Below, one piece after another: positions 1 to 64,000 of a DNA stretch of 64,000 nt. This DNA is from Streptomyces sp. PH10-H1. Its GTDB lineage: Bacteria; Actinomycetota; Actinomycetes; Streptomycetales; Streptomycetaceae. Position 1 is the first letter of the stretch. Every line of letters begins with the position of its first letter. The notes beneath the pieces are model-generated. The model did no database searches, was not told where the DNA came from, and was given only the letters and a program-made list of their open reading frames with translations. The translations under genes and the position numbers were made by a program. The DNA is taken from NCBI RefSeq assembly GCF_030063355.1, contig NZ_JASISZ010000005.1, positions 124,001 through 188,000 on the forward strand, given 5' to 3'.

Positions 1-317
1 GCTACGTCCAGAAGAACCCGGAGGCGGTGCAGAAGCTCGTCAACGTGTTCGTCCAGACGCTGAAGTGGATCCAGGGTCACAGCGCCGCCGAGATCACCGA
101 CAAGATGCCGGCCGACTACTACGCGGGCGTCGGCAAGGACGTCTACACCAAGGCCCTGGACAACGAGAAGGGCATGTATTCGCCCGACGGCCTGATGCCC
201 GCCGACGGCGCACAGACCGTGCTGAAGGTGCTCAGCTCCTTCGACCCCACGGTGAAGGGCCACACCATCGACCTGTCGAAGACCTACACCAACGACTTCG
301 TCCAGAAGGCGAAGTGA
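1..317 (+). CDS. ABC transporter substrate-binding protein, 3' end (NitT/TauT type)
   Basis: Partial gene that begins before the window; the reading frame is open from base 3 and stops with TGA at 315-317. About 104 C-terminal residues remain. They are helical and soluble, with the pattern of the last lobe of NMT1/SsuA-like periplasmic binding proteins (a QKLVNVFVQTLKWI helix, then PADYYAGVGKDVYTKAL and a C-terminal LSKTYTNDFV segment). Such lipoproteins deliver nitrate, sulfonate, taurine or pyrimidine precursors to an ABC permease. The ligand cannot be told from this end. A strong hairpin follows 10 bp after the stop, so it is probably the last gene of its operon. It converges on the mce operon. 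Confidence 0.75.
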   Translation, partial: YVQKNPEAVQKLVNVFVQTLKWIQGHSAAEITDKMPADYYAGVGKDVYTKALDNEKGMYSPDGLMPADGAQTVLKVLSSFDPTVKGHTIDLSKTYTNDFVQKAK

Positions 318-326
318 TCTGAAGAC

Positions 327-364
327 GGTCGCTGCCCGGAGCCGGACGACTCCGGGCAGCGACC
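327..364. terminator. Hairpin terminator between convergent operons
   Basis: A perfect 15-bp stem (GGTCGCTGCCCGGAG at 327-341 with its complement at 350-364) and an 8-nt loop. There is no T-tract. It lies just after the substrate-binding gene and about 170 bp beyond the end of the mce operon, so it could serve both directions. Confidence 0.8.
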
Positions 365-536
365 ATACTGCTGTCCCGGTCGGGTCATCCGGGCGCTCTG
401 ACTTCCGGGCGACCGCCAGGGCGTCCGACCTCGGCGGACCGCGGGAGTCCGGGCCCCGCCGAGTCGAGACGCACGCCCTCAGATACCCGCGCCAGAGACT
501 ACGTCTGACACAGGATCTGTCAGCTGATCAAAGACG

Positions 537-1289
537 CTACAGCGCGTCGACGGCGCTGACCTTCCAGCCCTGGGATGTGCGTACGAGGGTCATCCGCACG
601 CGGTTGAGGTCCAGGCGCGGGCCTGCGACCTTGGTGCTGGTGGTGACCTGGTTCATGAACAGCAGGACGGTCACCTTGTCGGCCGAGCCGGAGAGCACCG
701 AGACCGCCGGGGCGCCACCGGCCGGGGGTTTCGCTACGGTGGCCTTGACCACGCCGTGGTACTGCGCGGCGGTCGGCTTGACCACGGTCGTGGTCGTCTT
801 GCGGTACTGGTCGCGGAAGGAACCCGTCAGGAAGCGATCCGCGGCGGCGAAATCCCGGTCCAGGTACCGGTAGTCGTACGACAGGATCACCGGCGCCGCC
901 GTCAGCACCGCGGCCAGTGCGTCCGCCTTCGAGTGGCGCGTCCGCTCGGTCTCCCGGTACTGCCAGCCGAGCATCGATGTGGCGAGCAGACCCGCCACGA
1001 CCAGGACGGCGAGTACCGCGCTGAGGAGGCCGGACCGCCGGCGGGACGGTTTCGCCGCCGCCGTTGCCTCCTGCTCCCTCTGTTCCTTGCGCGGCTCCTG
1101 CGCGGGCGGCTGCCGCTGCCCTTTGGGAGGCTCGGCCGTCTCCGGGGGCTCGACCACGACCACTCTCCCGAAGAGCTGCGCACGGTGTGCCTTCTCGGCT
1201 CGCTTGGCCGCGGCGCGGGCGGCGGCCGTCACGGAACGCTGCCGAGTCGTACCGGTGCCGGCACGCCCTCGAACAGACGGGTTCACCAC
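537..1289 (-). CDS. Mce-associated membrane protein (last gene of mce operon)
   Basis: 250 residues: a basic, low-complexity N-terminal cytoplasmic part (residues 1-85, rich in K/R/E/Q), one transmembrane helix (about 88-108, LLSAVLAVLVVAGLLATSML), then an extracytoplasmic NTF2-like domain of about 140 residues. This is the architecture of actinobacterial Mam proteins, which are encoded after mce genes and thought to stabilise or assist the Mce lipid importer. The start is GTG at 1289 with GGGAG about 8 nt upstream. It lies 45 bp after the preceding Mam gene on the same strand. Recognition rests on topology, position and the typical YRYLDRDFA...FLTGSFRDQY segment. Confidence 0.75.
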   Translation of the reverse strand: MVNPSVRGRAGTGTTRQRSVTAAARAAAKRAEKAHRAQLFGRVVVVEPPETAEPPKGQRQPPAQEPRKEQREQEATAAAKPSRRRSGLLSAVLAVLVVAGLLATSMLGWQYRETERTRHSKADALAAVLTAAPVILSYDYRYLDRDFAAADRFLTGSFRDQYRKTTTTVVKPTAAQYHGVVKATVAKPPAGGAPAVSVLSGSADKVTVLLFMNQVTTSTKVAGPRLDLNRVRMTLVRTSQGWKVSAVDAL

Positions 1290-1334
1290 GATGTTTCTCC
1301 CAACTGGCGTTACGGGTGGGGGGAGGTGTCCGGA

Positions 1335-1901
1335 TCAGCCGACGAACTCGACATCGGACGTCAGCCATCGCCCGCCCTGGAGCACGAGGTCGAGCTGCAA
1401 GCGGTAGTTGCGGGCCTGCCCCTGGGGTGCGGCGATGTTGGTCACCTTGCTGTCGACGACGATCAGGACGCGCGCGGAGTGCCCGTCGGACCTGGCGATC
1501 CCCGCCTCCAGCACCTGTCCCTCTGAGACGGACTTGTTGGTGCCGACCAGTTTTGTCAGTTCCGTGGTCTGGGCGGCGAACTGCTTCTTGAAGTCGCCCG
1601 TGGCACCGTTCAATACGTTCGCGCTGTCGCGCTCGTAGTGCCGGTAGTCCAGGGAGGTGAAGTTGAGCGCCGACTGGCGGGCCGCCGCCACGATGTCCTG
1701 ATCGCGCCGCTCCTGCTGATGCTGCTGGTACAGCCGCAGACCGAGGTCGCCGGAAAGCGCCGTCAGGAGAACAGCCGCGCCGGCGAGTGACGCCGGGAGC
1801 ACCCGGCTGCGGCGGGCGGAGCCCACCACTGTGGCCGGGAGCCGGCGCAGCGGCCCCGCCACCCGGGCCAGGAGCCGGTGGTCCAGGAGCCGGCGGGTCA
1901 T
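1335..1901 (-). CDS. Mce-associated membrane protein
   Basis: 188 residues if translation starts at the ATG at 1901, which overlaps the stop of the last mce gene as ATGA; an in-frame start at 1931 would overlap more. One N-terminal membrane helix (SLAGAAVLLTALSGDLGL) is followed by a coiled QQHQQERR stretch and an extracytoplasmic domain. That domain carries the motif ALNFTSLDYRHYERD...NGATGDFKKQF, very like its neighbour and typical of Mam proteins. It is probably a paralogous partner of the next gene in the complex. No catalytic motif is seen. Confidence 0.75.
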   Translation of the reverse strand: MTRRLLDHRLLARVAGPLRRLPATVVGSARRSRVLPASLAGAAVLLTALSGDLGLRLYQQHQQERRDQDIVAAARQSALNFTSLDYRHYERDSANVLNGATGDFKKQFAAQTTELTKLVGTNKSVSEGQVLEAGIARSDGHSARVLIVVDSKVTNIAAPQGQARNYRLQLDLVLQGGRWLTSDVEFVG

Positions 1902-3172
1902 GCCATCGGTCCGACGAGCAGCCATTGCCACGAGTCCTTTCCGAACAAACTCTGTTCACCGCCGGTCGAGCCGATCTCGACGGTGCTTCCGTCCGGGCCG
2001 CCGGCGGCGCCGGTCGCGGGGTCGTAGGGCGTGAGGTACGACGCCTGGCCGTACGAGGACCCGCCCGGCCCGGATGCCCGCGGGGCGTTCTGCGCGCCGC
2101 GGACGGACGTCTTGCCGCCGCGTGGAGCCGTACAGCGGGCGGAGGTGTTCGCCGAGCGCTCACTCGTGTCCCCGGGGTCGCGCCGCTGCGTGCCGTATCC
2201 GCTCCGGCACGACGGCGGGTCGTCGGCGTTCAGCACCATCCCGAAGTGACTGGTGCCGTCCCCCGGCAGCACGGTGAAACTGCCGGCGACCACCACCGGG
2301 AAGGTGACCAGGGTCTGCTCCATGGCCGGGAGCCGCGCCACGGCGATCTGGGCCCCGCTGATCAGGTTCCCCAGCAGGACCGGCACGGCCGTCCGGTTGG
2401 CCTTGAGCAGACCGTCCAGCTCCCGCGAGGCGGACACCCCGCCGTCCACCAGCTTGCGCAGGTCCCTGTCGCTGGTCCTGAGCTGGTCGGTGAGGGCCGC
2501 CAGGTCGCGGGAGAACGACTTGATCGCCGAGCCTTTGTCGGCCTGCGTCTTCAGGACCTTCCTGGAGTTCTCGATCAGGGCGGTCGTCTCCGGCAGCGCG
2601 TCGGTCGCCGACCGGACCAGCGCGTTGCCCGAATCGACCAGCCGGGTCAGGTCCGGCCCGGTTCCGGCGAATGCCTTGCCCAGCTCGTCGACCGTGATCC
2701 GCAGGTCGTCCTTGCCGACGGAGTTGACCAGCCGGTCCAGGCTGAGTATCAGCGTCGTGGTGGGCAGTGGTGTGCGCGTGTCCCGGCGGGCGATGGTGCT
2801 GCCGTCCCGCAGATAGGGGCCGTTCCCGGCACGGGGCTGCAGGTCCACGTACTGCTCGCCGACCGCCGAGCGGTTGGCCACCACGGCGAGCGTGTCCGCG
2901 GGGATCCGCGGGCCGCCGTTGATCCGCAGGTCCACCCTGACGCCGCCGGAATCCAGGCGGAGCCCGCCCACCCGGCCAACGGGCACCCCGCGGTACGTGA
3001 CCTCCGCGCCGGGGAAGACGCCGCCGGCGTCGGCGAAGTCGGCCCGCACGGTGTAGCCGCGGCCGAGGGCCCAGTCGGCCAGGCCCACGTATTCGGCACC
3101 GACGTACGACACGCCGATCGCGGTGACGGCGGCGAAGGCGAGCAGTTGTGTCCTGACCATTCGAGTGATCAC
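1898..3172 (-). CDS. MCE-family protein, sixth of the operon (MceF-like)
   Basis: About 424 residues from a GTG start at 3172 that overlaps the previous stop as GTGA; the longer open frame has a non-coding start. An N-terminal signal-anchor helix (QLLAFAAVTAIGVSYVGAEY) precedes the MlaD/MCE domain (residues 35-115, GVFPGAEVTYRGVPVGRVGGL). A long helical region then forms the needle or tunnel of Mce assemblies. The C-terminus ends in WQWLLVGPMA, the conserved tail of the final Mce protein in streptomycete operons. Function: part of a hetero-hexameric lipid conduit feeding the YrbE permeases; lipids or sterols are the family's known substrates, the actual one being unknown here. Confidence 0.9.
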   Translation of the reverse strand: MITRMVRTQLLAFAAVTAIGVSYVGAEYVGLADWALGRGYTVRADFADAGGVFPGAEVTYRGVPVGRVGGLRLDSGGVRVDLRINGGPRIPADTLAVVANRSAVGEQYVDLQPRAGNGPYLRDGSTIARRDTRTPLPTTTLILSLDRLVNSVGKDDLRITVDELGKAFAGTGPDLTRLVDSGNALVRSATDALPETTALIENSRKVLKTQADKGSAIKSFSRDLAALTDQLRTSDRDLRKLVDGGVSASRELDGLLKANRTAVPVLLGNLISGAQIAVARLPAMEQTLVTFPVVVAGSFTVLPGDGTSHFGMVLNADDPPSCRSGYGTQRRDPGDTSERSANTSARCTAPRGGKTSVRGAQNAPRASGPGGSSYGQASYLTPYDPATGAAGGPDGSTVEIGSTGGEQSLFGKDSWQWLLVGPMA

Positions 3173-4476
3173 CCTTGCATCCCCTTCGTCATCAGTGCCG
3201 CGAGAGACAGGTCGATACCGCTGAGGGCATCGGATCCACCGCCGGATCCACCGCCGGAACCGTCGCTGTACGAGGCGTAGTAGCCGCTGGTGCACACCGG
3301 GGGGCACAGCACGCCGGTGCCGCCCGGCGGCGGACTCGGGCCGGACGGGATCGTGGGCGGATCAGGCAGATCCGGCAGACCAGGCAGCTTGGGGATCGTG
3401 GGGAGACCGGAGGGCTTGGGGAGCCCCGGGAGCGTCGGTACCGGTGCCGGTTTGCCCGGGGGCTTGGGTGCCGGGGAGCCGGGGGCGACGTTGCCGTAGA
3501 GGCTCTTGAGGTCGAGATCGGCGGTGACGTCCAGGTTGGTGTAGTCGCCCTTGATCGCGTCCACCACGTTGCGCGGGAACGGATACGTGGTCAGCAGCTC
3601 CAGCGCGTTGGGCAGGTCGTCGCCCGCCTGGTTCAGCCTGGTGAGGATCGGCTGCAGCTGCCGCAGGCCGGCGATGGTGTCGTCCCGGGATGCGTTGATC
3701 ACCTTCGTGCCGACCGTGCCGAGTTTCGACAGGGCGGTCAGCATGAGGGTCAGTTTGGGGCGTTGGGCGGCCAGCACCTTCAGCGCCGGCGGGATGGTGT
3801 CGACCGCCTGGCCGATGGTGGCGCTCTGCGCGCCCAGGGTCTTGGCCAGCTTGTCGATGCCCTCCATCGCGCGGATGATCTCTGCCCGCTGCTTGTCGAG
3901 TCCGCCGACGAAGGTGTCCAGCTGCTTGAACAGGTCCTTGACCCGGTCCTCACGGCCCTCCAGGGCCTTGTTCAGCTCCACGGTGATCGTGTGGAGCTGG
4001 GCCACCCCGCCGCCGTTGAGCAGCGCCGACAGGGCCGACAGCACCTCCTCTATCTCCGGGTTGCGGCCGCTGCGGGACAGCGGGATCGTCGCACCGTCGC
4101 TGAGCGTGCCGGCCGGCGCGACGTCCGGCGGAGCGGAGAGCGAGATGTACTTCTCGCCGAGCATGCTGGTCTGGCGCACCTCTGCGATCGCATTCCCCGG
4201 CAGCTTCACCGAGTCGGCGACGCGCAGCAGTACCTGGGCGTGCCAGCCGTCCAGCCGCACCTTCTCGACGGCGCCCACGGTGACGTTGTTGACCTTCACC
4301 GCGGACTGCGGCACCAGGTCGAGGACGTCGGTGAATTCCACGGTGACGTGGTAGGCGTGGCCATCCGCGGCGGCGCCGCCGGGCAGCTGGACGTCGGACA
4401 GTCCGTTGAACTCGCAGCCGGTCATCAGCACCGATGCGGCTACGACCCACAGCGCCGCGGTACGCGGACCCCTCAT
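3169..4476 (-). CDS. MCE-family lipoprotein (MceE-like)
   Basis: 435 residues from an ATG at 4476 that overlaps the preceding stop (ATGA). The N-terminus is a lipoprotein signal peptide (AALWVVAASVLMTGC) whose lipobox Cys is followed by EFNG. This is the feature that identifies the fifth Mce protein (LprK/MceE type) of such operons. MCE domain at about 45-125 (VDLVPQSAVKVNNVTVGAVEKV-like segment), helical barrel to about 330, then a long Pro/Gly-rich tail (PPGKPAPVPTLPGLPKP repeats) that probably spans the wall. It would tether the Mce hexamer to the membrane outer face. Confidence 0.9.
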   Translation of the reverse strand: MRGPRTAALWVVAASVLMTGCEFNGLSDVQLPGGAAADGHAYHVTVEFTDVLDLVPQSAVKVNNVTVGAVEKVRLDGWHAQVLLRVADSVKLPGNAIAEVRQTSMLGEKYISLSAPPDVAPAGTLSDGATIPLSRSGRNPEIEEVLSALSALLNGGGVAQLHTITVELNKALEGREDRVKDLFKQLDTFVGGLDKQRAEIIRAMEGIDKLAKTLGAQSATIGQAVDTIPPALKVLAAQRPKLTLMLTALSKLGTVGTKVINASRDDTIAGLRQLQPILTRLNQAGDDLPNALELLTTYPFPRNVVDAIKGDYTNLDVTADLDLKSLYGNVAPGSPAPKPPGKPAPVPTLPGLPKPSGLPTIPKLPGLPDLPDPPTIPSGPSPPPGGTGVLCPPVCTSGYYASYSDGSGGGSGGGSDALSGIDLSLAALMTKGMQG

Positions 4477-5642
4477 ACCGTGCCTCCCAGAATTCCGCCG
4501 AGCGTCCTGTCCACCGAGGACGACCCCGGCACCGGCCGGGCGGCTCCGGTGACGGGGTTGGCCGACGGCAGATCCGGGAGGGAGTCGAACAGCCTCCGCA
4601 TCTCCCTGCAGTCGGTCTTCTTGCCGGCCGAATTCAGCAGGGAGCACAGGAGGCCACCCGGATCCTGGGCCTGGTCGGCGTTGTTACGGGTGTCGAGCGT
4701 GCCCGATGCCGGGTTGTAGGCGTTCTGCAGGTTCGACAGACCGGCGGGAGCCACCTGCAGGAACTCCTCCAGCGCGGCACGCTGTTTGACCAGCACGCCG
4801 GTGATCTCGCTGAGGCCCTTCACATCGGAGGTGAGCGACTTCTTGTTGTCGTGGACGAAGCCGGCCACATCGGTCAGCGAGGTCGCCAGGAGCTTCAGTG
4901 CCGCCGCGAGGTCCGTGCGTTCGCCGGCAAGCTGATCGGCCACCCCCGCCAGGCTGTCGTTGAACGACCGGACGTTGCCGTCGTCGGCGGCCAACGCTGC
5001 GGTGAACACCTGGAGATTGCGTACTGTCCCGAACAGGTCCTTCCGGCCGTCCGCCAGGGTGGTGACGGCCTGTGAGAGGTCCTGGACGGTCTGGTGCAGT
5101 CGGTCGCCCTGGCCGTCCAGGTTGTCCGCGCCGACCCCGAGCAGCCGGGACAGCGAACCGTCCTTGTTGGCGCCGTTCGGGCCCAGCGCGTCCGCTGTCG
5201 TATGGAGGCTGTCGAAGATCCGGTCCAGTTCGACGGGGACGGCCGTCCGCTGCTCGGGGATGACGCTGCCGCTCTTCATCGCCGGGCCGCCGCGGTACAC
5301 CGGGAGCAGCTGGAGGTAACGGTCGCTCACCACCGAGGAGTTGATGATCGCGGCCTTCGCGTCCGCGGGGACCTTGCGACCCGCCTCGTACTCGATCTCG
5401 ACGCGGACCTTGCCGCCCTCCGGCGTGATGCTCGTGACCTCGCCGATCCTGACGCCCAGGACGCGCACGTCGGAGCCGGGGTAGATGCCGACGGTGCGGG
5501 GGAAGTACGCGGTGACCTGGACCGTTTGCGACCGGGGCCAGTAGGCGGTGGCCAGAGTGACGGTCATCAGCAGCGCCGCGACGAGCGCCACGCGGCGGAC
5601 ACCGTGCCTTTTCAGCGGGAACGTCCCGCGAAGCCGGCTCAT
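4473..5642 (-). CDS. MCE-family protein (MceD-like)
   Basis: 389 residues. ATG at 5642 overlaps the preceding stop as ATGA. N-terminal anchor helix (VALVAALLMTVTLATAYW), MCE domain at about 40-115 (GIYPGSDVRVLGVRIGEV), then a long amphipathic helical region with repeated Leu/Val spacing (residues 140-300) and a charged C-terminus. It is one of six non-identical Mce subunits expected to form the periplasmic tunnel of the importer. Confidence 0.9.
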   Translation of the reverse strand: MSRLRGTFPLKRHGVRRVALVAALLMTVTLATAYWPRSQTVQVTAYFPRTVGIYPGSDVRVLGVRIGEVTSITPEGGKVRVEIEYEAGRKVPADAKAAIINSSVVSDRYLQLLPVYRGGPAMKSGSVIPEQRTAVPVELDRIFDSLHTTADALGPNGANKDGSLSRLLGVGADNLDGQGDRLHQTVQDLSQAVTTLADGRKDLFGTVRNLQVFTAALAADDGNVRSFNDSLAGVADQLAGERTDLAAALKLLATSLTDVAGFVHDNKKSLTSDVKGLSEITGVLVKQRAALEEFLQVAPAGLSNLQNAYNPASGTLDTRNNADQAQDPGGLLCSLLNSAGKKTDCREMRRLFDSLPDLPSANPVTGAARPVPGSSSVDRTLGGILGGTV

Positions 5643-6643
5643 CGTGACCCTCCTGAAGGTATCCGCGCGGAGGATCCGACCCGCGGAGTCGGGGGAACGG
5701 CGACGAGATTCTGGATGTAGCTGTCGAACCAGCGCCCGTTCCCGAGGGTGTTGGTGAAAACCCGTGCGAAGGGGGCGAGCAGCGCGACGCTGCGGTCCAG
5801 GCTGCTCTGGTTGCGCTGCAGGAGGGCGACCACCGCGTTCAGGTGGTTCAGGGCCGGGCCGATCTGCGCGCGGTTGTCGTCGACCAGGCCGGAGAGCTGG
5901 ACGCCGAGTGCGGCGGCGTTGCGCAGCAGCGCGTGGATCACCTGGCGCCTGTTCTGGATCTCCTTGAACAGTGCGTCGCCGTCGTCGATCAGCGTGGTGA
6001 GCTGTCCCGACCGGTCGGAGAGCACTTTGGTCACGCCGCCCGCGTGGCCGAGCAGCTCGCGCAGCGCGTCGTCGCGCGATGACACGGTCCTGGAGAGCCG
6101 GGACAGTCCGCTGATGGACGCCTTGACCTCGGCCGGAGAGTTCTTGAAGGTCGTGGAGAGGGTGTCCATGGCGGTCGCCAGCCGCTGGGTGTCGATCTGT
6201 TCGGTGGTTGTGGTGAGGTCGCTGAACGCCTCCACGACGTCATACGCGGAGACGGTGCGCTCCAGCGGGATCTCGCTCCCGGCGCTGAGCCGGCCGGAGC
6301 CTTTTGGCTGCAACGAGAGGTACTTGGCGCCCAGGATCGTCTTGACCCGGATCGAGGCGCCGGTCTCGGTGCCGAACCGGGGGTTGCCGTTGATCCGGAA
6401 GGCCACCCGGACGTGGTCGCCGTCCAGGTCGACATCGTCGACCTTGCCGACCTTGACTCCGGCGATGCGGACCTCGTCGCCGGACTTGAGGCCGCCCGCC
6501 TCGGAGAAGGCGGCGGTGTACTTCTGGCCGCTGCCGATCAGCGGCAGATCCTGGACGTTGAACGCCCCGAAGATCAGCAGCGCGATCACGGTGAGGCCGA
6601 CACCCCCGATCACGACGGGGTTGCGCTCGCGGAAGGGGATCAC
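5639..6643 (-). CDS. MCE-family protein (MceC-like)
   Basis: 334 residues from GTG at 6643, chosen because it overlaps the preceding stop (GTGA) and has GAGG 7 nt upstream; the open frame extends a further 29 codons without support. Anchor helix VVIGGVGLTVIALLIFGAF, MCE domain about 40-115 (GGLKSGDEVRIAGVKVGKV), helical barrel to about 320. Same family and role as its neighbours. Confidence 0.9.
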   Translation of the reverse strand: MIPFRERNPVVIGGVGLTVIALLIFGAFNVQDLPLIGSGQKYTAAFSEAGGLKSGDEVRIAGVKVGKVDDVDLDGDHVRVAFRINGNPRFGTETGASIRVKTILGAKYLSLQPKGSGRLSAGSEIPLERTVSAYDVVEAFSDLTTTTEQIDTQRLATAMDTLSTTFKNSPAEVKASISGLSRLSRTVSSRDDALRELLGHAGGVTKVLSDRSGQLTTLIDDGDALFKEIQNRRQVIHALLRNAAALGVQLSGLVDDNRAQIGPALNHLNAVVALLQRNQSSLDRSVALLAPFARVFTNTLGNGRWFDSYIQNLVAVPPTPRVGSSARIPSGGSR

Positions 6644-7668
6644 CGGCCGCACCTCGCCTGGGCGGTGTGGAAGTCCGGAGTGAGCACAGCGGCGGTCTTC
6701 GGCAGCACGATCCGGCCGTCGAAATCGCACAGGTAGAAGTTGAACCAGGAGCCGTAGGAGGCCGTCCCGGTCAGCAGGTCGAGTTTGCGCGGCAGCCTTT
6801 GCAGGACGCCCTCCACGGTCTTCTCGTTGTGCTGCAACGTCCCGGTGACCTTCGACAGCTGGGCGATGTCGTTCTGGAGCGCCGGCCGGCCGTCGGCGAG
6901 CAGGCCCGTCGTGGCGGCCGACAGATCACTGATGCTCGTCAGGGAGTCCCCGATCGCCGTGCGGTCGCCGGACAGCCCGGAGACCACCCGCTGCAGCTGT
7001 CCGAGGAGGTCGGCGAAGCGGGTGCTCCGCTTGTCCAGGGTGCCCAGCACCTCGTTGAGCTTGTCGATGACCGAGCCGATCAACTGGTCGCGGTTGGCGA
7101 GTGTCGAGGTGAGCGAGGCGGTGTGGGCGAGGAGGCTGTTGATCGTGCCGCCCTCGCCCTGCAGGGTCTTGATGATCTCGAACGCCAGTTGGTTGACGTC
7201 GTTCGGGCTCAACGCGGCGAACAGCGGCTTGAACCCGCCCAGCAGCGCGGTCAGGTCGAGTGCGGGCTGGGTCCGGGAGAGCGGGATCGTCACCCCGGGA
7301 CGCAGCCGGGAGCCGTCCCCGGCGCCTTCGGTCAGCGCGATGTACCGCTGCCCGACCAGGCTGCGGTAGCGGATGACGGCACTGGTGCCGGAGAGCAGCG
7401 GCCGGTCGCGGGAGACGCTGAACGTGACCTCGGCCAGCGTCCTGTCCTTGATACGGATGTCTTGGACCTGGCCCACCCGGACCCCGGCCACGCGGATGTC
7501 GTCGCCGTCCTCCAGGCTCGTGACGTCGCTGAACACCGCCTTGTAGGTGTCCGACGGGGTGAACCGGATGTTGACGATGGTGGCCGCGAGCAGCGTCGTC
7601 GCCAGCACGGTCACCACCGCGAAGATGCTGAACTTGACCAGCGGCGCGGTCGTTTCCCTAGCCCTCAT
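6640..7668 (-). CDS. MCE-family protein (MceB-like)
   Basis: 342 residues from ATG at 7668 (ATGA overlap with the previous gene). Anchor helix FSIFAVVTVLATTLLAATIV, MCE domain about 40-120 (SLEDGDDIRVAGVRVGQV), long helical region. The C-terminal portion carries two Cys (FYLCDFDG and QARCGR) that could pair outside the cell. The much longer open frame upstream is a shadow of the mceA-like gene. Confidence 0.9.
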   Translation of the reverse strand: MRARETTAPLVKFSIFAVVTVLATTLLAATIVNIRFTPSDTYKAVFSDVTSLEDGDDIRVAGVRVGQVQDIRIKDRTLAEVTFSVSRDRPLLSGTSAVIRYRSLVGQRYIALTEGAGDGSRLRPGVTIPLSRTQPALDLTALLGGFKPLFAALSPNDVNQLAFEIIKTLQGEGGTINSLLAHTASLTSTLANRDQLIGSVIDKLNEVLGTLDKRSTRFADLLGQLQRVVSGLSGDRTAIGDSLTSISDLSAATTGLLADGRPALQNDIAQLSKVTGTLQHNEKTVEGVLQRLPRKLDLLTGTASYGSWFNFYLCDFDGRIVLPKTAAVLTPDFHTAQARCGR

Positions 7669-8900
7669 GCGACACTCACCGCCGTTCCCCTGGCCATCGG
7701 GCCGAACAGCAGGGTCGCCACGGCCGGCACCTGGTCGGCGGGGACGCCGAGGACGGGGGCCACGAGCGAATCGACGACATGCTGCTCGGCCGCAGTCCCG
7801 GCGATATTGCCGGAACTGCCCGCCGAGGTACCGTCGTTGAGCTTGACCGGCGGAGCGGGAACGCCCGGACCGGGCAGCCCCCTGCAGCTGGGACCGGAAC
7901 GGTCGGCATAACGCGGCTCCTCGCCGGGATGGTAGGCGGGCCGTGGCAGGACGACCTCCAACGTGATGTGGAATCTGCCACCCTTGAACACCTGCTCGGC
8001 CAAGGGCTCCTCCTTCGCCAGGCCACCCAGCAGACACGGGTATTCCGGCGAGTAGCGCGCGAGCAGGGCCAGCGTCGGGCGGGAGACGCGGGCCAGGGTG
8101 ATGAGCCGCTGGGAGTTGTCGGCGAGCACGGCTCTCGCGGTGTTCGCGACGGTCGTGGTCCCGGTCAGGAGCGCCGCCAGCGCCTCCTTCTTCTCCACCA
8201 CGGTCCGGCTGCCGACGACGGCGTTTCTCATGATCCTCAGCAGGTCGGGGGCGGCGTCCCCGTACACCCCGGCCACATCGGCGAAGAGCGAGATGTCCGT
8301 CGTGAGCGACGGCAGGTGCGGGTTGAGCCGTCGGAGGTAGTCGTCCACCCGCGTGAGGTTGCCGCCGACGTCATCGCCGCGGCCTTCGAGGGCGTCCGAG
8401 AACGCGGACAGCGTGGCGTTCAACTTGGCCGGCTGGACGGTGCGCAGCAGCGGAAGCAGGTCGTTCATGAGCTTCTCGAGCTCGATGCCGGTCTTCGTGC
8501 GGTCCTGGGTGATCACGTCTCCGGCGCGGATGTGCCGCGGCGACGGGTTCTCGGGGATGACAAGGTCGACGTACTTCTCACCGAACAGCGTCTTGGGCAG
8601 CAGCCGCGCGTTGACGTCGGCCGGAATGAGAGCCACCTCTTCCGGCTGCAACGCGATGTCGAGGGTCGCCCGCTCACCGTCGACGTGCACCGAGCGGACC
8701 TGGCCGACGATCAGGCCGCGCAACTTGACGTCCGCGGCCGGATCGAGCTGGTTGCCGAGGGTGTCCGCCTGCAGAGTGATGAAGACCGCCGGCGTGAACA
8801 CCTGCTGGTAGACGGCGACGGCCAGCGACAGCAGCATCGCGATCACGACGATGAAAGCGATGCCGTAGAGCCGCAGCTTGATGGTCTGTGTCGATATCAA
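7665..8900 (-). CDS. MCE-family protein, first of the operon (MceA-like)
   Basis: 411 residues. The only good start is TTG at 8900 (ISTQTIKLRLYG follows), with GGGG about 9 nt upstream, 6 bp after the stop of the YrbE gene. Anchor helix GIAFIVVIAMLLSLAVAVY, MCE domain about 38-120 (LDPAADVKLRGLIVGQV), helical region, and a Pro/Gly-rich C-terminus. Position immediately after the two YrbE permeases is that of mceA in actinobacterial operons. Confidence 0.9.
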   Translation of the reverse strand: MISTQTIKLRLYGIAFIVVIAMLLSLAVAVYQQVFTPAVFITLQADTLGNQLDPAADVKLRGLIVGQVRSVHVDGERATLDIALQPEEVALIPADVNARLLPKTLFGEKYVDLVIPENPSPRHIRAGDVITQDRTKTGIELEKLMNDLLPLLRTVQPAKLNATLSAFSDALEGRGDDVGGNLTRVDDYLRRLNPHLPSLTTDISLFADVAGVYGDAAPDLLRIMRNAVVGSRTVVEKKEALAALLTGTTTVANTARAVLADNSQRLITLARVSRPTLALLARYSPEYPCLLGGLAKEEPLAEQVFKGGRFHITLEVVLPRPAYHPGEEPRYADRSGPSCRGLPGPGVPAPPVKLNDGTSAGSSGNIAGTAAEQHVVDSLVAPVLGVPADQVPAVATLLFGPMARGTAVSVA

Positions 8901-8906
8901 CGTCAG

Positions 8907-9734
8907 CTACCCCGCGATCCGGACGGTCGTGCTGGCTCCCCAGATCGCCAGGCTGAGGAAGAAGTCGAGGATGTTGATGGCGACGATGGACGTGCGCACC
9001 GCCCTGCCCACGGCCACACCGACCCCGGCCGGCCCGCCCTTCGCGTGGTAGCCGTAGTAGCAGTGCACCAGGATGATCAGCACGGCGAAGACGATCACCT
9101 TGCCGAACGACCAGAGCACGTCGACCGGCGGAAGGTACTGGTGGAAGTAGTGGTCGTACGTGCCGGACGACTGCGCGTAGTAACCGGTAGTGATCGTCCG
9201 GGCGGCGAGGTACGAGGAGAGGAGCCCGACGACATACAGCGGGATCACCGCCACGAATCCGGCGATCATCCTGGTGGTCACCAGGAACGGCAGCGAGGGA
9301 ACGCCCATCACTTCCAGCGCGTCGACCTCCTCGCTGATCCGCATCGCCCCGAGCTGGGCGGTGAAGCCGGCGCCGACCGTGGCGGACAGGGCGAGCCCGG
9401 ACACCAGCGGCGCGATCTCGCGGGTGTTGAAGTAGGCGGACAGGAACGCCACGAAGTTGGACGTGCCCAGCTGGTTGAGCGCGGCGTAGCCCTGAAGGCC
9501 GACCTCGGTGCCGGTGAAGAAGGAGAGGAAGGCGATGACGCCGACGGTGCCGCCGACGACTGCCAGCGCGCCCCGGCCGAAGCTCACTTCGGCCAGCAGG
9601 CGCAGCACCTCCTTCTTGTAGCGGCGCAGCGTGCGGCCGGTCCAGGCGAGTGAGCGCCCGTAGAAGGCCAGCTGGGTGCCGAGTTCCTCCAGGGAGCGGA
9701 GCGGGCGCGTGAAGAAACGATCCGGCAGAGCCAT
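8907..9734 (-). CDS. YrbE/MlaE-family ABC permease, second copy
   Basis: 275 residues from ATG at 9734, preferred over the TTG at 9740 because AGAGGGG stands 6 nt upstream. Five or six hydrophobic segments and the MlaE signature (GFTAQLGAMRISEEVDALEVMG), which is the conserved cytoplasmic coupling segment. The pair of YrbE proteins forms the membrane channel that accepts lipid from the Mce tunnel and is driven by the MlaF-like ATPase encoded upstream. Confidence 0.92.
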   Translation of the reverse strand: MALPDRFFTRPLRSLEELGTQLAFYGRSLAWTGRTLRRYKKEVLRLLAEVSFGRGALAVVGGTVGVIAFLSFFTGTEVGLQGYAALNQLGTSNFVAFLSAYFNTREIAPLVSGLALSATVGAGFTAQLGAMRISEEVDALEVMGVPSLPFLVTTRMIAGFVAVIPLYVVGLLSSYLAARTITTGYYAQSSGTYDHYFHQYLPPVDVLWSFGKVIVFAVLIILVHCYYGYHAKGGPAGVGVAVGRAVRTSIVAINILDFFLSLAIWGASTTVRIAG

Positions 9735-9736
9735 CG

Positions 9737-10507
9737 TCAACCCCTCTGCGGAACGACTTGGAAGTAGACCGCGGTCATCACGAAGTTCGTCACGAAGAGC
9801 AACATGAAGGTGATGACCACGGACTGGTTCACCGCGTCTCCGACGCCCTTCGGGCCGCCTTTCGCGGTCAGGCCCTTGTACGAGGCGACGATCGCGGCGA
9901 TGGCGCCGAAGACCAGTGCCTTCAGCTCGCCCGCGTACAGGTCGGGCAACTGGGCGAGGGTGGTGAAGGAGGCCAGGTACGCGCCGGGCGTGCCGTTCTG
10001 CAGGATCACGTTGAAGAAGTAGCCACCGGCCACACCGACCACTGAGACCAGCCCGTTGAGCAGGACCGCGACGACCATCGAGGCCAGTACCCGGGGTACC
10101 ACCAGCCGGTGGATCGGGTCGATGCCGAGCACTTCCATGGCGTCGATCTCCTCACGGATCTTGCGGGCTCCGAGATCCGCGCAGATCGCGGAGCCGCCGG
10201 CCCCGGCGATGAGCAGCGCGGTCACGATCGGTGACGCCTCCCGCAGGACCGCCAGCACCGAGGCGGCACCGGAGAACGACTGCGCGCCGAGCTGCCGGGT
10301 CAGACTGCCGACCTGCAGCGCGATCACGGCCCCGAAGGGGATGGAGACCAGCGCGGTCGGCAGGATCGTGACGCTGGCGATGAACCACGCCTGCTGGATG
10401 AACTCCCGCGCCTGGAAAGGGCGTCGCGGTAGCGTACGGACGACGTCCAGGGCCAGAGCGAACAGTCTGCCCGTATGCCTGAGCCCTGCTGTCGGTGAGA
10501 GGCTCAC
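9737..10507 (-). CDS. YrbE/MlaE-family ABC permease, first copy
   Basis: 256 residues, GTG at 10507 overlapping the ATPase stop (GTGA). MlaE domain with the coupling signature GGSAICADLGARKIREEIDA split by the family pattern, and several membrane helices (ALVSIPFGAVIALQVG, VVAVLLNGLVSVVGVAGGYF). Partner of the adjacent permease. Confidence 0.92.
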   Translation of the reverse strand: MSLSPTAGLRHTGRLFALALDVVRTLPRRPFQAREFIQQAWFIASVTILPTALVSIPFGAVIALQVGSLTRQLGAQSFSGAASVLAVLREASPIVTALLIAGAGGSAICADLGARKIREEIDAMEVLGIDPIHRLVVPRVLASMVVAVLLNGLVSVVGVAGGYFFNVILQNGTPGAYLASFTTLAQLPDLYAGELKALVFGAIAAIVASYKGLTAKGGPKGVGDAVNQSVVITFMLLFVTNFVMTAVYFQVVPQRG

Positions 10508-11463
10508 GCGATCGTCACCTCCCCCGGGTGCAGCTTCGCCTCGTGCTCGGCGATCGCCTCCCAGCGCGGCGGGCGGGTGATGTCGGGGCTGGGCAGCAGA
10601 CGCGGTGTCACGCCACCGCCGGACGCACCCTTGCCGCCCTTCGGGCCGCGGTGATGACCGGCGTCGAGCTCGGCCAGCTCCTGCTCGACCTGAGCCGCGT
10701 CCTTCTCCTCCGCCATCCCGATCGGACCCTGCATACGGCCGTTGAGGAACTGCCCCACGACCGGTTCGTCACTGGCGAGCAGCTCTTCCCGGGGGCCGAA
10801 CATCACCAGCTCGCGCCGGAACAGCAGCCCGATGTTGTCCGGCACCTGCCGGGCCGATGCGATGTCGTGGGTGACGATCAGGAACGTCGCGTCGATTTGC
10901 GCGTTCAGGTCTACGATCAGCTGGTTCAGGTACGCCACCCGTACCGGGTCGAGCCCCGAATCGGGCTCGTCGAACAGGATGATCTCCGGGTCCAGGACCA
11001 GCGCCCGCGCCAGTCCCGCCCGCTTGCGCATGCCCCCGGAGATCTCACCGGGCAGCTTCTTCTCGGCACCGATCAGACCGACCATGTCCATCTTCTCGAG
11101 CACGATCCGCTTGATCTCGCTCTCCGGCTTGCGGGTGTGCTCCCGCAGCGGAAAGGCGATGTTGTCGTAGAGATCCATCGAGCCGAACAGCGCACCGTCC
11201 TGGAACAGCACGCCGAACAGCTTCCGCACCTCGTACAGGTCGTGTTCTCGCAGCCGCGTGATGTCCTGTCCCGCGATCAGGATCGAACCCCGGTCCGGCT
11301 TCAACAAGCCGACGAGCGTCTTCAGGAACACCGACTTGCCCGTACCCGAGGGGCCGAGCATGACCGATATCTCCCCGGCAGGCAGCGTGAGCGAGACGTC
11401 CTGCCAGATGACCTGGTTGCCGAAGGACTTGGTCAGCCCTTCCACACAGATCTCGACTCCCAT
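10504..11463 (-). CDS. Mce system ABC ATPase (MlaF/Mkl family)
   Basis: 319 residues from the ATG at 11463; an upstream in-frame ATG at 11484 lacks a ribosome site, whereas GAAGGG stands 9-10 nt before 11463. Walker A GPSGTGKS (about 35-42), ABC signature with SGGMRKR, Walker B IILFDEPDSGLDP, and switch His in LIVTHD. The C-terminal 70 residues are charged and low-complexity. It energises lipid transport through the two YrbE permeases. It is the first gene of the ten-gene operon, so a promoter should lie at 11464-11743; I see no clear hexamers there. Confidence 0.92.
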   Translation of the reverse strand: MGVEICVEGLTKSFGNQVIWQDVSLTLPAGEISVMLGPSGTGKSVFLKTLVGLLKPDRGSILIAGQDITRLREHDLYEVRKLFGVLFQDGALFGSMDLYDNIAFPLREHTRKPESEIKRIVLEKMDMVGLIGAEKKLPGEISGGMRKRAGLARALVLDPEIILFDEPDSGLDPVRVAYLNQLIVDLNAQIDATFLIVTHDIASARQVPDNIGLLFRRELVMFGPREELLASDEPVVGQFLNGRMQGPIGMAEEKDAAQVEQELAELDAGHHRGPKGGKGASGGGVTPRLLPSPDITRPPRWEAIAEHEAKLHPGEVTIA

Positions 11464-11743
11464 CCGGTCACACCCTTCAGCCATGGACGAACGATCGGGG
11501 GGACAGCGCCGGGTGCGCGGACATCACGGGGGGAATGTGCCGCGCACCCGGCTGCTCGGGTCACCATTGCGGTGAAATGGACGAGCAGCAGTCGGGCTGT
11601 CCCTCCCATGTCGCACTGCCGCCCTCCTGCCGTACAAGCAGGTCTGTCATCTGCTCTACGGGGGAGGGCGGCGCGTCCGTCGCGGAAAGGGGTAACTTTT
11701 TTACGAGCTTGTTTCGCCAGGTTTCCCTCGGCGTCCGATCAGG

Positions 11744-12760
11744 TCAGTGCTGAGGCAGCCGCACGCCGGTGACGCCGGGCGGCAGGAGGCCGCCGGGCAG
11801 GTCATCGACCGGTACGACGACAGCCGGGGCGGAGACCGGCGGAACGGCAGGTACCGACGGCACCGGGGGAACCGCCGGGGCGGACGGTACAGCCGGCGCC
11901 GGGACCGACACCTGCGGCAACGCCGGCAGCAGGCCCGCAGACGGCTGTCCCCCGCCCGGGAGACCGAGGCCGTGGGGCTGCCGCGGTGCGGCGGCCGGAA
12001 CGGGCGACGACGGAGCTCGCCGGCTGTCGTGGACGGCGGCGGGCGAACCGACCGCCTGGGACGCGGAGGACTGCGGGAGGCGGGACCTGTCCACGTCGTG
12101 CGAGGCGGGAAGGGCGAGTCCCACGATGACCAGCGTCGCCGCTGTGGACACCCAGGCCGCCGCCTGAGTGCTCCCGCCCCCGCCCCCGCCTCCGCGAAGC
12201 CGGCCGCGCCCGCACAGCCACAGACCGGCAGCCAGCGTCCCGGCCAGCGAGTTGCGAAGCGTCCGCCGCGCCCTCGCCAGCAGCGACTCGACCGCCTCGT
12301 AACTCAGGCCCATCGTCCGTGCGACCTGCCCGACGTCCAGATCCTCCGACTTGAGCCGCAGCGCCTCGGCCTGCCGGGCCGGCAGCTCCACACTCCGCGA
12401 CGCAAGCCACTGCGCCTCCGCCCGGTCACACACCGCTTCCTCGACGGGCACCGGTCCGGGCCCGAAGAGCGCCGAACGGCTGCGTACTTCGGCCTCCCGG
12501 TTGACCTGCCGATACCGGTCGACACACAGCCGCATGGTCACCGTCGTCAGCCACGCCCCCAGCCGCTCGTCCTCGACATGCGGGCTCTCCACGGCGCGCA
12601 GCATCGCCTCATGCACGGCATCCTCGGCGTCCTCGACACTCATGGATCGCCGCCGCGCCACTTTCAGCAGCTGCTCCCGATGACTCCACATCCGCTGCCA
12701 TCGCTCGTCCGATCCACCGTCCGGCCGGCCCGAACGCACGGGATGCGTCTCCGTCGCCAT
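11744..12760 (-). CDS. ECF-type sigma factor with membrane-spanning Pro-rich tail
   Basis: 338 residues. Region 2 lies at about 25-90 (LLKVARRRSMSVEDAEDAVHE..LGAWLTTVTMRLCVDRYR) and region 4 at about 120-170 (LPARQAEALRLKSEDLDVGQVARTMGLSYEAVESLLARARRTLR). This is the ECF layout without region 3. Unusually, about 165 residues follow: a glycine run, a hydrophobic helix (AAWVSTAATLVIVGLALPA) and a Pro/Ala/Val-rich extracytoplasmic-type tail. The protein may therefore be membrane-tethered and controlled by its own tail. No separate anti-sigma gene is adjacent. It stands directly upstream of the mce operon on the same strand, so a regulatory link is possible but not shown. Confidence 0.82.
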   Translation of the reverse strand: MATETHPVRSGRPDGGSDERWQRMWSHREQLLKVARRRSMSVEDAEDAVHEAMLRAVESPHVEDERLGAWLTTVTMRLCVDRYRQVNREAEVRSRSALFGPGPVPVEEAVCDRAEAQWLASRSVELPARQAEALRLKSEDLDVGQVARTMGLSYEAVESLLARARRTLRNSLAGTLAAGLWLCGRGRLRGGGGGGGSTQAAAWVSTAATLVIVGLALPASHDVDRSRLPQSSASQAVGSPAAVHDSRRAPSSPVPAAAPRQPHGLGLPGGGQPSAGLLPALPQVSVPAPAVPSAPAVPPVPSVPAVPPVSAPAVVVPVDDLPGGLLPPGVTGVRLPQH

Positions 12761-12911
12761 GAGGACCCCTTCGCGATCTCAAGATCAAAACCCGGGGCCC
12801 GACATACCCTGCTTGATTGCCTGATACGTGGCGGAAATCCAACGGGTCCCTGGCGGGAGCAGACATTACCGCCCGGTACACCGGATGGGGAGGGGGAAGC
12901 CCCGACGAATC

Positions 12912-12929
12912 CGGCCGGGGTCCCGGCCG
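12912..12929 (-). terminator. Hairpin after the sarcosine oxidase operon
   Basis: CGGCCGGG (12912-12919) and CCCGGCCG (12922-12929) form an 8-bp G+C stem around GT, 29 nt beyond the soxG stop. No T-tract, as often in streptomycetes. Confidence 0.5.
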
Positions 12930-12957
12930 CTATGTGTACGGTCCCCTCCCCGCTCGG

Positions 12958-13575
12958 TCACGTCGGCTGCGACAGGGGCGCGCTGATGTACTCCGATGCG
13001 GCGTCGAGAAGCCAGTCGGCCAGGTAGCCGGCGAACGAGGAGCGTACGAGCACCCAGAAGCCCGGCCTGTGTTCGTCCCGCGGCACCAGGACCACCTGGG
13101 CGCGGGCCAGGGTGGTCTGTGCGCACCGGCCCGCGCTGAAGGACCGCGGGTGCAGGTCGAGGGAACAGCCGTGGGACAGCAGGTCGCGGGCTGATGGTCC
13201 GGCGACGAGCAGCGTCGTGCGCTGGGCCGAAACGTCGACGACGGCGGCGTGCTCGTCGCCGATCGCCGCGCGGAGCCGTGACTGGAGGCCGGCTTGCGTC
13301 CCGGCCGGGCCCACGAGCAGCCACTCGTCGGGACCGAGCCACAGCACTGCCAGTTCGCCGCCGCGCACGGCGGTGTTCGGCTCCAGCGGCAGTGCGATGC
13401 CCAGGGCGAGCCCGACAGCGCCGGCCGCCGGGCCCTTGGGGTCGAGGCGCACAGTGATCTGGGCGAGGAACGGGAGTTCAGCCAGTCGCACGGCACCACC
13501 GGATGCGCGGGTGGCGGCTGCGAATCGTCGGCCGGTGTGGGCCAACGGGCTGGTACGGGTAGCGGTTTCAGCCAT
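12958..13575 (-). CDS. soxG: Sarcosine oxidase subunit gamma
   Basis: 205 residues; ATG at 13575 overlaps the soxA stop by 8 bp. SoxG is a GcvT-like fold that caps the alpha subunit in heterotetrameric sarcosine oxidase. Family traits visible: LAELPFLAQITVRLDP near 32-47, LWLGPDEWLLVGP near 82-94, VDVSAQRTTLLVAGP, and the HGCSLDLHPRSF segment. It is the last gene of soxB-D-A-G, the standard actinobacterial order. Confidence 0.9.
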   Translation of the reverse strand: MAETATRTSPLAHTGRRFAAATRASGGAVRLAELPFLAQITVRLDPKGPAAGAVGLALGIALPLEPNTAVRGGELAVLWLGPDEWLLVGPAGTQAGLQSRLRAAIGDEHAAVVDVSAQRTTLLVAGPSARDLLSHGCSLDLHPRSFSAGRCAQTTLARAQVVLVPRDEHRPGFWVLVRSSFAGYLADWLLDAASEYISAPLSQPT

Positions 13576-16402
13576 CGCGGCGTGCCCCCTCGGGGTCGTA
13601 GAGAACAGGACTTGCGACCGTCACCGGGATCAACTCGTCCCCCAATGGGGCGTACAGTCGCTGGCCGATGCGGTTCTGGCCGCCTCGGATGAGGGCGAGG
13701 GCGAAGGTCCGTCCGAGCGCCGCACTGCGGTAGCTCGAGGTGACATGCCCCAGCATCGGCACGGGCGGCTCGGGAAGCCGGCCGTCGGCGATCAGGTGGG
13801 CGCCTTCGGGCAGCAGGGTGCCGGGGTCGTCCGGGAGCAGAGCGACGAGCTGCTTGCGGTCGGGCCGTCGGCTCTCGGGCCGGGCGTGGGAGCGCTTGCC
13901 GATGAAGTCGGCCTTCTTCTTCGACACCACCCAGCTCATGCCGAGGTCCTGCGGTGTCACGGTGCCGTCGGTGTCCTGGCCGACGATCGGATAGCCCTTC
14001 TCGGCCCGCAGGACGTGCATCGTCTCGGTGCCGTACGGCGTGATGCCGAGCGGGCGGCCCGCCTCGTACAGCGCGTTCCACAGCGCCGGTGCCTTCCACG
14101 GCAGCACGTTGATCTCGTATGCCAGCTCGCCGGAGAAGCTGATCCGGCAGACCCGGGCCGGGATTCCGGCGACGTCCGTATCGCGCCAGGCCATGAAGGG
14201 GAAGTTCTCCGAGTCCACAGCGAGGTGCGGGGCGAGACCGCCCAGCACCTCGCGGGAGCGGGGCCCGACCAGCGCGACGGTGGCCCACTGCTCGGTGACC
14301 GAGGTGCAGTGCACGCGCAGCTCCGGCCACTCCGTCTGCAGCCACTCCTCCATCCAGTCCAGTACGGCGGCGGCGTTGCCCGTCGTGGTCGTGACGAGGA
14401 AGCGGTCGTCGGCAAGTCTGATGGCGGTGCCGTCGTCGAAGACCATGCCGTCGGGGCGGCACATCACCCCGTAGCGGATCATGCCGACCTTCAGGGTGCT
14501 CATCATGTTGGTGTAGAGCCGGTCGAGGAAGACACCGGCGTCCGGGCCTTGTACGTCGATCTTGCCGAGCGTGGAGGCGTCCATGAAGGCGACGCCCTCG
14601 CGGGCGGCGCGGCACTCGCGCAGCACCGCCGCTTCCCTGTCCTCACCGTCCCGCGGGTAGTACCAGGGCCGCTTCCACTGCCCGACATTCTCCAACAGGG
14701 CGCCGTGCGCGACATGCCAGCCGTGCAGTGCGGTCACGCGTACCGGGTCGTGCAGGACACCGCGGTCGCGTCCGGCGAGCGTGGCGAAGCCGACGGGCGC
14801 GTACGGGGCGCGGAAGGTCGTCGTCCCGAGTTCGGCGACGTCGACGCCGAGCAGGTGGGCGATGACACCGCCGGCGAGCACGCCGGAGGTCTTGCCCTGG
14901 TCGTTGGCCGTGCCGGCGGTGGTGTAGCGCTTGAGGTGTTCCACGGAGCGCATGCCCGCACCGGTGGCGCGGGCCAGGTCCTCGACGGTGACGTCGCGCT
15001 GGAGGTCGACGAAGTGCGTGGAACGGTCGGCGGGGTCGGGGCCGGGGACGACCCACAGGTGCGTCGCGGGTGACCGGGGTTCTTCGACGGCCACCGGGAG
15101 CGGGACGGGGCTCGGGGCGGTGAAGCCCTCGGCCCCGACCGCCCGGGATCCCGCGGCCGCGCCGCCGGCCAGGCACCCGGACAGGTCGAACACGCCACGG
15201 GCGGATCCTGCGGCCTCGACCGCCTGGCGGCAGCCGTCCGGCACGAACGAGCCGAGCCCGGCGTCGTAGCGCAGCCGCCCGCCCGCCTGGCTGAACAGAT
15301 GGACGACGGGGTTCCAGCCGCCGGAGACCAGCAGCAGGTCGGCGGCGATCTCACGGGACGCCGAGCCCTCGCAGACCGGAGCCACGGTCACCGATGAGAC
15401 CCGCGGTACGCCCGCGGTGCCGGTCACCACATGTCCGGCGAGCACCGTGATGCCGGCGAGCACGGCGCGGCGCGCCCACTCCCCCGGCTCCGGCCGGGCG
15501 TCGACGACGGCGGCGATACCGACGCCCGCCGCCGCCAGGTCGAGTGCGGTGGCGTACGCGCTGTCGTTCGTGGTGAAGACGACCGCGTGGCGGCCCGGGG
15601 CGACGCCGTACCGGTTGACGTAACTACGGGCGGCGCCGGAGAGCATGACACCGGGACGGTCGTTGTCGGCGAATGCCAGCGAGCGTTCGTGGGCGCCGGT
15701 GGCCACGACGACCCGCCGGGACCGGATCCGCCAGACGCGCTCGCGGGAGACATGCGCGGGGGCCCGGTCGCCGAGGTGATTGGTCCGGCGTTCGACGGCG
15801 AGCACGTAATTGTCGTCGTAGTAGCCGAAGACCGTGGTGCGGCGCAGCACGCGCACGTCGGGCGCCGCGTCGAGCCGGTCGCCGACCGTGGCAACCCAGC
15901 CGGGCAGCTCATTCGTGGAGAGCAGGCTCCCGCCGAGTTCGGGCTGCTCGTCGGCGAGGATCACCCGTGCCCCACTGCGGGCGGCGGCCGCGGCCGCGGC
16001 GAGACCGGCCGGTCCGGCGCCCACGACCAACAGGTCGCAGTGAGCGTTCACGGCGTCGTAGCGGGCGGGGTCCGGTTCGGTGGCGAGCCGCCCCTGTCCT
16101 GGCAGGCCGCTCGCGGCGAGCCCGTCGTACAGTTCGACGGTCGTCGCCGGAAGCATCGGTTCGGGGAACGGCGCCTCGATCTGCACGACGGCGTTGGGTT
16201 CTTCGCCGCCGGCCGAGAAGATGCCGCGCGGGCGGCCGAGTTTGATGCTGGTGCCCGTCTGATGGACGCCGCCCGCCAGCAGTGCGGAGGCGAGGGTGTC
16301 GCCCCGGTAGCCCTGGTACACGACGCCGTCGAAGCGGAAGTTCAGCGGCTCGTCACGCGCGATCCGGCCCCCTTGGGGCAGTCGGAACGGTTGTGGGGTC
16401 AT
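13568..16402 (-). CDS. soxA: Sarcosine oxidase subunit alpha
   Basis: 944 residues, near the family's usual length of about 965. ATG at 16402 overlaps the soxD stop (ATGA); the longer open frame upstream is spurious. N-terminal 2Fe2S-ferredoxin-like half (residues 20-100, without the cluster cysteines, as in the family), NAD-binding domain with VVGAGPAG near 126-133, and a C-terminal aminomethyltransferase (GcvT) half from about 590. The C-terminal half passes the methylene group to tetrahydrofolate. With SoxB it converts sarcosine to glycine, 5,10-methylene-THF and H2O2 in the cytoplasm. Confidence 0.93.
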   Translation of the reverse strand: MTPQPFRLPQGGRIARDEPLNFRFDGVVYQGYRGDTLASALLAGGVHQTGTSIKLGRPRGIFSAGGEEPNAVVQIEAPFPEPMLPATTVELYDGLAASGLPGQGRLATEPDPARYDAVNAHCDLLVVGAGPAGLAAAAAAARSGARVILADEQPELGGSLLSTNELPGWVATVGDRLDAAPDVRVLRRTTVFGYYDDNYVLAVERRTNHLGDRAPAHVSRERVWRIRSRRVVVATGAHERSLAFADNDRPGVMLSGAARSYVNRYGVAPGRHAVVFTTNDSAYATALDLAAAGVGIAAVVDARPEPGEWARRAVLAGITVLAGHVVTGTAGVPRVSSVTVAPVCEGSASREIAADLLLVSGGWNPVVHLFSQAGGRLRYDAGLGSFVPDGCRQAVEAAGSARGVFDLSGCLAGGAAAGSRAVGAEGFTAPSPVPLPVAVEEPRSPATHLWVVPGPDPADRSTHFVDLQRDVTVEDLARATGAGMRSVEHLKRYTTAGTANDQGKTSGVLAGGVIAHLLGVDVAELGTTTFRAPYAPVGFATLAGRDRGVLHDPVRVTALHGWHVAHGALLENVGQWKRPWYYPRDGEDREAAVLRECRAAREGVAFMDASTLGKIDVQGPDAGVFLDRLYTNMMSTLKVGMIRYGVMCRPDGMVFDDGTAIRLADDRFLVTTTTGNAAAVLDWMEEWLQTEWPELRVHCTSVTEQWATVALVGPRSREVLGGLAPHLAVDSENFPFMAWRDTDVAGIPARVCRISFSGELAYEINVLPWKAPALWNALYEAGRPLGITPYGTETMHVLRAEKGYPIVGQDTDGTVTPQDLGMSWVVSKKKADFIGKRSHARPESRRPDRKQLVALLPDDPGTLLPEGAHLIADGRLPEPPVPMLGHVTSSYRSAALGRTFALALIRGGQNRIGQRLYAPLGDELIPVTVASPVLYDPEGARRDG

Positions 16403-16677
16403 GCGATCACCGGCCTTGGTTCGCCGACCCGGTAGACGGCAAGGATCTCGTTGGTCGCCGTGTTCCGGACGGCGTTGAACCAGCGCCGGCAGCCGGCCGC
16501 GTGGTTCCACCGCTCGGGGAACGGTCCCTTGGGGTTGTCGCGCAGGAACAGATAGCGCGCCCAGTCCTCGTCGGAGAGGGCCGCCGGATCCTCGGGGTAC
16601 GGCACGTGCGCCTGACCGCCGTAGTGGAACTCGGCCTCGTCGCGAGGCCCGCACCAGGGGCATGGGATGAGCAGCAT
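16399..16677 (-). CDS. soxD: Sarcosine oxidase subunit delta
   Basis: 92 residues. The small zinc subunit: CPWC at 6-9 and H59/C63 supply the four zinc ligands. The typical motif RDNPKGPFPERWNHAAGCRRWF is present around 46-67. Starts 12 bp after the soxB stop and is coupled to soxA. Confidence 0.93.
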   Translation of the reverse strand: MLLIPCPWCGPRDEAEFHYGGQAHVPYPEDPAALSDEDWARYLFLRDNPKGPFPERWNHAAGCRRWFNAVRNTATNEILAVYRVGEPRPVIA

Positions 16678-16688
16678 CGTCGGGCTCC

Positions 16689-17921
16689 TCAGTGGGCCAC
16701 CGCGGCCGCGCCGTGCTCGTCGACGAGCGCGCCGGTGGTGAAGCGTTCGAGTGTGAAGGGGGCGTTGAGCGGATGGGGCTCGTCGTGGGCGATGGTGTGC
16801 GCGAAGGCCCAGCCGACTCCCGGCGTGGCCTTGAAACCGCCCGTACCCCAGCCGCAGTTGACGTAGAGCTGATCCACGGGCGTGAGCCCGACGATCGGTG
16901 AGGCGTCGGGGCTGACGTCGACGATTCCGCCCCAGGTCCGGAGCACATGGGCGCGGGCGAAGACCGGGAAGAGTTCAAGGGCGGCGGCCATCTGGCGTTC
17001 GATGATGTGGAACGCGCCGCGCTGCGTATAGGAGTTGTACGCGTCGATCCCCGCGCCCATCACCAGCTCGCCCTTGTGTGCCTGGCTGACGTACACGTGC
17101 ACCGCGTTCGACATCACGACGGTGGGGTGCACCGGCTCCAGCAGCTCGGAGACCAGGGCCTGCAGCGGATGGCTCTCGATGGGCAGCTCCAGTCCGACCA
17201 TGGAGGCGAGCACCGATGAATGGCCGGCCGCGCACAGCGCCACCTTGCCCGCCGCGATCGGACCCAGCGAGGTCTGCACACCGGTCACCCGGCCGCCCCG
17301 CACATCGATGCCGGTGACCTCGCAGTTCTGGATGAGGTCGATACCGGCGGCGTCCGCGGCGCGGGCCAGGCCCCAGGCGACGTGATCATGCTTGGCGATC
17401 CCGGCTCGCGGCTGGTACGTCGCCCCCATGACGGGATACCGCACGTCCGGCGAGATGTTGACGATCGGGCAGACGTCCTTGACCTGCTGGGGGTCGAGCC
17501 ATTCGGCGTCCACGCCGTTGAGCCGGTTGGCGTGCACGCGCCGCACGCTGTCGCGTACGTCCTGGAGGCTGTGGGCGAGGTTCAGCACGCCTCGCTGGGA
17601 GAACAGGATGGGGTAGTCGAGGTCGTCCTCCAGCCCTTCCCACAGCTTGAGCGCGTGCTCGTAGATCGCGGAGCTCTCGTCCCAGAGGTAGTTGGAGCGG
17701 ATGATGGTGGTGTTGCGGGCCATGTTGCCGCCCGCGAGCCAGCCCCGTTCGAGAACCGCGACGTTGGTGATGCCATGGTTCTTCGCGAGATAGTGGGCGG
17801 TGGCGAGGCCGTGTCCGCCGCCGCCGACGATGACCACGTCGTACGACCGCTTGGGGTCGGGCGTGCGCCACAGCCAGTCGGGGTGCTCGGGCAGATCGGT
17901 GCCAGGGGTGCGGGGGCTCAT
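16689..17921 (-). CDS. soxB: Sarcosine oxidase subunit beta
   Basis: 410 residues from ATG at 17921 with AGGAG about 9 nt upstream; the open frame is longer but lacks a site. N-terminal FAD motif [12 protein letters not shown] (31-42) of the D-amino-acid-oxidase fold. The KHDH segment (177-180) aligns with the part of the family that carries covalent FMN on a histidine. C-terminal [14 protein letters not shown] motif closes the flavin site. It is the sarcosine-oxidising subunit. It lies 141 bp downstream of the dimethylglycine oxidase gene on the same strand and is probably in its transcript, since no separate operator is seen before it. Confidence 0.93.
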
Positions 17922-18019
17922 CGCGCGTCTCCTCTGTGCGCTCACGTCGTTGCTCCTCTCCTGCGGTTCGTGCGGGCGTTCAGTCGCGGCTGCGGGCCGG
18001 TGGCCGGGCTGTGCCCATC

Positions 18020-18038
18020 CGTTCCGCCGTGCGGAACG
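18020..18038 (-). other. Inverted repeat in the gap before soxB
   Basis: CGTTCCGC and GCGGAACG around a 3-nt loop lie in the 141-bp gap between the dimethylglycine oxidase stop and soxB. It may be a processing or partial attenuation signal that adjusts the two-gene ratio; it is too short to call a terminator. Confidence 0.3.
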
Positions 18039-18062
18039 CCTGCCCACAACCCAGCTGGGCTC

Positions 18063-20525
<2,463 letters not shown>

Positions 20526-20539
20526 TTAGGAGCAGTCCA

Positions 20540-20575
20540 GTTGCTGTCAGCGCAACATGCTTCAGGTTGCGCAAC
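20540..20575 (-). promoter_or_regulatory. Tandem operator A (dimethylglycine/sarcosine operon)
   Basis: Two 17-mers 19 bp apart start to start: GTTGCTGTCAGCGCAAC (20540-20556, 11 of 12 arm positions fit GTTGCG-N5-CGCAAC) and GCTTCAGGTTGCGCAAC (20559-20575, right arm perfect). It ends 30 bp upstream of the ATG. Member of the eight-site family described in the findings. Confidence 0.75.
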
Positions 20576-20655
20576 TCACATTGCCGGTCACCAAGTGCGG
20601 TGTCAAGGGGTGCGTTCGGGCCGGGCAACGCGATGCGCACAGGCCCGGAAACAGC

Positions 20656-20693
20656 CGTGCCCGGCGGGCTGTCGCGGCAGCCCGCCGGGCACG
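20656..20693 (-). terminator. Strong hairpin after the betaine importer operon
   Basis: A perfect 16-bp stem (CGTGCCCGGCGGGCTG at 20656-20671, complement at 20678-20693) with a 6-nt loop, 24 bp after the stop of the binding-protein gene. It separates that operon from the operator of the next one. Confidence 0.85.
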
Positions 20694-20717
20694 GATCCTT
20701 CTGTCGGATCTGCCGGC

Positions 20718-21716
20718 TCAGCCCTTCCCGAGCCAGGCGTTCACCGTGTCGCGGTGGCGCTCGACCCACTTCTTCGCGGCGTCCTCGGGCGACATCTTGT
20801 CCTGCGCGATGTACTGCGCCACGAGGTTCTGGTCGGTGTTCGTCCACGTGAAGTTCTTGACGAGCTTGTAGGCGGGGCTGCCGGAGTCGGCGAACTTCTT
20901 GCTGACGATCTTGTCAAGGGGGTACGGGGGGTAGTCGCAGGCGACCTTCTCCGGGTCGGCGTCGCAGCCCGGTTTGTACGCCGGCAGGCCCACCTTGACG
21001 AGCCTGATCTCCGAGAACAGCCACTGCGGTTCGTAGAAGTAGCCGATGACCGGCGTCTTCTTCGCTTCGGCCTGACGGAATGCCTGGATGAGCGCCGCCT
21101 CGCTGCCGGCGTACACCACCTTGTAGTCGAGGTGCAGATTCTTCACCAGGGCGCCGTCGTTGGTGACGAACGACGGATCTCCGTCCAGCAGTTGGCCCTT
21201 GCCGCCGGACTCGGACGTCTTGAACATGTCGGCGTACTTGTTGAGGTTCTTCCAGTCGGTGATGTCCGGGTACTTCGCCGCCATCCACGGCGGTACGTAC
21301 CAGCCGATGACGCCCTTGTTGCCCGTCTCACCGACGGCGACGGCCGTCTTCTGCTGATCGATGTACTTCTTCCGCAGATCGTCGTGACCCCAGTTCTCGA
21401 CAACCGCGTCCACCTCGCCCGTGCCGAATCCCTGCCACGCGACCTCTTCCTTGAGGTCCTTCTTCGTCACCTTGCAGCCGAGGTCCTTCTGGGCCACGTA
21501 CGCGATGACGGCCGCGTTGGCCTCGTAACCGACCCATGGGTTGACCGCGAGATTGAACGGGCCGCATTTCCCGGCGCTGCCGCCGGCCGGGTCCGAGCCC
21601 GAGCCACCGACTTTCGCGCCACCGCAACCGCTGAGTACGAGAGCCAGCGCTGCCAACCCCACCATGCCGAGGCGCCGCCGCTTCAGCGGATGCGCTGTGA
21701 TGACGTTCTCCAACAC
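20718..21716 (-). CDS. Glycine betaine ABC transporter substrate-binding lipoprotein
   Basis: 332 residues. Lipoprotein signal with lipobox LVLSGC (Cys31). OpuAC/ProX-family fold: FNLAVNPWVGYEAN near 54-67, aromatic-rich binding residues including W and Y in GWYVPPWMA, and an acidic C-terminal lobe. Four extra Cys are present (CGPFN, LGCKV, PGCDAD, VACDYPP), which could form two disulfides. It captures betaine or choline outside the cell. Last gene of betB-ATPase-permease-SBP, 18 bp after the permease. Confidence 0.9.
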   Translation of the reverse strand: MLENVITAHPLKRRRLGMVGLAALALVLSGCGGAKVGGSGSDPAGGSAGKCGPFNLAVNPWVGYEANAAVIAYVAQKDLGCKVTKKDLKEEVAWQGFGTGEVDAVVENWGHDDLRKKYIDQQKTAVAVGETGNKGVIGWYVPPWMAAKYPDITDWKNLNKYADMFKTSESGGKGQLLDGDPSFVTNDGALVKNLHLDYKVVYAGSEAALIQAFRQAEAKKTPVIGYFYEPQWLFSEIRLVKVGLPAYKPGCDADPEKVACDYPPYPLDKIVSKKFADSGSPAYKLVKNFTWTNTDQNLVAQYIAQDKMSPEDAAKKWVERHRDTVNAWLGKG

Positions 21717-21734
21717 GTGTCCTGCCCTTCTGCC

Positions 21735-23723
21735 TCAGCGCCCGCCGGGCGCTCTTCCGGCCCGGTGTGCCGCTGCTTGAGTGATCCGGTCGAACATGAC
21801 GCCGAGCAGCACGATCGCAAGGCCCGCCGCCAGGCCCTTGCCGTACAACTGGCCCTGTGAGAAACCGGCGACGACGTCGTAGCCGAGGGCACCCGCCCCG
21901 ACCAGCCCGCCGACGACGACCATCGACAGTACGTAGATCAGTCCCTGGTTCGTCGCGAGAGTGAGCGCCCGGCGCGACATCGGCAGCTGCACCTTGGTGA
22001 TGATCTGCCAGGTGCTCGAGCCGGCCGCAGTCGCCGCCTCAACCGTGGTCGGTGGCACCGCGCGCACCCCGTCCGCGATGATCTTTATCGTCACGGGTGC
22101 GGCGAAGACGATCGCGGCGACGATCGCCGTGAACCGGCTGGCGCCGAACAGCGCCAGGAACGGCACGAGATAGACGAACGACGGCATCGTCTGACCCGCG
22201 TCGAGGGCGGGCCGGATCAGCCGGTCGGCCATCGCGCTCCGGCCCATCCAGACACCCACCACGATGCCGAGGGACATCACGATCAGCGCGGCCACCACGG
22301 TCGAAGCCAGCGTGGTCATGCTGTCCTGCCACAGGCCCGACGCGACGATCGCGGCCACGCACACCGTCGCCGTGGCGCCCGCACGCCACCCGCCCAGCAC
22401 GGCGCCGAGGGCGATCACGACCGCGCCGACCAGCCACCACGGGGAGCCGGTCAGCAATTCCTCGAAGGGGTTGAGCAGCGCCGTGGTGACGACATCGCGC
22501 AGACCGTTCGTCACTCCCGCGAAGCTGCCCTGCGCCCAGTTCGTCACGCTGTCCGCCGAACGGGCGATCGCGCTGCCCACACCGGGGTCGGCGGGGAACT
22601 CCGCCGCCCATACATAGGTGTGCGACAGCCAGACGCATACGACGGCGAGCACGCCACCGCCGATGAGCAACGGGCGACGCGCTCGGGGCCGACGGCCGTT
22701 GCCGCGCCTGGCCACCTCCACGCGCTCGCTCGCCGCAGTCGTCACGCGGTCCAGCACGATGGCCATGACGACGATGGCGAGACCGGCGTTGAACGCCACA
22801 CCCACGTCGAGCGTCTCGAGTGCCTTGACCACCGTCTTGCCGAGGCCCGGCGCGTCGATGAGCGCGGCGATCGTGACCATGGACAGCGCGGCCATGATGG
22901 TCTGGTTCACGCCCAGCACGATCGTGCGCTTCGACATCGGCAGCAGGACCTTGGTGAGCGTCTGAAGCCGGGTCGAGCCGAGGGACTCGGCCGCCTCCAC
23001 CGTGGTCCGCGGCACCGACCGGATGGCGTGCGCGGTGAGGCGCACCGCGGGGGGTGTCGCGTAGATCAGCGTGGCGATCGTGGCGGACGCCGGACCGATG
23101 AGGAAGAACAGTGTCAACGGGGCCAGGTACACGAACGTCGGCATCGTCTGCATGAAGTCGAGCACCGGCGTGACGACCCGGTTCGCCCGGTCGGACAACC
23201 CTGCCCACACCCCGAGCGGGATGCCGAAGAGGAGGGAGACCAGGACCGCGGCCACGGTCAGCGCCAGGGTGTCCATGCTCTCCTGCCACAGTCCCTGCAA
23301 ACCGAGGAAGACGAACCCCGCGACGGCCAGCGCCGCTACGCGCAGGTTGCCGAAGGCCAGTGAGACATAGCCGGCGATGGCGACAACGCCCAGCCAGCCG
23401 ACCGCGGGGACGGGCCGGCCGAACGAGGGCTGGGAGATCAGCGCCTGGATGAAGGTGACCAGGTTGTCGATGACCAGCCGGATCTCGTTGAAGAAATAGC
23501 GGAAGACCGGGCTGCTGTTGCGGCTGGCGCCGATGGCGTCGTTGATCTCGTTGAACTTCCGGTGCAGCGAGGTCAGGTCGGCCGTCCCGAGCGCGAGCGT
23601 CTGATGGCCGCGCAGCAGGAACCACAGGACGACCCAGCCGGTGAGGATCGCGGCCACGACAAACCGGCGGGTGCTGCGCGCCGGCGCGAGTCGCACGGCC
23701 GGCTCGGCGAGGACCGCCATCAA
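21735..23723 (-). CDS. Glycine betaine ABC permease, duplicated fused form
   Basis: 662 residues (661 if the second ATG, at 23720, is used), twice the usual ProW/OpuAB length. It contains two full permease units: the first at about 165-315 ([25 protein letters not shown] loop [19 protein letters not shown]) and the second at about 460-640 ([42 protein letters not shown]). A single polypeptide can therefore supply both membrane halves of the importer. Overlaps the ATPase stop by 4 bp. Confidence 0.92.
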
Positions 23724-24865
23724 GCACCACCCTCAGTACCGGCGATCACCGCGAGGATCTCCTCGTCGCCGACGATGCCCAGCAGCCGTCCGTCCGCAAC
23801 CACCTTCACGGGCTTGTCCGCGGCGAGCACCGCGCGCGTGGCCTCCTGGACCACGACGTCCGGGCCGAGCTCGGGCCCGTCGAGAGCGTCGTCCGGCCGC
23901 ACCGGGCGCATGATCCAGCGCAGCGTAAGGACTTGCGCGCGCGGCACATCGCGGACGAACTCCCGTACGTAGTCGTCCGCCGGCGCGCCGACCAGCTCGT
24001 CGCCCGTACCGCACTGCACCGTACGGCCGTCGCGCATGATCAGAATGCGGTCGCCGAGTTTGAGTGCCTCGGAGAGGTCGTGGGTGACGAACACCATCGT
24101 CTTGCCGACCTCCCGGTGCAGCCGGATCACCTCGTTCTGCATGTCCCGGCGGATGAGCGGGTCGAGCGCGGAGAACGGCTCATCGAAGAAGAGAACGTCC
24201 GGCTCGCCGGCGAGGGCGCGGGCGAGCCCCACGCGTTGCTGCATGCCGCCGGACAGCTGGTCGGGGTAATGGTGCTCCCATCCGGCGAGACCGACCAGCT
24301 CGATGACGTCCATCGCCCGCCGGTTGCGCTCGGCCCTGCCCATGCCGCGGATCTCCAGGCCGTACCCCACGTTGTCCAGCACTCGGCGGTGCGGCAGCAG
24401 CCCGAAGTGCTGGAAGACCATCGAGAACTTGTGCCGCCGCAGCTCGCGCAGCCGCTTCTCGTCGGCGCCGCGGATGTCCTCGCCCTCGAAGAGCACTTCG
24501 CCGGCGGTCGGCTCGATCAGCCGGGTAAGACATCGCACCAGCGTCGACTTCCCCGAGCCGGACAGGCCCATGACGACGAACACCTCGCCGGGCGACACAT
24601 CGAAGCTCACGTCCCGGACGGCCGCGGTGCAACCGGTCCGCTCCATGAGTTCGCGGCGGGAAAGACCGCACAGCTCCGGCGATTCCGGCACCGTCGCGGC
24701 CTTCGGCCCGAAGACCTTCCACAGCCGGTGTACGGAGATGACCGGAGTCGTGCCCCCGGATACGCCCCGCTGTGGCGGCAGCTGTGCCGGTGTATCGGTC
24801 CCTGCTGTGACGGCGACCGGCCCTCCGGCCAGGCCGACCTGGGTCTTCTCGGTACCTGCGGGCAC
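23720..24865 (-). CDS. Glycine betaine ABC transporter ATPase (ProV/OpuAA type)
   Basis: 381 residues from GTG at 24865, chosen because AGAGAGG precedes it by 6-7 nt; the open frame runs back into betB. Walker [10 protein letters not shown], signature LSGGMQQR, Walker [14 protein letters not shown], His switch VFVTHD. The N-terminal region before Walker A ([24 protein letters not shown]) is the extended helix of the ProV subfamily. The C-terminus carries about one CBS-like repeat ([19 protein letters not shown]) instead of two. 50 bp after betB. Confidence 0.92.
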
Positions 24866-24915
24866 TATCGACCTCTCTTCGGATGGCACGGCCGCGCTCA
24901 GCAGTGGCAGAGCGC

Positions 24916-26385
24916 TCAGCCGCGGAACCAGTGCTGCGGCCGGGGTTGGATGTTCTGCCAGATGTGCTTGGGTTCGCGGTACTCCTCCAGACCGGTCGGA
25001 CCCAGTTCCCGGCCGACGCCCGAATGCCCGAAGCCGCCCCACTCCGCCTGCGGCACGTAGGGGTGGTAGTCGTTGATCCAAACAGTGCCGTGCCGCAGCC
25101 GCCGGGCGACGCGCTGGGCCCTGCCCGCGTCCTGGGTCCACACCGCTCCCGCGAGTCCGTACTCCGTGTCATTGGCGATCCGCACGGCATCGTCCTCGTC
25201 GGTGAACCGCTCGACGGTGAGCACCGGGCCGAACGACTCCTCGTGCACCACGCGCATGTCCTGGCGGCACTCGTCGAGCACGGTCGGCAGGTAGTAGAAG
25301 CCGCCCGCGAGTGACGGATCGTCGGGGCGGTGGCCGCCGCAGCGCAGCACGGCGCCCTCCGCGAGGCCCGCCGCGACGTAGCTCTCGACCTTCGACCGGT
25401 GCTGTGCGGAGATCAGCGGCCCGGTCTCGGCGTCGGGGTCGAAGGGGCCGCCCAGCCGGATGCGTCCGGCGCGCCGCACCACCTCGTCCACGAAGGCGTC
25501 GTGCAGCGAGTCCTCGACGATCAGACGCGTACCGGCCGAGCAGACCTGGCCGGAATGGAGGAAGACGGCCGTCAGGGCGAAGTCGACCGCCGCTTCGAAG
25601 TCGGCGTCGGCGAAGACGACGTTGGGGTTCTTGCCGCCCAGTTCCAGGGCGACCTTCTTCACCGTTCCGGCGGCCGTCGCCATGATCCGCTTGCCCGTCT
25701 CGAGCCCGCCAGTGAACGAGACCATGTCGACGGCGGGATGCTCCGCGAGCGGCGCACCGACCTCGGCGCCGGTCCCGAGGACGAGGTTCGCGGCGCCGGC
25801 CGGCAGGCCGGCCTCCTCCAGCGCCCGCATGAGCAGGACCGCCGTCGACGGGGTGAGCTCACTGGGCTTGAGGACCACCGTGTTGCCCGCCAGCAGGGCC
25901 GGCGCGACCTTCCACGCCGCCTGCAGGAGCGGATAGTTCCAGGGCGTGATGAGCCCGCACACACCGACCGGCTCGTAGACCACCCGGCTGATCGCGTCGT
26001 CGCGCCCGGTGTCGATGACTCGGCCGGCGCTGGTGCCGGCAATCCCGCCGAAGTACCGGAAGCACGCCACGATGTCGGCGATGTCGTACTCGCTCTCCAC
26101 CAGGCGTTTGCCCGTGTCGAGCGATTCAGCGCGGGCGAACTCCTTTGCGTCGCGCTCGATGACGCCAGCGGCGCGGAGCAGCAGCGCGCCGCGCTCCCGC
26201 TCCGGTGTCCGCGGCCAAGAGCCCTCGTCGAAGGCGCGCCGCGCCGCGGCGATCGCGGCTTCGGTATCGGGTCGCGTCCCTTCGGACACTGTTGCGACGA
26301 GAGTGCCGTCGGCGGGGCAGCGGATGTCCCGGTGGCCGGCCGCCACCGCTTCGCGCCACATGCCGTCGAGATAGAGGTCTGCCAC
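24916..26385 (-). CDS. betB: Betaine aldehyde dehydrogenase
   Basis: 489 residues. ALDH fold with all catalytic groups: Asn150 in ITPWNY, Glu248 in ELGGKNP, Cys282 in GQVCSAGTR; cofactor loop SFTGGLETG has Gly where Ser is more usual. Oxidises betaine aldehyde to glycine betaine with NAD(P)+. GTG start at 26385 with AAGGG about 11 nt upstream. First gene of the operon with the betaine importer, and its promoter region holds operator B. Confidence 0.88.
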
Positions 26386-26413
26386 GCGGGGAGCCCTTCA
26401 TACGGGAGACATT

Positions 26414-26449
26414 GTTGCGTATTACGCATTGCATTGCCCGAGGGGGAAC
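26414..26449 (-). promoter_or_regulatory. Tandem operator B (betB-importer operon)
   Basis: GTTGCGTATTACGCATT (26414-26430, near-perfect dyad TGCGTA-T-TACGCA) and ATTGCCCGAGGGGGAAC (26433-26449, 8 of 12 arm positions), 19 bp apart. The strong half is nearest the gene, ending 28 bp before the GTG. Confidence 0.75.
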
Positions 26450-26526
26450 ACGATCGTGCACCAGGTGGCGTACGTCAAGGGGTTGTGCGGGCGGGTTCGC
26501 CGGGCCTGGCAGTTGCGCGAACAGCC

Positions 26527-26591
26527 TTGACCCACTGCCGCAGCGAGCGGACTATGTTGCGTATCAATCATCCTGTTGTGTAATACGCACC
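26527..26591 (+). promoter_or_regulatory. purU promoter with tandem operator C
   Basis: Operator C: GTTGCGTATCAATCATC (26556-26572, left arm perfect) and GTTGTGTAATACGCACC (26575-26591), again 19 bp apart. A possible promoter is TTGACC (26527-26532) with GACTAT 17 bp later; a second is TTGCGT (26557-26562) with TAATAC 18 bp later, inside the operator. Either way the operator covers the start region of the transcript. Confidence 0.6.
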
Positions 26592-26605
26592 AACGGAGGA
26601 TGCGC

Positions 26606-27478
26606 ATGTCTCCTCGACCGCAAGCCGGCCGCGAGTTCGTTCTCACCCTCTCGTGTCCCGACCGGGCCGGCCTGGTCCACGCCGTGAGCGGCTTCCTCGT
26701 CCAGCACTCGGGCAACATCCTGGAGAGCCAGCAGTTCGACGACCGGCTGCAGGACCGATTCTTCATGAGGGTGCACTTCGATGTGTCGGATCCGAACACC
26801 GGGCTGGAGGAGCTGCGGTACGGCTTCGGCCCCGTGGCCGAGGCATACCAGATCTCCTGGAAACTGCACGACGCGTCGACGCCGACCCGCACACTGATCA
26901 TGGTGTCGAAGTTCGGCCACTGCCTCAACGACCTGCTGTTCCGCATGCGCACCGGAGCGCTCAACATCGAGATCCCGGCGATCGTCTCCAACCACCCCGA
27001 CTTCAGGCCGCTGGCGGAGAGTTACGGCATCCCCTTCCACCACATCCCCGTGACGGCGCAGACGAAGACCGACGCGGAGTCGCGTCTGCTGGAGCTCGTC
27101 GACGCCCTCGGCGTCGACCTCGTGGTGCTCGCCCGCTACATGCAGATCCTCTCGGACGACCTGTGCAAGCAGCTCGAAGGCCGCGCCATCAACATCCACC
27201 ATTCCTTCCTGCCGAGCTTCAAGGGCGCAGGGCCCTACGTCCAGGCACACGTGCGCGGCGTCAAGCTCGTCGGGGCCACAGCGCATTACGTCACCTCCGA
27301 CCTCGACGAGGGCCCGATCATCGAGCAGGACGTCGTCCGCGTGGACCACTCACGCGACCCCGATGAGCTGGTCACCGTCGGCCGGGACGTCGAGGCGCAG
27401 GTCCTGGCCCGCGCCGTTGAGTGGCACACCGAGAGCCGGGTCATGGTCAACGGCTACCGCACCGTCGTCTTCCGCTGA
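26606..27478 (+). CDS. purU: Formyltetrahydrofolate deformylase
   Basis: 290 residues from ATG at 26606, six nt after a perfect GGAGG; earlier in-frame starts fall inside that site or the operator. N-terminal ACT domain (12-85, LSCPDRAGLVHAVSGFLVQHSGN) and formyltransferase-fold hydrolase domain (95-288) with NIHHSFLPSFKGAGPY and the HYVTSDLDEGPII segment. It hydrolyses 10-formyl-THF to formate and THF, returning THF to the two demethylating oxidases. Divergent from betB. Confidence 0.93.
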   Translation: MSPRPQAGREFVLTLSCPDRAGLVHAVSGFLVQHSGNILESQQFDDRLQDRFFMRVHFDVSDPNTGLEELRYGFGPVAEAYQISWKLHDASTPTRTLIMVSKFGHCLNDLLFRMRTGALNIEIPAIVSNHPDFRPLAESYGIPFHHIPVTAQTKTDAESRLLELVDALGVDLVVLARYMQILSDDLCKQLEGRAINIHHSFLPSFKGAGPYVQAHVRGVKLVGATAHYVTSDLDEGPIIEQDVVRVDHSRDPDELVTVGRDVEAQVLARAVEWHTESRVMVNGYRTVVFR

Positions 27479-27494
27479 CCTGCCCCTCCGTCCA

Positions 27495-27520
27495 GGGGAC
27501 GCCCCCGGTGGGGCGTCCCC
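27495..27520. terminator. Bidirectional hairpin between purU and the MTHFR-like gene
   Basis: GGGGACGCCCC and GGGGCGTCCCC, 11-bp perfect stem with a CGGT tetraloop, centred between two converging genes (stops at 27478 and 27532). Confidence 0.85.
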
Positions 27521-27531
27521 CAGGACCTGTC

Positions 27532-28407
27532 CTAGGCGGCGAGCCGTTCGAGCATCCTCCGGCGCCAGCGCTCGGTCTCGGCGATCTGGTTGAAGGTGAA
27601 GAGGTGCAGGCCCGCCACCGCCGAGGTGGGCGAGGTGAGTGCGGCGGCGCTCTTCGTCAGCAGCCGGTGGGGCGAGTATCCGCCCGGCGCCGCGAAACGA
27701 AGGAACCACGAGGGGTGCCGGGTCAGGAACTTCGCCGATTCCCCCACCCCGATCTTCGTTGCCATCGACAGCAGCTTGGCCCGTTCCACGGGCCCGGCCA
27801 CGCCCACGTGGACCGGCAGCGTGATCTCCCTGCGGCGCACCCGCCGGACCCACCGGCCCAGCACCTCGGGATCGAAGCACAGGTTGCTGACGATGTACGT
27901 CGCATGACCGCGCTTGTCCCACATCGACTGGACGGTGACATCGTCATCGATGAGGGGATGGCTCTCCGGGTAACCGGTGATGCCGACGTGTGCGAACGGG
28001 CTGCCGAGCTCCCTGAGCCGCCGCAGTACGGGCAGGGCCGCGTCGTACGGACCGGCGGGCGGATCCGCGTCGCCGGCCGGCACGAACACGTCGTCGATGC
28101 CGGCCGCCAGCAGCCGGTCGACGATGTCCGTCAGGTGCACGTCGTCCACCAGCATCCGGGCGGGCACGTGCGGGACGACCCGGTAACCCTGCGCGGCCAG
28201 GCGCGTCGCCAGGTCCAGCGTCGGGGCGAGGCCCTTGGCCGGTGACGCGGTGACGGTGACCGTCACGTCCGTGCCGACCCACTCCAGGACCTTGTCCTCG
28301 GTCGCCTTCGTCGGCAGTACCTCATAGCGGACCGTGCGCAACAGCTCCGGCAGGCCCCCGGGGCGGGAGACCTGCACGGATCGCGGGGGAAACGGCGTAC
28401 GCCGCAT
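27532..28407 (-). CDS. Methylenetetrahydrofolate reductase family protein
   Basis: 291 residues, a TIM-barrel MTHFR-like protein. Visible traits: N-terminal YEVLPTKATEDKVLEWV (the Glu-containing strand of the fold), TVTVTASPAKGLAPTLDLA, VPHVPARMLVD, and a C-terminal GLHLFTFNQIAETERWR, like the GxHFYTLN end of MetF. It is shorter and more divergent than MetF. It probably processes methylene-THF made by the demethylases, either as a reductase or a related C1 enzyme. ATG at 28407 with GGGAG 8 nt upstream; 18 bp after betA, so co-transcribed. Confidence 0.75.
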   Translation of the reverse strand: MRRTPFPPRSVQVSRPGGLPELLRTVRYEVLPTKATEDKVLEWVGTDVTVTVTASPAKGLAPTLDLATRLAAQGYRVVPHVPARMLVDDVHLTDIVDRLLAAGIDDVFVPAGDADPPAGPYDAALPVLRRLRELGSPFAHVGITGYPESHPLIDDDVTVQSMWDKRGHATYIVSNLCFDPEVLGRWVRRVRRREITLPVHVGVAGPVERAKLLSMATKIGVGESAKFLTRHPSWFLRFAAPGGYSPHRLLTKSAAALTSPTSAVAGLHLFTFNQIAETERWRRRMLERLAA

Positions 28408-28425
28408 GATCGGGCTCCCGCCTTC

Positions 28426-30120
28426 TCAGGCGGGCCCGGGGCGCTGCCCCTGCCCGGCGTCGCGGCGGGGGCGGTGGTGCCGGTAGAACTCAGCCTTCGA
28501 CGGTGGCAGCGGGTCTTTGCCCAGGATGAGGTCGGCGGCCTTCTCGGCGACCATCATCACCGGCGCGTAGATGTTGCCGTTGGTGACGTACGGCATCACC
28601 GACGCGTCCACGACCCGCAGTCCCTCCAGGCCGTGGACCCGCATGTCCGCCGGGTCGACCACGGACATCTCGTCGGTGCCCATCTTGCAGGTGCACGACG
28701 GGTGCAGGGCGGTCTCGCCCTCCTTCGCCACCCAGTCGAGGATCTCCTCGTCCGTCTCAACGCCCGGTCCCGGCGAGGTCTCCCCCGCGTTGAAGGGGCT
28801 CATCGCGGGCCGGCCGAGGATGTGGCGCGCGGTGCGGACCGCCTCGACCCACTCACGGCGGTCCTGGTCGGTGGACAGGTAGTTGAACCGCAGAGCCGGG
28901 TGGACGCGCGGATCCTTGCTCTTGATCTTCACCGAGCCGATGGCGTCGGAGTACATCGGCCCGACGTGCACCTGGTATCCGTGCCCGCCGGACGGCGCGG
29001 ACCCGTCGTAGCGGACCGCGATGGGCAGGAAGTGGAACATCAGGTTGGGGTACTCGACATCCTCGTTGCTGCGGGCGAAACCGCCGGCCTCGAAGTGGTT
29101 GGTCGCCCCGGGGCCCTTGCGGAACAGCCACTGGAGCCCGATCCACGGCCGGTGCCGCCACTTCAGGTACGGCTGCATCGAGACCGGCTGCTTGCAGGCG
29201 TACTGGACGTACACCTCCAGGTGGTCCTGGAGGTTCTCCCCCACACCCGGCAGATGGTGCACGACGTCGATGTCCAGCGCCCGCAGCTCCTCGGCGTTGC
29301 CGACTCCCGACAACTGGAGCAGCTGCGGGGAGTTGATCGCACCGCCGCACAGGATGACCTCGCCGGCGCGCACCTGCCGGGGCGCGCCGCGGCCGCGCTG
29401 GTACTCGACACCGACCGCGCGCTTGCCCTCGAACAGGACCCGGGTCACCAGGGCGCGCGTCCGCACCTCGAGGTTGGGCCGCTTCTTGACCGGGTGCAGG
29501 TAGGCGCGCGCGGCGGACAACCGCCGTCCGCGATGGACATTGCGGTCGAAGGACGCGAAACCCTCCTGCCGGTAGCCGTTGACGTCGTCGGTCAGGGGGT
29601 AGCCCGCCTCTTGCACCGCTTCCAGGAAGGCGGGGAACAGCGGACTGGATGCCGGGCCGCGCTCCAGCACCAGGGGTCCCGAACGGCCGCGGAACTCGTC
29701 CTCGGAGTCGGACGCGAGGCAGTTCTCCATCCGGTTGAAGTACGGCAGGCAGTGCGCGTAGTCCCAGGTCTCCATCCCGGGGTCGGCCCCCCAGCGCTCG
29801 TAGTCCAGGGGGTTGCCGCGCTGGAAGATCATTCCGTTGATGCTGCTGGACCCGCCCAACACCTTGCCGCGGGCGTGGTAGATGCGCCGCCCCCGCATGT
29901 GCGGCTCGGGCTCGGACTCGTACTTCCAGTCGTAGAAGCGGCTGCCGATGGGGAACGTCAGCGCCGCGGGCATGTGGATGAAGACGTCCCACAGGTAATC
30001 CGGCCGGCCGGCTTCCAGCACCAGCACGCGGTTGCCCGGATCCGCGGACAGCCGGTTGGCCAGCGCACTGCCGGCCGAGCCGCCGCCGACGATGACGAAG
30101 TCGTATTGCTTGGGCACCAT
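28426..30120 (-). CDS. betA: Choline dehydrogenase (GMC oxidoreductase)
   Basis: 564 residues from ATG at 30120 (GAGG 7 nt upstream); the extra upstream open frame is promoter DNA. GMC signatures: FAD motif [13 protein letters not shown] (9-21), [13 protein letters not shown] (signature 1), [16 protein letters not shown] (signature 2), the catalytic His in [10 protein letters not shown] and Asn in TNGNIYAP. It oxidises choline to betaine aldehyde, passing electrons to the membrane chain or oxygen. Context with betB makes choline the likely substrate; other GMC alcohols remain possible. Confidence 0.88.
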
Positions 30121-30191
30121 TGCTGCCTCGTCTCTCCCGCAACCTTCGGCCGGGGGCCCCGGGCCTTCGATACGCCGCCACGCTAATACGA

Positions 30192-30227
30192 GTATCGCTA
30201 TGCGCGCTAGGTTGCGGACCACGCAAC
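30192..30227 (-). promoter_or_regulatory. Tandem operator D (betA / iclR divergent region)
   Basis: GTTGCGGACCACGCAAC (30211-30227) has two perfect arms; GTATCGCTATGCGCGCT (30192-30208) is weak (7 of 12) but exactly 19 bp away. It lies 72 bp before betA and 63 bp before iclR, so it can serve both and would allow autoregulation. Confidence 0.7.
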
Positions 30228-30277
30228 TTCCGAAGCTCTGGACGCCGCGTTTCGCACCCCGTGTTGGTGACAGCACT

Positions 30278-30292
30278 TATAGTTCCGCTATG
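30278..30292 (+). promoter_or_regulatory. iclR -10 element, probable leaderless start
   Basis: TATAGT (30278-30283) stands only 6 nt before the ATG at 30290, the distance at which transcription begins at the A of the start codon. No ribosome site precedes the ATG. Leaderless mRNAs are common in actinomycetes. The -35 is not recognisable. Confidence 0.5.
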
Positions 30293-31087
30293 AGCAACGA
30301 CAACATCGGCACCGAATCCGCAGGCGCCCCCGCGGGCGGGGTGCAGTCCGTCGACCGCGCCGTCAGCGTCCTGGAGATCCTGGCCCAGCGCGGCGAGGCG
30401 GGCGTCAGCGAGGTCGCCGCGGAGATCGACGTCCATAAGTCGACCGCGTTCCGGCTCCTCGGCGCTCTGGAGGCACGCGGGCTCGTCGAGCAGGCAGGTG
30501 AGCGCGGCAAGTACCGCCTCGGCTTCGGGATCGTGCGCCTGGCCGGGGCAGTCACCGGCACCATAGACATCACCAAACAGAGCCGCGCGGTGGCCGAGCG
30601 ACTCGCCCAGGACATGGGGGAAACCATCAATCTCGCGGTCATGGAGTCCCATTACGCGATCAACCTGGAACAGGTGCGCGGCCCGTCCGCGGTCACCGCG
30701 CACAACTGGGTCGGGCAGCTGACGCCGCTGCACGCCACCTCCAGCGGCAAGATCCTGCTGGCTCAGCTCAGCGCGAAACGCCGCGCCGAACTCCTCGCGG
30801 AGGCCGGCTTGGAACGCTTGACATCGCACACCCTGACCTCGAAGGTGCGGCTCGAAAAGAGCCTCGCCGAGGCCCGGGAGCGCGGATATTCCATCACTCT
30901 CGAGGAGTTCGAGATCGGCCTAAACGCGATGGCCGCGCCGATCCGCTCGAAGGACGGCGAAGTCATCGCCGCCATCAGCGCATCGGGCCCGGGGTACCGG
31001 TTCACCGAAGAGCGCATGCACGAACTGGCGCCGCTGCTGATCGAGGGCGCGGAAGAGATCAGCCACCGCATGGGCTACCTGGGCTGA
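30290..31087 (+). CDS. IclR-family transcriptional regulator of betaine catabolism
   Basis: 265 residues. Winged helix (about 18-80: VQSVDRAVSVLEILAQRGEAG, VHKSTAFRLLGALEARGLVE) and IclR effector domain (about 95-260, with TPLHATSSGKILLA and the C-terminal LNAMAAPIRSKDGEVIAAIS). IclR proteins bind as dimers of dimers to closely spaced palindromes, which fits the tandem operators found at eight places nearby. The only pathway regulator in the island, it sits between betA and the Rieske gene. Whether it represses or activates is not visible; the effector is presumably a pathway compound. Confidence 0.9.
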   Translation: MSNDNIGTESAGAPAGGVQSVDRAVSVLEILAQRGEAGVSEVAAEIDVHKSTAFRLLGALEARGLVEQAGERGKYRLGFGIVRLAGAVTGTIDITKQSRAVAERLAQDMGETINLAVMESHYAINLEQVRGPSAVTAHNWVGQLTPLHATSSGKILLAQLSAKRRAELLAEAGLERLTSHTLTSKVRLEKSLAEARERGYSITLEEFEIGLNAMAAPIRSKDGEVIAAISASGPGYRFTEERMHELAPLLIEGAEEISHRMGYLG

Positions 31088-31157
31088 GCCGTCGGAGGAC
31101 CGGGGTCGGAGGACGGGGCCCCATTGACCGCGGGGAGCGTGGCTGCCCGGGCCGGGA

Positions 31158-32291
31158 CTACCGCGACTGCCGGGTGCCCAGACGGTCATGGATCCAGTCG
31201 TGGAACTCACCGATGTGGCGCTCGCTCGGCACGAGGACTCCGCCCTTGGCGTACAGGCGCGAGCTCATCGCCGGCTGACAGCGCTCGCACGCGTCGAAAT
31301 CCTGCCGGTTGACCCGGTCGAAGAGTTCGACGGAGCGACTGACGTCCTTGCCGCTCTCCACCACGCCCTTGAGGTACAGCCAGTCGCATTCGACGATGGT
31401 GCGGTCGGCCGCTACGGGGTACATCCGGTGGAGGATCACGTGGTCCGGCAGGAGGTTGATGAACACCTGCGGCCTGACGGTGATCGCGTAGTACCGGCGG
31501 TCCTGCTCCTCGGAGACCGTGGGGATGCGGTCCAGCCCCTCGGAGCCGTCGACGGTGAACCCCTTGATGTCCGCACCGAATTCGGCGCCATGGCCGACGA
31601 AGTACTGCGCGGCGTACCCGTCGGCGAACTCGGGCAGCACCTCGGTGAGTTCGGGATGGATGGTGGCGCAGTGGTAGCACTCCATGAAGTTCTCGATGAT
31701 CAGCTTCCAGTTCGCCTTGACGTCGTAGACGATCCGCTTCCCGACCTCGAGGTCGGCGATGCCGTACCGGTCGATCGCCGCCACGTCGCCGAGACGTGCC
31801 ACGACGGCGCCGACGACCTGCTCCTCGAAGGAGGGCGGGGCGTCCGCGAGGCAGATCCAGACGTAGCCGAGCCACTCCCGCACGTGCACGTTCACCAGGC
31901 CGTACTCGGTACGGTCGATGTCCGGCATCTTCGTCAGGTTGGGCGCCGCGACGAGCTTGCCCTCGAGGTCGTACGTCCACGCGTGGTACGGGCACTGGAA
32001 CGCCCGCTTGACCTCTCCGGCCTCCTGCGTGCACAGCTTCGCGCCGCGGTGCCGGCAGACGTTGAAGAAGGCGCGGACCGAGTTGTCGCGCGCACGGGTC
32101 ACCAGGATGCTCTCACGCCCCACGTCCACGGTCCGGTACCCGCCCGGCTTGCCCAGCTCGGAGGAGCGTGCCACGCAGAACCACATCTCCTCGAAGATGC
32201 GCTCCTGCTCCAGGCGGAAGATCTCCGGGTCGGTGTAGTAGTCACCGGGAAGGGTGGCGATCAGGCTCTCCGGCAGGCTGGTCGTTGTCAC
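31158..32291 (-). CDS. Rieske non-heme iron oxygenase, probable glycine betaine monooxygenase
   Basis: 377 residues from GTG at 32291 with GAGGAG 6 nt upstream. Rieske cluster ligands Cys79, His81, Cys100, His103 (CRHRGAKLC..QCPYHAW). Mononuclear iron site in the NWKLIIENFMECYHCATIH segment (195-212), with His207 and His212. It resembles the GbcA/stachydrine-demethylase branch, which removes an N-methyl group as formaldehyde. Between betB product and dimethylglycine oxidase substrate, glycine betaine demethylation is the missing step, hence the call. Transcribed alone toward iclR. Confidence 0.82.
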   Translation of the reverse strand: MTTTSLPESLIATLPGDYYTDPEIFRLEQERIFEEMWFCVARSSELGKPGGYRTVDVGRESILVTRARDNSVRAFFNVCRHRGAKLCTQEAGEVKRAFQCPYHAWTYDLEGKLVAAPNLTKMPDIDRTEYGLVNVHVREWLGYVWICLADAPPSFEEQVVGAVVARLGDVAAIDRYGIADLEVGKRIVYDVKANWKLIIENFMECYHCATIHPELTEVLPEFADGYAAQYFVGHGAEFGADIKGFTVDGSEGLDRIPTVSEEQDRRYYAITVRPQVFINLLPDHVILHRMYPVAADRTIVECDWLYLKGVVESGKDVSRSVELFDRVNRQDFDACERCQPAMSSRLYAKGGVLVPSERHIGEFHDWIHDRLGTRQSR

Positions 32292-32380
32292 AGTGCACTC
32301 CTCGCGGAAAACGTCGTCGATCGGATCGTCACGCGCCGGTGGAAGCGCAGTCCCGGAACGGCGCTGTGCGGTGTGCGGTG

Positions 32381-32440
32381 CGCGGCGTTGTACGGCGCTG
32401 TGCGGCGTTGTGCGGCGTTGTGCGGCGTTGTGCGGCGTTG
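32381..32440. repeat. 10-bp tandem repeat in the leader of the Rieske gene
   Basis: Six head-to-tail units; the last four (32401-32440) are identical TGCGGCGTTG, the first two are variants. Degenerate GTGCGG copies extend back to about 32361. The array runs straight into operator E, whose left arm GTTG is the end of the last unit. It would lie in the 5' untranslated region of the Rieske oxygenase transcript. Confidence 0.9.
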
Positions 32441-32472
32441 TGCAATAAGCAACTCGGCGTGGAATACGCAAC
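32437..32472 (-). promoter_or_regulatory. Tandem operator E (Rieske oxygenase)
   Basis: GTTGTGCAATAAGCAAC (32437-32453) and GGCGTGGAATACGCAAC (32456-32472), 19 bp apart. Unlike the other sites it lies about 145 bp before the start codon, because the tandem repeat intervenes. Confidence 0.7.
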
Positions 32473-32598
32473 AGAATGTGGCGTCCCGGTACCGGTGTCA
32501 AGATGTCTGCGGAACATGAGCGGGGGCTTGGGATACGTAAGCGCCCACCACCCCGTGGTGCGGCGCGTGCACTCCTGGGCGCGGGCACGGCCCGGTGT

Positions 32599-33780
32599 TC
32601 ACGCGGACCCTGCCGTCTGCGCCGCCGCGGCGACGAGCTGCCGACGCCAGCGCGTGAACAGCCGTGCCTGGTCCATGCCGAGCACGGCGACCGGATCGCC
32701 GGCGCGCCGGTAGACCGCGAGGAAGCTGCGACCGTCGACCGAGCCCTCCTCGACGGTGACGCTGTCCGCGTCAGCGGCATGCCCGGCGAACTGGATCCGG
32801 ATGCCGTACTGGTCCGACCAGAAGTAGGGCGGCCGGACCGGCTCGGGCGCGGCCGTGCCACCGGAGAGCAGGGCGGCCACGGCTGCGGCCGGACGCTCCC
32901 GCGCACCCGTCCAGTGCTCGACCCGGCGATGCGCGCCTACGGTGGGGTCGTACCAGGCCGCGCAGTCACCGACCGCGACGACGCCCGGGACCGTCGTGCT
33001 GCCGCCGGCGTCGCAGCGTACGCCGTTCCCCAGCGCGACGCCGGACCCTTGCAGCCATTCGACGCACGGACGCGCGCCCACCCCGACGACGACGACGTCG
33101 GCCGCCAGGCGGCGGCCGTCCTCGAGCACAATCGCGTCCACCCGGCCTCTTCCGCTGAGCTGCCGCACGCCGACACCGCACAGCAGCCGCACGCCGTGGT
33201 CCATGTGGAGCGAGGACACGACGCCCCCCATCGCCGCCCCGAGCGGACCGGCCAGCGGCGTCGACGCCGCCTCGACGACCGTCACGTCGAGGCCGAGACC
33301 GGATGCGGTCGAGGCGACCTCGGCACCGATGAATCCGCCGCCGATGACGACGAGCCGGCCGCCGCGCGCCAGGTCCGCACGCAGGGCGCAGGCGTCCTCG
33401 ACGGTGCGCAGCACATGCACGCCGGCGAGGCCATCACTGCCCGGCAGGGTCCGGGCGGCCGCGCCGGTGGCGACCACGATCCCGTCCGCGGTGACCGACC
33501 GGCCGTCCGCGAGGCGCACCGAGCGTTCGCCGCGGTCGAGTCCGACAGCGGTCGCGCCGAGCACCCACTCGGCGGCGAGGTCCTCGCCGTCCGCCTCGAG
33601 CATGAGGGCGGCTTCGTCGATCTCGCCTGCGAGGAACTCCTTCGACAACGGCGGCCTGTCGTACGGGCGGTGCGGCTCGTCGCCGATGACGACGAGCCGA
33701 CCGTCGTAACCCTGCTTGCGCAGCGAGCGGGCGGCCGACAGGCCGGCCAGCGACGCGCCGACGACGGCCACGGTCTTCAC
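32599..33780 (-). CDS. FAD-dependent ferredoxin reductase of the Rieske system
   Basis: 393 residues from GTG at 33780, overlapping the ferredoxin stop as GTGA. Two nucleotide-binding motifs (VVGASLAGLSAA near 6-17 for FAD; VVIGGGFIGAEVAS near 146 for NAD(P)H), the PYDRPPLSKEFL segment and the C-terminal reductase domain of the BphA4/oxygenase-coupled family. It transfers electrons from NAD(P)H to the Rieske ferredoxin. Confidence 0.88.
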   Translation of the reverse strand: MKTVAVVGASLAGLSAARSLRKQGYDGRLVVIGDEPHRPYDRPPLSKEFLAGEIDEAALMLEADGEDLAAEWVLGATAVGLDRGERSVRLADGRSVTADGIVVATGAAARTLPGSDGLAGVHVLRTVEDACALRADLARGGRLVVIGGGFIGAEVASTASGLGLDVTVVEAASTPLAGPLGAAMGGVVSSLHMDHGVRLLCGVGVRQLSGRGRVDAIVLEDGRRLAADVVVVGVGARPCVEWLQGSGVALGNGVRCDAGGSTTVPGVVAVGDCAAWYDPTVGAHRRVEHWTGARERPAAAVAALLSGGTAAPEPVRPPYFWSDQYGIRIQFAGHAADADSVTVEEGSVDGRSFLAVYRRAGDPVAVLGMDQARLFTRWRRQLVAAAAQTAGSA

Positions 33781-34139
33781 GCGGGGCCTCCGGCCGCGCG
33801 TGCGACCGCGCAGGGCGGGAGGTTCGGCCGGGCGGCGGACAGCAGGAGGTGGATCACGCCGTCCTCGACGAGGACCTGGTGAGTGCGCACGGGGAGCCTG
33901 GCCGGCGGCGCGTCGACGCGACCCGTGCGCAGGTCGAACTTCGAGGCGTGCAAGGGGCACTCGACCTCGCACCCTTCCAGCCAGCCGTCGGAGAGCGAGG
34001 CGTCCTGGTGGGTGCACGTGTCGTCGATGGCGAAGAGCTCCCCGTCCTCGGTATGGAACACCGCGACGGGCGGGTCGGACTCGAGCCGGCAGGCCTCGCC
34101 TCGCGGAAGTTCGGCGAGACGGCACACAGGAATCATCAT
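33777..34139 (-). CDS. Rieske-type ferredoxin
   Basis: 120 residues, with ATG codons at 34139 and 34136; GAGG spacing favours the second. Rieske ligands Cys42, His44 (CTHQ) and Cys61, His64 (CPLHASKF). Small soluble electron carrier like BphA3/NirD types, coupled to the reductase gene. Together with the oxygenase it makes a three-component system. Operator F lies almost at its start codon. Confidence 0.9.
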   Translation of the reverse strand: MMIPVCRLAELPRGEACRLESDPPVAVFHTEDGELFAIDDTCTHQDASLSDGWLEGCEVECPLHASKFDLRTGRVDAPPARLPVRTHQVLVEDGVIHLLLSAARPNLPPCAVARAAGGPA

Positions 34140-34147
34140 GACACCTC

Positions 34148-34183
34148 GGTGCGTATAGCGAAACGGATTGCGATTGACGCAAC
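34148..34183 (-). promoter_or_regulatory. Tandem operator F (ferredoxin-reductase operon)
   Basis: GGTGCGTATAGCGAAAC (34148-34164, 10 of 12) and ATTGCGATTGACGCAAC (34167-34183, 11 of 12), 19 bp apart. On the minus strand TTGCGT and TATACG could be -35 and -10 with a 19-bp spacer, lying wholly inside the operator. Confidence 0.75.
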
Positions 34184-34249
34184 ATCAGTTTGAAGGCGGC
34201 CCCAGACCCTGTCAAGGCATTGAAAAGGACAGCGCGAGCGCCGCCGAAC

Positions 34250-34285
34250 GTTGCTCTTTACGCAACGCTCGGCATAATAGGAAAC
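34250..34285 (+). promoter_or_regulatory. Tandem operator G and promoter facing a broken gene
   Basis: GTTGCTCTTTACGCAAC (34250-34266, 11 of 12) and TCGGCATAATAGGAAAC (34269-34285, weaker). On the plus strand TTGCTC with CATAAT 16 bp later is a good promoter pattern, pointing away from the ferredoxin gene into the remnant at 34305-34594. Confidence 0.6.
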
Positions 34286-34304
34286 TTCGACCACTCGTCG
34301 CGGA

Positions 34305-34594
34305 TGGACCCGCCGCGGCGATCAGCGTCTTCGGTCTGTTCACGTCGGTACCGGGCCGACGGGCTCCCGCACGGCAGGACCGTGCACGACACGGTCAAGG
34401 CGTCGCACGTCGGTCCCGGCCGGCGCGAGCTCATCAACGAGCTGCACAACCAGAAGTACACCGACGCGCTGGAGCCGGAGAAGGCCGAGCAGGCGGCCGA
34501 GCAGAAGGCGGCCGGCGTCCACGTCGACGTCGACCGCAACTGGGTGGTGGTCAAAACCCGTAGATCGGCGGCCAACCCGCCGATCTACGGTTGA
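34305..34594 (+). pseudogene. Degraded gene, possibly a transporter remnant
   Basis: No intact gene is found. One frame gives a membrane-helix-like piece (AAAISVFGLFTSV, near 34315-34355). Another frame, ending at 34594, gives a hydrophilic helical tail (RRELINELHNQKYTDALEP, then AEQAAEQKAAGVHVDVDRNW). The change of frame and loss of the body suggest a membrane transporter reduced to its end by deletion. I cannot assign the family. It follows operator G, so the lost gene probably belonged to the regulon. Confidence 0.4.
34558..34590. terminator. Perfect 14-bp hairpin
   Basis: CCGTAGATCGGCGG (34558-34571) pairs with CCGCCGATCTACGG (34577-34590), 5-nt loop, then TTGAAG. It can end the ADH transcript (stop at 34698) and any transcript from operator G. 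Confidence 0.8.
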
Positions 34595-34697
34595 AGCGGC
34601 CCGCGGTCTCCGGCCGCGGTCGGCCCATTCCACGTCCCGCCGTCGAGGCTGAACGTCCCGCTGGTGACCAGGTGCTCGACGCGCGGGGCGCCGGCCA

Positions 34698-35783
34698 TTA
34701 CAGGAGCACCACGGAGCGCAGCACATCGCCGCCGCGCATCTTTTCGAAAGCCTTCTCCACGTCTTCGAGGCCGATCGTCTCGGAGACGAAGGCGTCGAGG
34801 TCGAATCGCCCTTGCCGGTAGAGATCGATGAGAGCCGGGAAGTCACGCGACGGCAGGCAGTCGCCGTACCAGCTGGACTTCAGCGAGCCACCGCGCCCGA
34901 AGACATCGAGCAGCGGCAACTCCAGGCTCATCCCGGGGGTGGGGACGCCGACGAGCACGACGGTGCCCGCGAGGTCGCGGGCGTAGAACGCCTGCTTGTA
35001 GGTCTCGGGGCGGCCGACGGCCTCGACGACGACGTCCGCACCGAACCCGCCGGTCAACTCGCGCACCGAGTCGACGACATCGGCCTTCGTCCCGTTGACG
35101 GTGTGGGTGGCCCCCATGCTCCTGGCCCGCTCCAGCTTCCGCTCGTCGACGTCGACAGCGACGATCGTGGTCGCCCCCGCGATCCTCGCTCCGGCGATGG
35201 CGGCCATTCCGACACCGCCGCACCCGATGACGGCGACGGAGTCACCGCGGCCGACCGCGCCGGTGTTCACCGCCGCCCCGAAGCCCGCCATGACGCCGCA
35301 GCCCAGCAGCCCGGCAGCGGCGGCCGGAGCCGCGGGATCGACCTTCGTGCACTGGCCCGCGGCGACCAGGGTCTTCTCCGCGAAGGCGCCGATGCCGAGT
35401 GCGGGGGCGAGCGGAGTGCCGTCGAGCAGCGTCATGGGCTGGGTCGCGTTGCGCGTCGAGAAGCAGTACCACGGCTTGCCCTTGCGGCAGGCCCGGCACT
35501 GGCCGCAGACGGCCCGCCAGTTCAGGATGACGAAGTCGCCGGGCTCGACCTCGGTGACGCCCTCGCCGACGGCCTCGACGATCCCGGCCGCCTCGTGTCC
35601 GAGGAGGAAGGGGAAGTCGTCGCTGATGCCGCCCTCACGGTAGTGCAGATCCGTGTGGCAGACCCCGCACGCCTCGACCTTCACCAGCGCCTCGCCCGGG
35701 CCGGGGTCGGGTACGACGATCGTCTCGAGGGAGACGGGCGCGCCCTTCCCCCGGGCGACAACAGCGCGGACCTCGTGAGCCAT
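34698..35783 (-). CDS. S-(hydroxymethyl)mycothiol dehydrogenase (formaldehyde oxidation)
   Basis: 361 residues from ATG at 35783, exactly the length usual for mycothiol-dependent formaldehyde dehydrogenase (also an S-nitrosomycothiol reductase). GAGGGAG 6 nt upstream. Zinc alcohol dehydrogenase fold: catalytic zinc Cys42 (GVCHTDLHY) and His63-Glu64 (GHEAAG); structural zinc Cys cluster [18 protein letters not shown] motif GCGGVGMAA. It would detoxify the formaldehyde released by the Rieske oxygenase. Governed by operator H. Confidence 0.88.
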
Positions 35784-35816
35784 GAGCACTCCCTCGTCTG
35801 CAACGAGCCACAAGGT

Positions 35817-35852
35817 GTTGCATATCGCAGCACCAGTTTCCTGTTCCGCAAC
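35817..35852 (-). promoter_or_regulatory. Tandem operator H (formaldehyde dehydrogenase)
   Basis: GTTGCATATCGCAGCAC (35817-35833) and GTTTCCTGTTCCGCAAC (35836-35852, right arm perfect), 19 bp apart, 33 bp before the ATG. The individual arms are weaker but the spacing is identical to the other sites. Confidence 0.6.
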
Positions 35853-36238
35853 AGAGCATCGAGGAGTCCGCGCTGCGGGTCAAGACCTCAGGACGCCCGG
35901 GCCCGCCGCGGGAGCCAATAGTGGATGCACGCCGGATCCGGCGACAACGGATGCCCGGAGGGCAGTTCACGGGCGATCTCCCGGATGCCGTGCCCCATTC
36001 ACAGGTACTTCGCCAGACGCGGATGGCGCGCTCCGCGGCCGCCGCACGTCCGTGACGATCGAGTGACGGAAGTGACGGAAGTGAGGGAAGTGAGGGAACG
36101 ATAAAGCGCTCCGGCACGGCGACGGAGGGAGATCCCGAGAGCGACAATTGTGAGTGAGTGCCGTGCTGGTCGGTTCACGGATCGCAGGTCGCGAGGTCCT
36201 GCTCGGATGGACCGGGTGCGGGTCGGCAGGAGACGACG
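35853..36238. other. Intergenic region, end of the betaine island
   Basis: No gene recognised. Apart from the 9-bp repeat at 36063-36098 nothing structured is seen. It holds the promoter of the plus-strand protease gene, whose hexamers I cannot fix. Confidence 0.4.
36063..36098. repeat. 9-bp tandem repeat, four units
   Basis: GTGACGGAA twice then GTGAGGGAA twice, head to tail, about 140 bp upstream of the site-2 protease gene. Confidence 0.85.
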
Positions 36239-37369
36239 ATGAACGGCTCAGTCCGTGTCGGACGTGTTTTCGGGGTCGCGCTGCGGATGCACTGGAGCGT
36301 ACCGCTGCTGGTGGTCCTGTTCGCGTACGGTCTCGGCCGCCAGATCCTGCCCGCATGGACCCCAGGGCGCTCGAATGCGGTGTACACCTTCGCCAGTGCC
36401 GTAGGAGCCGTGCTGCTCATGGCCAGCGTGCTGCTCCACGAGACGGCACACGCCGTGACGGCGCGCAGGAAGAAGATCTCGGTGCAGGACGTGACCCTGT
36501 TCGCGCTGGGCGGGATGACCCGGATGGGGCGACCGGAGACCGCCGCGGTGGCATTCGCGGTGGCGGTCAGCGGGCCGCTCACCAGCCTGGCCATCGGAGG
36601 CGCCGCGCTCGGGGCGGGAATCGGGCTGCACGCGCTGTCCGGCTGGGCGGTGCCCGCCGCCGTCCTGATGTGGCTCGGCTGGGCGAACCTGTTCCTGGGC
36701 GTGTTCAACCTGCTGCCCGCCGCGCCGCTCGACGGCGGAAGAGTGATGCAGGCACTGCTGTGGTGGCGCACCGGAGACCGGGACCGGGCGGACCGGGCGG
36801 CCTCACGGAGCGGTCAGGTCATGGGAGTGCTGCTGATGACCGCCGGCTGGATCTCCCTCCTGCGCGGGGCGCCGGGCGGGCTGTGGCTCGTCTTCGTTGG
36901 TCTCTTCATCACGGTCGTCGCCGGCGCTGAACGGCAGCGCGCCGCCCTCCACACGGAACTGCGGGGGGTACGGGTGGCCGACGCCATGTCCAGCCCGGTG
37001 ACGTCCGGTGCCGACTGGTTGACCGTTGACCGTTTCATCGACGACGTGGCAGTGAAGTCTCACCATTCCGCCATGCCGCTGCTCGACTTCGAAGGCCGTC
37101 CCAGCGGAATCGTGCAAGTACGCAGGCTTGCCGCGATACCGGGAGCGCGCCGCGAGTCGCTGCGGGTGCGCGAGGTGGCGACCCCGCTGTCCCAGTGCGC
37201 GGTTGCCGCTCCGAACGATCTTCTGAGCGATGCGCTCGACAAGCTCCGCCCGGGTACCGGCATGCGGATCCTCGTCGTGGACATGGGCCATCTGGTGGGG
37301 ATCGTCACCGCGAAGGACATTTCCCGGCTGGTGCAGCGACACACACTGGGCGGCCAGGGGCTCAACTGA
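36239..37369 (+). CDS. Site-2 protease (M50 family) with CBS domains
   Basis: 376 residues from ATG at 36239, after GGAG 8 nt upstream. Membrane metalloprotease: zinc motif HETAH (67-71) and NLLPAAPLDGGRVM (157-170, Asp165 third ligand), five or six membrane helices, then two CBS repeats (about 240-370, VADAMSSPVTSG and VREVATPLSQC). Members cleave membrane-bound signalling proteins; CBS domains usually sense adenine nucleotides. No substrate gene is adjacent. Confidence 0.88.
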   Translation: MNGSVRVGRVFGVALRMHWSVPLLVVLFAYGLGRQILPAWTPGRSNAVYTFASAVGAVLLMASVLLHETAHAVTARRKKISVQDVTLFALGGMTRMGRPETAAVAFAVAVSGPLTSLAIGGAALGAGIGLHALSGWAVPAAVLMWLGWANLFLGVFNLLPAAPLDGGRVMQALLWWRTGDRDRADRAASRSGQVMGVLLMTAGWISLLRGAPGGLWLVFVGLFITVVAGAERQRAALHTELRGVRVADAMSSPVTSGADWLTVDRFIDDVAVKSHHSAMPLLDFEGRPSGIVQVRRLAAIPGARRESLRVREVATPLSQCAVAAPNDLLSDALDKLRPGTGMRILVVDMGHLVGIVTAKDISRLVQRHTLGGQGLN

Positions 37370-37916
37370 GCCGGGGTCCTACACCGCCCAGCGGTCCGGC
37401 CGGGCATGCCTCGCCGGCAAGACCGGCACGGGAACGCGTGCCACGGACACCGCCTCCTTCCGCTAGGGCGATTCAAGGGGGACAGAACGGACCAGCAGGG
37501 CTCGGCGCCCCCAGGTCCGGGCCGCGAGGATACGGGCCCTGATGTGCCCACCGAAACCACCTCTTTCGAGCCGACGGGCAGCAGCCACACGGTCTTGTGT
37601 TCCCATACTGACCGTCCGGGCAGCAGATGTCCCGGCTTGGGGCTGGGATCAGGGCTTCCATCGGGGCGCCGATAGCAGAACCGCAGCTCACACCCGATTT
37701 CCGCAGCTCATGGGGGTTCGCGGAGGTGTCAGGCCGCGAAACTGCTGGTCAGCGGGGCCGAGGGCGCTGTTCGACCGCAGTGTGACGAGGCTGCGGCGCA
37801 ACGGGTGCCCGCTGCTCGGTGGTCGATTCCCCGGTCACCCCGGCAGCGACGCGCGTTCAAAGGCCCGTACGGCTCACCGGCTCGCGAGGCCACGGCTCCG
37901 GGGTTAGAACTGAGGT
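37370..37916. other. 547-bp region without a supported gene
   Basis: Short open frames exist on both strands but show no domain pattern or ribosome site. No hairpin or repeat stands out. Confidence 0.4.
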
Positions 37917-39509
37917 ATGGCCGCCGTCGTCTCGGACGTGCGTGGCGCAGCACCGCGTCTGGCCGAGGTGCTCGCCGCGGTCTCGCTCCTCACCGACCTG
38001 GGGATGGGCGAGGAACAGGGAGAGGCTATGCGGTCGTGCCTGGTCGCGACCGGCCTGGCTCGCAGCCTGGGGGTGAGCGGGCAGCAGTTGGTCGATGTCT
38101 ACTACGCCGCGTTGCTGCGCCACATCGGCTGCACTGCGACCGCCTCGGACGAGGCCGCCAGGTTCCGGGTGGACGAGACGGTACTGCGGCCGGTCGTCTC
38201 GGTAACCGACTTCACAAGACCCGCGCAGCTGCTGGCCTGCGTCCGCGCGGTCGCGTCGGCGGTGCCGCCCGCGCGCCGGCCGGCGTTGGCCGCGAGGCTC
38301 GCGACGTCGAGCCGGTGGGGAGCCGGCGTTCAGCATGCGACCTGCGAGTTGGCGGCCGCACTGGCACGGCGTCTGAGCCTTGGGCCAGGCGTCTGTACGG
38401 CGCTGTTCCAGCAGTTCGAACGCTGGGACGGCAAGGGCGCGCCCGACGGACTGCGTGGTGAGGAGATCAGCCTGGCAGCTCGGATCTCCGCTCTCGCCGC
38501 GCAGGCGGTGCGCCTCGCGGAGACGGCCGGACCGCAGAGCGCCGTGGAGACCCTGCGGGAGCGCAGTGCCTGGCTGGGCCCGGATCTCGTCACCCGCTTC
38601 GCCGAGGAGGGCCTCCGACTGCTCGCGCAGGAGGACATCGACGACCCGTACGAGACAGCGCTCGCCGCGGAGCCGCAACCCTGGCTACGGCTGTCCACCA
38701 CCGACCTGGACCGGCTGGCCTTGGCACTCGGCGATCTGGCCGACCTCAAGTCCCCCTACCTGCGCGGTCATTCCAGGGGCGTTGCCGTCCTCGCCCAGCA
38801 GGCGGCGCGCCACCTGGGCGCATCGGACGACGAGACGGCGATGGTGCGCCGGGCCGCTCTCGTCCACGACCTCGGCCGCATCGCCGTACCCAGCAGGATC
38901 TGGGACAAGAGCGGTCGGCTCACCGCGCTGGAGCAGGAGGCGATCCGGCTGCACAGCTACCACGGTGAGCGGGTGCTCAACCGGAGTGCGGCACTGCGGG
39001 ACGTCGCCGCCGTCGTCGGCCAGCACCATGAGCGGCTCGATGGATCGGGCTACCACCGGCAGACGTCCGGGGCCGCTGTGCTGCCGACCGCCAGAGTGCT
39101 GGCGGCCGCGGACACCTACCACGCCATGACCGAGCCGAGGCCGCACCGAGCCGCGCACACTCCGGCCGAGGCTGCGGCGGTCCTGGAAAGTGAGGCCACG
39201 GCGGGTCGGCTGGACCCCCGGTCGGTGGGTTCGGTGCTGGCAGCGGCGGGGCTCGCCCGTGGGCGTAGGGCGCCCTGGCCGGCCGGGCTCAGCGACCGCG
39301 AGGTCGAGGTGCTCGGGCTGCTGGCCTGCGGCTCGACCAACCGGGCCATCGCCGCCCGGCTGTCCATCTCGCCGCGTACCGCGGAACACCACGTGGAGCA
39401 CATCTACGCCAAGATCGGCTGCTGCACCCGCCCTGCGGCGGCCTTGTTCGCCATGGAACACGGCCTCCTGGCTGATCGGCAGGTTCTCGAATCCGCAGAT
39501 ATGGGTTGA
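37917..39509 (+). CDS. Tandem HD-GYP-like protein with LuxR DNA-binding domain
   Basis: 530 residues. Two HD-type units: a degenerate one (about 55-240, with RHIGC and FERWDGKGAPDG in place of the metal motifs) and an intact-looking one (about 265-420: HDLGRIAVP at 317-325, HHERLDGSGY at 370-379). A C-terminal LuxR helix-turn-helix follows (about 455-515, LSDREVEVLGLLACGSTNRA). The second unit resembles cyclic-di-GMP or nucleotide phosphohydrolases, so enzymatic sensing coupled to DNA binding is plausible. No RBS is clear before the ATG. Confidence 0.83.
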   Translation: MAAVVSDVRGAAPRLAEVLAAVSLLTDLGMGEEQGEAMRSCLVATGLARSLGVSGQQLVDVYYAALLRHIGCTATASDEAARFRVDETVLRPVVSVTDFTRPAQLLACVRAVASAVPPARRPALAARLATSSRWGAGVQHATCELAAALARRLSLGPGVCTALFQQFERWDGKGAPDGLRGEEISLAARISALAAQAVRLAETAGPQSAVETLRERSAWLGPDLVTRFAEEGLRLLAQEDIDDPYETALAAEPQPWLRLSTTDLDRLALALGDLADLKSPYLRGHSRGVAVLAQQAARHLGASDDETAMVRRAALVHDLGRIAVPSRIWDKSGRLTALEQEAIRLHSYHGERVLNRSAALRDVAAVVGQHHERLDGSGYHRQTSGAAVLPTARVLAAADTYHAMTEPRPHRAAHTPAEAAAVLESEATAGRLDPRSVGSVLAAAGLARGRRAPWPAGLSDREVEVLGLLACGSTNRAIAARLSISPRTAEHHVEHIYAKIGCCTRPAAALFAMEHGLLADRQVLESADMG

Positions 39510-39604
39510 TCTACCGATGCGATGGGAGGCCTGCCCGCACGACCCTGGAAGTGAATCAGCCGGTCACCCCGACCGGCACCTGATCGGACAAGGACGTGGC
39601 AGTG

Positions 39605-39904
39605 ATGTACGCACGGCTCAGCACATACCAAGGCCCTTCCATCCCGGACCAGGCCGACCTGGCCGACGGCAGCGACGCGGCCCTCAACCAGGTGCGCGAG
39701 ATCCCGGGCTTTCAAGGGGTCTATCTGCTGGCGGACCGGGTCACCGGCCAGACCCTGACCCTCACCCTGTGGCAGGACGAGGCAGCGATGCGCGCCAGTG
39801 AGGTCCGCGCCACCGAGATCCGCGAGGAGAGCGCGGAGCGCGATCAGGCGAAGATCGTCTCCGTCGAGCGCTTCGAGGTCGGGTTCGTTCACCTCGAATC
39901 CTGA
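39605..39904 (+). CDS. Small dimeric alpha-beta-barrel protein
   Basis: About 99 residues from ATG 39605 (GTG at 39596 and 39602 are alternatives; AAGGA stands at 39590). The pattern MYARLSTYQG..QVREIPGFQGVYLLADRVTGQTLTLTLWQDEAAM is that of ABM-type monooxygenase or stress-response barrel proteins, but no catalytic residue identifies a reaction. 95 bp after the HD/LuxR gene on the same strand. Confidence 0.65.
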   Translation: MYARLSTYQGPSIPDQADLADGSDAALNQVREIPGFQGVYLLADRVTGQTLTLTLWQDEAAMRASEVRATEIREESAERDQAKIVSVERFEVGFVHLES

Positions 39905-39977
39905 TCAGCGGCGTCCTGATACCCCCTTGAGAACCGACTGTTCCGCCGGGCGCATGGCCTCGGGGATCGCGGCACGG

Positions 39978-40403
39978 TCAGATGTGGAGTTTCGTCGGCG
40001 TGATGATCAGCGCGGCGGAGAACAGCTCGGCGAACCGTTCGGGAGTGCCGAACAAGGCCCCGATGCGCTCGGTGTATTTGGCCAGGTATTCGGCCTGCTT
40101 GTTCGCAGCAGGCTGGTCGGGGACCTGTCTGGCGATGCCTTCCATACGCACGATGTTCCTGCCGATGTCGGTGACGTCCAGTCCCAGGCTCACCTTGGGG
40201 TTGGCGGCGATGTTGCGCAGCTTCTGCGTTCCCGGCTGGCTGTAGAGCAGGATCGTCTCGTCCTCGCGCAGCAGGAACCAGACGGGGACGCTGACCGGTT
40301 GCCCGTCCGGACGCACGGTGGCCAGCCAGGCCATGAGGTTCTGACGCAGTCGGGCCTCGACCCGCTCGCGGTCGCCCGCAGGCAGGTGTGACGTGAGTTC
40401 CAT
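39978..40403 (-). CDS. Pyridoxamine 5'-phosphate oxidase-fold protein
   Basis: 141 residues from ATG 40403 (AAAGG 9 nt upstream). Split beta-barrel flavin or F420-binding fold: RLRQNLMAWLATVRPDGQPVSVPVWFLL, then ILLYSQPGTQKLRNIAANPKVSLGLD. It resembles the mycobacterial Rv3369-type F420/FMN family. Substrate unknown. Confidence 0.8.
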   Translation of the reverse strand: MELTSHLPAGDRERVEARLRQNLMAWLATVRPDGQPVSVPVWFLLREDETILLYSQPGTQKLRNIAANPKVSLGLDVTDIGRNIVRMEGIARQVPDQPAANKQAEYLAKYTERIGALFGTPERFAELFSAALIITPTKLHI

Positions 40404-40607
40404 GGTGTTCGCCTTTCTCGGTGATCTCGTGGGGACGCTACCCGAGGGGTATGACATTCCCTGCCGAGCGCGCACGAGGCTCTGCCCGGTGTTCCGCGTG
40501 CTGGAGCACGGACTCCCGTCCTCGCACCATCCAATGCCGGGTGCAAGGGCCCAACAGGCGTATCGCGGCGAAGAGATGACTGAGACCGCGGCAGCGCGGA
40601 CAGGGAC

Positions 40608-40772
40608 GTGGAGATCCTCGCGCTGCACCTTCAACTCGCCGTCCTGCACCGCCAGATCGACACACCGAAATTCATCACGCCTGACCGGACGTTCCTCGCC
40701 GCGCTCCTGCACCATCTCCCCCGCGTCCAGTTACGGCAACTCCACCTGATCGTCTCCCCCGACACGATTGCT
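40608..40772 (+). pseudogene. Integrase/transposase fragment, N-terminal part
   Basis: About 55 residues (EILALHLQLAVLHRQIDTP, FLAALLHHLPRVQLRQLHLIVSPDTI) match the opening segment of a common streptomycete integrase-core transposase, with substitutions from the usual RHQLAVLQRQ. The frame then departs from the family. No terminal repeats were found. The core of what looks like the same family is at 45223-45580. Confidence 0.7.
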
Positions 40773-40828
40773 TGCCGAGCACATCCTCGACCAGCTGCGG
40801 TTCGTGGGCGTACTCGGCGCGCACCTGG

Positions 40829-41200
40829 TCAGGCCACCGGGCGGATCCGGTCACCGGCGGCCTGTCGCACCGCAGCTTCCAGCCGGTCCCTTGCCTCGCT
40901 CTGGGCTGCGATGCGCTCGTTGAGGACCCTGAGCCGCTCCCACGCGACCCGCAGGCCCTCATCGGAGGGCGCTGTCGCAGCTACGTCTCCGTCCAGGCAC
41001 GGCAGGAACACCCGCACGTCGTCCAGGGTGAGCCCGGCGGCCAGTAGGAAACGGATGTTTCGGACGCGCACCACCGCCCGCTCGTCGTAGACCCGGTAGC
41101 CGTTGTGGGCCCGCTCCGAAGAGATCAGCCCCGCCTGCTCGTAGTGCCGCACCGCACGAGCCGTCGCCCCGGACGCCTTCGCCAACTCGCCGATCCGCAC
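40829..41200 (-). CDS. MerR-family regulator
   Basis: 123 residues from GTG 41200 (GGAGG 8 nt upstream). N-terminal MerR helix-turn-helix (RIGELAKASGATARAVRHYEQAGLI) and coiled-coil dimer helix to 115. One Cys only (LPCLDG), so not an obvious metal sensor. Lies 26 bp downstream of the SDR gene on the same strand and probably controls it. Confidence 0.85.
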   Translation of the reverse strand: MRIGELAKASGATARAVRHYEQAGLISSERAHNGYRVYDERAVVRVRNIRFLLAAGLTLDDVRVFLPCLDGDVAATAPSDEGLRVAWERLRVLNERIAAQSEARDRLEAAVRQAAGDRIRPVA

Positions 41201-41226
41201 ACGCTCCACCTCCGAGACCACTCCTA

Positions 41227-42009
41227 TCACGCCACTACCGCCCCGCCATCGACCGGGAGCACCACCCCGGTGACGAACGACGCGCCCGGCGCGGCAAGCT
41301 GGGTGATCGCCCAGGCCACTTCCTCCGGCCGACCAATCCGGCCCAGCGGGGTGTACGCCAGGCGCACCTTCCCCGCCGCGGCCCTCTGCTCCGGCGTCAG
41401 GCCCTGGTGCTCGGCGATTGGGGTGTCGATCGCGCCGGGCGCGACTGCCACCACCCGGATCCCGCGCGGTGCCAGCTCGACTGCCCAGCTGCGGGTCAGC
41501 AGCTCCAGCGCGGTCTTGGTCGCCGCGTAGACCGAGCTGCCCAAGCTGGCCGGCCAGGCGCGCTGCCCTATCGACGTGCTGACGTTGACGATCACCCCGC
41601 CGTCGGAGGTCTCCAGAGCCGGGAGTGCGGCCTGCGCCAGCAGGATGGGCGCGATCAGGTTGGTGGTGAGCAGGGGCTCGATCACTTCCCTGGTGAGCGT
41701 GCCGAGGGCGCCTTTGAGGACGATGCCGGCGTTGTTGACCAGCACGTCCAACCGCCCGTGCGCCTCCATCACCGCCTGGACGATCCGCTCGGGCGCGCCC
41801 TCTGCGGTGATGTCGGCAGCCATCGGAGTGATCCGGTCGCGGCCGGCGGCTGTCTCGTTGAGGGGTTCGACCCGCCGCCCGACCGCGATCACGTGCGCGC
41901 CCTCGGCTGCGAAGGCGCGGGCGGTGGCCCGGCCGATGCCGGTGCCGGCGCCGGTGACGACGACGATCCTGTTGCTCTGCTGTGCAGCACTGTTGTCCAT
42001 GCCGGTCAT
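41227..42009 (-). CDS. Short-chain dehydrogenase/reductase
   Basis: 260 residues, ATG 42009 (AGGG 7 nt upstream). Rossmann motif TGAGTGIG (19-26), NNAG, catalytic Ser (NVSTS) and YAATK. NAD(P)-dependent oxidoreductase; the substrate is not visible. Transcribed with the MerR gene; the promoter upstream has MerR-type geometry. Confidence 0.88.
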   Translation of the reverse strand: MTGMDNSAAQQSNRIVVVTGAGTGIGRATARAFAAEGAHVIAVGRRVEPLNETAAGRDRITPMAADITAEGAPERIVQAVMEAHGRLDVLVNNAGIVLKGALGTLTREVIEPLLTTNLIAPILLAQAALPALETSDGGVIVNVSTSIGQRAWPASLGSSVYAATKTALELLTRSWAVELAPRGIRVVAVAPGAIDTPIAEHQGLTPEQRAAAGKVRLAYTPLGRIGRPEEVAWAITQLAAPGASFVTGVVLPVDGGAVVA

Positions 42010-42011
42010 CG

Positions 42012-42040
42012 TTCAACCCTGCCGCCAGTGGCAAGGTCAA
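42012..42040 (-). promoter_or_regulatory. Possible MerR-type promoter of the SDR-merR operon
   Basis: On the minus strand TTGACC is followed by the dyad CCTTGCC-ACTGGC-GGCAGG and then GTTGAAC just before the ATG. A dyad in a long -35/-10 spacer is the hallmark of MerR-controlled promoters. The -10 is poor. Confidence 0.45.
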
Positions 42041-42154
42041 GCAGTGCCTGGCGGTGGGCCGCAGAGATGGAAGAGTGGGACCTCCGCTCCGCCATCAATC
42101 TTCGCCGCATGATGCGCGGCGTTACTGCCCAGCACACCACCGCCGGCCCAGGGC

Positions 42155-42478
42155 GCCACGCACCGCACCGGATGGCTGCGCCAAGAGCCCTGGCTGTACG
42201 CACAGCGTGCCCCCGGCAACGCGTGCTTGTCCGGCCTGCGCGACCCCAAACCGCCCCGCACTCCCATCGACGCCGCCTTCCTGCTCTCCGTGAACCATTC
42301 CGGCGACAGCGACTCCACCGGCTCCCTCTGCGGCAACCTCCTCGGCGCCCACCACGGTGACGTTCGCCTGCCACACCACTGGCTGATCCAGACCGAGGGC
42401 CGCGCGACGATCACCACGCTCGCCGATGACTTCGCGGCCGAGGTACATCCGGGCGAGGGACGCAACTGGATCTACTGA
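42155..42478 (+). pseudogene. ADP-ribosylglycohydrolase, C-terminal fragment
   Basis: The frame ending at 42478 reads HRTGWLRQEPWLYAQRAPG, NACLSGLRDP, NHSGDSDSTGSLCGNLLGA and a final LADDFAAE. This is the C-terminal third of DraG-type ADP-ribosylglycohydrolases, including the SGDSDSTG metal motif. The N-terminal two thirds, with the other metal ligands, are missing. No start codon with a ribosome site exists. Confidence 0.75.
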
Positions 42479-42650
42479 CCCCATCAAGCACCGCTGCCCG
42501 AACGGGAGAGAAGACGCCCCGCAGCATCCTCTGTCACGGTCAGCGTGCCCTTGGAGAATCCGATGTCCCGCTGCCCTGACCACCGCCACCGATCTACCGC
42601 CGACCCTCCCGGAGCCACCGGACCTCCCGCTCCCCCTCCCGGAACCCGCC

Positions 42651-42944
42651 GTGGAGGATCTGCGGCTGGAGACGGTGCTGGGCGCCCTGAGCGACCCCCT
42701 CCGCCTCGCCGTCGTCCGCAAACTCCTCCTCGAATCCGAGGATTTCGACCATTCCTGCGGCTGGTTCGGTCTCGACCGGCCCAAGTCCTCGCTCACCCAT
42801 CACTTCCGGGCACTACGCGAGGCGGGCCTCACCAGGCAACGCCAGTACGGCTTGGAGCGACGCAGTCACGTACGCGTCGCCGACCTCGAGGCCCGCTTCC
42901 CCGGCCTGCTCGCCCTGGTCGCGAACTGGACACCAAGGGCCTAG
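42651..42944 (+). CDS. ArsR-family helix-turn-helix regulator
   Basis: About 97 residues from GTG 42651; the frame is open further 5' through Pro-rich codons, so the start is uncertain. Winged helix: VLGALSDPLRLAVVRKLLL, then DRPKSSLTHHFRALREAGL and QYGLERRSHVRV. One Cys (HSCGWF). Ligand unknown; an oxidoreductase is usual for its target in such families. Confidence 0.7.
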   Translation: MEDLRLETVLGALSDPLRLAVVRKLLLESEDFDHSCGWFGLDRPKSSLTHHFRALREAGLTRQRQYGLERRSHVRVADLEARFPGLLALVANWTPRA

Positions 42945-43714
42945 GAGACCGCTGAAGATCTTGCTCTGGGCGCCCGACTCGCCCCGCATTGACGGTAAAT
43001 GTCAATCGGCATGAACTAGGGCAAGCCGGGATTCCCTTGTACGACTACTGTCGTACTGCATGCTAGGTTCAACTCACTTCGTACCGCAGCGTGTTGGTGG
43101 GTACGGCCATGCCGAAAGCCGGGCCGGACCCACTGGGGCCGTCAGCGGGAGGCGCGGAACGGTGCGGGCCCGGCGACCGGCAGCGGCCCACCACTACCGG
43201 TCGTCACGTCACCGGGACCTCCTGGCCCGTAGCAACCCCATAGCGCTCCTCCCCACGTACGCGGGCCAGCCGGACGTTCAGTCACACTCCGACCGCGCTC
43301 CGGCGACTGCTGCCCGGACGGCGGCAGCCGCCCGGTTCACGTCGCGAGCGCGGGTGCGAGACCGAACGTCGGCGCCAGGCTCGGGTCGTTGAACCCAGCT
43401 GACGGTCGTCGACATCTTCGACGGCGACACGCCGACCCAACGGCGGTGGGTGCTGGCCCGACGCAGCCACCGCCCGGTGGTTTGCCGACGCCGGCCGAGG
43501 TGCTGAAGGTCGCGCACTGCGTGTCGAAGTAGGCCGGGTGGTGCCGGCTCACAATGGTTTGCACCAATCCGTGGGCCCTTCGGCTTCGAATACCCAATGT
43601 GAGTCCGATCTCGGCGGTTCCGGGAGACAATCCTCAGCCGCCGTTCCTCCCTATGGCACAGGGGCCGCTTGTCACGCGGCACGGTATCGCCGCGGAGCCC
43701 CGCTTGGAGAAGCC
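42945..43714. other. 770-bp region with two palindromes, no supported gene
   Basis: ATTGAC-N7-GTCAAT (42988-43006) and GTACGAC-TACT-GTCGTAC (43039-43056) are perfect inverted repeats of operator size. The first lies 44 bp after the ArsR stop. The short open frames downstream have no recognisable domain. The region looks like the relic of a lost divergent gene pair. Confidence 0.5.
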
Positions 43715-44491
43715 ATGAACAGGACCATCCTTCCGCTGGTAGGTCTCGCGGCTTTCGGTTTGCCGCTGGCCTTGCCCGCTGTGGCATCCGCACAGTCCAC
43801 CGGCGGTGACGTGAACTATCAGGCCACGCTCGACCCGGTGGCCACGAACATGGTCAACGGATCGGGCACCGCCACGGTGACCCTGTCCGGCAATGAGGCC
43901 ACCATCTCGGTGACCGCGAACCAGCTGCTCGACAGTGCCCCGCACGCCCAGCACATCCACATCGCGGGTTCCGGCGAATGCCCGAAGGCTGACGCGGCCC
44001 ACGACCACAACGGGCACAAAGCCATCAGCACCGCCGACGGCCTTCCCGCCTACGGGAAGATCGGCACATCGCTCACCACCACCGGTGACACCAGCCCCAA
44101 CAGTGCCCTGGCCGTCGACCGCTTCCCGAGCACTGGCGCGTTCCACTACACCCGCACCATCACCGTGACCCCGGACGTAGCCCAGCAGATCCGGGCCAAC
44201 AACGCCGTCATCGTGGTGCACGGAATCGACTACAACCACAACGGCAAGTACGACAACGTCCTCGGAGCCAGCGAGCTCGACGCGAAGCTCCCCCAGGAAG
44301 CGACCGCACCGGCCATCTGCGGAGCCCTGAAAGCCATGCCGGTCGGCGGGGCGGGCACCGGTGACGGTGCAACCCAGGCCACCGGCAGTCCCAACACCGC
44401 GGACCTGCTGGCCACCGGCCTGGGCGGCGCAGCCGTCGCCGCTCTCGCCGGCACCCTGCTCCTGCGGCGTCGGGCCGCATCGAAGCAATGA
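43715..44491 (+). CDS. Secreted CHRD-domain protein with sortase-like C-terminus
   Basis: 258 residues, ATG 43715 with GGAGA upstream. Signal peptide (ILPLVGLAAFGLPLALPAVASA). CHRD-like beta domain about 28-200 (NYQATLDPV..GSGTATVTLSGNEATISV, HAQHIHIAG, VVHGIDYNHNGKY). The last 35 residues read SPNTADLLATG, a hydrophobic stretch and RRR: a cell-wall sorting signal layout with LLATG (231-235) in place of LPxTG. It overlaps the sortase gene by 4 bp (ATGA), so the sortase probably anchors it. Confidence 0.8.
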   Translation: MNRTILPLVGLAAFGLPLALPAVASAQSTGGDVNYQATLDPVATNMVNGSGTATVTLSGNEATISVTANQLLDSAPHAQHIHIAGSGECPKADAAHDHNGHKAISTADGLPAYGKIGTSLTTTGDTSPNSALAVDRFPSTGAFHYTRTITVTPDVAQQIRANNAVIVVHGIDYNHNGKYDNVLGASELDAKLPQEATAPAICGALKAMPVGGAGTGDGATQATGSPNTADLLATGLGGAAVAALAGTLLLRRRAASKQ

Positions 44492-45222
44492 CCGACCAGC
44501 CCACGACCGACGGTGACCTCGCCCAGGAGCCGGAAGGAGCCGCCCCCTACCACGCGGGGGGCGGCCACCGCCGCCGCACGGTCGTCGGTCTTGCCGCCGC
44601 CCTCGCCCTCGCGGCCGGCGCCATCACCGTCTCCCTCACCGGTCACGGCGCCGGTGCCGGACCACCACCCCAACCCGCAGTCGCGGCAAGCCAGTCCACT
44701 CAGGCAACCCCTGCGCGGCCCACTCCCCCGGACCCCTCAACGCCCGCTGCCAGCACGGGCAATGTACTGCCCGCCTCCCTACCCGTAACGCTGGACGTCC
44801 CCGCCATCGGGGTGCACACCAGCCTGCTCGAACTCGGCCGGAATACCGACGGCACCGTCCAAGTGCCGTGGCAGCCGCTCAAAGCCGGCTGGTACAAGGG
44901 CTCTCCGACCCCCGGGCAGCTCGGCGCCTCTGTCATCCTCGGCCATGTCGACTCGAAGGAGACCGGCCCGGCCGTCTTCTACCGGCTCGGCGCACTCACC
45001 CCCGGAACCCGCATCACCGTCACCCGCGCCGACCGCACCATTGCGACCTTCACCACCGACACCGTCCGCGAATATCCCAAGGACCACTTCCCCACCCTGG
45101 ACGTTTACTCCACCACCGCAGACCAACCCCAACTCCGCCTGATCACCTGCGGCAACTGGGACGCCCGAACCCACTCCTACCTCGGCAACATCGTCGCTTC
45201 CGCCACTCTCACCACCAGCTGA
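44488..45222 (+). CDS. Class F sortase
   Basis: 244 residues. N-terminal membrane anchor (VVGLAAALALAAGAITVSL), Pro/Ala-rich linker to about 95, sortase domain with catalytic His153 (LGHVDS), Cys221 (LITCGN) and Arg227. Class F features: short domain, IPAIGVH-like strand VPAIGVHTSLLELG and late Arg. Transpeptidase that links surface proteins to the cell wall. Translationally coupled to its likely substrate. Confidence 0.9.
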   Translation: MTDQPTTDGDLAQEPEGAAPYHAGGGHRRRTVVGLAAALALAAGAITVSLTGHGAGAGPPPQPAVAASQSTQATPARPTPPDPSTPAASTGNVLPASLPVTLDVPAIGVHTSLLELGRNTDGTVQVPWQPLKAGWYKGSPTPGQLGASVILGHVDSKETGPAVFYRLGALTPGTRITVTRADRTIATFTTDTVREYPKDHFPTLDVYSTTADQPQLRLITCGNWDARTHSYLGNIVASATLTTS

Positions 45223-45580
45223 ACGACCGGCGCCCGAACGCCTCCATCACCTGGGCCGCCTTCCTGCACTCCCAGGCCGACGCCCTGCTGGCCTGCGACT
45301 TCCAGGAAACGATCTCCCTGTCCGACACATGGCTCTACGTGCTCGCGGTGATCGAGCACGCAAGCCGCCGGATCCGCGTCCTGGGTGCCACCGCACACCC
45401 GACCGCCTCCTGGGTGACACAGACCGCGAAGAACCTCGTCATGGACTTGGAGGACGCCGGCACTCCAGCGCGGTTCCTGCTCCGGGACCGGGACGGGAAG
45501 TTCCCCGAACTGTTCGACGCCATCCTCGCCGACGCGGGCATCGAGGTCGTGCCGCAGTCTCCTGGTGATCTGCATCGCGA
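45223..45580 (+). pseudogene. Integrase/transposase fragment, catalytic-core part
   Basis: The frame reads SITWAAFLHSQADALLACDF, WLYVLAVIEHASRRIRVLGA, NLVMDLEDAGTPARFLLRDR and FDAILADAGIEVV. This is the rve core with the first two acidic residues (ACDF and RDRDG) but without the final Glu region, after which similarity stops. There is no start codon. It is in the same orientation as the N-terminal fragment at 40608. Confidence 0.75.
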
Positions 45581-46095
45581 GCGACCTCACGCGCTACGAC
45601 GCTCACGCAGTGAAACGTCCTCCGGCGGGAGACGCTGGTCGCTCCGGGGCGGGGGCAGCCACGGTGGCCGCTTCGTGCTGCGGCTCGCCGGGGGCGGCGC
45701 GTAGCCCGCTCGGGTGACAGGACGGCCCCAGTCGGCCAAGTGCACCCGAATGGACGCAATCAGTGTCGGTTGCGGGGTCCCACCTGCGGTCTGCGTCTCC
45801 GTCGGCTGGGCCTCGACCGGGGGCGAGAGGTCCAGCAGGGGACACGGCTGCTCCAGTCGGAGTAGTGCAGACCAGGACATAACCAGCCGCGTGCTTCACT
45901 GTCTCGATCTTTCGTGACGGGTAAGCCAGGAGCTCATCACCTCCGGGTTGCCCGCCTTGCTTGCGAAGTCCGAGTGGGAGAGCATTTCGTACAAATCGCT
46001 CATATGTTGCGATGCTCCGCTGGTCTCCATGGCCGAGGCTCATGCCGGGCGTCGCCACGAGCGTCAGCAACACGAGCGACTGCAAGGGGTTCATC
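45581..46095. other. 515-bp region without a supported gene
   Basis: A 97-codon minus-strand frame (45587-45880) is open but has no domain pattern and lies in the high-GC bias expected of a shadow. No clear promoter for the transporter operon was fixed. Confidence 0.35.
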
Positions 46096-47271
46096 GTGCG
46101 TAATCGAACGATCATCATGGCGGGTCTGCCGCTCGCGACCGGGGCACTGCTCCTCTCCGCGTGCAGCAGTAACAAGGGAGGTGGTGGCGGTGGCAAGCCG
46201 TCCTACACGATTGCCTTCCAGGGGCCGCTGACCGGCCCGAACGCCCAGCTCGGCATCAACGAGGACTTCGGCGTCAGGCTGGCCCTCCAGCAGGCCAACG
46301 CCAAGGGCGACCTGCCGTTCACACTCAAATTCAAGGACGCCGACGACCAGGGCGACCCGGCGAAGGGCCCGAGCGCCGCGCAGCAGCTCATTGGTGACAG
46401 CAGTGTCGTGGCCGTGGTCGGCCCGACCTTCTCCGGCCCCACCAAGTCGGCCGAGCCGCTGTTCACCCAGGCGAACCTGGCTTCGGTGAGCGCGTCCGCG
46501 ACCAACAGCCAGCTAACCTCGCTCGGCTTCAAGACGTTCTGGCGGGTGGTCCCTCCGGACTCGGCCCAGGGCTCCGCCGCTGCCGACTACATCGCCAAGA
46601 AACTGAAGGCGAAGAAGGTCTACGTCCTGGACGACAAGTCCGACTACGGCGTGGGACTGGCCGACAACGTCAAGTCGCAGCTCGTCAAGAACGGCGCCCA
46701 GGTGGTGACCGACAGCGTCGCCGCCGGCACCAACGACTACTCGGCCGTCGCCACCAAGATCGCCAATTCGGGCGCCGATGCGCTCTACTACGCGGGCTAC
46801 TACGCGGACGCGGCTCCGCTGGCGAAATCACTCAAGCAGACGAACTTCGCCGGCACACCGATGTCCGGCGACGGTACGAACGACCCGAAGTTCGTCCAGC
46901 TCGGGGGCGCAGCGGCCAACGGCTGGCAGTTCACCTGCCCCTGCCTGTCGGCGACCGCCGCGACCGACGCCACGGCGAAGGCGTTCGTCGCCGCCTACAC
47001 GAAGCTGGCGAACCAGCCGCCCGGCACCTACTCACCGGAGGCGTACGACACCGCCAACACCATTATCTCGGTGATGAAGTCGATCGGGAAGGACGTCACC
47101 CGCGCCAAGGTCGTCGACGGATTGAAGACCGTGGATTACAAGGGGCTGACGAAGCAGATCAAGTTCCTGCCGAACGGTGAGGTCTCCGAGAAGGGCATCT
47201 TCATCTACGGCGTCAAGGACAACAAGATCACCTTGATCGGCACGGTGGACAAACTGATCGCCGGCAGCTGA
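46096..47271 (+). CDS. livK: Branched-chain amino acid-type ABC substrate-binding lipoprotein
   Basis: 391 residues from GTG 46096, AAGGGG 7 nt upstream. Lipobox LLLSAC then SSNKGGGGGG linker. Periplasmic-binding fold of LivK type (FQGPLTGPNAQLGINEDFG; VVAVVGPTFSG; YSPEAYDTANTI). Cys pair TCPCL in the second lobe. Family ligands are Leu/Ile/Val, amides or urea; the ligand here is not decidable. First gene of livKHMGF. Confidence 0.9.
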   Translation: MRNRTIIMAGLPLATGALLLSACSSNKGGGGGGKPSYTIAFQGPLTGPNAQLGINEDFGVRLALQQANAKGDLPFTLKFKDADDQGDPAKGPSAAQQLIGDSSVVAVVGPTFSGPTKSAEPLFTQANLASVSASATNSQLTSLGFKTFWRVVPPDSAQGSAAADYIAKKLKAKKVYVLDDKSDYGVGLADNVKSQLVKNGAQVVTDSVAAGTNDYSAVATKIANSGADALYYAGYYADAAPLAKSLKQTNFAGTPMSGDGTNDPKFVQLGGAAANGWQFTCPCLSATAATDATAKAFVAAYTKLANQPPGTYSPEAYDTANTIISVMKSIGKDVTRAKVVDGLKTVDYKGLTKQIKFLPNGEVSEKGIFIYGVKDNKITLIGTVDKLIAGS

Positions 47272-47375
47272 TCCGAGGATGCTTCAGGGTCCGAGCCGGT
47301 GCGGCCCGGGTGTATCGGGACGGTGTCCCGGGATCACCGGGCCGTACCGCTCGCGTAGAGGAAGACGTCACGCCC

Positions 47376-48305
47376 ATGTGTCTCACTGACCATTTCTGGC
47401 AGTTCCTGGTCCCGGGTCTCACCCTGGGCGCGCTCTACGCGCTGGTCGCCATCGGCTACACCCTGGTGTACGGCGTCCTTCAGCTGATCAACTTCGCGCA
47501 CAGCGAAGTGTTCATGTCCGGCGGTTTCGGCGGCCTCTTCGTTACTCAGGCGCTGGTCGGCAGCGGCGGGACACCACACGGCTTCGATTCGGTGCTCTAC
47601 ATGATCACGGGCATCGCCATCGGCGCGGTGGTCGGCGGCTGTCTGGCCTTCCTGCTGGAGCGGGTGGCCTATCGGCCGCTGCGACGGCGGAACGCGCCGA
47701 GGCTGGTCTATCTGATCACCGCGATCGGTGCGTCCATCTTTCTGTTCAACCTGACCGGCAAGATGTTCGGCCGCGACAAGACCAACATCCCCGAGCTGTA
47801 CACGGACGGCGTGATCTTCAGGCTGTTCGGCGCGCAGGTCCGGGTACAGCAGATCGTTATCGTCGTGACCGCGGTCGTCATGATGGTGCTGCTGGACACG
47901 GTCGTGTCCCGCACAAAGCTCGGCGCCGGTATCCGTGCGGTGGCGCAGGACGCGCAGACCGCGAGCCTGATGGGTGTCAACATCAACCGGGTGATCTCAC
48001 AGACCTTCGTGATCGGCGGCCTGCTCGGGGGCGCGGCCGGTTTCCTCTTCGGCTCGTACCTGAATGTGCATTACCAAATGGGCTTTCTGCCGGGCATCAA
48101 GGCGTTCGCCGCCGCGGTGCTCGGCGGAATCGGCAACATCCGGGGCGCGATGCTGGGCGGCCTGCTGCTGGGCATCGTGGAGAACCTGAGCCAGTCGTGC
48201 ATGTCGAGCCAGTGGATCGACGTGATCGCCTTCATCGTGCTGATCCTGGTGCTGATGTTCCGGCCGACCGGAATCCTCGGCCAGCGTCTGGGGCGTGCCG
48301 CATGA
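47376..48305 (+). CDS. livH: Branched-chain amino acid ABC permease LivH
   Basis: 309 residues from ATG 47376; the ribosome site is distant (GAGGAAG about 12 nt away). Eight or so membrane helices, LivH signature GYTLVYGVLQLINFAHSEVF and conserved GVNINRVISQTFVIGG loop for ATPase coupling. Confidence 0.92.
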   Translation: MCLTDHFWQFLVPGLTLGALYALVAIGYTLVYGVLQLINFAHSEVFMSGGFGGLFVTQALVGSGGTPHGFDSVLYMITGIAIGAVVGGCLAFLLERVAYRPLRRRNAPRLVYLITAIGASIFLFNLTGKMFGRDKTNIPELYTDGVIFRLFGAQVRVQQIVIVVTAVVMMVLLDTVVSRTKLGAGIRAVAQDAQTASLMGVNINRVISQTFVIGGLLGGAAGFLFGSYLNVHYQMGFLPGIKAFAAAVLGGIGNIRGAMLGGLLLGIVENLSQSCMSSQWIDVIAFIVLILVLMFRPTGILGQRLGRAA

Positions 48306-49648
48306 GCAGCAACGGGATGATGTCCGAGGCGCGGGCCCGCAGGTCGCGGCTGGACCCGCGATGGATGCGGTTGGGCGGCTGGCTGGTGATCGCCGCACTG
48401 CTGCGGCTGATGACCGACACAGCCCAGGGGACGCCGACGGACCACCTGCTGGTACTCCGCTCCGCCTTCTCTTCACTGGCCCTGCTCTGGTGGCTGGTGA
48501 CCGGGGCCGTGGTCTGGGCGGTGCTGGAGGCGTACCGGGCCCGGGGGCTCGGGGCCGAGGCGGCTGAGCGGACCGCCGGGCCCCGCGAGCGCTGGGCGAA
48601 ACTGTGGGACCGGCCGCTGAGCAAACGGCTGGCGCTGCTGGTGGTAGTGGTGCTGGCGATCCTCGTGCCGCCGGTGCTGAGCGAGTTCTACCAGCGGGTG
48701 CTGGTGGACCAGGTCGCGGTGTTCGTGCTGCTGGCGGTCGGCCTGAACGTCGTCGTCGGGTGGGCCGGTCTGCTGGACCTGGGGTATGTGGCGTTCTTCG
48801 CCATCGGTTCGTACACCGTCGCCTACTTCACGGGTGCACTCCCGGTGAAGCCGGGGTTCACCCTCAATCCGTTCGTGGTGATGCCCATCGCCGTGGCGGT
48901 GTGCCTCATCGCCGGCCTGCTGCTGGGCGCGCCCACGCTGCGCTTGCGCGGCGACTACCTGGCGATCGTCACCCTGGGCTTCCATGAGATCGTCCAGCTG
49001 TTCATCGTGAACAAGAACACCTGGACGGGCGGCAATCAGGGGACGGGCCTCATCCCGCACTTCTCGATCAACATCCTGGGCATCCACTACGACTGGACAC
49101 TGAACTCCCTGCCCTACTGGTATCTGTTCCTGGTGATGCTGGCGTTGGTGGTGATTCTCTTCTACCGCCTGGAGAACTCGAAGGTGGGCCGGACCTGGGC
49201 CGCTATCCGGGAGGACGAGGTGGCCGCGGCCGCCAACGGTGTTCCCACCGTCAAGTACAAGCTGATGGCCTTCTCGATCGGCGCCTCGACGTCGGGCTTC
49301 GCCGGTGTGCTGTATGCCTCCCGGTTCGGCTACGTCAATCCGGCGAGCTTCCCCGTCGTCCTGTCGATCAGCGTCGTCTCCTATGTCATCTTCGGCGGTA
49401 TGGGATCGATCGTCGGCGTGATCGTCGGTGCCTCGGTGCTGACATTCCTGCCCGCGGTGTTCCAGGAGGAGAATCTCGTCAATCAGCAGGACATCACCAT
49501 GTGGACCGGTGCGATCCTGGTAGTGATGATGATCTTCCGGTCGCAGGGCCTGATCCCGTCGCGCCGGCGTAAGCGTGAGCTGACGCTGGCGAGAGCGGGC
49601 GTAGCCGACGCCGACGCGATGTCGGAACCGGTGGAAGGGAAGATGTGA
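48302..49648 (+). CDS. livM: Branched-chain amino acid ABC permease LivM
   Basis: 448 residues, ATG 48302 overlapping the livH stop. Longer than many LivM proteins because of an N-terminal extension with two extra helices. Core motif GLNVVVGWAGLLDLGYVAFFAIG and the coupling loop EDEVAAAANGVPTVKYKLMAF. Confidence 0.92.
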   Translation: MSSNGMMSEARARRSRLDPRWMRLGGWLVIAALLRLMTDTAQGTPTDHLLVLRSAFSSLALLWWLVTGAVVWAVLEAYRARGLGAEAAERTAGPRERWAKLWDRPLSKRLALLVVVVLAILVPPVLSEFYQRVLVDQVAVFVLLAVGLNVVVGWAGLLDLGYVAFFAIGSYTVAYFTGALPVKPGFTLNPFVVMPIAVAVCLIAGLLLGAPTLRLRGDYLAIVTLGFHEIVQLFIVNKNTWTGGNQGTGLIPHFSINILGIHYDWTLNSLPYWYLFLVMLALVVILFYRLENSKVGRTWAAIREDEVAAAANGVPTVKYKLMAFSIGASTSGFAGVLYASRFGYVNPASFPVVLSISVVSYVIFGGMGSIVGVIVGASVLTFLPAVFQEENLVNQQDITMWTGAILVVMMIFRSQGLIPSRRRKRELTLARAGVADADAMSEPVEGKM

Positions 49649-50526
49649 TGACCGCCCCCACTGTGAACCGGCCGGCGGACGCCGGCGAGACGCTGCTGAC
49701 CGTGGAGAAGCTCACCCTGCGGTTCGGCGGCCTGACCAGCCTCAACGAGGTCGATCTCACGCTGCGCCAAGGCGAGATCCTGGCGGTCATCGGTCCCAAC
49801 GGGGCCGGCAAGACCTCCCTGTTCAACTGCCTGACCGGGGTGTATGTCCCGCAGGAGGGCGCCATCGGCTTCGTCAAGGCGGACGGCTCGACCGTACAGC
49901 TGGTGAGCGGACCGGCCCGCCGGCGCCGCAGCCCGAAACCCCACGCGGTGAACAAGGCCGGAATCGCCCGGACCTTCCAGAACATCCGGCTGTTCCCCGC
50001 ACTTTCCGCCTTCGAGAACGTGAAGATCGCGGCTGAGACACGGCAGCACACCGGCCCGGTAGGGGCGATGCTCGGCCTGCCGAACGCCCGCAGGAACGAG
50101 AAGACCAGCGACGCCCATACTGAGGAACTGCTGCGTTTCGTCGGGCTGGAAGCGGTGGAGAACGAGCTCGCCTCGTCGCTGTCGTACGGTGTCCAGCGTC
50201 GGCTTGAGATCGCCCGGGCACTCGCCACGGGACCGCGCCTCCTGCTGCTGGACGAGCCCGCGGCCGGCACCAACCCCACCGAGAAGCACGAGCTGGAACA
50301 GCTCATCCGGCGGATCAATGCCGAGCTGGGCGTGACCGTTCTGTTGATCGAGCACGACATGAAGCTGGTCATGTCGGTCGCGGACCGGGTCACGGTGCTC
50401 AACTTCGGCAAGGTGATCGCCGAGGGGTCGCCTGAGGTGGTCCAGCGGGACCCGGCGGTGATCGAGGCATACCTCGGCTCTGCCGAGGAGGACACCGGCG
50501 GAGCGGACGAGGAGCCACAGCCATGA
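49645..50526 (+). CDS. livG: Branched-chain amino acid ABC ATPase LivG
   Basis: 293 residues (ATG 49645 or the next codon). Walker A GPNGAGKTS, signature LSYGVQRRLEIARAL, Walker B LLLLDEPAAGTNP, LivG-type extended insert between them. Overlaps livM by 4 bp. Confidence 0.93.
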   Translation: MMTAPTVNRPADAGETLLTVEKLTLRFGGLTSLNEVDLTLRQGEILAVIGPNGAGKTSLFNCLTGVYVPQEGAIGFVKADGSTVQLVSGPARRRRSPKPHAVNKAGIARTFQNIRLFPALSAFENVKIAAETRQHTGPVGAMLGLPNARRNEKTSDAHTEELLRFVGLEAVENELASSLSYGVQRRLEIARALATGPRLLLLDEPAAGTNPTEKHELEQLIRRINAELGVTVLLIEHDMKLVMSVADRVTVLNFGKVIAEGSPEVVQRDPAVIEAYLGSAEEDTGGADEEPQP

Positions 50527-51290
50527 GTGCCACCGAGGTATCCGAGCCGTCCGGCGGCCGGCCGCCGGGCTCCGCCGCACCCATGCTGGAGCTGCGGAAC
50601 CTGGTCGTCGCCTACGGCGGCATCGAGGCGCTGAAAGGCATCGACCTCGTCGTCGAGGAGGGCGAGGTCGTCACGCTGCTCGGCGCCAACGGGGCGGGCA
50701 AGACCACCACGCTGCGGGCCATTTCGGGAATGCTGGCACCCCGCCAGGGCGAGGTGCTCTTCCGCGGCGAACGCGTGGACGGCGTACCACCCCACGAAGT
50801 GGTCGGACTCGGACTCGGGCACGTCCCCGAAGGCCGCCGGGTGTTTCCCGTGATGTCTGTGCTCGAGAACCTCCAGATGGGCGCCTACCGGTTCCGGGGC
50901 GTGCCGAAGAAAGACCTGGAGCGGGTCTTCGGACTGTTTCCGGTACTCGCCGAGCGGCGCGGGCAGCTCGCCGGAACGCTCTCCGGTGGTGAGCAGCAGA
51001 TGCTGGCCATCGGCCGCGCACTGATGGGCAAGCCGCGCCTACTGCTGCTGGACGAACCCTCGATGGGCCTGGCGCCGCTGATCGTGGCCCAGATCTTCGA
51101 CATCATCCGGGAGATCAACCAGCAGGGCACGACCGTCCTGCTGGTCGAGCAGAACGCCGCGCAGGCACTGAAACTCGCCAACCGGGGCTACGTGCTGGAG
51201 ACCGGGTCGATCGTGATGACGGACGCCGCTTCCGCGCTCCTCAACAACCCCAGAGTGCGCGCCGCATATCTGGGTGAGGGCGCGGCATGA
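50523..51290 (+). CDS. livF: Branched-chain amino acid ABC ATPase LivF
   Basis: 255 residues. Walker A GANGAGKTT, signature LSGGEQQM, Walker B LLLLDEPSMGLAP, C-terminal LLVEQNAAQALKLANRGYVL typical of LivF. Overlaps livG by 4 bp; last gene of the operon. Confidence 0.93.
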   Translation: MSATEVSEPSGGRPPGSAAPMLELRNLVVAYGGIEALKGIDLVVEEGEVVTLLGANGAGKTTTLRAISGMLAPRQGEVLFRGERVDGVPPHEVVGLGLGHVPEGRRVFPVMSVLENLQMGAYRFRGVPKKDLERVFGLFPVLAERRGQLAGTLSGGEQQMLAIGRALMGKPRLLLLDEPSMGLAPLIVAQIFDIIREINQQGTTVLLVEQNAAQALKLANRGYVLETGSIVMTDAASALLNNPRVRAAYLGEGAA

Positions 51291-51547
51291 GCGGTCGGCG
51301 CGCGGTGGCGGAGAGGCCAAGGACGATCCATCAACATCCGACTCCGCGAGGTCCGTGCGGATCCGGCGGCGGACGGCCCCGGCGACGTGAGGTGCGGGTG
51401 GACCAGTTCCGCGTCCGACGACGCGATCGACTCGGCGGCATCCTCCGCGAATACTCCCAAATCGCATGACACGGACAGGGTTTCGCTGCGCACAGGGGTG
51501 GTTGACCGGGGCCGTCCGCCGCTCCCGTGTCCCCTACTATCGGCAGG

Positions 51548-53941
51548 GTGAAAAGCTCCATCGCCCTGAAGAACTGGCTCGCCGAGCGCACTCCCGAGCA
51601 GCTCACCGCACTCTTGGAGTTGCGGTCGCTGCCGCAGGCCGCCGGATACGGGCAGGCCCTGCGTACGCTGGGTCAGCTCGCCGACCACCTGCTGTCCGAC
51701 GACTCCGTCAGCCGTGCGTTGGGCTCGCTGAGCGCTGGTGACCTGCAACTGCTGGCCGCCATCGCCCAGCTCGCCGACGCAAAGCACGGGCCCGCCCCCA
51801 GGGGACCCGCGCCGTCCCACGCCCATATGCCGCGCCGGGACCCCGAGCTCGATCCCGCGAGCCGCGCCATCGAGCGCACCGAGGTCCTGCGGCGGCTCGC
51901 ACCCGACGCAGCGGCGCGGGCCGCCCTTCAGGAGGCCCTGGACCGTCTGGCCGAGCGGGTACTGGTCCTGCCCCCGCACACCGCGAAGGTCGCGGTGCCG
52001 GCGCTGCTGCACCGCAGCTCGGCCGAGTTCCAGGGCTATGGCCGCCCCGTCGACCCGCTGCTCACCGACGCCTTCAACGCTCCCGAGGTCCATGGGATCG
52101 CCGACCGGCTGGGCCCGGGCCGGGACACAACCCGCGACGGTTCCCAGCGGCGGATCGTCACCTTCCTCCAGGATGCCGGGAAGGTACGGGAGCTGGCCGC
52201 CCAGGCCCCGCCCGCTGCCCGCGATCTGCTCGACAAGCTGGTGCCCGGGCCGCCTCTGCTGCGCACCCACTGCTTCGTCTCGCGATATGGCTACTACTCC
52301 GGCCCGAACCACAAGTTCACCGTGCGTCCCGGCGGTTCCGGCGATCCGGGTACCGACTGGCTGGCCGAGCGCGGCCTGGTGCTGCCCGTCGGCGCCGACC
52401 TCGTCGAGCTGCCGTACGAGATCGCCCGCGCCCTGCGCGGCGAGACTGCCCCCGGCCTGAACCTCGCCCCGCCCGCCCTCGCCCGCGCCGTACCGCTGCC
52501 CCGCAGCGCCGACGGCGAGGCCCAGGCGGCAGCCGGCGCAGCCGCCTGGCACGCCGAACTGGTGCTGCGCGCTGTGGCCGCCGGGCCGTTGTCGATCCGC
52601 AAGGCGGGTGGCATCGCGGTCCGCGACACCCGGCGGGTCGCCAAGGACGCCGGGATCGGCGAGGAACAGGCCCGCCTCTGGCTCGACCTCGCCTACAACG
52701 CCGACCTGCTCTGCCCGCATCAGGACGAGGTACCCGCCCCCGCGATGCGCGGCCGGCAACGTGGCCGCAAACAGGCCCCCGAGCCCCCGGCGCGGCTGCT
52801 GCCCACCCCCCGCTACGACACCTGGATCACCGCGGGCCCCGCCCAGCGGCTGCTGCCGCTACTGGTCACCTGGGGCGTCGTCCCGGAGATCTTCACCTAC
52901 TGGCCGGCCGACGACGACCAGACCCCCGTCGCGCTGATCTCGCCCTCCGACGTGATGGCCGCCGTCCTGCGCCGAGGCATCCTCGATGCCCTCGCCACCC
53001 TCCCCGCCGGCCACGGCATCACCGCCGGCGGGCTCGATGAACTGCTCACCTGCGCGGCCTGGTTCCGCCCCGCCCTCGCCGAGTTCCTGGGCACTCGCGA
53101 CCTTCAGTCGCGTGCCGAGGCCACTCTCGCCGAGGCCGAACTGCTCGGCGTCACAGCCCACGGTGCGCTCACCGCCACCGGCCGCGCCCTGCGCGCCCTG
53201 CTGCACACCGGGGCCGTGCTCCACTTCCCGGCCGTCCCCGGCGCGGGCCCGGACCTGACCGGCCACCCCCGACTCGCCGCTGCGGTAGCGGAGTTGCAAC
53301 TGGCCCTCGATACGCTGCTGCCCGCCCCGCGTACCACCGCCCGCTTCCAGGCCGATCTGACCGCCACCGTCACCGGCGCCGCCGCCCCCGACCTCACCGA
53401 CCTGCTCGCCACCGTCGCCGATCGCGAATCCGAAGGACACGCCATCGTCTGGCGGATCACTCCGGCCTCACTGCGCCGCGCCTTCGACACCGGCCTGGAC
53501 AGCGACACCTTGCTGGAGCGTCTGACCGCCGTCAGCGAAGGTGGCACCCCGCTGCCCCAGCCCCTCACCTACACCGTCAAGGACATCGCCCGAACCCACG
53601 GCCACCTGCGCGTGGTCCGCTCGACCTGCTGCATCCGCAGCGACGACGAACACCTCATCACCGAGGTCGCCGCCACTCGCGGCCTCACCAAACTGGGCCT
53701 GCGCAAGATCGCTCCGACTGTGCTGATCAGCACCGCGCCCCCACAGGCCACACTCACCGCACTACGCACCGCCGGATACACCCCGGTGCTGGAAGCCGAG
53801 ACGGGCACGACCGTACTGGAACGGGCCCCCGAGGAGCGCGCCGAGCCCCAGATGCCCGAAATCGCCGACGCCCATGCCCACTACGGCCCGGGCCCGGCAA
53901 CCGCTCCCGCACTCGCCGCCGCACTTCTGCACACAGGCTGA
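51548..53941 (+). CDS. Helicase-associated (XPB/Ssl2-like) domain protein
   Basis: 797 residues from GTG 51548 (GTG 51527 is an alternative). TACTAT at 51535-51540 is a -10 just 7 nt before this GTG, so the mRNA may be leaderless. Winged-helix-like N-terminus (LKNWLAERTPEQLTALLELR) and a long helical, Ala/Leu-rich body. The C-terminal domain (about 650-770: HAIVWRITPASLRRAFDTGL, HGHLRVVRSTCCIRSDDEHL) is that of helicase C-terminal-associated proteins. No Walker motifs: it is not itself a helicase. It often sits apart from the helicase gene in actinomycetes. Confidence 0.78.
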   Translation: MKSSIALKNWLAERTPEQLTALLELRSLPQAAGYGQALRTLGQLADHLLSDDSVSRALGSLSAGDLQLLAAIAQLADAKHGPAPRGPAPSHAHMPRRDPELDPASRAIERTEVLRRLAPDAAARAALQEALDRLAERVLVLPPHTAKVAVPALLHRSSAEFQGYGRPVDPLLTDAFNAPEVHGIADRLGPGRDTTRDGSQRRIVTFLQDAGKVRELAAQAPPAARDLLDKLVPGPPLLRTHCFVSRYGYYSGPNHKFTVRPGGSGDPGTDWLAERGLVLPVGADLVELPYEIARALRGETAPGLNLAPPALARAVPLPRSADGEAQAAAGAAAWHAELVLRAVAAGPLSIRKAGGIAVRDTRRVAKDAGIGEEQARLWLDLAYNADLLCPHQDEVPAPAMRGRQRGRKQAPEPPARLLPTPRYDTWITAGPAQRLLPLLVTWGVVPEIFTYWPADDDQTPVALISPSDVMAAVLRRGILDALATLPAGHGITAGGLDELLTCAAWFRPALAEFLGTRDLQSRAEATLAEAELLGVTAHGALTATGRALRALLHTGAVLHFPAVPGAGPDLTGHPRLAAAVAELQLALDTLLPAPRTTARFQADLTATVTGAAAPDLTDLLATVADRESEGHAIVWRITPASLRRAFDTGLDSDTLLERLTAVSEGGTPLPQPLTYTVKDIARTHGHLRVVRSTCCIRSDDEHLITEVAATRGLTKLGLRKIAPTVLISTAPPQATLTALRTAGYTPVLEAETGTTVLERAPEERAEPQMPEIADAHAHYGPGPATAPALAAALLHTG

Positions 53942-54054
53942 ACAGCTCAGACCAGCGGAACGGACAGGGCGATCCACGGCCGTGCGCCTGCCGGACCTCA
54001 TCCGCGCAGGCCACAACCCTCAGCCGCCATACGTCGGAGCGACGGGAGGCACGT

Positions 54055-54908
54055 TCACACGTCACGGCGCCGCACGACGACCACCGCGAGCAGGACCGCG
54101 ACGAGCGGCCAGAGCGCGTACACGATCCAGGAGCCGGGGACCGTGGCGGTGAACGCGACGGAGTCGGGATCCGGTGGCCAGTTCTCGACCAGGCGCCTCC
54201 AGGCGGTGACCGGCATCGCGTGGTTGACGTCGGCGGACCAGAGGCTCCTTTGCGAGAAGAGCGGGGGCAGCATCAGCAGTGTGAAGGTGCTGGTGACCAT
54301 GGTCGTGGCGCTGTGCCGGATCAGGACGCCGAGCCCCAGGCCGATCAGTGCGCAGACCGGGGCCACCAGCGCGGACGCGGCCAGGGCGCGGAACACACCG
54401 GGGTGGGTGATCGGGACTCCGGCGTGCCGCCCGTTCAGGATCGCCTGGGAGACCAGGAAGCAACCGGTGGAGATGACCGTGCCGACCGCGGTCCAGAGCG
54501 CGGCGGTGACGACCGCCTTGGCCAGCACCGCCGAGCCGCGGGCGGGGACGGCCACGGTGGTGGTGCGGATCAGGCCGCTGCTGTACTCGCTCACGACGGT
54601 GATGGCGCCGATGCTGCCGGCGACGAGCATCAGCGTCCAGTAGCCGGCCGGCGGATAGGCGTCGAAGGCCAGGAAGTCGTGGGACTGCCGCGTGTTCGGG
54701 CCGGAGTCCGCGATGTTCTTGTAGTCCGCCATCGCCGCCGCGGCGGCGGACCCGATCACGAACAGGGTGGTGAGTGTGATCGTCCACGGGTGGAGCGCAG
54801 GAACCGCATCTTGATCCACTCGGAGGCGAGCAGGTCGCGGAATCGAACGGGTGGTTCGGCGACGGGCGCCGCCGGGGTGGTCGGGGGGACGGAGGTGAGT
54901 GTGGTCAT
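54055..54908 (-). pseudogene. ABC-2 type permease with a single-base frameshift
   Basis: The gene starts at ATG 54908 (TTLTSVPPTT, then FRDLLASEWIKMRFLRST) and continues in another frame as PWTITLTTLFVIGSAAAAA to the stop at 54055. The break lies near 54788-54791, where CACCCGTGG would read in frame if it were CACCCCGTGG. Six membrane helices and C-terminal RRRDV. Without the break it is a 284-residue ABC-2 permease, partner of the ATPase tail next to it. Either a pseudogene or a homopolymer sequencing error. Confidence 0.75.
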
Positions 54909-55130
54909 CGGGGCTGTCCTGCCAGGTATTCGACGCTGTGGGCGGTGAGTTCCATGAAGGTCTCCTCCAGTGAGACGGTTCGGGTGGTCAGTTCGTGCAG
55001 CATGATCCGGTGCTCCAAGGCGAGCGCTCCGATCCGGTCCGCGGGCAACCCGGTCACGGCGAGCTTCTCTGCGCGGGCCGAGCCCTCCGGTTCGACCGAC
55101 GTGCCTGCGGTGGTCAGCACGGCCGCCACC
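54905..55130 (-). pseudogene. ABC ATPase, C-terminal fragment
   Basis: About 70 C-terminal residues of a DrrA/ABC-2-type ATPase (VTGLPADRIGALALEHRIML, HELTTRTVSLEETFMELT). They are fused in frame to the truncated reverse transcriptase upstream. Walker motifs are absent. It overlaps the permease start (ATGA-type coupling), showing that it was the ATPase of that pair. Confidence 0.75.
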
Positions 55131-56367
55131 AGCGTGCAGACGCGCTTGTCCTTGATCCTCGCCCGCAGGCGGTCCATCAGGGCCGTGTGATCGATCTCGT
55201 CGAAACACGCCTTGATGTCTGCCTCCAGGACCCAGTGGAACTTGTTGGCCCCGGAAGACAGGTGGTGGATCTCGGCAATCGCGTCGTGTGCCCGCCGGTT
55301 GGGGCGGAACCCGTACGAGCACGGCATGAAGTCCGCCTCGAAGATGGGTTCGAGCACTGCTTTGAGGCTGGCCTGGACCACCCGGTCGGCGACCGTGGGA
55401 ATCCCCAGCGCGCGGAGCTTGCCGCTCGCCTTCGGGATCATCACCTGCCGCACTTCGACCGGCTCGAATGCGCCTGACTTCAGCGCGTCCCTGATGTGTT
55501 CCAAGAACGCCTCGACCCCGATCCAGGTCTCGATCAGGGCCACCGTGGCCCCGTCGGTTCCTGGGGTCCTCGCCCCGGTGTTGGTGGCCACGCGTTCCCA
55601 CGCGTGCACCAGAAACGCCGGGTCGTAGACGAGGTTGAACAGGTCACCGAACCTGCGGGAGGAGTCTTCTCCCGCCCATCGGTGCAACTTGATCTGCATC
55701 TCCCGTACCGCGAAATGAGCCGAGTCAGGACCTGGCCACCGCACGGCGCCGGTATTCACCGGCGCTCCTTCGGGCATTGCACTCCTCTCCTTGCTTGGCA
55801 CGCTGCCGTCCTTCCCCCTGTGCCGGGCTCTCCCCGGCTCCGAGTACTACGACGGCTCCGCCCCGCTCGCGCCCATCGGCAGGCATCTCGCCTATCCCCC
55901 CTCCGTCCGGCCTGGCTGGCCGGGTCGCGGGGAACGGACACGAGCGGTTCCCACGTTCACTGCTGTTCGGTTGACGGGTTAGGCACCCGGCTCTGCCCCT
56001 GCGGCCTCGCCACGACTACGCCGTAGACCTTCGTCGTGGCCTCCCGGACCAAGCTGCCAATACCGGACCGGGAGTTCACCGCCCTTCCGGACGGTTGCGC
56101 ACCGCTGACCAGCCCATATCCACCGGATTGGAGCTGGCAAGAACTCAAGAGGCGTAATGACGCCGGTTCCTCGCGTATACCTTCCCGTCTCGCTCACCGG
56201 GCCCGACCCATCCGGCAGTGCTGGGCCGACCCGACTTTGTCGAGGCTGCTCTCACCCTCCCCCGCGATCCCCGGTTCAGGCTGCCTCCAGCTTCACCCCA
56301 CCGCTACGACGGCGAAGCGACGGTGGTCTTCCACCTCCGTCCGACACAACAGCGCCTCGTGGCGCAC
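55130..56367 (-). mobile_element. Truncated group II intron with partial reverse transcriptase
   Basis: An open frame from ATG 55801 (or 55777) encodes RT domains 0-3: GTDGATVALIETWIGVEAFL, RALGIPTVADRVVQASLKAV, SYGFRPNRRAHDAI and DIKACFDEIDH. It stops being RT before the YADD catalytic box and runs into the ABC ATPase tail, so it is inactive and lacks maturase, domain V and VI. Upstream, 55802-56367 would be intron RNA domain I. A possible 5' boundary is GTGCG at 56367-56363 (minus strand), just after a hairpin TTACCGC-AGCC-GCGGTAA. That boundary is inferred. Confidence 0.7.
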
Positions 56368-56378
56368 TGGCGGGGTTC

Positions 56379-56786
56379 TTACCGCAGCCGCGGTAATAGC
56401 GGCCGTAGATGGCGTCGCGCTGCGCCTGCCCGTCCTGCTCGTCCAGCAGGCTCACCAGGTGGTCGGCCTGGGTGCGGGCCAGCAGGCGCGTCACCGCCAG
56501 GGTCATCGGCGACGGTGCGGTCAGCACGCCTTCGGCGGCGGTAGAGGCCCGCGAATCGGTGCCGCGCGCCCCACTCCTCGCCGAAATGATGAGCGACATG
56601 CAGGAACCTCAAAGAGTCGGGGTCGACCCGGACGTCGATCTCCTCGGCCAGTTCCCGGGCTCCGCCCGCGGCGATCGACTCCCCGGCCTCCAGCCGGCCA
56701 CCCGGGATGCCGAGCAGCCCCTCGGAGAAGCCGGTATTCGCTCGCTCGGAGAACAGCACCCGGCCTTCGGCGCGGCGCAGCGTCAC
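56379..56786 (-). pseudogene. Nudix hydrolase remnant
   Basis: The Nudix box is present: GGRLEAGESIAAGGARELAEEIDV, with the G-x5-E-x7-REUxEE pattern. Upstream, the natural N-terminus (HPDRYTAVVNVCV) is in frame but has no start codon before a stop, and only GTG 56786 is available. Downstream of HFGEEWGARHRFAGLY the frame becomes low-complexity Arg/Gly, so the C-terminus is frameshifted. Probably non-functional. Confidence 0.6.
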
Positions 56787-56917
56787 GCAGACGTTGACAA
56801 CGGCGGTGTAGCGGTCCGGATGCTGCCCACCGGTCCACCTCGCGACGGAAGCCTGTTCCGCCAGCGTAAATGGGGCTGCAGTAGTGAACTACCCAGACAC
56901 TAAGCCGCGGCTTCAGC

Positions 56918-57331
56918 TCACGCCGCCGGCTCCGGGGCGATCTCCGCGAACAGGTCCTCAACGAGCTTCTTGATCTCGTCGCGGATCGGGCGGACGGCCT
57001 CGACACCCTGGCCGGCCGGGTCTTCGAGCTTCCAGTCCAGGTACCGCTTGCCCGGGAACACGGGGCAGGTGTCGCCACAGCCCATGGTGATGCACACGTC
57101 CGATTCCTTAACCGCGTCAGTGGTCAGGATCTTGGGGGTCTCGGCGGAGATGTCGATGCCGACCTCGGCCATGGCCTCGACCGCGGCCGGATTCACGGCG
57201 TCACCTGGGTTGGAGCCGGCGGAGCGGACCTCGACGCGGTCCCCGGCCAGGTGGGTGAGCCACGCGGCGGCCATCTGGGAGCGGCCGGCGTTGTGGACAC
57301 AGACGAACAGCACCGAGGGCTTGTCGGACAT
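56918..57331 (-). CDS. arsC: Thioredoxin-coupled arsenate reductase
   Basis: 137 residues from ATG 57331. Low-molecular-weight phosphatase fold: CVHNAGR (Cys11-Arg17) phosphate loop, and Cys80, Cys85, Cys89 (DVCITMGCGDTCP), the redox relay of the thioredoxin or mycothiol class. Reduces As(V) to As(III). Divergent from arsR. Confidence 0.92.
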   Translation of the reverse strand: MSDKPSVLFVCVHNAGRSQMAAAWLTHLAGDRVEVRSAGSNPGDAVNPAAVEAMAEVGIDISAETPKILTTDAVKESDVCITMGCGDTCPVFPGKRYLDWKLEDPAGQGVEAVRPIRDEIKKLVEDLFAEIAPEPAA

Positions 57332-57401
57332 CAGAGGTCTCTCTCGTCTCGCAGCATGGCCGGGCACGAATAGCATCAGCACCCGATGGTGTCAGCCACC
57401 A

Positions 57402-57419
57402 CTGATGTGACAGTATCAG
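57402..57419. promoter_or_regulatory. Probable ArsR operator between arsC and arsR
   Basis: CTGAT-N8-ATCAG inverted repeat, 4 bp before the arsR ATG; further CATCAG/GGTGTCAG copies at 57374-57395 suggest a second site toward arsC. Confidence 0.45.
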
Positions 57420-57422
57420 CGC

Positions 57423-57737
57423 ATGATGACGTCAGTCGACACTGATCTGATCCGGGTTCTGGCCGACCCGCTCAGGCTCCAGATCGTGACCCTCCTCGCC
57501 CAGGAGACGCTCTGCACCACCCACCTCGTGGAGGAGACGGGTGCCAAGCAGACGAACCTCTCCAACCACCTGAAGGTGCTGCGCGAGGCCGGGGTCGTCG
57601 ATACGGAGCCCTGCGGGAGATACACCTACTACCGCCTGCGCCCGGAAGTCATCGAAGCCCTCGCCGGTCAGTTCGCCGACCTCGCCCAGGCCGCGCGTGC
57701 CACCGCCGACGCGAACCTCAAGCGGTCCTGCCCATAG
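57423..57737 (+). CDS. arsR: ArsR/SmtB-family repressor
   Basis: 104 residues (ATG 57423 or 57426). Winged helix LIRVLADPLRLQIVTLLA, KQTNLSNHLKVLREAGVV. Cys in ETLCTTH and in EPCGRY; the usual ELCVCDL motif is absent, so the As(III) site is of a variant kind. First gene of the plus-strand arsenic cluster. Confidence 0.88.
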   Translation: MMTSVDTDLIRVLADPLRLQIVTLLAQETLCTTHLVEETGAKQTNLSNHLKVLREAGVVDTEPCGRYTYYRLRPEVIEALAGQFADLAQAARATADANLKRSCP

Positions 57738-57775
57738 CCTTCCGCGCTTTGCCTCACCTGCCCGAGGAGAATTCG

Positions 57776-58570
57776 TTGACCGCCACCGAGCCCGTCGGCA
57801 CCGCCCCCCACGCGGAGACCGTCATAGCCGCCGACGCGCCCCAGCCCGCACCCGGCGCCACCCCGCCCCGTACCCCGCTCATCGCCCGCGCCGCGGCCGA
57901 ACTCGTCGGCACCGCCGCCCTCGTGGCAATCGTGGTGGGCTCCGGGATCCAGGCCACCGAACTCACCCAGGACGTGGCTCTCCAGCTGTTGGCCAACTCC
58001 ACCGCCACCGTCTTCGGCCTCGGCGTACTGATCACACTCCTCGGCCCGGTCTCCGGCGCGCACTTCAACCCGGCCGTGACGCTGGCCGAGTGGTGGAATG
58101 CACGCCGTGGCGGAGCAGGTGTCACCGCCCGCGAGGTGGCCGTCTACGTGCCCTCGCAGATCGTCGGCGCCATCGCGGGCGCGATCCTGGCGGACGCGAT
58201 GTTCGGCGAGCCGCTGGTGGAGTGGTCCACGCACGACCGCTCGGCCGGGAACCTCCTGCTGGGTGAGGTGGTCGCGACCGCCGGTCTGATCCTGCTGATC
58301 TTCGGTCTGGCCCGCACCGACCGGCTCCGTTTCGCGCCCGTCGCGGTCGCCTCCTACATCGGCGCCGCGTACTGGTTCACCTCCTCCACCTCCTTCGCCA
58401 ACCCCGCCGTCACCATCGGCCGCGCCTTCACCGACACCTTCGCGGGCATCGCCCCCGCCTCCGTGCCGGCGTTCATCGCCATGCAACTGCTGGGCGCCGT
58501 GGCCGGCCTGGCGCTGGTGGCAGTCATCTTCCTGCGCGGCAGGACGGCCACCGGGACGCCTGCGGCATGA
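57776..58570 (+). CDS. Aquaporin/MIP-family channel of the arsenic cluster
   Basis: 264 residues from TTG 57776, six nt after GAGGAG (57764-57769). Six membrane helices and two NPA boxes (HFNPAVT and FANPAVT). Next to arsR and arsC, and with no Acr3 or ArsB gene in the window, it may be the As(III) exit route, as shown for AqpS in Sinorhizobium. That role is inferred from context. Confidence 0.85.
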   Translation: MTATEPVGTAPHAETVIAADAPQPAPGATPPRTPLIARAAAELVGTAALVAIVVGSGIQATELTQDVALQLLANSTATVFGLGVLITLLGPVSGAHFNPAVTLAEWWNARRGGAGVTAREVAVYVPSQIVGAIAGAILADAMFGEPLVEWSTHDRSAGNLLLGEVVATAGLILLIFGLARTDRLRFAPVAVASYIGAAYWFTSSTSFANPAVTIGRAFTDTFAGIAPASVPAFIAMQLLGAVAGLALVAVIFLRGRTATGTPAA

Positions 58571-58728
58571 TCCTTCGTGCGGATGTGGTGGTGGTCGGCG
58601 GCGGCCAGGCTGGGCTCTCTTCCAACCGGATCTTTTACTCCATCGCCGACGCCTGCGTGCCCAGCGTGCTGGACCTGGCGCTGTGCCTGACCGAGGAGAC
58701 GGCGGTGGGCGGCGATGACCCCGCATGA
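58567..58728 (+). pseudogene. Chimeric 53-residue ORF: flavoprotein start joined to ArsR-like end
   Basis: ATGA overlap with the aquaporin stop. Residues 1-20 (ILRADVVVVGGGQAGLSS) are the FAD motif of an ArsO/TrxB-like oxidoreductase. The remainder (NRIFYSIADACVPSVLDLAL, CLTEE) looks like the metal-binding C-terminus of an ArsR/CmtR repressor. The join is in frame, so a deletion has fused the ends of two genes. Confidence 0.6.
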
Positions 58729-58973
58729 ACGACCCTCCGGCCGGACCTACACCCAGGTCGGCGAAGCCCGTGTGGCCTACCTCGACGCCGGTACGGGCCC
58801 TGCTGACCGCCTTCTACGTCGACAACACGCCCCGGCTGCCGCTGTGGAAACGCCTTCCACCGCTGTCCTTCTGGTTCCTGCCCGCAGTGGTCGGCCTCCC
58901 CCTGCTCCTGCGAGCCCTGCGACACCGCATCCCGCACCGCTCCTCACCCGCGAAGGAGACAACGACGCCGTGA
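58725..58973 (+). pseudogene. Composite remnants before arsM
   Basis: One frame begins like an alpha/beta hydrolase (RTYTQVGEARVAYLDAGTGP, frame of 58715). Another ends with a membrane-type tail (RLPLWKRLPPLSFWFLPAVV, then GLPLLLRALR) that I cannot name. Neither is a full gene. They appear to be further pieces left by deletion. Confidence 0.4.
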
Positions 58974-59469
58974 CGACCTCCGACAACCACGCAGCACGCG
59001 AACGGGTCCGCACCCACTACGCCACCGTTGCCCGGAACGGGTCGTCCGGGCCCAGTTCCTGCTGCTCCGACGAGGTCGGCTGCGCGGAGTCCGACGCCCT
59101 GGACGAGACCTTCGGCGCAGCCCTGTACACCGACGGTGAACGCGGCGAGCTGCCCGCAGCGGCCGTCGCCGCCAGCCTCGGCTGCGGAAACCCACTGGCC
59201 GTCGCCGACCTCCACGCGGGCGAGACCGTCCTGGACCTCGGCTCCGGCGGCGGCATCGACGTCCTGCTCTCGGCGCATGCATCGGCCCCGCCGGCATCGC
59301 CTATGGCCTGGACATGACCGACGAGATACTCGACCTCGCCGGCGCCCTCACTTTCACCGAGTACCGCGACCACCTGGCGGCTGCCGGCTTCACCGACATC
59401 AGCATCATCCCGACCCATCGGATCGCCGACGCCATGCACGCAGTTGTCGTGCGTGCCACCAAGCCGTAA
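58970..59469 (+). pseudogene. arsM: Arsenite methyltransferase, internally deleted and frameshifted
   Basis: GTG 58970 opens an ArsM N-terminus: TTSDNHAARERVRTHYATVA, SSCCSDEVGC cysteines, SAM motif VLDLGSGGGIDVLLSA. After about 59280 the frame shifts to IAYGLDMTDEILDLA. Then about 100 codons are missing and the C-terminal segment TFTEYRDHLAAAGFTDISII follows to TAA at 59467-59469. Not functional as it stands. Confidence 0.8.
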
Positions 59470-59635
59470 CGGGTTCAGCCCTCTGGCCGGGCTGCTGATC
59501 GCCGCGCCCCGCTGACCGGCGTTCAGCGGCTTGCATCCGGTAGACCAGGATGTAACCGGTAGCGGGTCGGCTTGCTTGTCTGGACTAAGGAAGCCGGGGG
59601 CCGGTGCGGGTTAGGAGTGGAGCGTTTGTGCGGTT

Positions 59636-60229
59636 TCAGTGGATCAAGGCGGCTCGGGCTTCCTTGATTCCGTAGTAGACGATGACGTAACCGGCCAGCG
59701 GGTCGGTCCACCAAAGCCCAACGGCTGCGTTCAGCACCAAGCCGAGCAGGACGGCGGTGGCCAGCAGGCCATCGATGAAGGTGACGCGCCCCTCTGTCTT
59801 GAGCACCGGGTTGTCCAGCGCGGCGCCGGTGCGAGCCTTGCCCCAGGCCAGGGCGAACATCACCACAGCGGTGACTGCGGTCCAGGCGATCCCGGTAGGG
59901 CTGTGGTGGGCGTGGAAGCCTGCGGCCAGGACCCAGGTCGATTGCACCAGCAGGTAGAGCGCGAGTGCCAGGAACGCGGAGCCGATCAGCCGCATGGCCT
60001 TGCGCTGCCGGTCCTCGCCGGTGCCCGACAGCTCCCAGATCACCGCCGTCGAGGCGCCGATCTCGATCAGGGAGTCCAGGCCGAAGCCCGCCAGGGCCAC
60101 CGAGCGCGCCGCGACGGCGGCGAAGGCCAATACCACGATGCCGACCACGTTCCAGCCCAGCGTGGCGTACTCCAGGAGGAAGCCCCGGCGAAGCAGGGTC
60201 TGGCGGGAAATCTCGATCGGTTTGGTCAC
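59636..60229 (-). CDS. Cation diffusion facilitator-like membrane protein
   Basis: 197 residues, GTG 60229. Four to six membrane helices with GFGLDSLIEIGAS and GRVTFIDGLLATAVLLGL, the two Asp-containing helices of CDF metal exporters. It lacks the cytoplasmic C-terminal domain of full CDF proteins. Likely exports or handles a divalent metal; arsenic is not its usual substrate. Confidence 0.7.
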   Translation of the reverse strand: MTKPIEISRQTLLRRGFLLEYATLGWNVVGIVVLAFAAVAARSVALAGFGLDSLIEIGASTAVIWELSGTGEDRQRKAMRLIGSAFLALALYLLVQSTWVLAAGFHAHHSPTGIAWTAVTAVVMFALAWGKARTGAALDNPVLKTEGRVTFIDGLLATAVLLGLVLNAAVGLWWTDPLAGYVIVYYGIKEARAALIH

Positions 60230-60788
60230 GGCGTGACTATCCCAGGTCGGACTGGGCGGCCCCGGTTCGGACCACCGTCTGGGGGAGATCGGTCAGCGCA
60301 GCTGCGGGGAGGCAGCTCCCTGCCGACAGCAGCGGGTTCCGGCCCTGAGGCGGTAGTTTCCGCAGCAAGGGAATCGCTAGGTCACCCTCATGTCAGGCCA
60401 AGCCGAACCAGCCCAGCACGGTCTGGACGAGCAGGATGGTGGACATGCCGCCGACGCCGATCACGACGATGGTGGCGGCGGTGCGGTAGCGGAGGGCCGT
60501 CAGCCGGCGGCGGCTGCGGCCGCCTGCTGTTCGGCACGAGCGCGGGTGGCGGCCAGCCGGTAGGGGTCAGTGCCGGATCCCTGGCCTGAGGCATGGTTGC
60601 CGATGGCTTCCGGCCCGACCGCGCGGATATCGTCGACGCCCTTATCTGCCTGGCCGGCGTCGGCGTCATCAAGTACGCGCCCAGAGGCCTCTGACGAAAC
60701 CGACCCGGGCCGCCGGACACCGACGTCTTCGACGGGAATCCGGGTCATCCGTGCCGTGTGCGGCTGGCCGTCGCGCGGGTAGCCGGTC
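60230..60788. other. Gene-fragment region between cation transporter and second arsR
   Basis: No intact gene. A minus-strand stretch (about 60530 to the stop at 60393) reads LTALRYRTAATIVVIGVGGM, STILLVQTVLGWFGLA, the tail of an unidentified membrane protein. A YnfA fragment lies at 60592-60693 on the plus strand. Confidence 0.5.
60592..60693 (+). pseudogene. YnfA (UPF0060) family C-terminal fragment
   Basis: 33 residues: [20 protein letters not shown] and [12 protein letters not shown], then TGA. This is the last helix and tail of small YnfA-type membrane proteins, often found in metal-resistance islands. The N-terminal three helices are missing. Confidence 0.65.
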
Positions 60789-61148
60789 TCAGATGGCGAG
60801 CATCTGCCCCATGGCGGCGAGCACCGACGGCTCCACCTTGTAGTACACCCAGGTGCCGCGCCGCTCGGAGGTCAACAGCCCGGCCTCGCGCAGTTTCTTG
60901 AGGTGGTGGCTGACGGTCGGCTGGGAGACGCCGACGTCCTGGATGTCGCACACGCACGCCTCCCCACCCTGGTGGGCGGCGATCTTGGAGAACAACCGCA
61001 GGCGCACGGGGTCGCCGAGGGCCTTGAACATGGCCGCCATCTTCACCGCGTCGCTCTCCGACAGTTCCGCCGAGGTCAGCGGCGGGCAGCAGGGAACGAC
61101 CGTGTCGTTGTTCAGGACCGGCAACTCCACCACGCTCAGGTTCGACAT
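60789..61148 (-). CDS. arsR: ArsR-family As(III)-responsive repressor, second copy
   Basis: 119 residues, ATG 61148. Winged helix FKALGDPVRLRLFSKIA, VSQPTVSHHLKKLREAGLL. Thiol sites: Cys20-Cys21 near the N-terminus and ACVCDI (Cys65, Cys67) on the recognition side, close to the ELCVCDL arsenite motif. Divergent from the flavoprotein/arsI pair. Confidence 0.9.
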   Translation of the reverse strand: MSNLSVVELPVLNNDTVVPCCPPLTSAELSESDAVKMAAMFKALGDPVRLRLFSKIAAHQGGEACVCDIQDVGVSQPTVSHHLKKLREAGLLTSERRGTWVYYKVEPSVLAAMGQMLAI

Positions 61149-61157
61149 GCATCTATG

Positions 61158-61208
61158 TTGACATCTGTCGATGCGCGAGGCAAGCTCTTCCATATCGACA
61201 GACGTCGA
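61158..61208. promoter_or_regulatory. Divergent operator pair for the second ArsR
   Basis: Two related dyads: TTGACATCTGTCGA (61158-61171) and TCGAC-AGAC-GTCGA (61195-61208). Both lie between arsR and the flavoprotein gene. TTGACA is also a consensus -35 for the plus strand. Confidence 0.5.
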
Positions 61209-61247
61209 AACAGAAGATCCGACGGCACCTTGCCCCTGGAGCATCCG

Positions 61248-62603
61248 ATGAGCGACAGCACCACCACCCTGCCGACCGTGGTCATCGGCGCCGGCCCCGT
61301 CGGCCTGGCCGCCGCCGCCCACCTCATCGAGCAGGGCATCGAGCCACTGGTTCTGGAAGCCGGACCGTCCGCCGCAAGCGCGGTACGCGAGTGGAGTCAC
61401 GTCCGGCTGTTCTCCACCTGGTCCGAGGTCGTCGACCCCGCTGCGGAGAAGCTGCTGGCCCCGACCGGGTGGACCCACCCTGATGGCGCCACGTACCCGA
61501 CCGGCGGGGACTGGGCAGAGCAGTATCTCCAGCCGCTCGCCGACATCCTCGGCGACAAGGTCCGCTTCGATGCGACCGTCACCGGCGTCTCCCGGGCGGG
61601 CCGTGACCGTGTCGTGGACTCCGACCGCGACCAGCAGCCCTTCACCGTCCACCTGACCACCGCTGACGGAGTCGAGGAGCGGATCCTGGCCCGCGCCGTC
61701 ATCGACGCCTCCGGCACCTGGGCCACTCCCAACCCGCTGGGCGGCGACGGCCTGCCCGCCCTCGGCGAACGCGCCGCCGCGAACCGCATCTCCTACCGCG
61801 TCCCCGATGTGAAGGACCCGGCCGTGCGGGAGCGTTACGCAGGCCGACGCACCGCTGTCGTCGGCACCGGCGCCTCCGCCTTCACCGCACTCGCCTGCCT
61901 CGCAGACCTCGCCAAGGAGGCCCCCGGCACCCACGCCGTGTGGATCCTGCGGCGCGGCGTCGGAGCGAGCACCTTCGGCGGTGGCGACGCCGACCAGCTG
62001 CCCGCCCGCGGCGCGCTGGGCCTGCGCGCCAAGGCCGCCGTGGACGCCGGGCACGCCACCGCCGTCACCGGCTTTCGCACCACTGCGGTCGAGCAGGACG
62101 GCGATCGACTGGTCCTCGTCGGCGAGGACGACCGCCGCCTGGAGCCGGTCGACGAGGTCATCGGCCTCACCGGCTTCCGCCCCGACCTGTCGTTCGTCTC
62201 CGAACTCCGCCTCGCCCTCGACGAACGCCTGCAGGCACCGGTCGAACTGGCCCCGCTCATCGACCCCAACGTCCACTCCTGCGGCACCGTCTATCCGCAC
62301 GGTGTCAAGGAACTTGCCCACCCCGAGCAGGACGTCTACCTGGTGGGCATGAAGAGCTACGGCCGCGCCCCCACCTTCCTGGCGATGACCGGCTACGAGC
62401 AGGTCCGCTCCGTGGCCGCCGCCCTGGCCGGAGACCACGAGGCCGCCGCCCGCGTGGAGTTGACCCTTCCGGAGACCGGGGTGTGCGGCGGCGCGGGTCT
62501 GTTCGACGAGCCCGACACCGCCCAGGCCGGCGACGGCGGAGGCTGCTGCGCGACCCCGGCCGCCCTCCAGATCGGCGCAGCCCCGGCCACCGGCGGCTGC
62601 TGA
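61248..62603 (+). CDS. FAD-dependent oxidoreductase of the arsenic cluster
   Basis: 451 residues from ATG 61248 (GGAG 7 nt upstream). FAD motif VVIGAGPVGLAAAA (11-24), second nucleotide motif VVGTGASAFTALA, conserved GLTGFRPDLSF near the C-terminal third. It resembles flavoproteins found beside arsenic genes (ArsO-like). The last 30 residues are Cys-rich (GGGCCATP..ATGGC), which could bind a metalloid. The reaction is not known. Confidence 0.78.
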   Translation: MSDSTTTLPTVVIGAGPVGLAAAAHLIEQGIEPLVLEAGPSAASAVREWSHVRLFSTWSEVVDPAAEKLLAPTGWTHPDGATYPTGGDWAEQYLQPLADILGDKVRFDATVTGVSRAGRDRVVDSDRDQQPFTVHLTTADGVEERILARAVIDASGTWATPNPLGGDGLPALGERAAANRISYRVPDVKDPAVRERYAGRRTAVVGTGASAFTALACLADLAKEAPGTHAVWILRRGVGASTFGGGDADQLPARGALGLRAKAAVDAGHATAVTGFRTTAVEQDGDRLVLVGEDDRRLEPVDEVIGLTGFRPDLSFVSELRLALDERLQAPVELAPLIDPNVHSCGTVYPHGVKELAHPEQDVYLVGMKSYGRAPTFLAMTGYEQVRSVAAALAGDHEAAARVELTLPETGVCGGAGLFDEPDTAQAGDGGGCCATPAALQIGAAPATGGC

Positions 62604-62632
62604 ACCCCACCCCAACCAGCAGGAGGCTCCTC

Positions 62633-63103
62633 ATGTCCCGCGTACAGCTCGCCCTCCGCGTTCCCGACCTCGCCGCGTCCATTGCCTTCTACACCAAACT
62701 GTTCGGCACCGAACCGGCCAAGCTCCGTGACGGCTACGCCAACTTCGCCATCACCGAGCCGCCGCTCAAGCTGGTCCTCATCGAAGGCCAGGACGGCGAG
62801 GACACCCGCATGGACCACCTCGGCGTCGAAGTCGACACCACCGAAGCCGTCACCGCCGCCACCCAGCGTCTGAAGGACGCCGAACTGGACACTGTCGAAG
62901 AGAACGACACCACCTGTTGCTACGCCCTGCAGGACAAGGTGTGGGTCCACGGCCCCGGCCGCGAGCCCTGGGAGGTCTACGTCGTCAAGGCCGACGCCGA
63001 CAGCCTCGCCAAGCAAGCAGGCAGCGCCTGCTGCGCTACTGCGGACGCCAAGGACACCAGCACCAAAGCCTCGTCCACAGCCGCGTCCGGCTGCTGCAGC
63101 TGA
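62633..63103 (+). CDS. arsI: ArsI/CadI-family C-As lyase (VOC fold)
   Basis: 156 residues from ATG 62633 with AGGAGG upstream. VOC fold; the Cys95-Cys96 pair in TTCCYALQDKVWVHGP is the organoarsenical thiol site of ArsI. Metal ligands would include His62 and a C-terminal Glu (REPWEVY), with Gln5 in place of the first His, as in actinobacterial members. It would split trivalent aromatic or methyl arsenicals. C-terminal tail has more CC motifs (SACCATAD, SGCCS). Co-transcribed with the flavoprotein. Confidence 0.88.
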   Translation: MSRVQLALRVPDLAASIAFYTKLFGTEPAKLRDGYANFAITEPPLKLVLIEGQDGEDTRMDHLGVEVDTTEAVTAATQRLKDAELDTVEENDTTCCYALQDKVWVHGPGREPWEVYVVKADADSLAKQAGSACCATADAKDTSTKASSTAASGCCS

Positions 63104-63356
63104 CCTTCACGTGGCTGCCCCGCACACCAGCGAGGCCCCGACCGGGACCGGCGGTCAGGTCGCGGCCGCGCGCCGCGCTACTCGCGCTGCGTGCCACCGA
63201 GATCACCAACTGGGATATCGCCTATTACGCCTTCCTCCTACGGGTCACTTGTGACCTAGAGGTCCCAGGGTCGCCGATCCACGCGCCGTTCACCTAAAGT
63301 CCTTAGTAGTATCGGTGATGATTTCGGTGATCCGATGGACTGAGGAGACAAGCGCC

Positions 63357-64000
63357 GTGGCCAAGAAGTCGACGAAGAGCGCCCCCGCTCGTGCGGGCGG
63401 GCAGAAGGCGGCCAAGGAGAGCGCCCGGGAGCGGGTGGCGGCGGCGCGGGCGGCCCAGGCGCGCAAGGAGCGACGGGCGCGGGTGGCGTTCATATCGGCG
63501 CTGAGTATCGTCGGTGTGGCTGCGGCCGGGGGCATCGTGTGGGCGGTGACGGCGCATGGCGGGTCGGGTGACGGCAAGGCGTCGGGGCCGTTGCCTGCGC
63601 CGGTGGCCTACGGCAGCTCGACCATGCTGCCGCCGTGGGCGGCCCCGGCGAATGCCTCGGCGGGGGCGAAGGCGGCCGGGCTGAAGGTGTCGGCGATGGA
63701 GGGGACCGTCAATCACTTCCATGCGCACCTGGATGTGATCGTGGACGGCAAGGCGGTGCCGGTGCCGGCGAACCTGGGGATCGATCAGGCCGCGCAGGCC
63801 ATGTCGGAGCTCCACACCCACGACGCGGCCGGGGTAGTGCACGTCGAGGCGCCGGCGCACCGTCGTTACATCCTTGGCCAGCTGTTCAATGAGTGGGGCG
63901 TGCGGCTGGACGCCCAGGGGATCGGTGGGCTGACGGCGGGAGGCGGCAAGACGCTGGCGGCGTATGTGGACGGCAAGCGCGTGGCCGGAGATCCGGCATC
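63357..64000 (+). CDS. Unnamed membrane-anchored protein, partial
   Basis: GTG 63357 with GAGGAG 9 nt upstream; runs off the window after about 214 residues. Basic N-terminus rich in Lys/Ala/Arg (1-43), one membrane helix (FISALSIVGVAAAGGIVWAV), Ala/Pro linker, then an extracytoplasmic domain. That domain carries NHFHAHLDVIVDGKAVPVP, LHTHDAAGVVHVEAP and LGQLFNEWGVRL: a small His-rich fold that could bind metal. I do not recognise a named family. Confidence 0.7.
   Translation, partial: MAKKSTKSAPARAGGQKAAKESARERVAAARAAQARKERRARVAFISALSIVGVAAAGGIVWAVTAHGGSGDGKASGPLPAPVAYGSSTMLPPWAAPANASAGAKAAGLKVSAMEGTVNHFHAHLDVIVDGKAVPVPANLGIDQAAQAMSELHTHDAAGVVHVEAPAHRRYILGQLFNEWGVRLDAQGIGGLTAGGGKTLAAYVDGKRVAGDPA

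Follow-up and report, generated by a model that had tools for sequence, protein, structure and literature searches.

Among the systems closest to the one described here are two loci of A. missouriensis, in which the class F sortases SrtF1 and SrtF4 adjoin the exported proteins AMIS_11010 and AMIS_36440, which have a membrane segment and a basic end and no known pentapeptide (PMC13251363). The excerpts of that paper suggest that these neighbours may be substrates, yet set them aside without a known pentapeptide, and they report no visible phenotype for a quadruple class F sortase deletion. The role of class F sortases is stated to be unknown there and in the excerpts of a second paper, which also note that Asn replaces Arg in actinobacterial class F enzymes (PMC6998099). 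Sorting signals for classes A to E, and not for class F, are given in the excerpts of a third (PMC5148588), and the class F sortase of Cutibacterium acnes has been reported to use LPXTG (as cited in the excerpts of PMC13257024). A search of the open-licence literature found no paper naming a class F motif; GVDTG appeared in seven papers, no title of which concerned sortases, and APDTG together with sortase in none.

The system is already known in part, as NCBIfam models both the tail and the sortase and the Arg-to-Asn replacement in class F is published. The motif described here is wider and better defined than the initial annotation of this DNA had assumed, and the locus examined here is an ordinary member of its kind. 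Class F sortases scored over the cut-off in 124 of 296 sampled genomes of the taxonomic class. A concrete motif and a predicted cleavage bond make the question of class F substrates directly testable.

A surface protein gene overlapping a class F sortase gene

The window, a 64,000-nucleotide stretch of the Streptomyces sp. PH10-H1 genome (contig NZ_JASISZ010000005.1, positions 124,001 to 188,000), includes two adjoining genes with the following features, numbered from the first base of the window.

43715..44491, + strand: secreted surface protein gene (ORF, 258 aa), with a CHRD-like domain bearing a SodC-like HxxHxH signature and a C-terminal sorting tail
43715..43792, + strand: signal peptide-like N-terminus of 26 aa, MNRTILPLVGLAAFGLPLALPAVASA followed by Q (ASA/Q), read by eye from the translation
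44339..44362, + strand: probable sorting motif PVGGAGTG, residues 209-216 (NF058571 match, unsupervised motif, kept in homologues)
44405..44419, + strand: LLATG, residues 231-235, at the start of the membrane segment; poorly conserved
44405..44464, + strand: C-terminal hydrophobic segment, approximately residues 231-250 (from the sequence, by hydropathy)
44465..44473, + strand: basic stop-transfer cluster RRR, residues 251-253 (from the sequence)
44488..45222, + strand: class F sortase gene, 244 aa (NF033748, Pfam Sortase, AlphaFold2 model)
44944..44946, + strand: codon of catalytic His153 (74/74 class F sortases)
45136..45138, + strand: codon of Arg217, four residues before the Cys and near-invariant in class F (66/70 HMM-selected)
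45148..45150, + strand: codon of catalytic Cys221 (74/74; the scan pattern included the Cys)
45187..45189, + strand: codon of Asn234, which takes the position of the classical Arg of the active site (74/74, outside the scan pattern)

The stop codon of the surface protein gene (TGA, 44489-44491) overlaps the start codon of the sortase gene (ATG, 44488-44490) as ATGA, an overlap seen in the initial annotation too, and the C-terminus that it read as SPNTADLLATG, a hydrophobic stretch and RRR is present in the 258-aa protein. Its broader proposal, a cell-wall sorting layout with a signal other than LPxTG or LAxTG, is supported: neither motif occurs in the tail, the tail exceeds the cut-off of NF058571, and the arrangement recurs in 40 of 40 loci (see below). 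In having a class F sortase beside an exported, tailed protein the locus is like the SrtF1 and SrtF4 loci of A. missouriensis as outlined in the excerpts of PMC13251363, and it has the same wall-sorting layout and xTG core as the class E, LAxTG-bearing substrates of Streptomyces in the excerpts of PMC5148588.

The probable sorting motif of the surface protein

The C-terminus of the window protein (residues 208-253) scored 32.1 bits against the NCBIfam model NF058571 (GVDTG_CTERM) in hmmscan, where the cut-off is 29, and the same tail scored 36.3 bits in the genome search. Its motif, linker, membrane segment and basic end follow one another as in the modelled tails. The letters differ, being GAGTG; the literal GVDTG pentapeptide is absent, and membership in NF058571 is set by the cut-off. 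Because of the position of the match, the counterpart of GVDTG is GAGTG (residues 212-216) and not LLATG (residues 231-235). The conserved element PVGGAGTG lies 19 residues upstream of LLATG.

When the 258-aa protein was used to search 297 genomes of the family, homologues were found in 41 genomes at 52 places, 50 of which were read (two short partial matches were omitted), giving 49 distinct C-termini. The upstream motif was present in 40 of these, 39 by regular expression and one (L112, ASVNTG) by eye, and was absent from nine. Exact LLATG was found in two of the 49, the window included. In the closest homologues its place reads LLATG, LIATG, LIAAG or LVAIG, with GGAGTG constant. LLATG stops within the hydrophobic stretch, 15 residues short of RRR, and the LAxTG motifs of the same genome lie 23-27 residues before the first Arg. 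The initial annotation had proposed LLATG as the recognition motif and had set its conservation in orthologues beforehand as a test; the outcome went against LLATG, and with two of 49 C-termini, two of the 131 partners described below and a location where the membrane segment has already begun it was rejected as the sorting motif. The sorting motif is probably GAGTG within PVGGAGTG, and the scissile bond is presumed to be Thr215-Gly216.

A related motif beside most class F sortases examined

A profile scan of genome contigs with the class F alignment yielded 79 loci from many actinomycete genera; the scan pattern took in the surroundings of the active-site Cys, and the conservation of those residues is therefore built in. 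The loci collected in all contained 143 distinct class F sortases. For 131 of them the ORF upstream has a hydrophobic stretch and basic residues at its C-terminal end, a set that is not neutral since loci L016-L072 were recruited by the GVDTG model and others by the CHRD-like protein. The 131 partners were reduced to 91 at 60% tail identity, and five of these, which had no RRR-type anchor, were dropped to leave 86 tails. A first unsupervised motif run recovered only the membrane segment and RRR, and the second was therefore limited to the stretch upstream, a segment of no more than 50 residues whose end lies 12 residues ahead of the first Arg; LLATG falls within this range. The motif found in the 86 tails was [VM]PxG[GA][VPA]x[T/A/G]G, with T at 0.80, A at 0.13 and G at 0.06 in the penultimate position. 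Its log-likelihood ratio was 617, compared with a maximum of 137 in 20 shuffles, and it ended 28-49 residues (median 31) before the first Arg. The element picked in the window was MPVGGAGTG. In a few of the 86 tails, L199 and L012 among them, the motif placement has a low score or seems wrong.

As a check neutral with respect to tails, 70 class F sortases were taken class-wide with the NCBIfam sortase HMM as the best-scoring among the matches listed, a non-random sample. An upstream ORF with a sorting-tail-like end was found for 65 of these 70 best-scoring sortases. The regular expression matched 53 of the 70 loci; in 1000 shuffles it matched 1.8 on average and 6 at most. The remaining 17 comprised five with no sorting-tail-like ORF, five with such an ORF but no motif, and seven whose partners were judged by eye to carry a close variant, in two cases with Ser at P1. 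Some of the motif-less ORFs look spurious, and one locus (L227) is the same as L058, whose tagged partner is located farther upstream. For a sortase signal, Ser as the presumed P1 residue, seen in the partners of L215 (GAPDSG) and L222 (GAPQSG), is unusual.

LPxTG was found in none of the 131 upstream partners and none of the 65 HMM-set partners, and LLATG in two and none, respectively; since some genomes contribute to both sets, these counts are not independent of each other. The absence of LPxTG differs from the LPXTG use attributed to the C. acnes class F enzyme, which was compared by description only, from the excerpts of PMC13257024. The variants seen in the alignments (APDTG, HVKTG, GPATG and GVAAG) spread wider than the model name GVDTG suggests. 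Judged by these alignments, GAGTG is a member of a tag family found beside most of the class F sortases examined. Three loci of the Actinoplanes lineage (L144, L154 and L201) have a partner with RGPATG. AMIS_11010 and AMIS_36440 were compared with them by description only, and RGPATG is a testable candidate for the pentapeptide missing from the excerpts of PMC13251363.

Motif variants and the sortase phylogeny

A sortase tree was built from 125 pairs, 89 after removal of redundancy; it rests on few columns and many of its forks are weak. The automatic motif caller missed 14 of the 131 partners, eight of which were assigned by eye for the tree. The P1 state (T versus A or G) changed seven times on the tree of 89 sortases, compared with a mean of 15.0 after shuffling, and none of 500 shuffles was as low. 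Several sortase clades have their own wording of the motif, namely GAPDTG, GHVxTG, GGMKTG, GGVETG and GGADTG/GGAGTG. In these alignments the motif variants follow the sortase tree, which is co-inheritance; exclusive recognition by the cognate sortase is something we infer from it, and since linked genes share their history the agreement is no proof of specificity. A dedicated pair with its own motif, as initially proposed, stands in so far as the substrate gene and its likely class F sortase adjoin, and has to be amended in that its motif is a dialect within a signal common to the family.

The Streptomyces sp. PH10-H1 genome has 15 sortase-domain matches, ten of which were read as class F. Eight of the ten have an adjoining upstream protein bearing the motif, and two (L007 and L008) have no sorting-tail protein directly upstream. 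One of the eight motif-bearing neighbours (L012, VPAGGGG) is an outlier. Two class F-type (GVxTG-like) tails were found elsewhere in the genome (L025 and L033), with no class F sortase within about 3 kb around each. These numbers, with ten sortases, eight tagged neighbours and two orphan tails, mean that strict one-to-one pairing is not established. The genome also has six LAxTG (class E-type) tails, none of which matched the class F expression. Their LAxTG lies closer to the first Arg than the class F motif does (23-27 versus 28-49 residues).

Class and active site of the sortase

The window sortase was assigned to class F by NCBIfam NF033748 (170.4 bits, cut-off 166, E 2e-50), in agreement with the initial annotation, and the class E and class D models gave 18 and 11.4 bits, far under their cut-offs. 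The Pfam Sortase domain scored 79.1 bits (cut-off 26.6). An AlphaFold2 model built from 74 rows, which replaced an earlier 5-row model with a mean pLDDT of 59, had a mean pLDDT of 78.3, with residues from about 91 onwards mostly above 84. The region from about residue 97 to 244 of the model aligns to solved sortases (best Z 16.6, rmsd 1.7, 127 aligned). A sequence search of the PDB with the window sortase alone gave no match, and a search with the 74-row profile found distant sortases only.

His153, Cys221 and Arg227 had been pointed out in the initial annotation, and the first two hold, since all 74 class F sortases aligned have them, with the Cys inside the scan pattern. Arg227 does not: 10 of the 74 enzymes have Arg at this position, too few for a conserved catalytic residue of class F, and Arg227 was rejected as the catalytic Arg. 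The classical catalytic Arg position is occupied by Asn234, invariant in 74 of 74, and an Asn 8-16 residues after the Cys was found in 68 of the 70 best-scoring HMM-set sortases among the matches listed. Arg217, four residues before the Cys, is present in 74 of 74 in the alignment whose scan pattern included it and in 66 of the 70 best-scoring HMM-set sortases, the others being three His and one unread. The same place is Thr in the five non-class-F sortases of this genome and Arg in class F. Our guess is that Arg217 shares in catalysis.

Joint occurrence of tail and sortase

Among the 50 CHRD-like loci read, 41 have a tail, one of these loci being truncated where its contig ends. The 40 tailed loci that could be read, the window being one, all have a class F sortase domain that begins 218-419 nt downstream of the stop codon. 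None of the nine tailless loci has an intact sortase in the 1.3-2.6 kb downstream. The tail and the sortase thus occur together and are missing together, though the tailless loci may stem from few loss events. In one locus (L094, G136:C79) the CHRD-like frame is fused straight to a 34-residue sortase C-terminus, which is probably a relic. In another (L102, G288:C120) the tail looks frameshifted and no sortase was found there. Both loci look decayed. Single genomes of close relatives have several copies of the pair (L074, L104 and L118 in G079; L075, L103, L105, L107 and L109 in G094), so the module was duplicated or acquired repeatedly.

Proposed mechanism and alternatives

We consider it very likely, from gene order, overlap, domain families, motif conservation and co-occurrence, all of which are seen at the sequence level, that the locus is a two-gene cell-wall anchoring module made up of a GAGTG-tagged CHRD-like protein and a class F sortase. 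The first gene would encode an exported CHRD-like protein whose class F sorting signal would consist of GAGTG within PVGGAGTG, a linker of about 14 residues, the membrane segment and RRR. The second gene, overlapping the first translationally, would encode a membrane-bound class F sortase. Cys221 is predicted to attack the Thr215-Gly216 bond and the sortase to transfer the protein to a cell-wall precursor, and LLATG would be merely the beginning of the membrane segment. Against such a module stand the spacing between the motif and the first Arg, which exceeds that in this genome's LAxTG tails, the quadruple class F deletion of A. missouriensis with no visible phenotype (PMC13251363) and the LPXTG use reported for the C. 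acnes class F enzyme (PMC13257024).

That LLATG is nonetheless the true motif, as a derived specificity of the window pair alone with GAGTG an inherited remnant, appears very improbable. The xTG core near the membrane segment and the LLATG-like sequences at that place in the closest homologues speak for it. Thr is missing from LVAIG and LIAAG within this same close group, where GGAGTG is unchanged, and the scarcity of exact LLATG in the homologues, its absence from the HMM-set partners and its short distance from RRR all argue the other way. It is also unlikely, if less so, that the tail simply anchors the protein in the membrane or is a class E substrate, with the class F sortase a fortuitous or inactive neighbour. 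An inactive enzyme would be consistent with Asn in place of the classical Arg and with the absence of a phenotype in the A. missouriensis class F deletions reported in the excerpts of PMC13251363, but the motif and the neighbouring position of the two genes are found in different genera, the Cys and the His never vary, and tail and intact sortase are jointly absent from nine loci. Handling by class E is at odds with the LAxTG carried by the class E-type tails of this genome.

The anchoring module leaves room for class F sortases that are interchangeable and share one signal, with adjacency reflecting co-regulation; this differs on exclusivity only, as the motif is shared. We regard such sharing as a real possibility while leaning against it. 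One consensus fits nearly all of the variants, and the genome has both orphan tails and class F sortases without a tailed neighbour, but the dialects follow sortase clades (GAPDTG, GHVxTG, GGMKTG and GGVETG), though shared descent alone could suffice for that. A bolder generalization, which we put forward tentatively and think rather doubtful as a whole, is that actinomycete class F sortases form dedicated pairs, each with its signal in a dialect of PxG[GASH][VPA]x[T/A/G/S]G, with Thr, Ala, Gly or Ser at P1 (Ser by eye), so that one genome, with ten class F sortases in this case, would run several separate wall-anchoring channels, each with an Asn-for-Arg active site in which the near-invariant Arg on the strand preceding the Cys (Arg217 in the window) partly stands in for the classical Arg. 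Dialects of this kind would, if orthogonal, be candidates for new protein-ligation tools.

The cargo protein

The protein was initially described as a secreted CHRD protein. A signal peptide-like start was seen by eye, and Pfam CHRD (PF07452) scored 15.9 bits, under the gathering cut-off of 24.1, which makes CHRD-like the safe name. CHRD matches at E up to 0.1 were found in 14 of 16 members of the cargo alignment (best 0.00029). With an E threshold of 10, Pfam Sod_Cu (PF00080) did not match the window protein; it matched one of the 16 members (E 0.0047). In profile comparisons, actinomycete SodC (Cu/Zn superoxide dismutase) matched the cargo better (89.2% probability over 54 columns) than true CHRD proteins did (67.8% over 42 columns). 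A search of the PDB with the cargo profile gave a single match, at chance level. The cargo alignment has an invariant PHxxHxH...CP and VxHGID pattern, which we take to resemble the copper ligands of Cu/Zn superoxide dismutase, and the cargo may be a wall-anchored copper protein.

Directly 3' of the sortase gene, positions 45219-45701 gave a weak match to rve (integrase core; 19.4 bits, cut-off 32.6) and are probably a transposase remnant.
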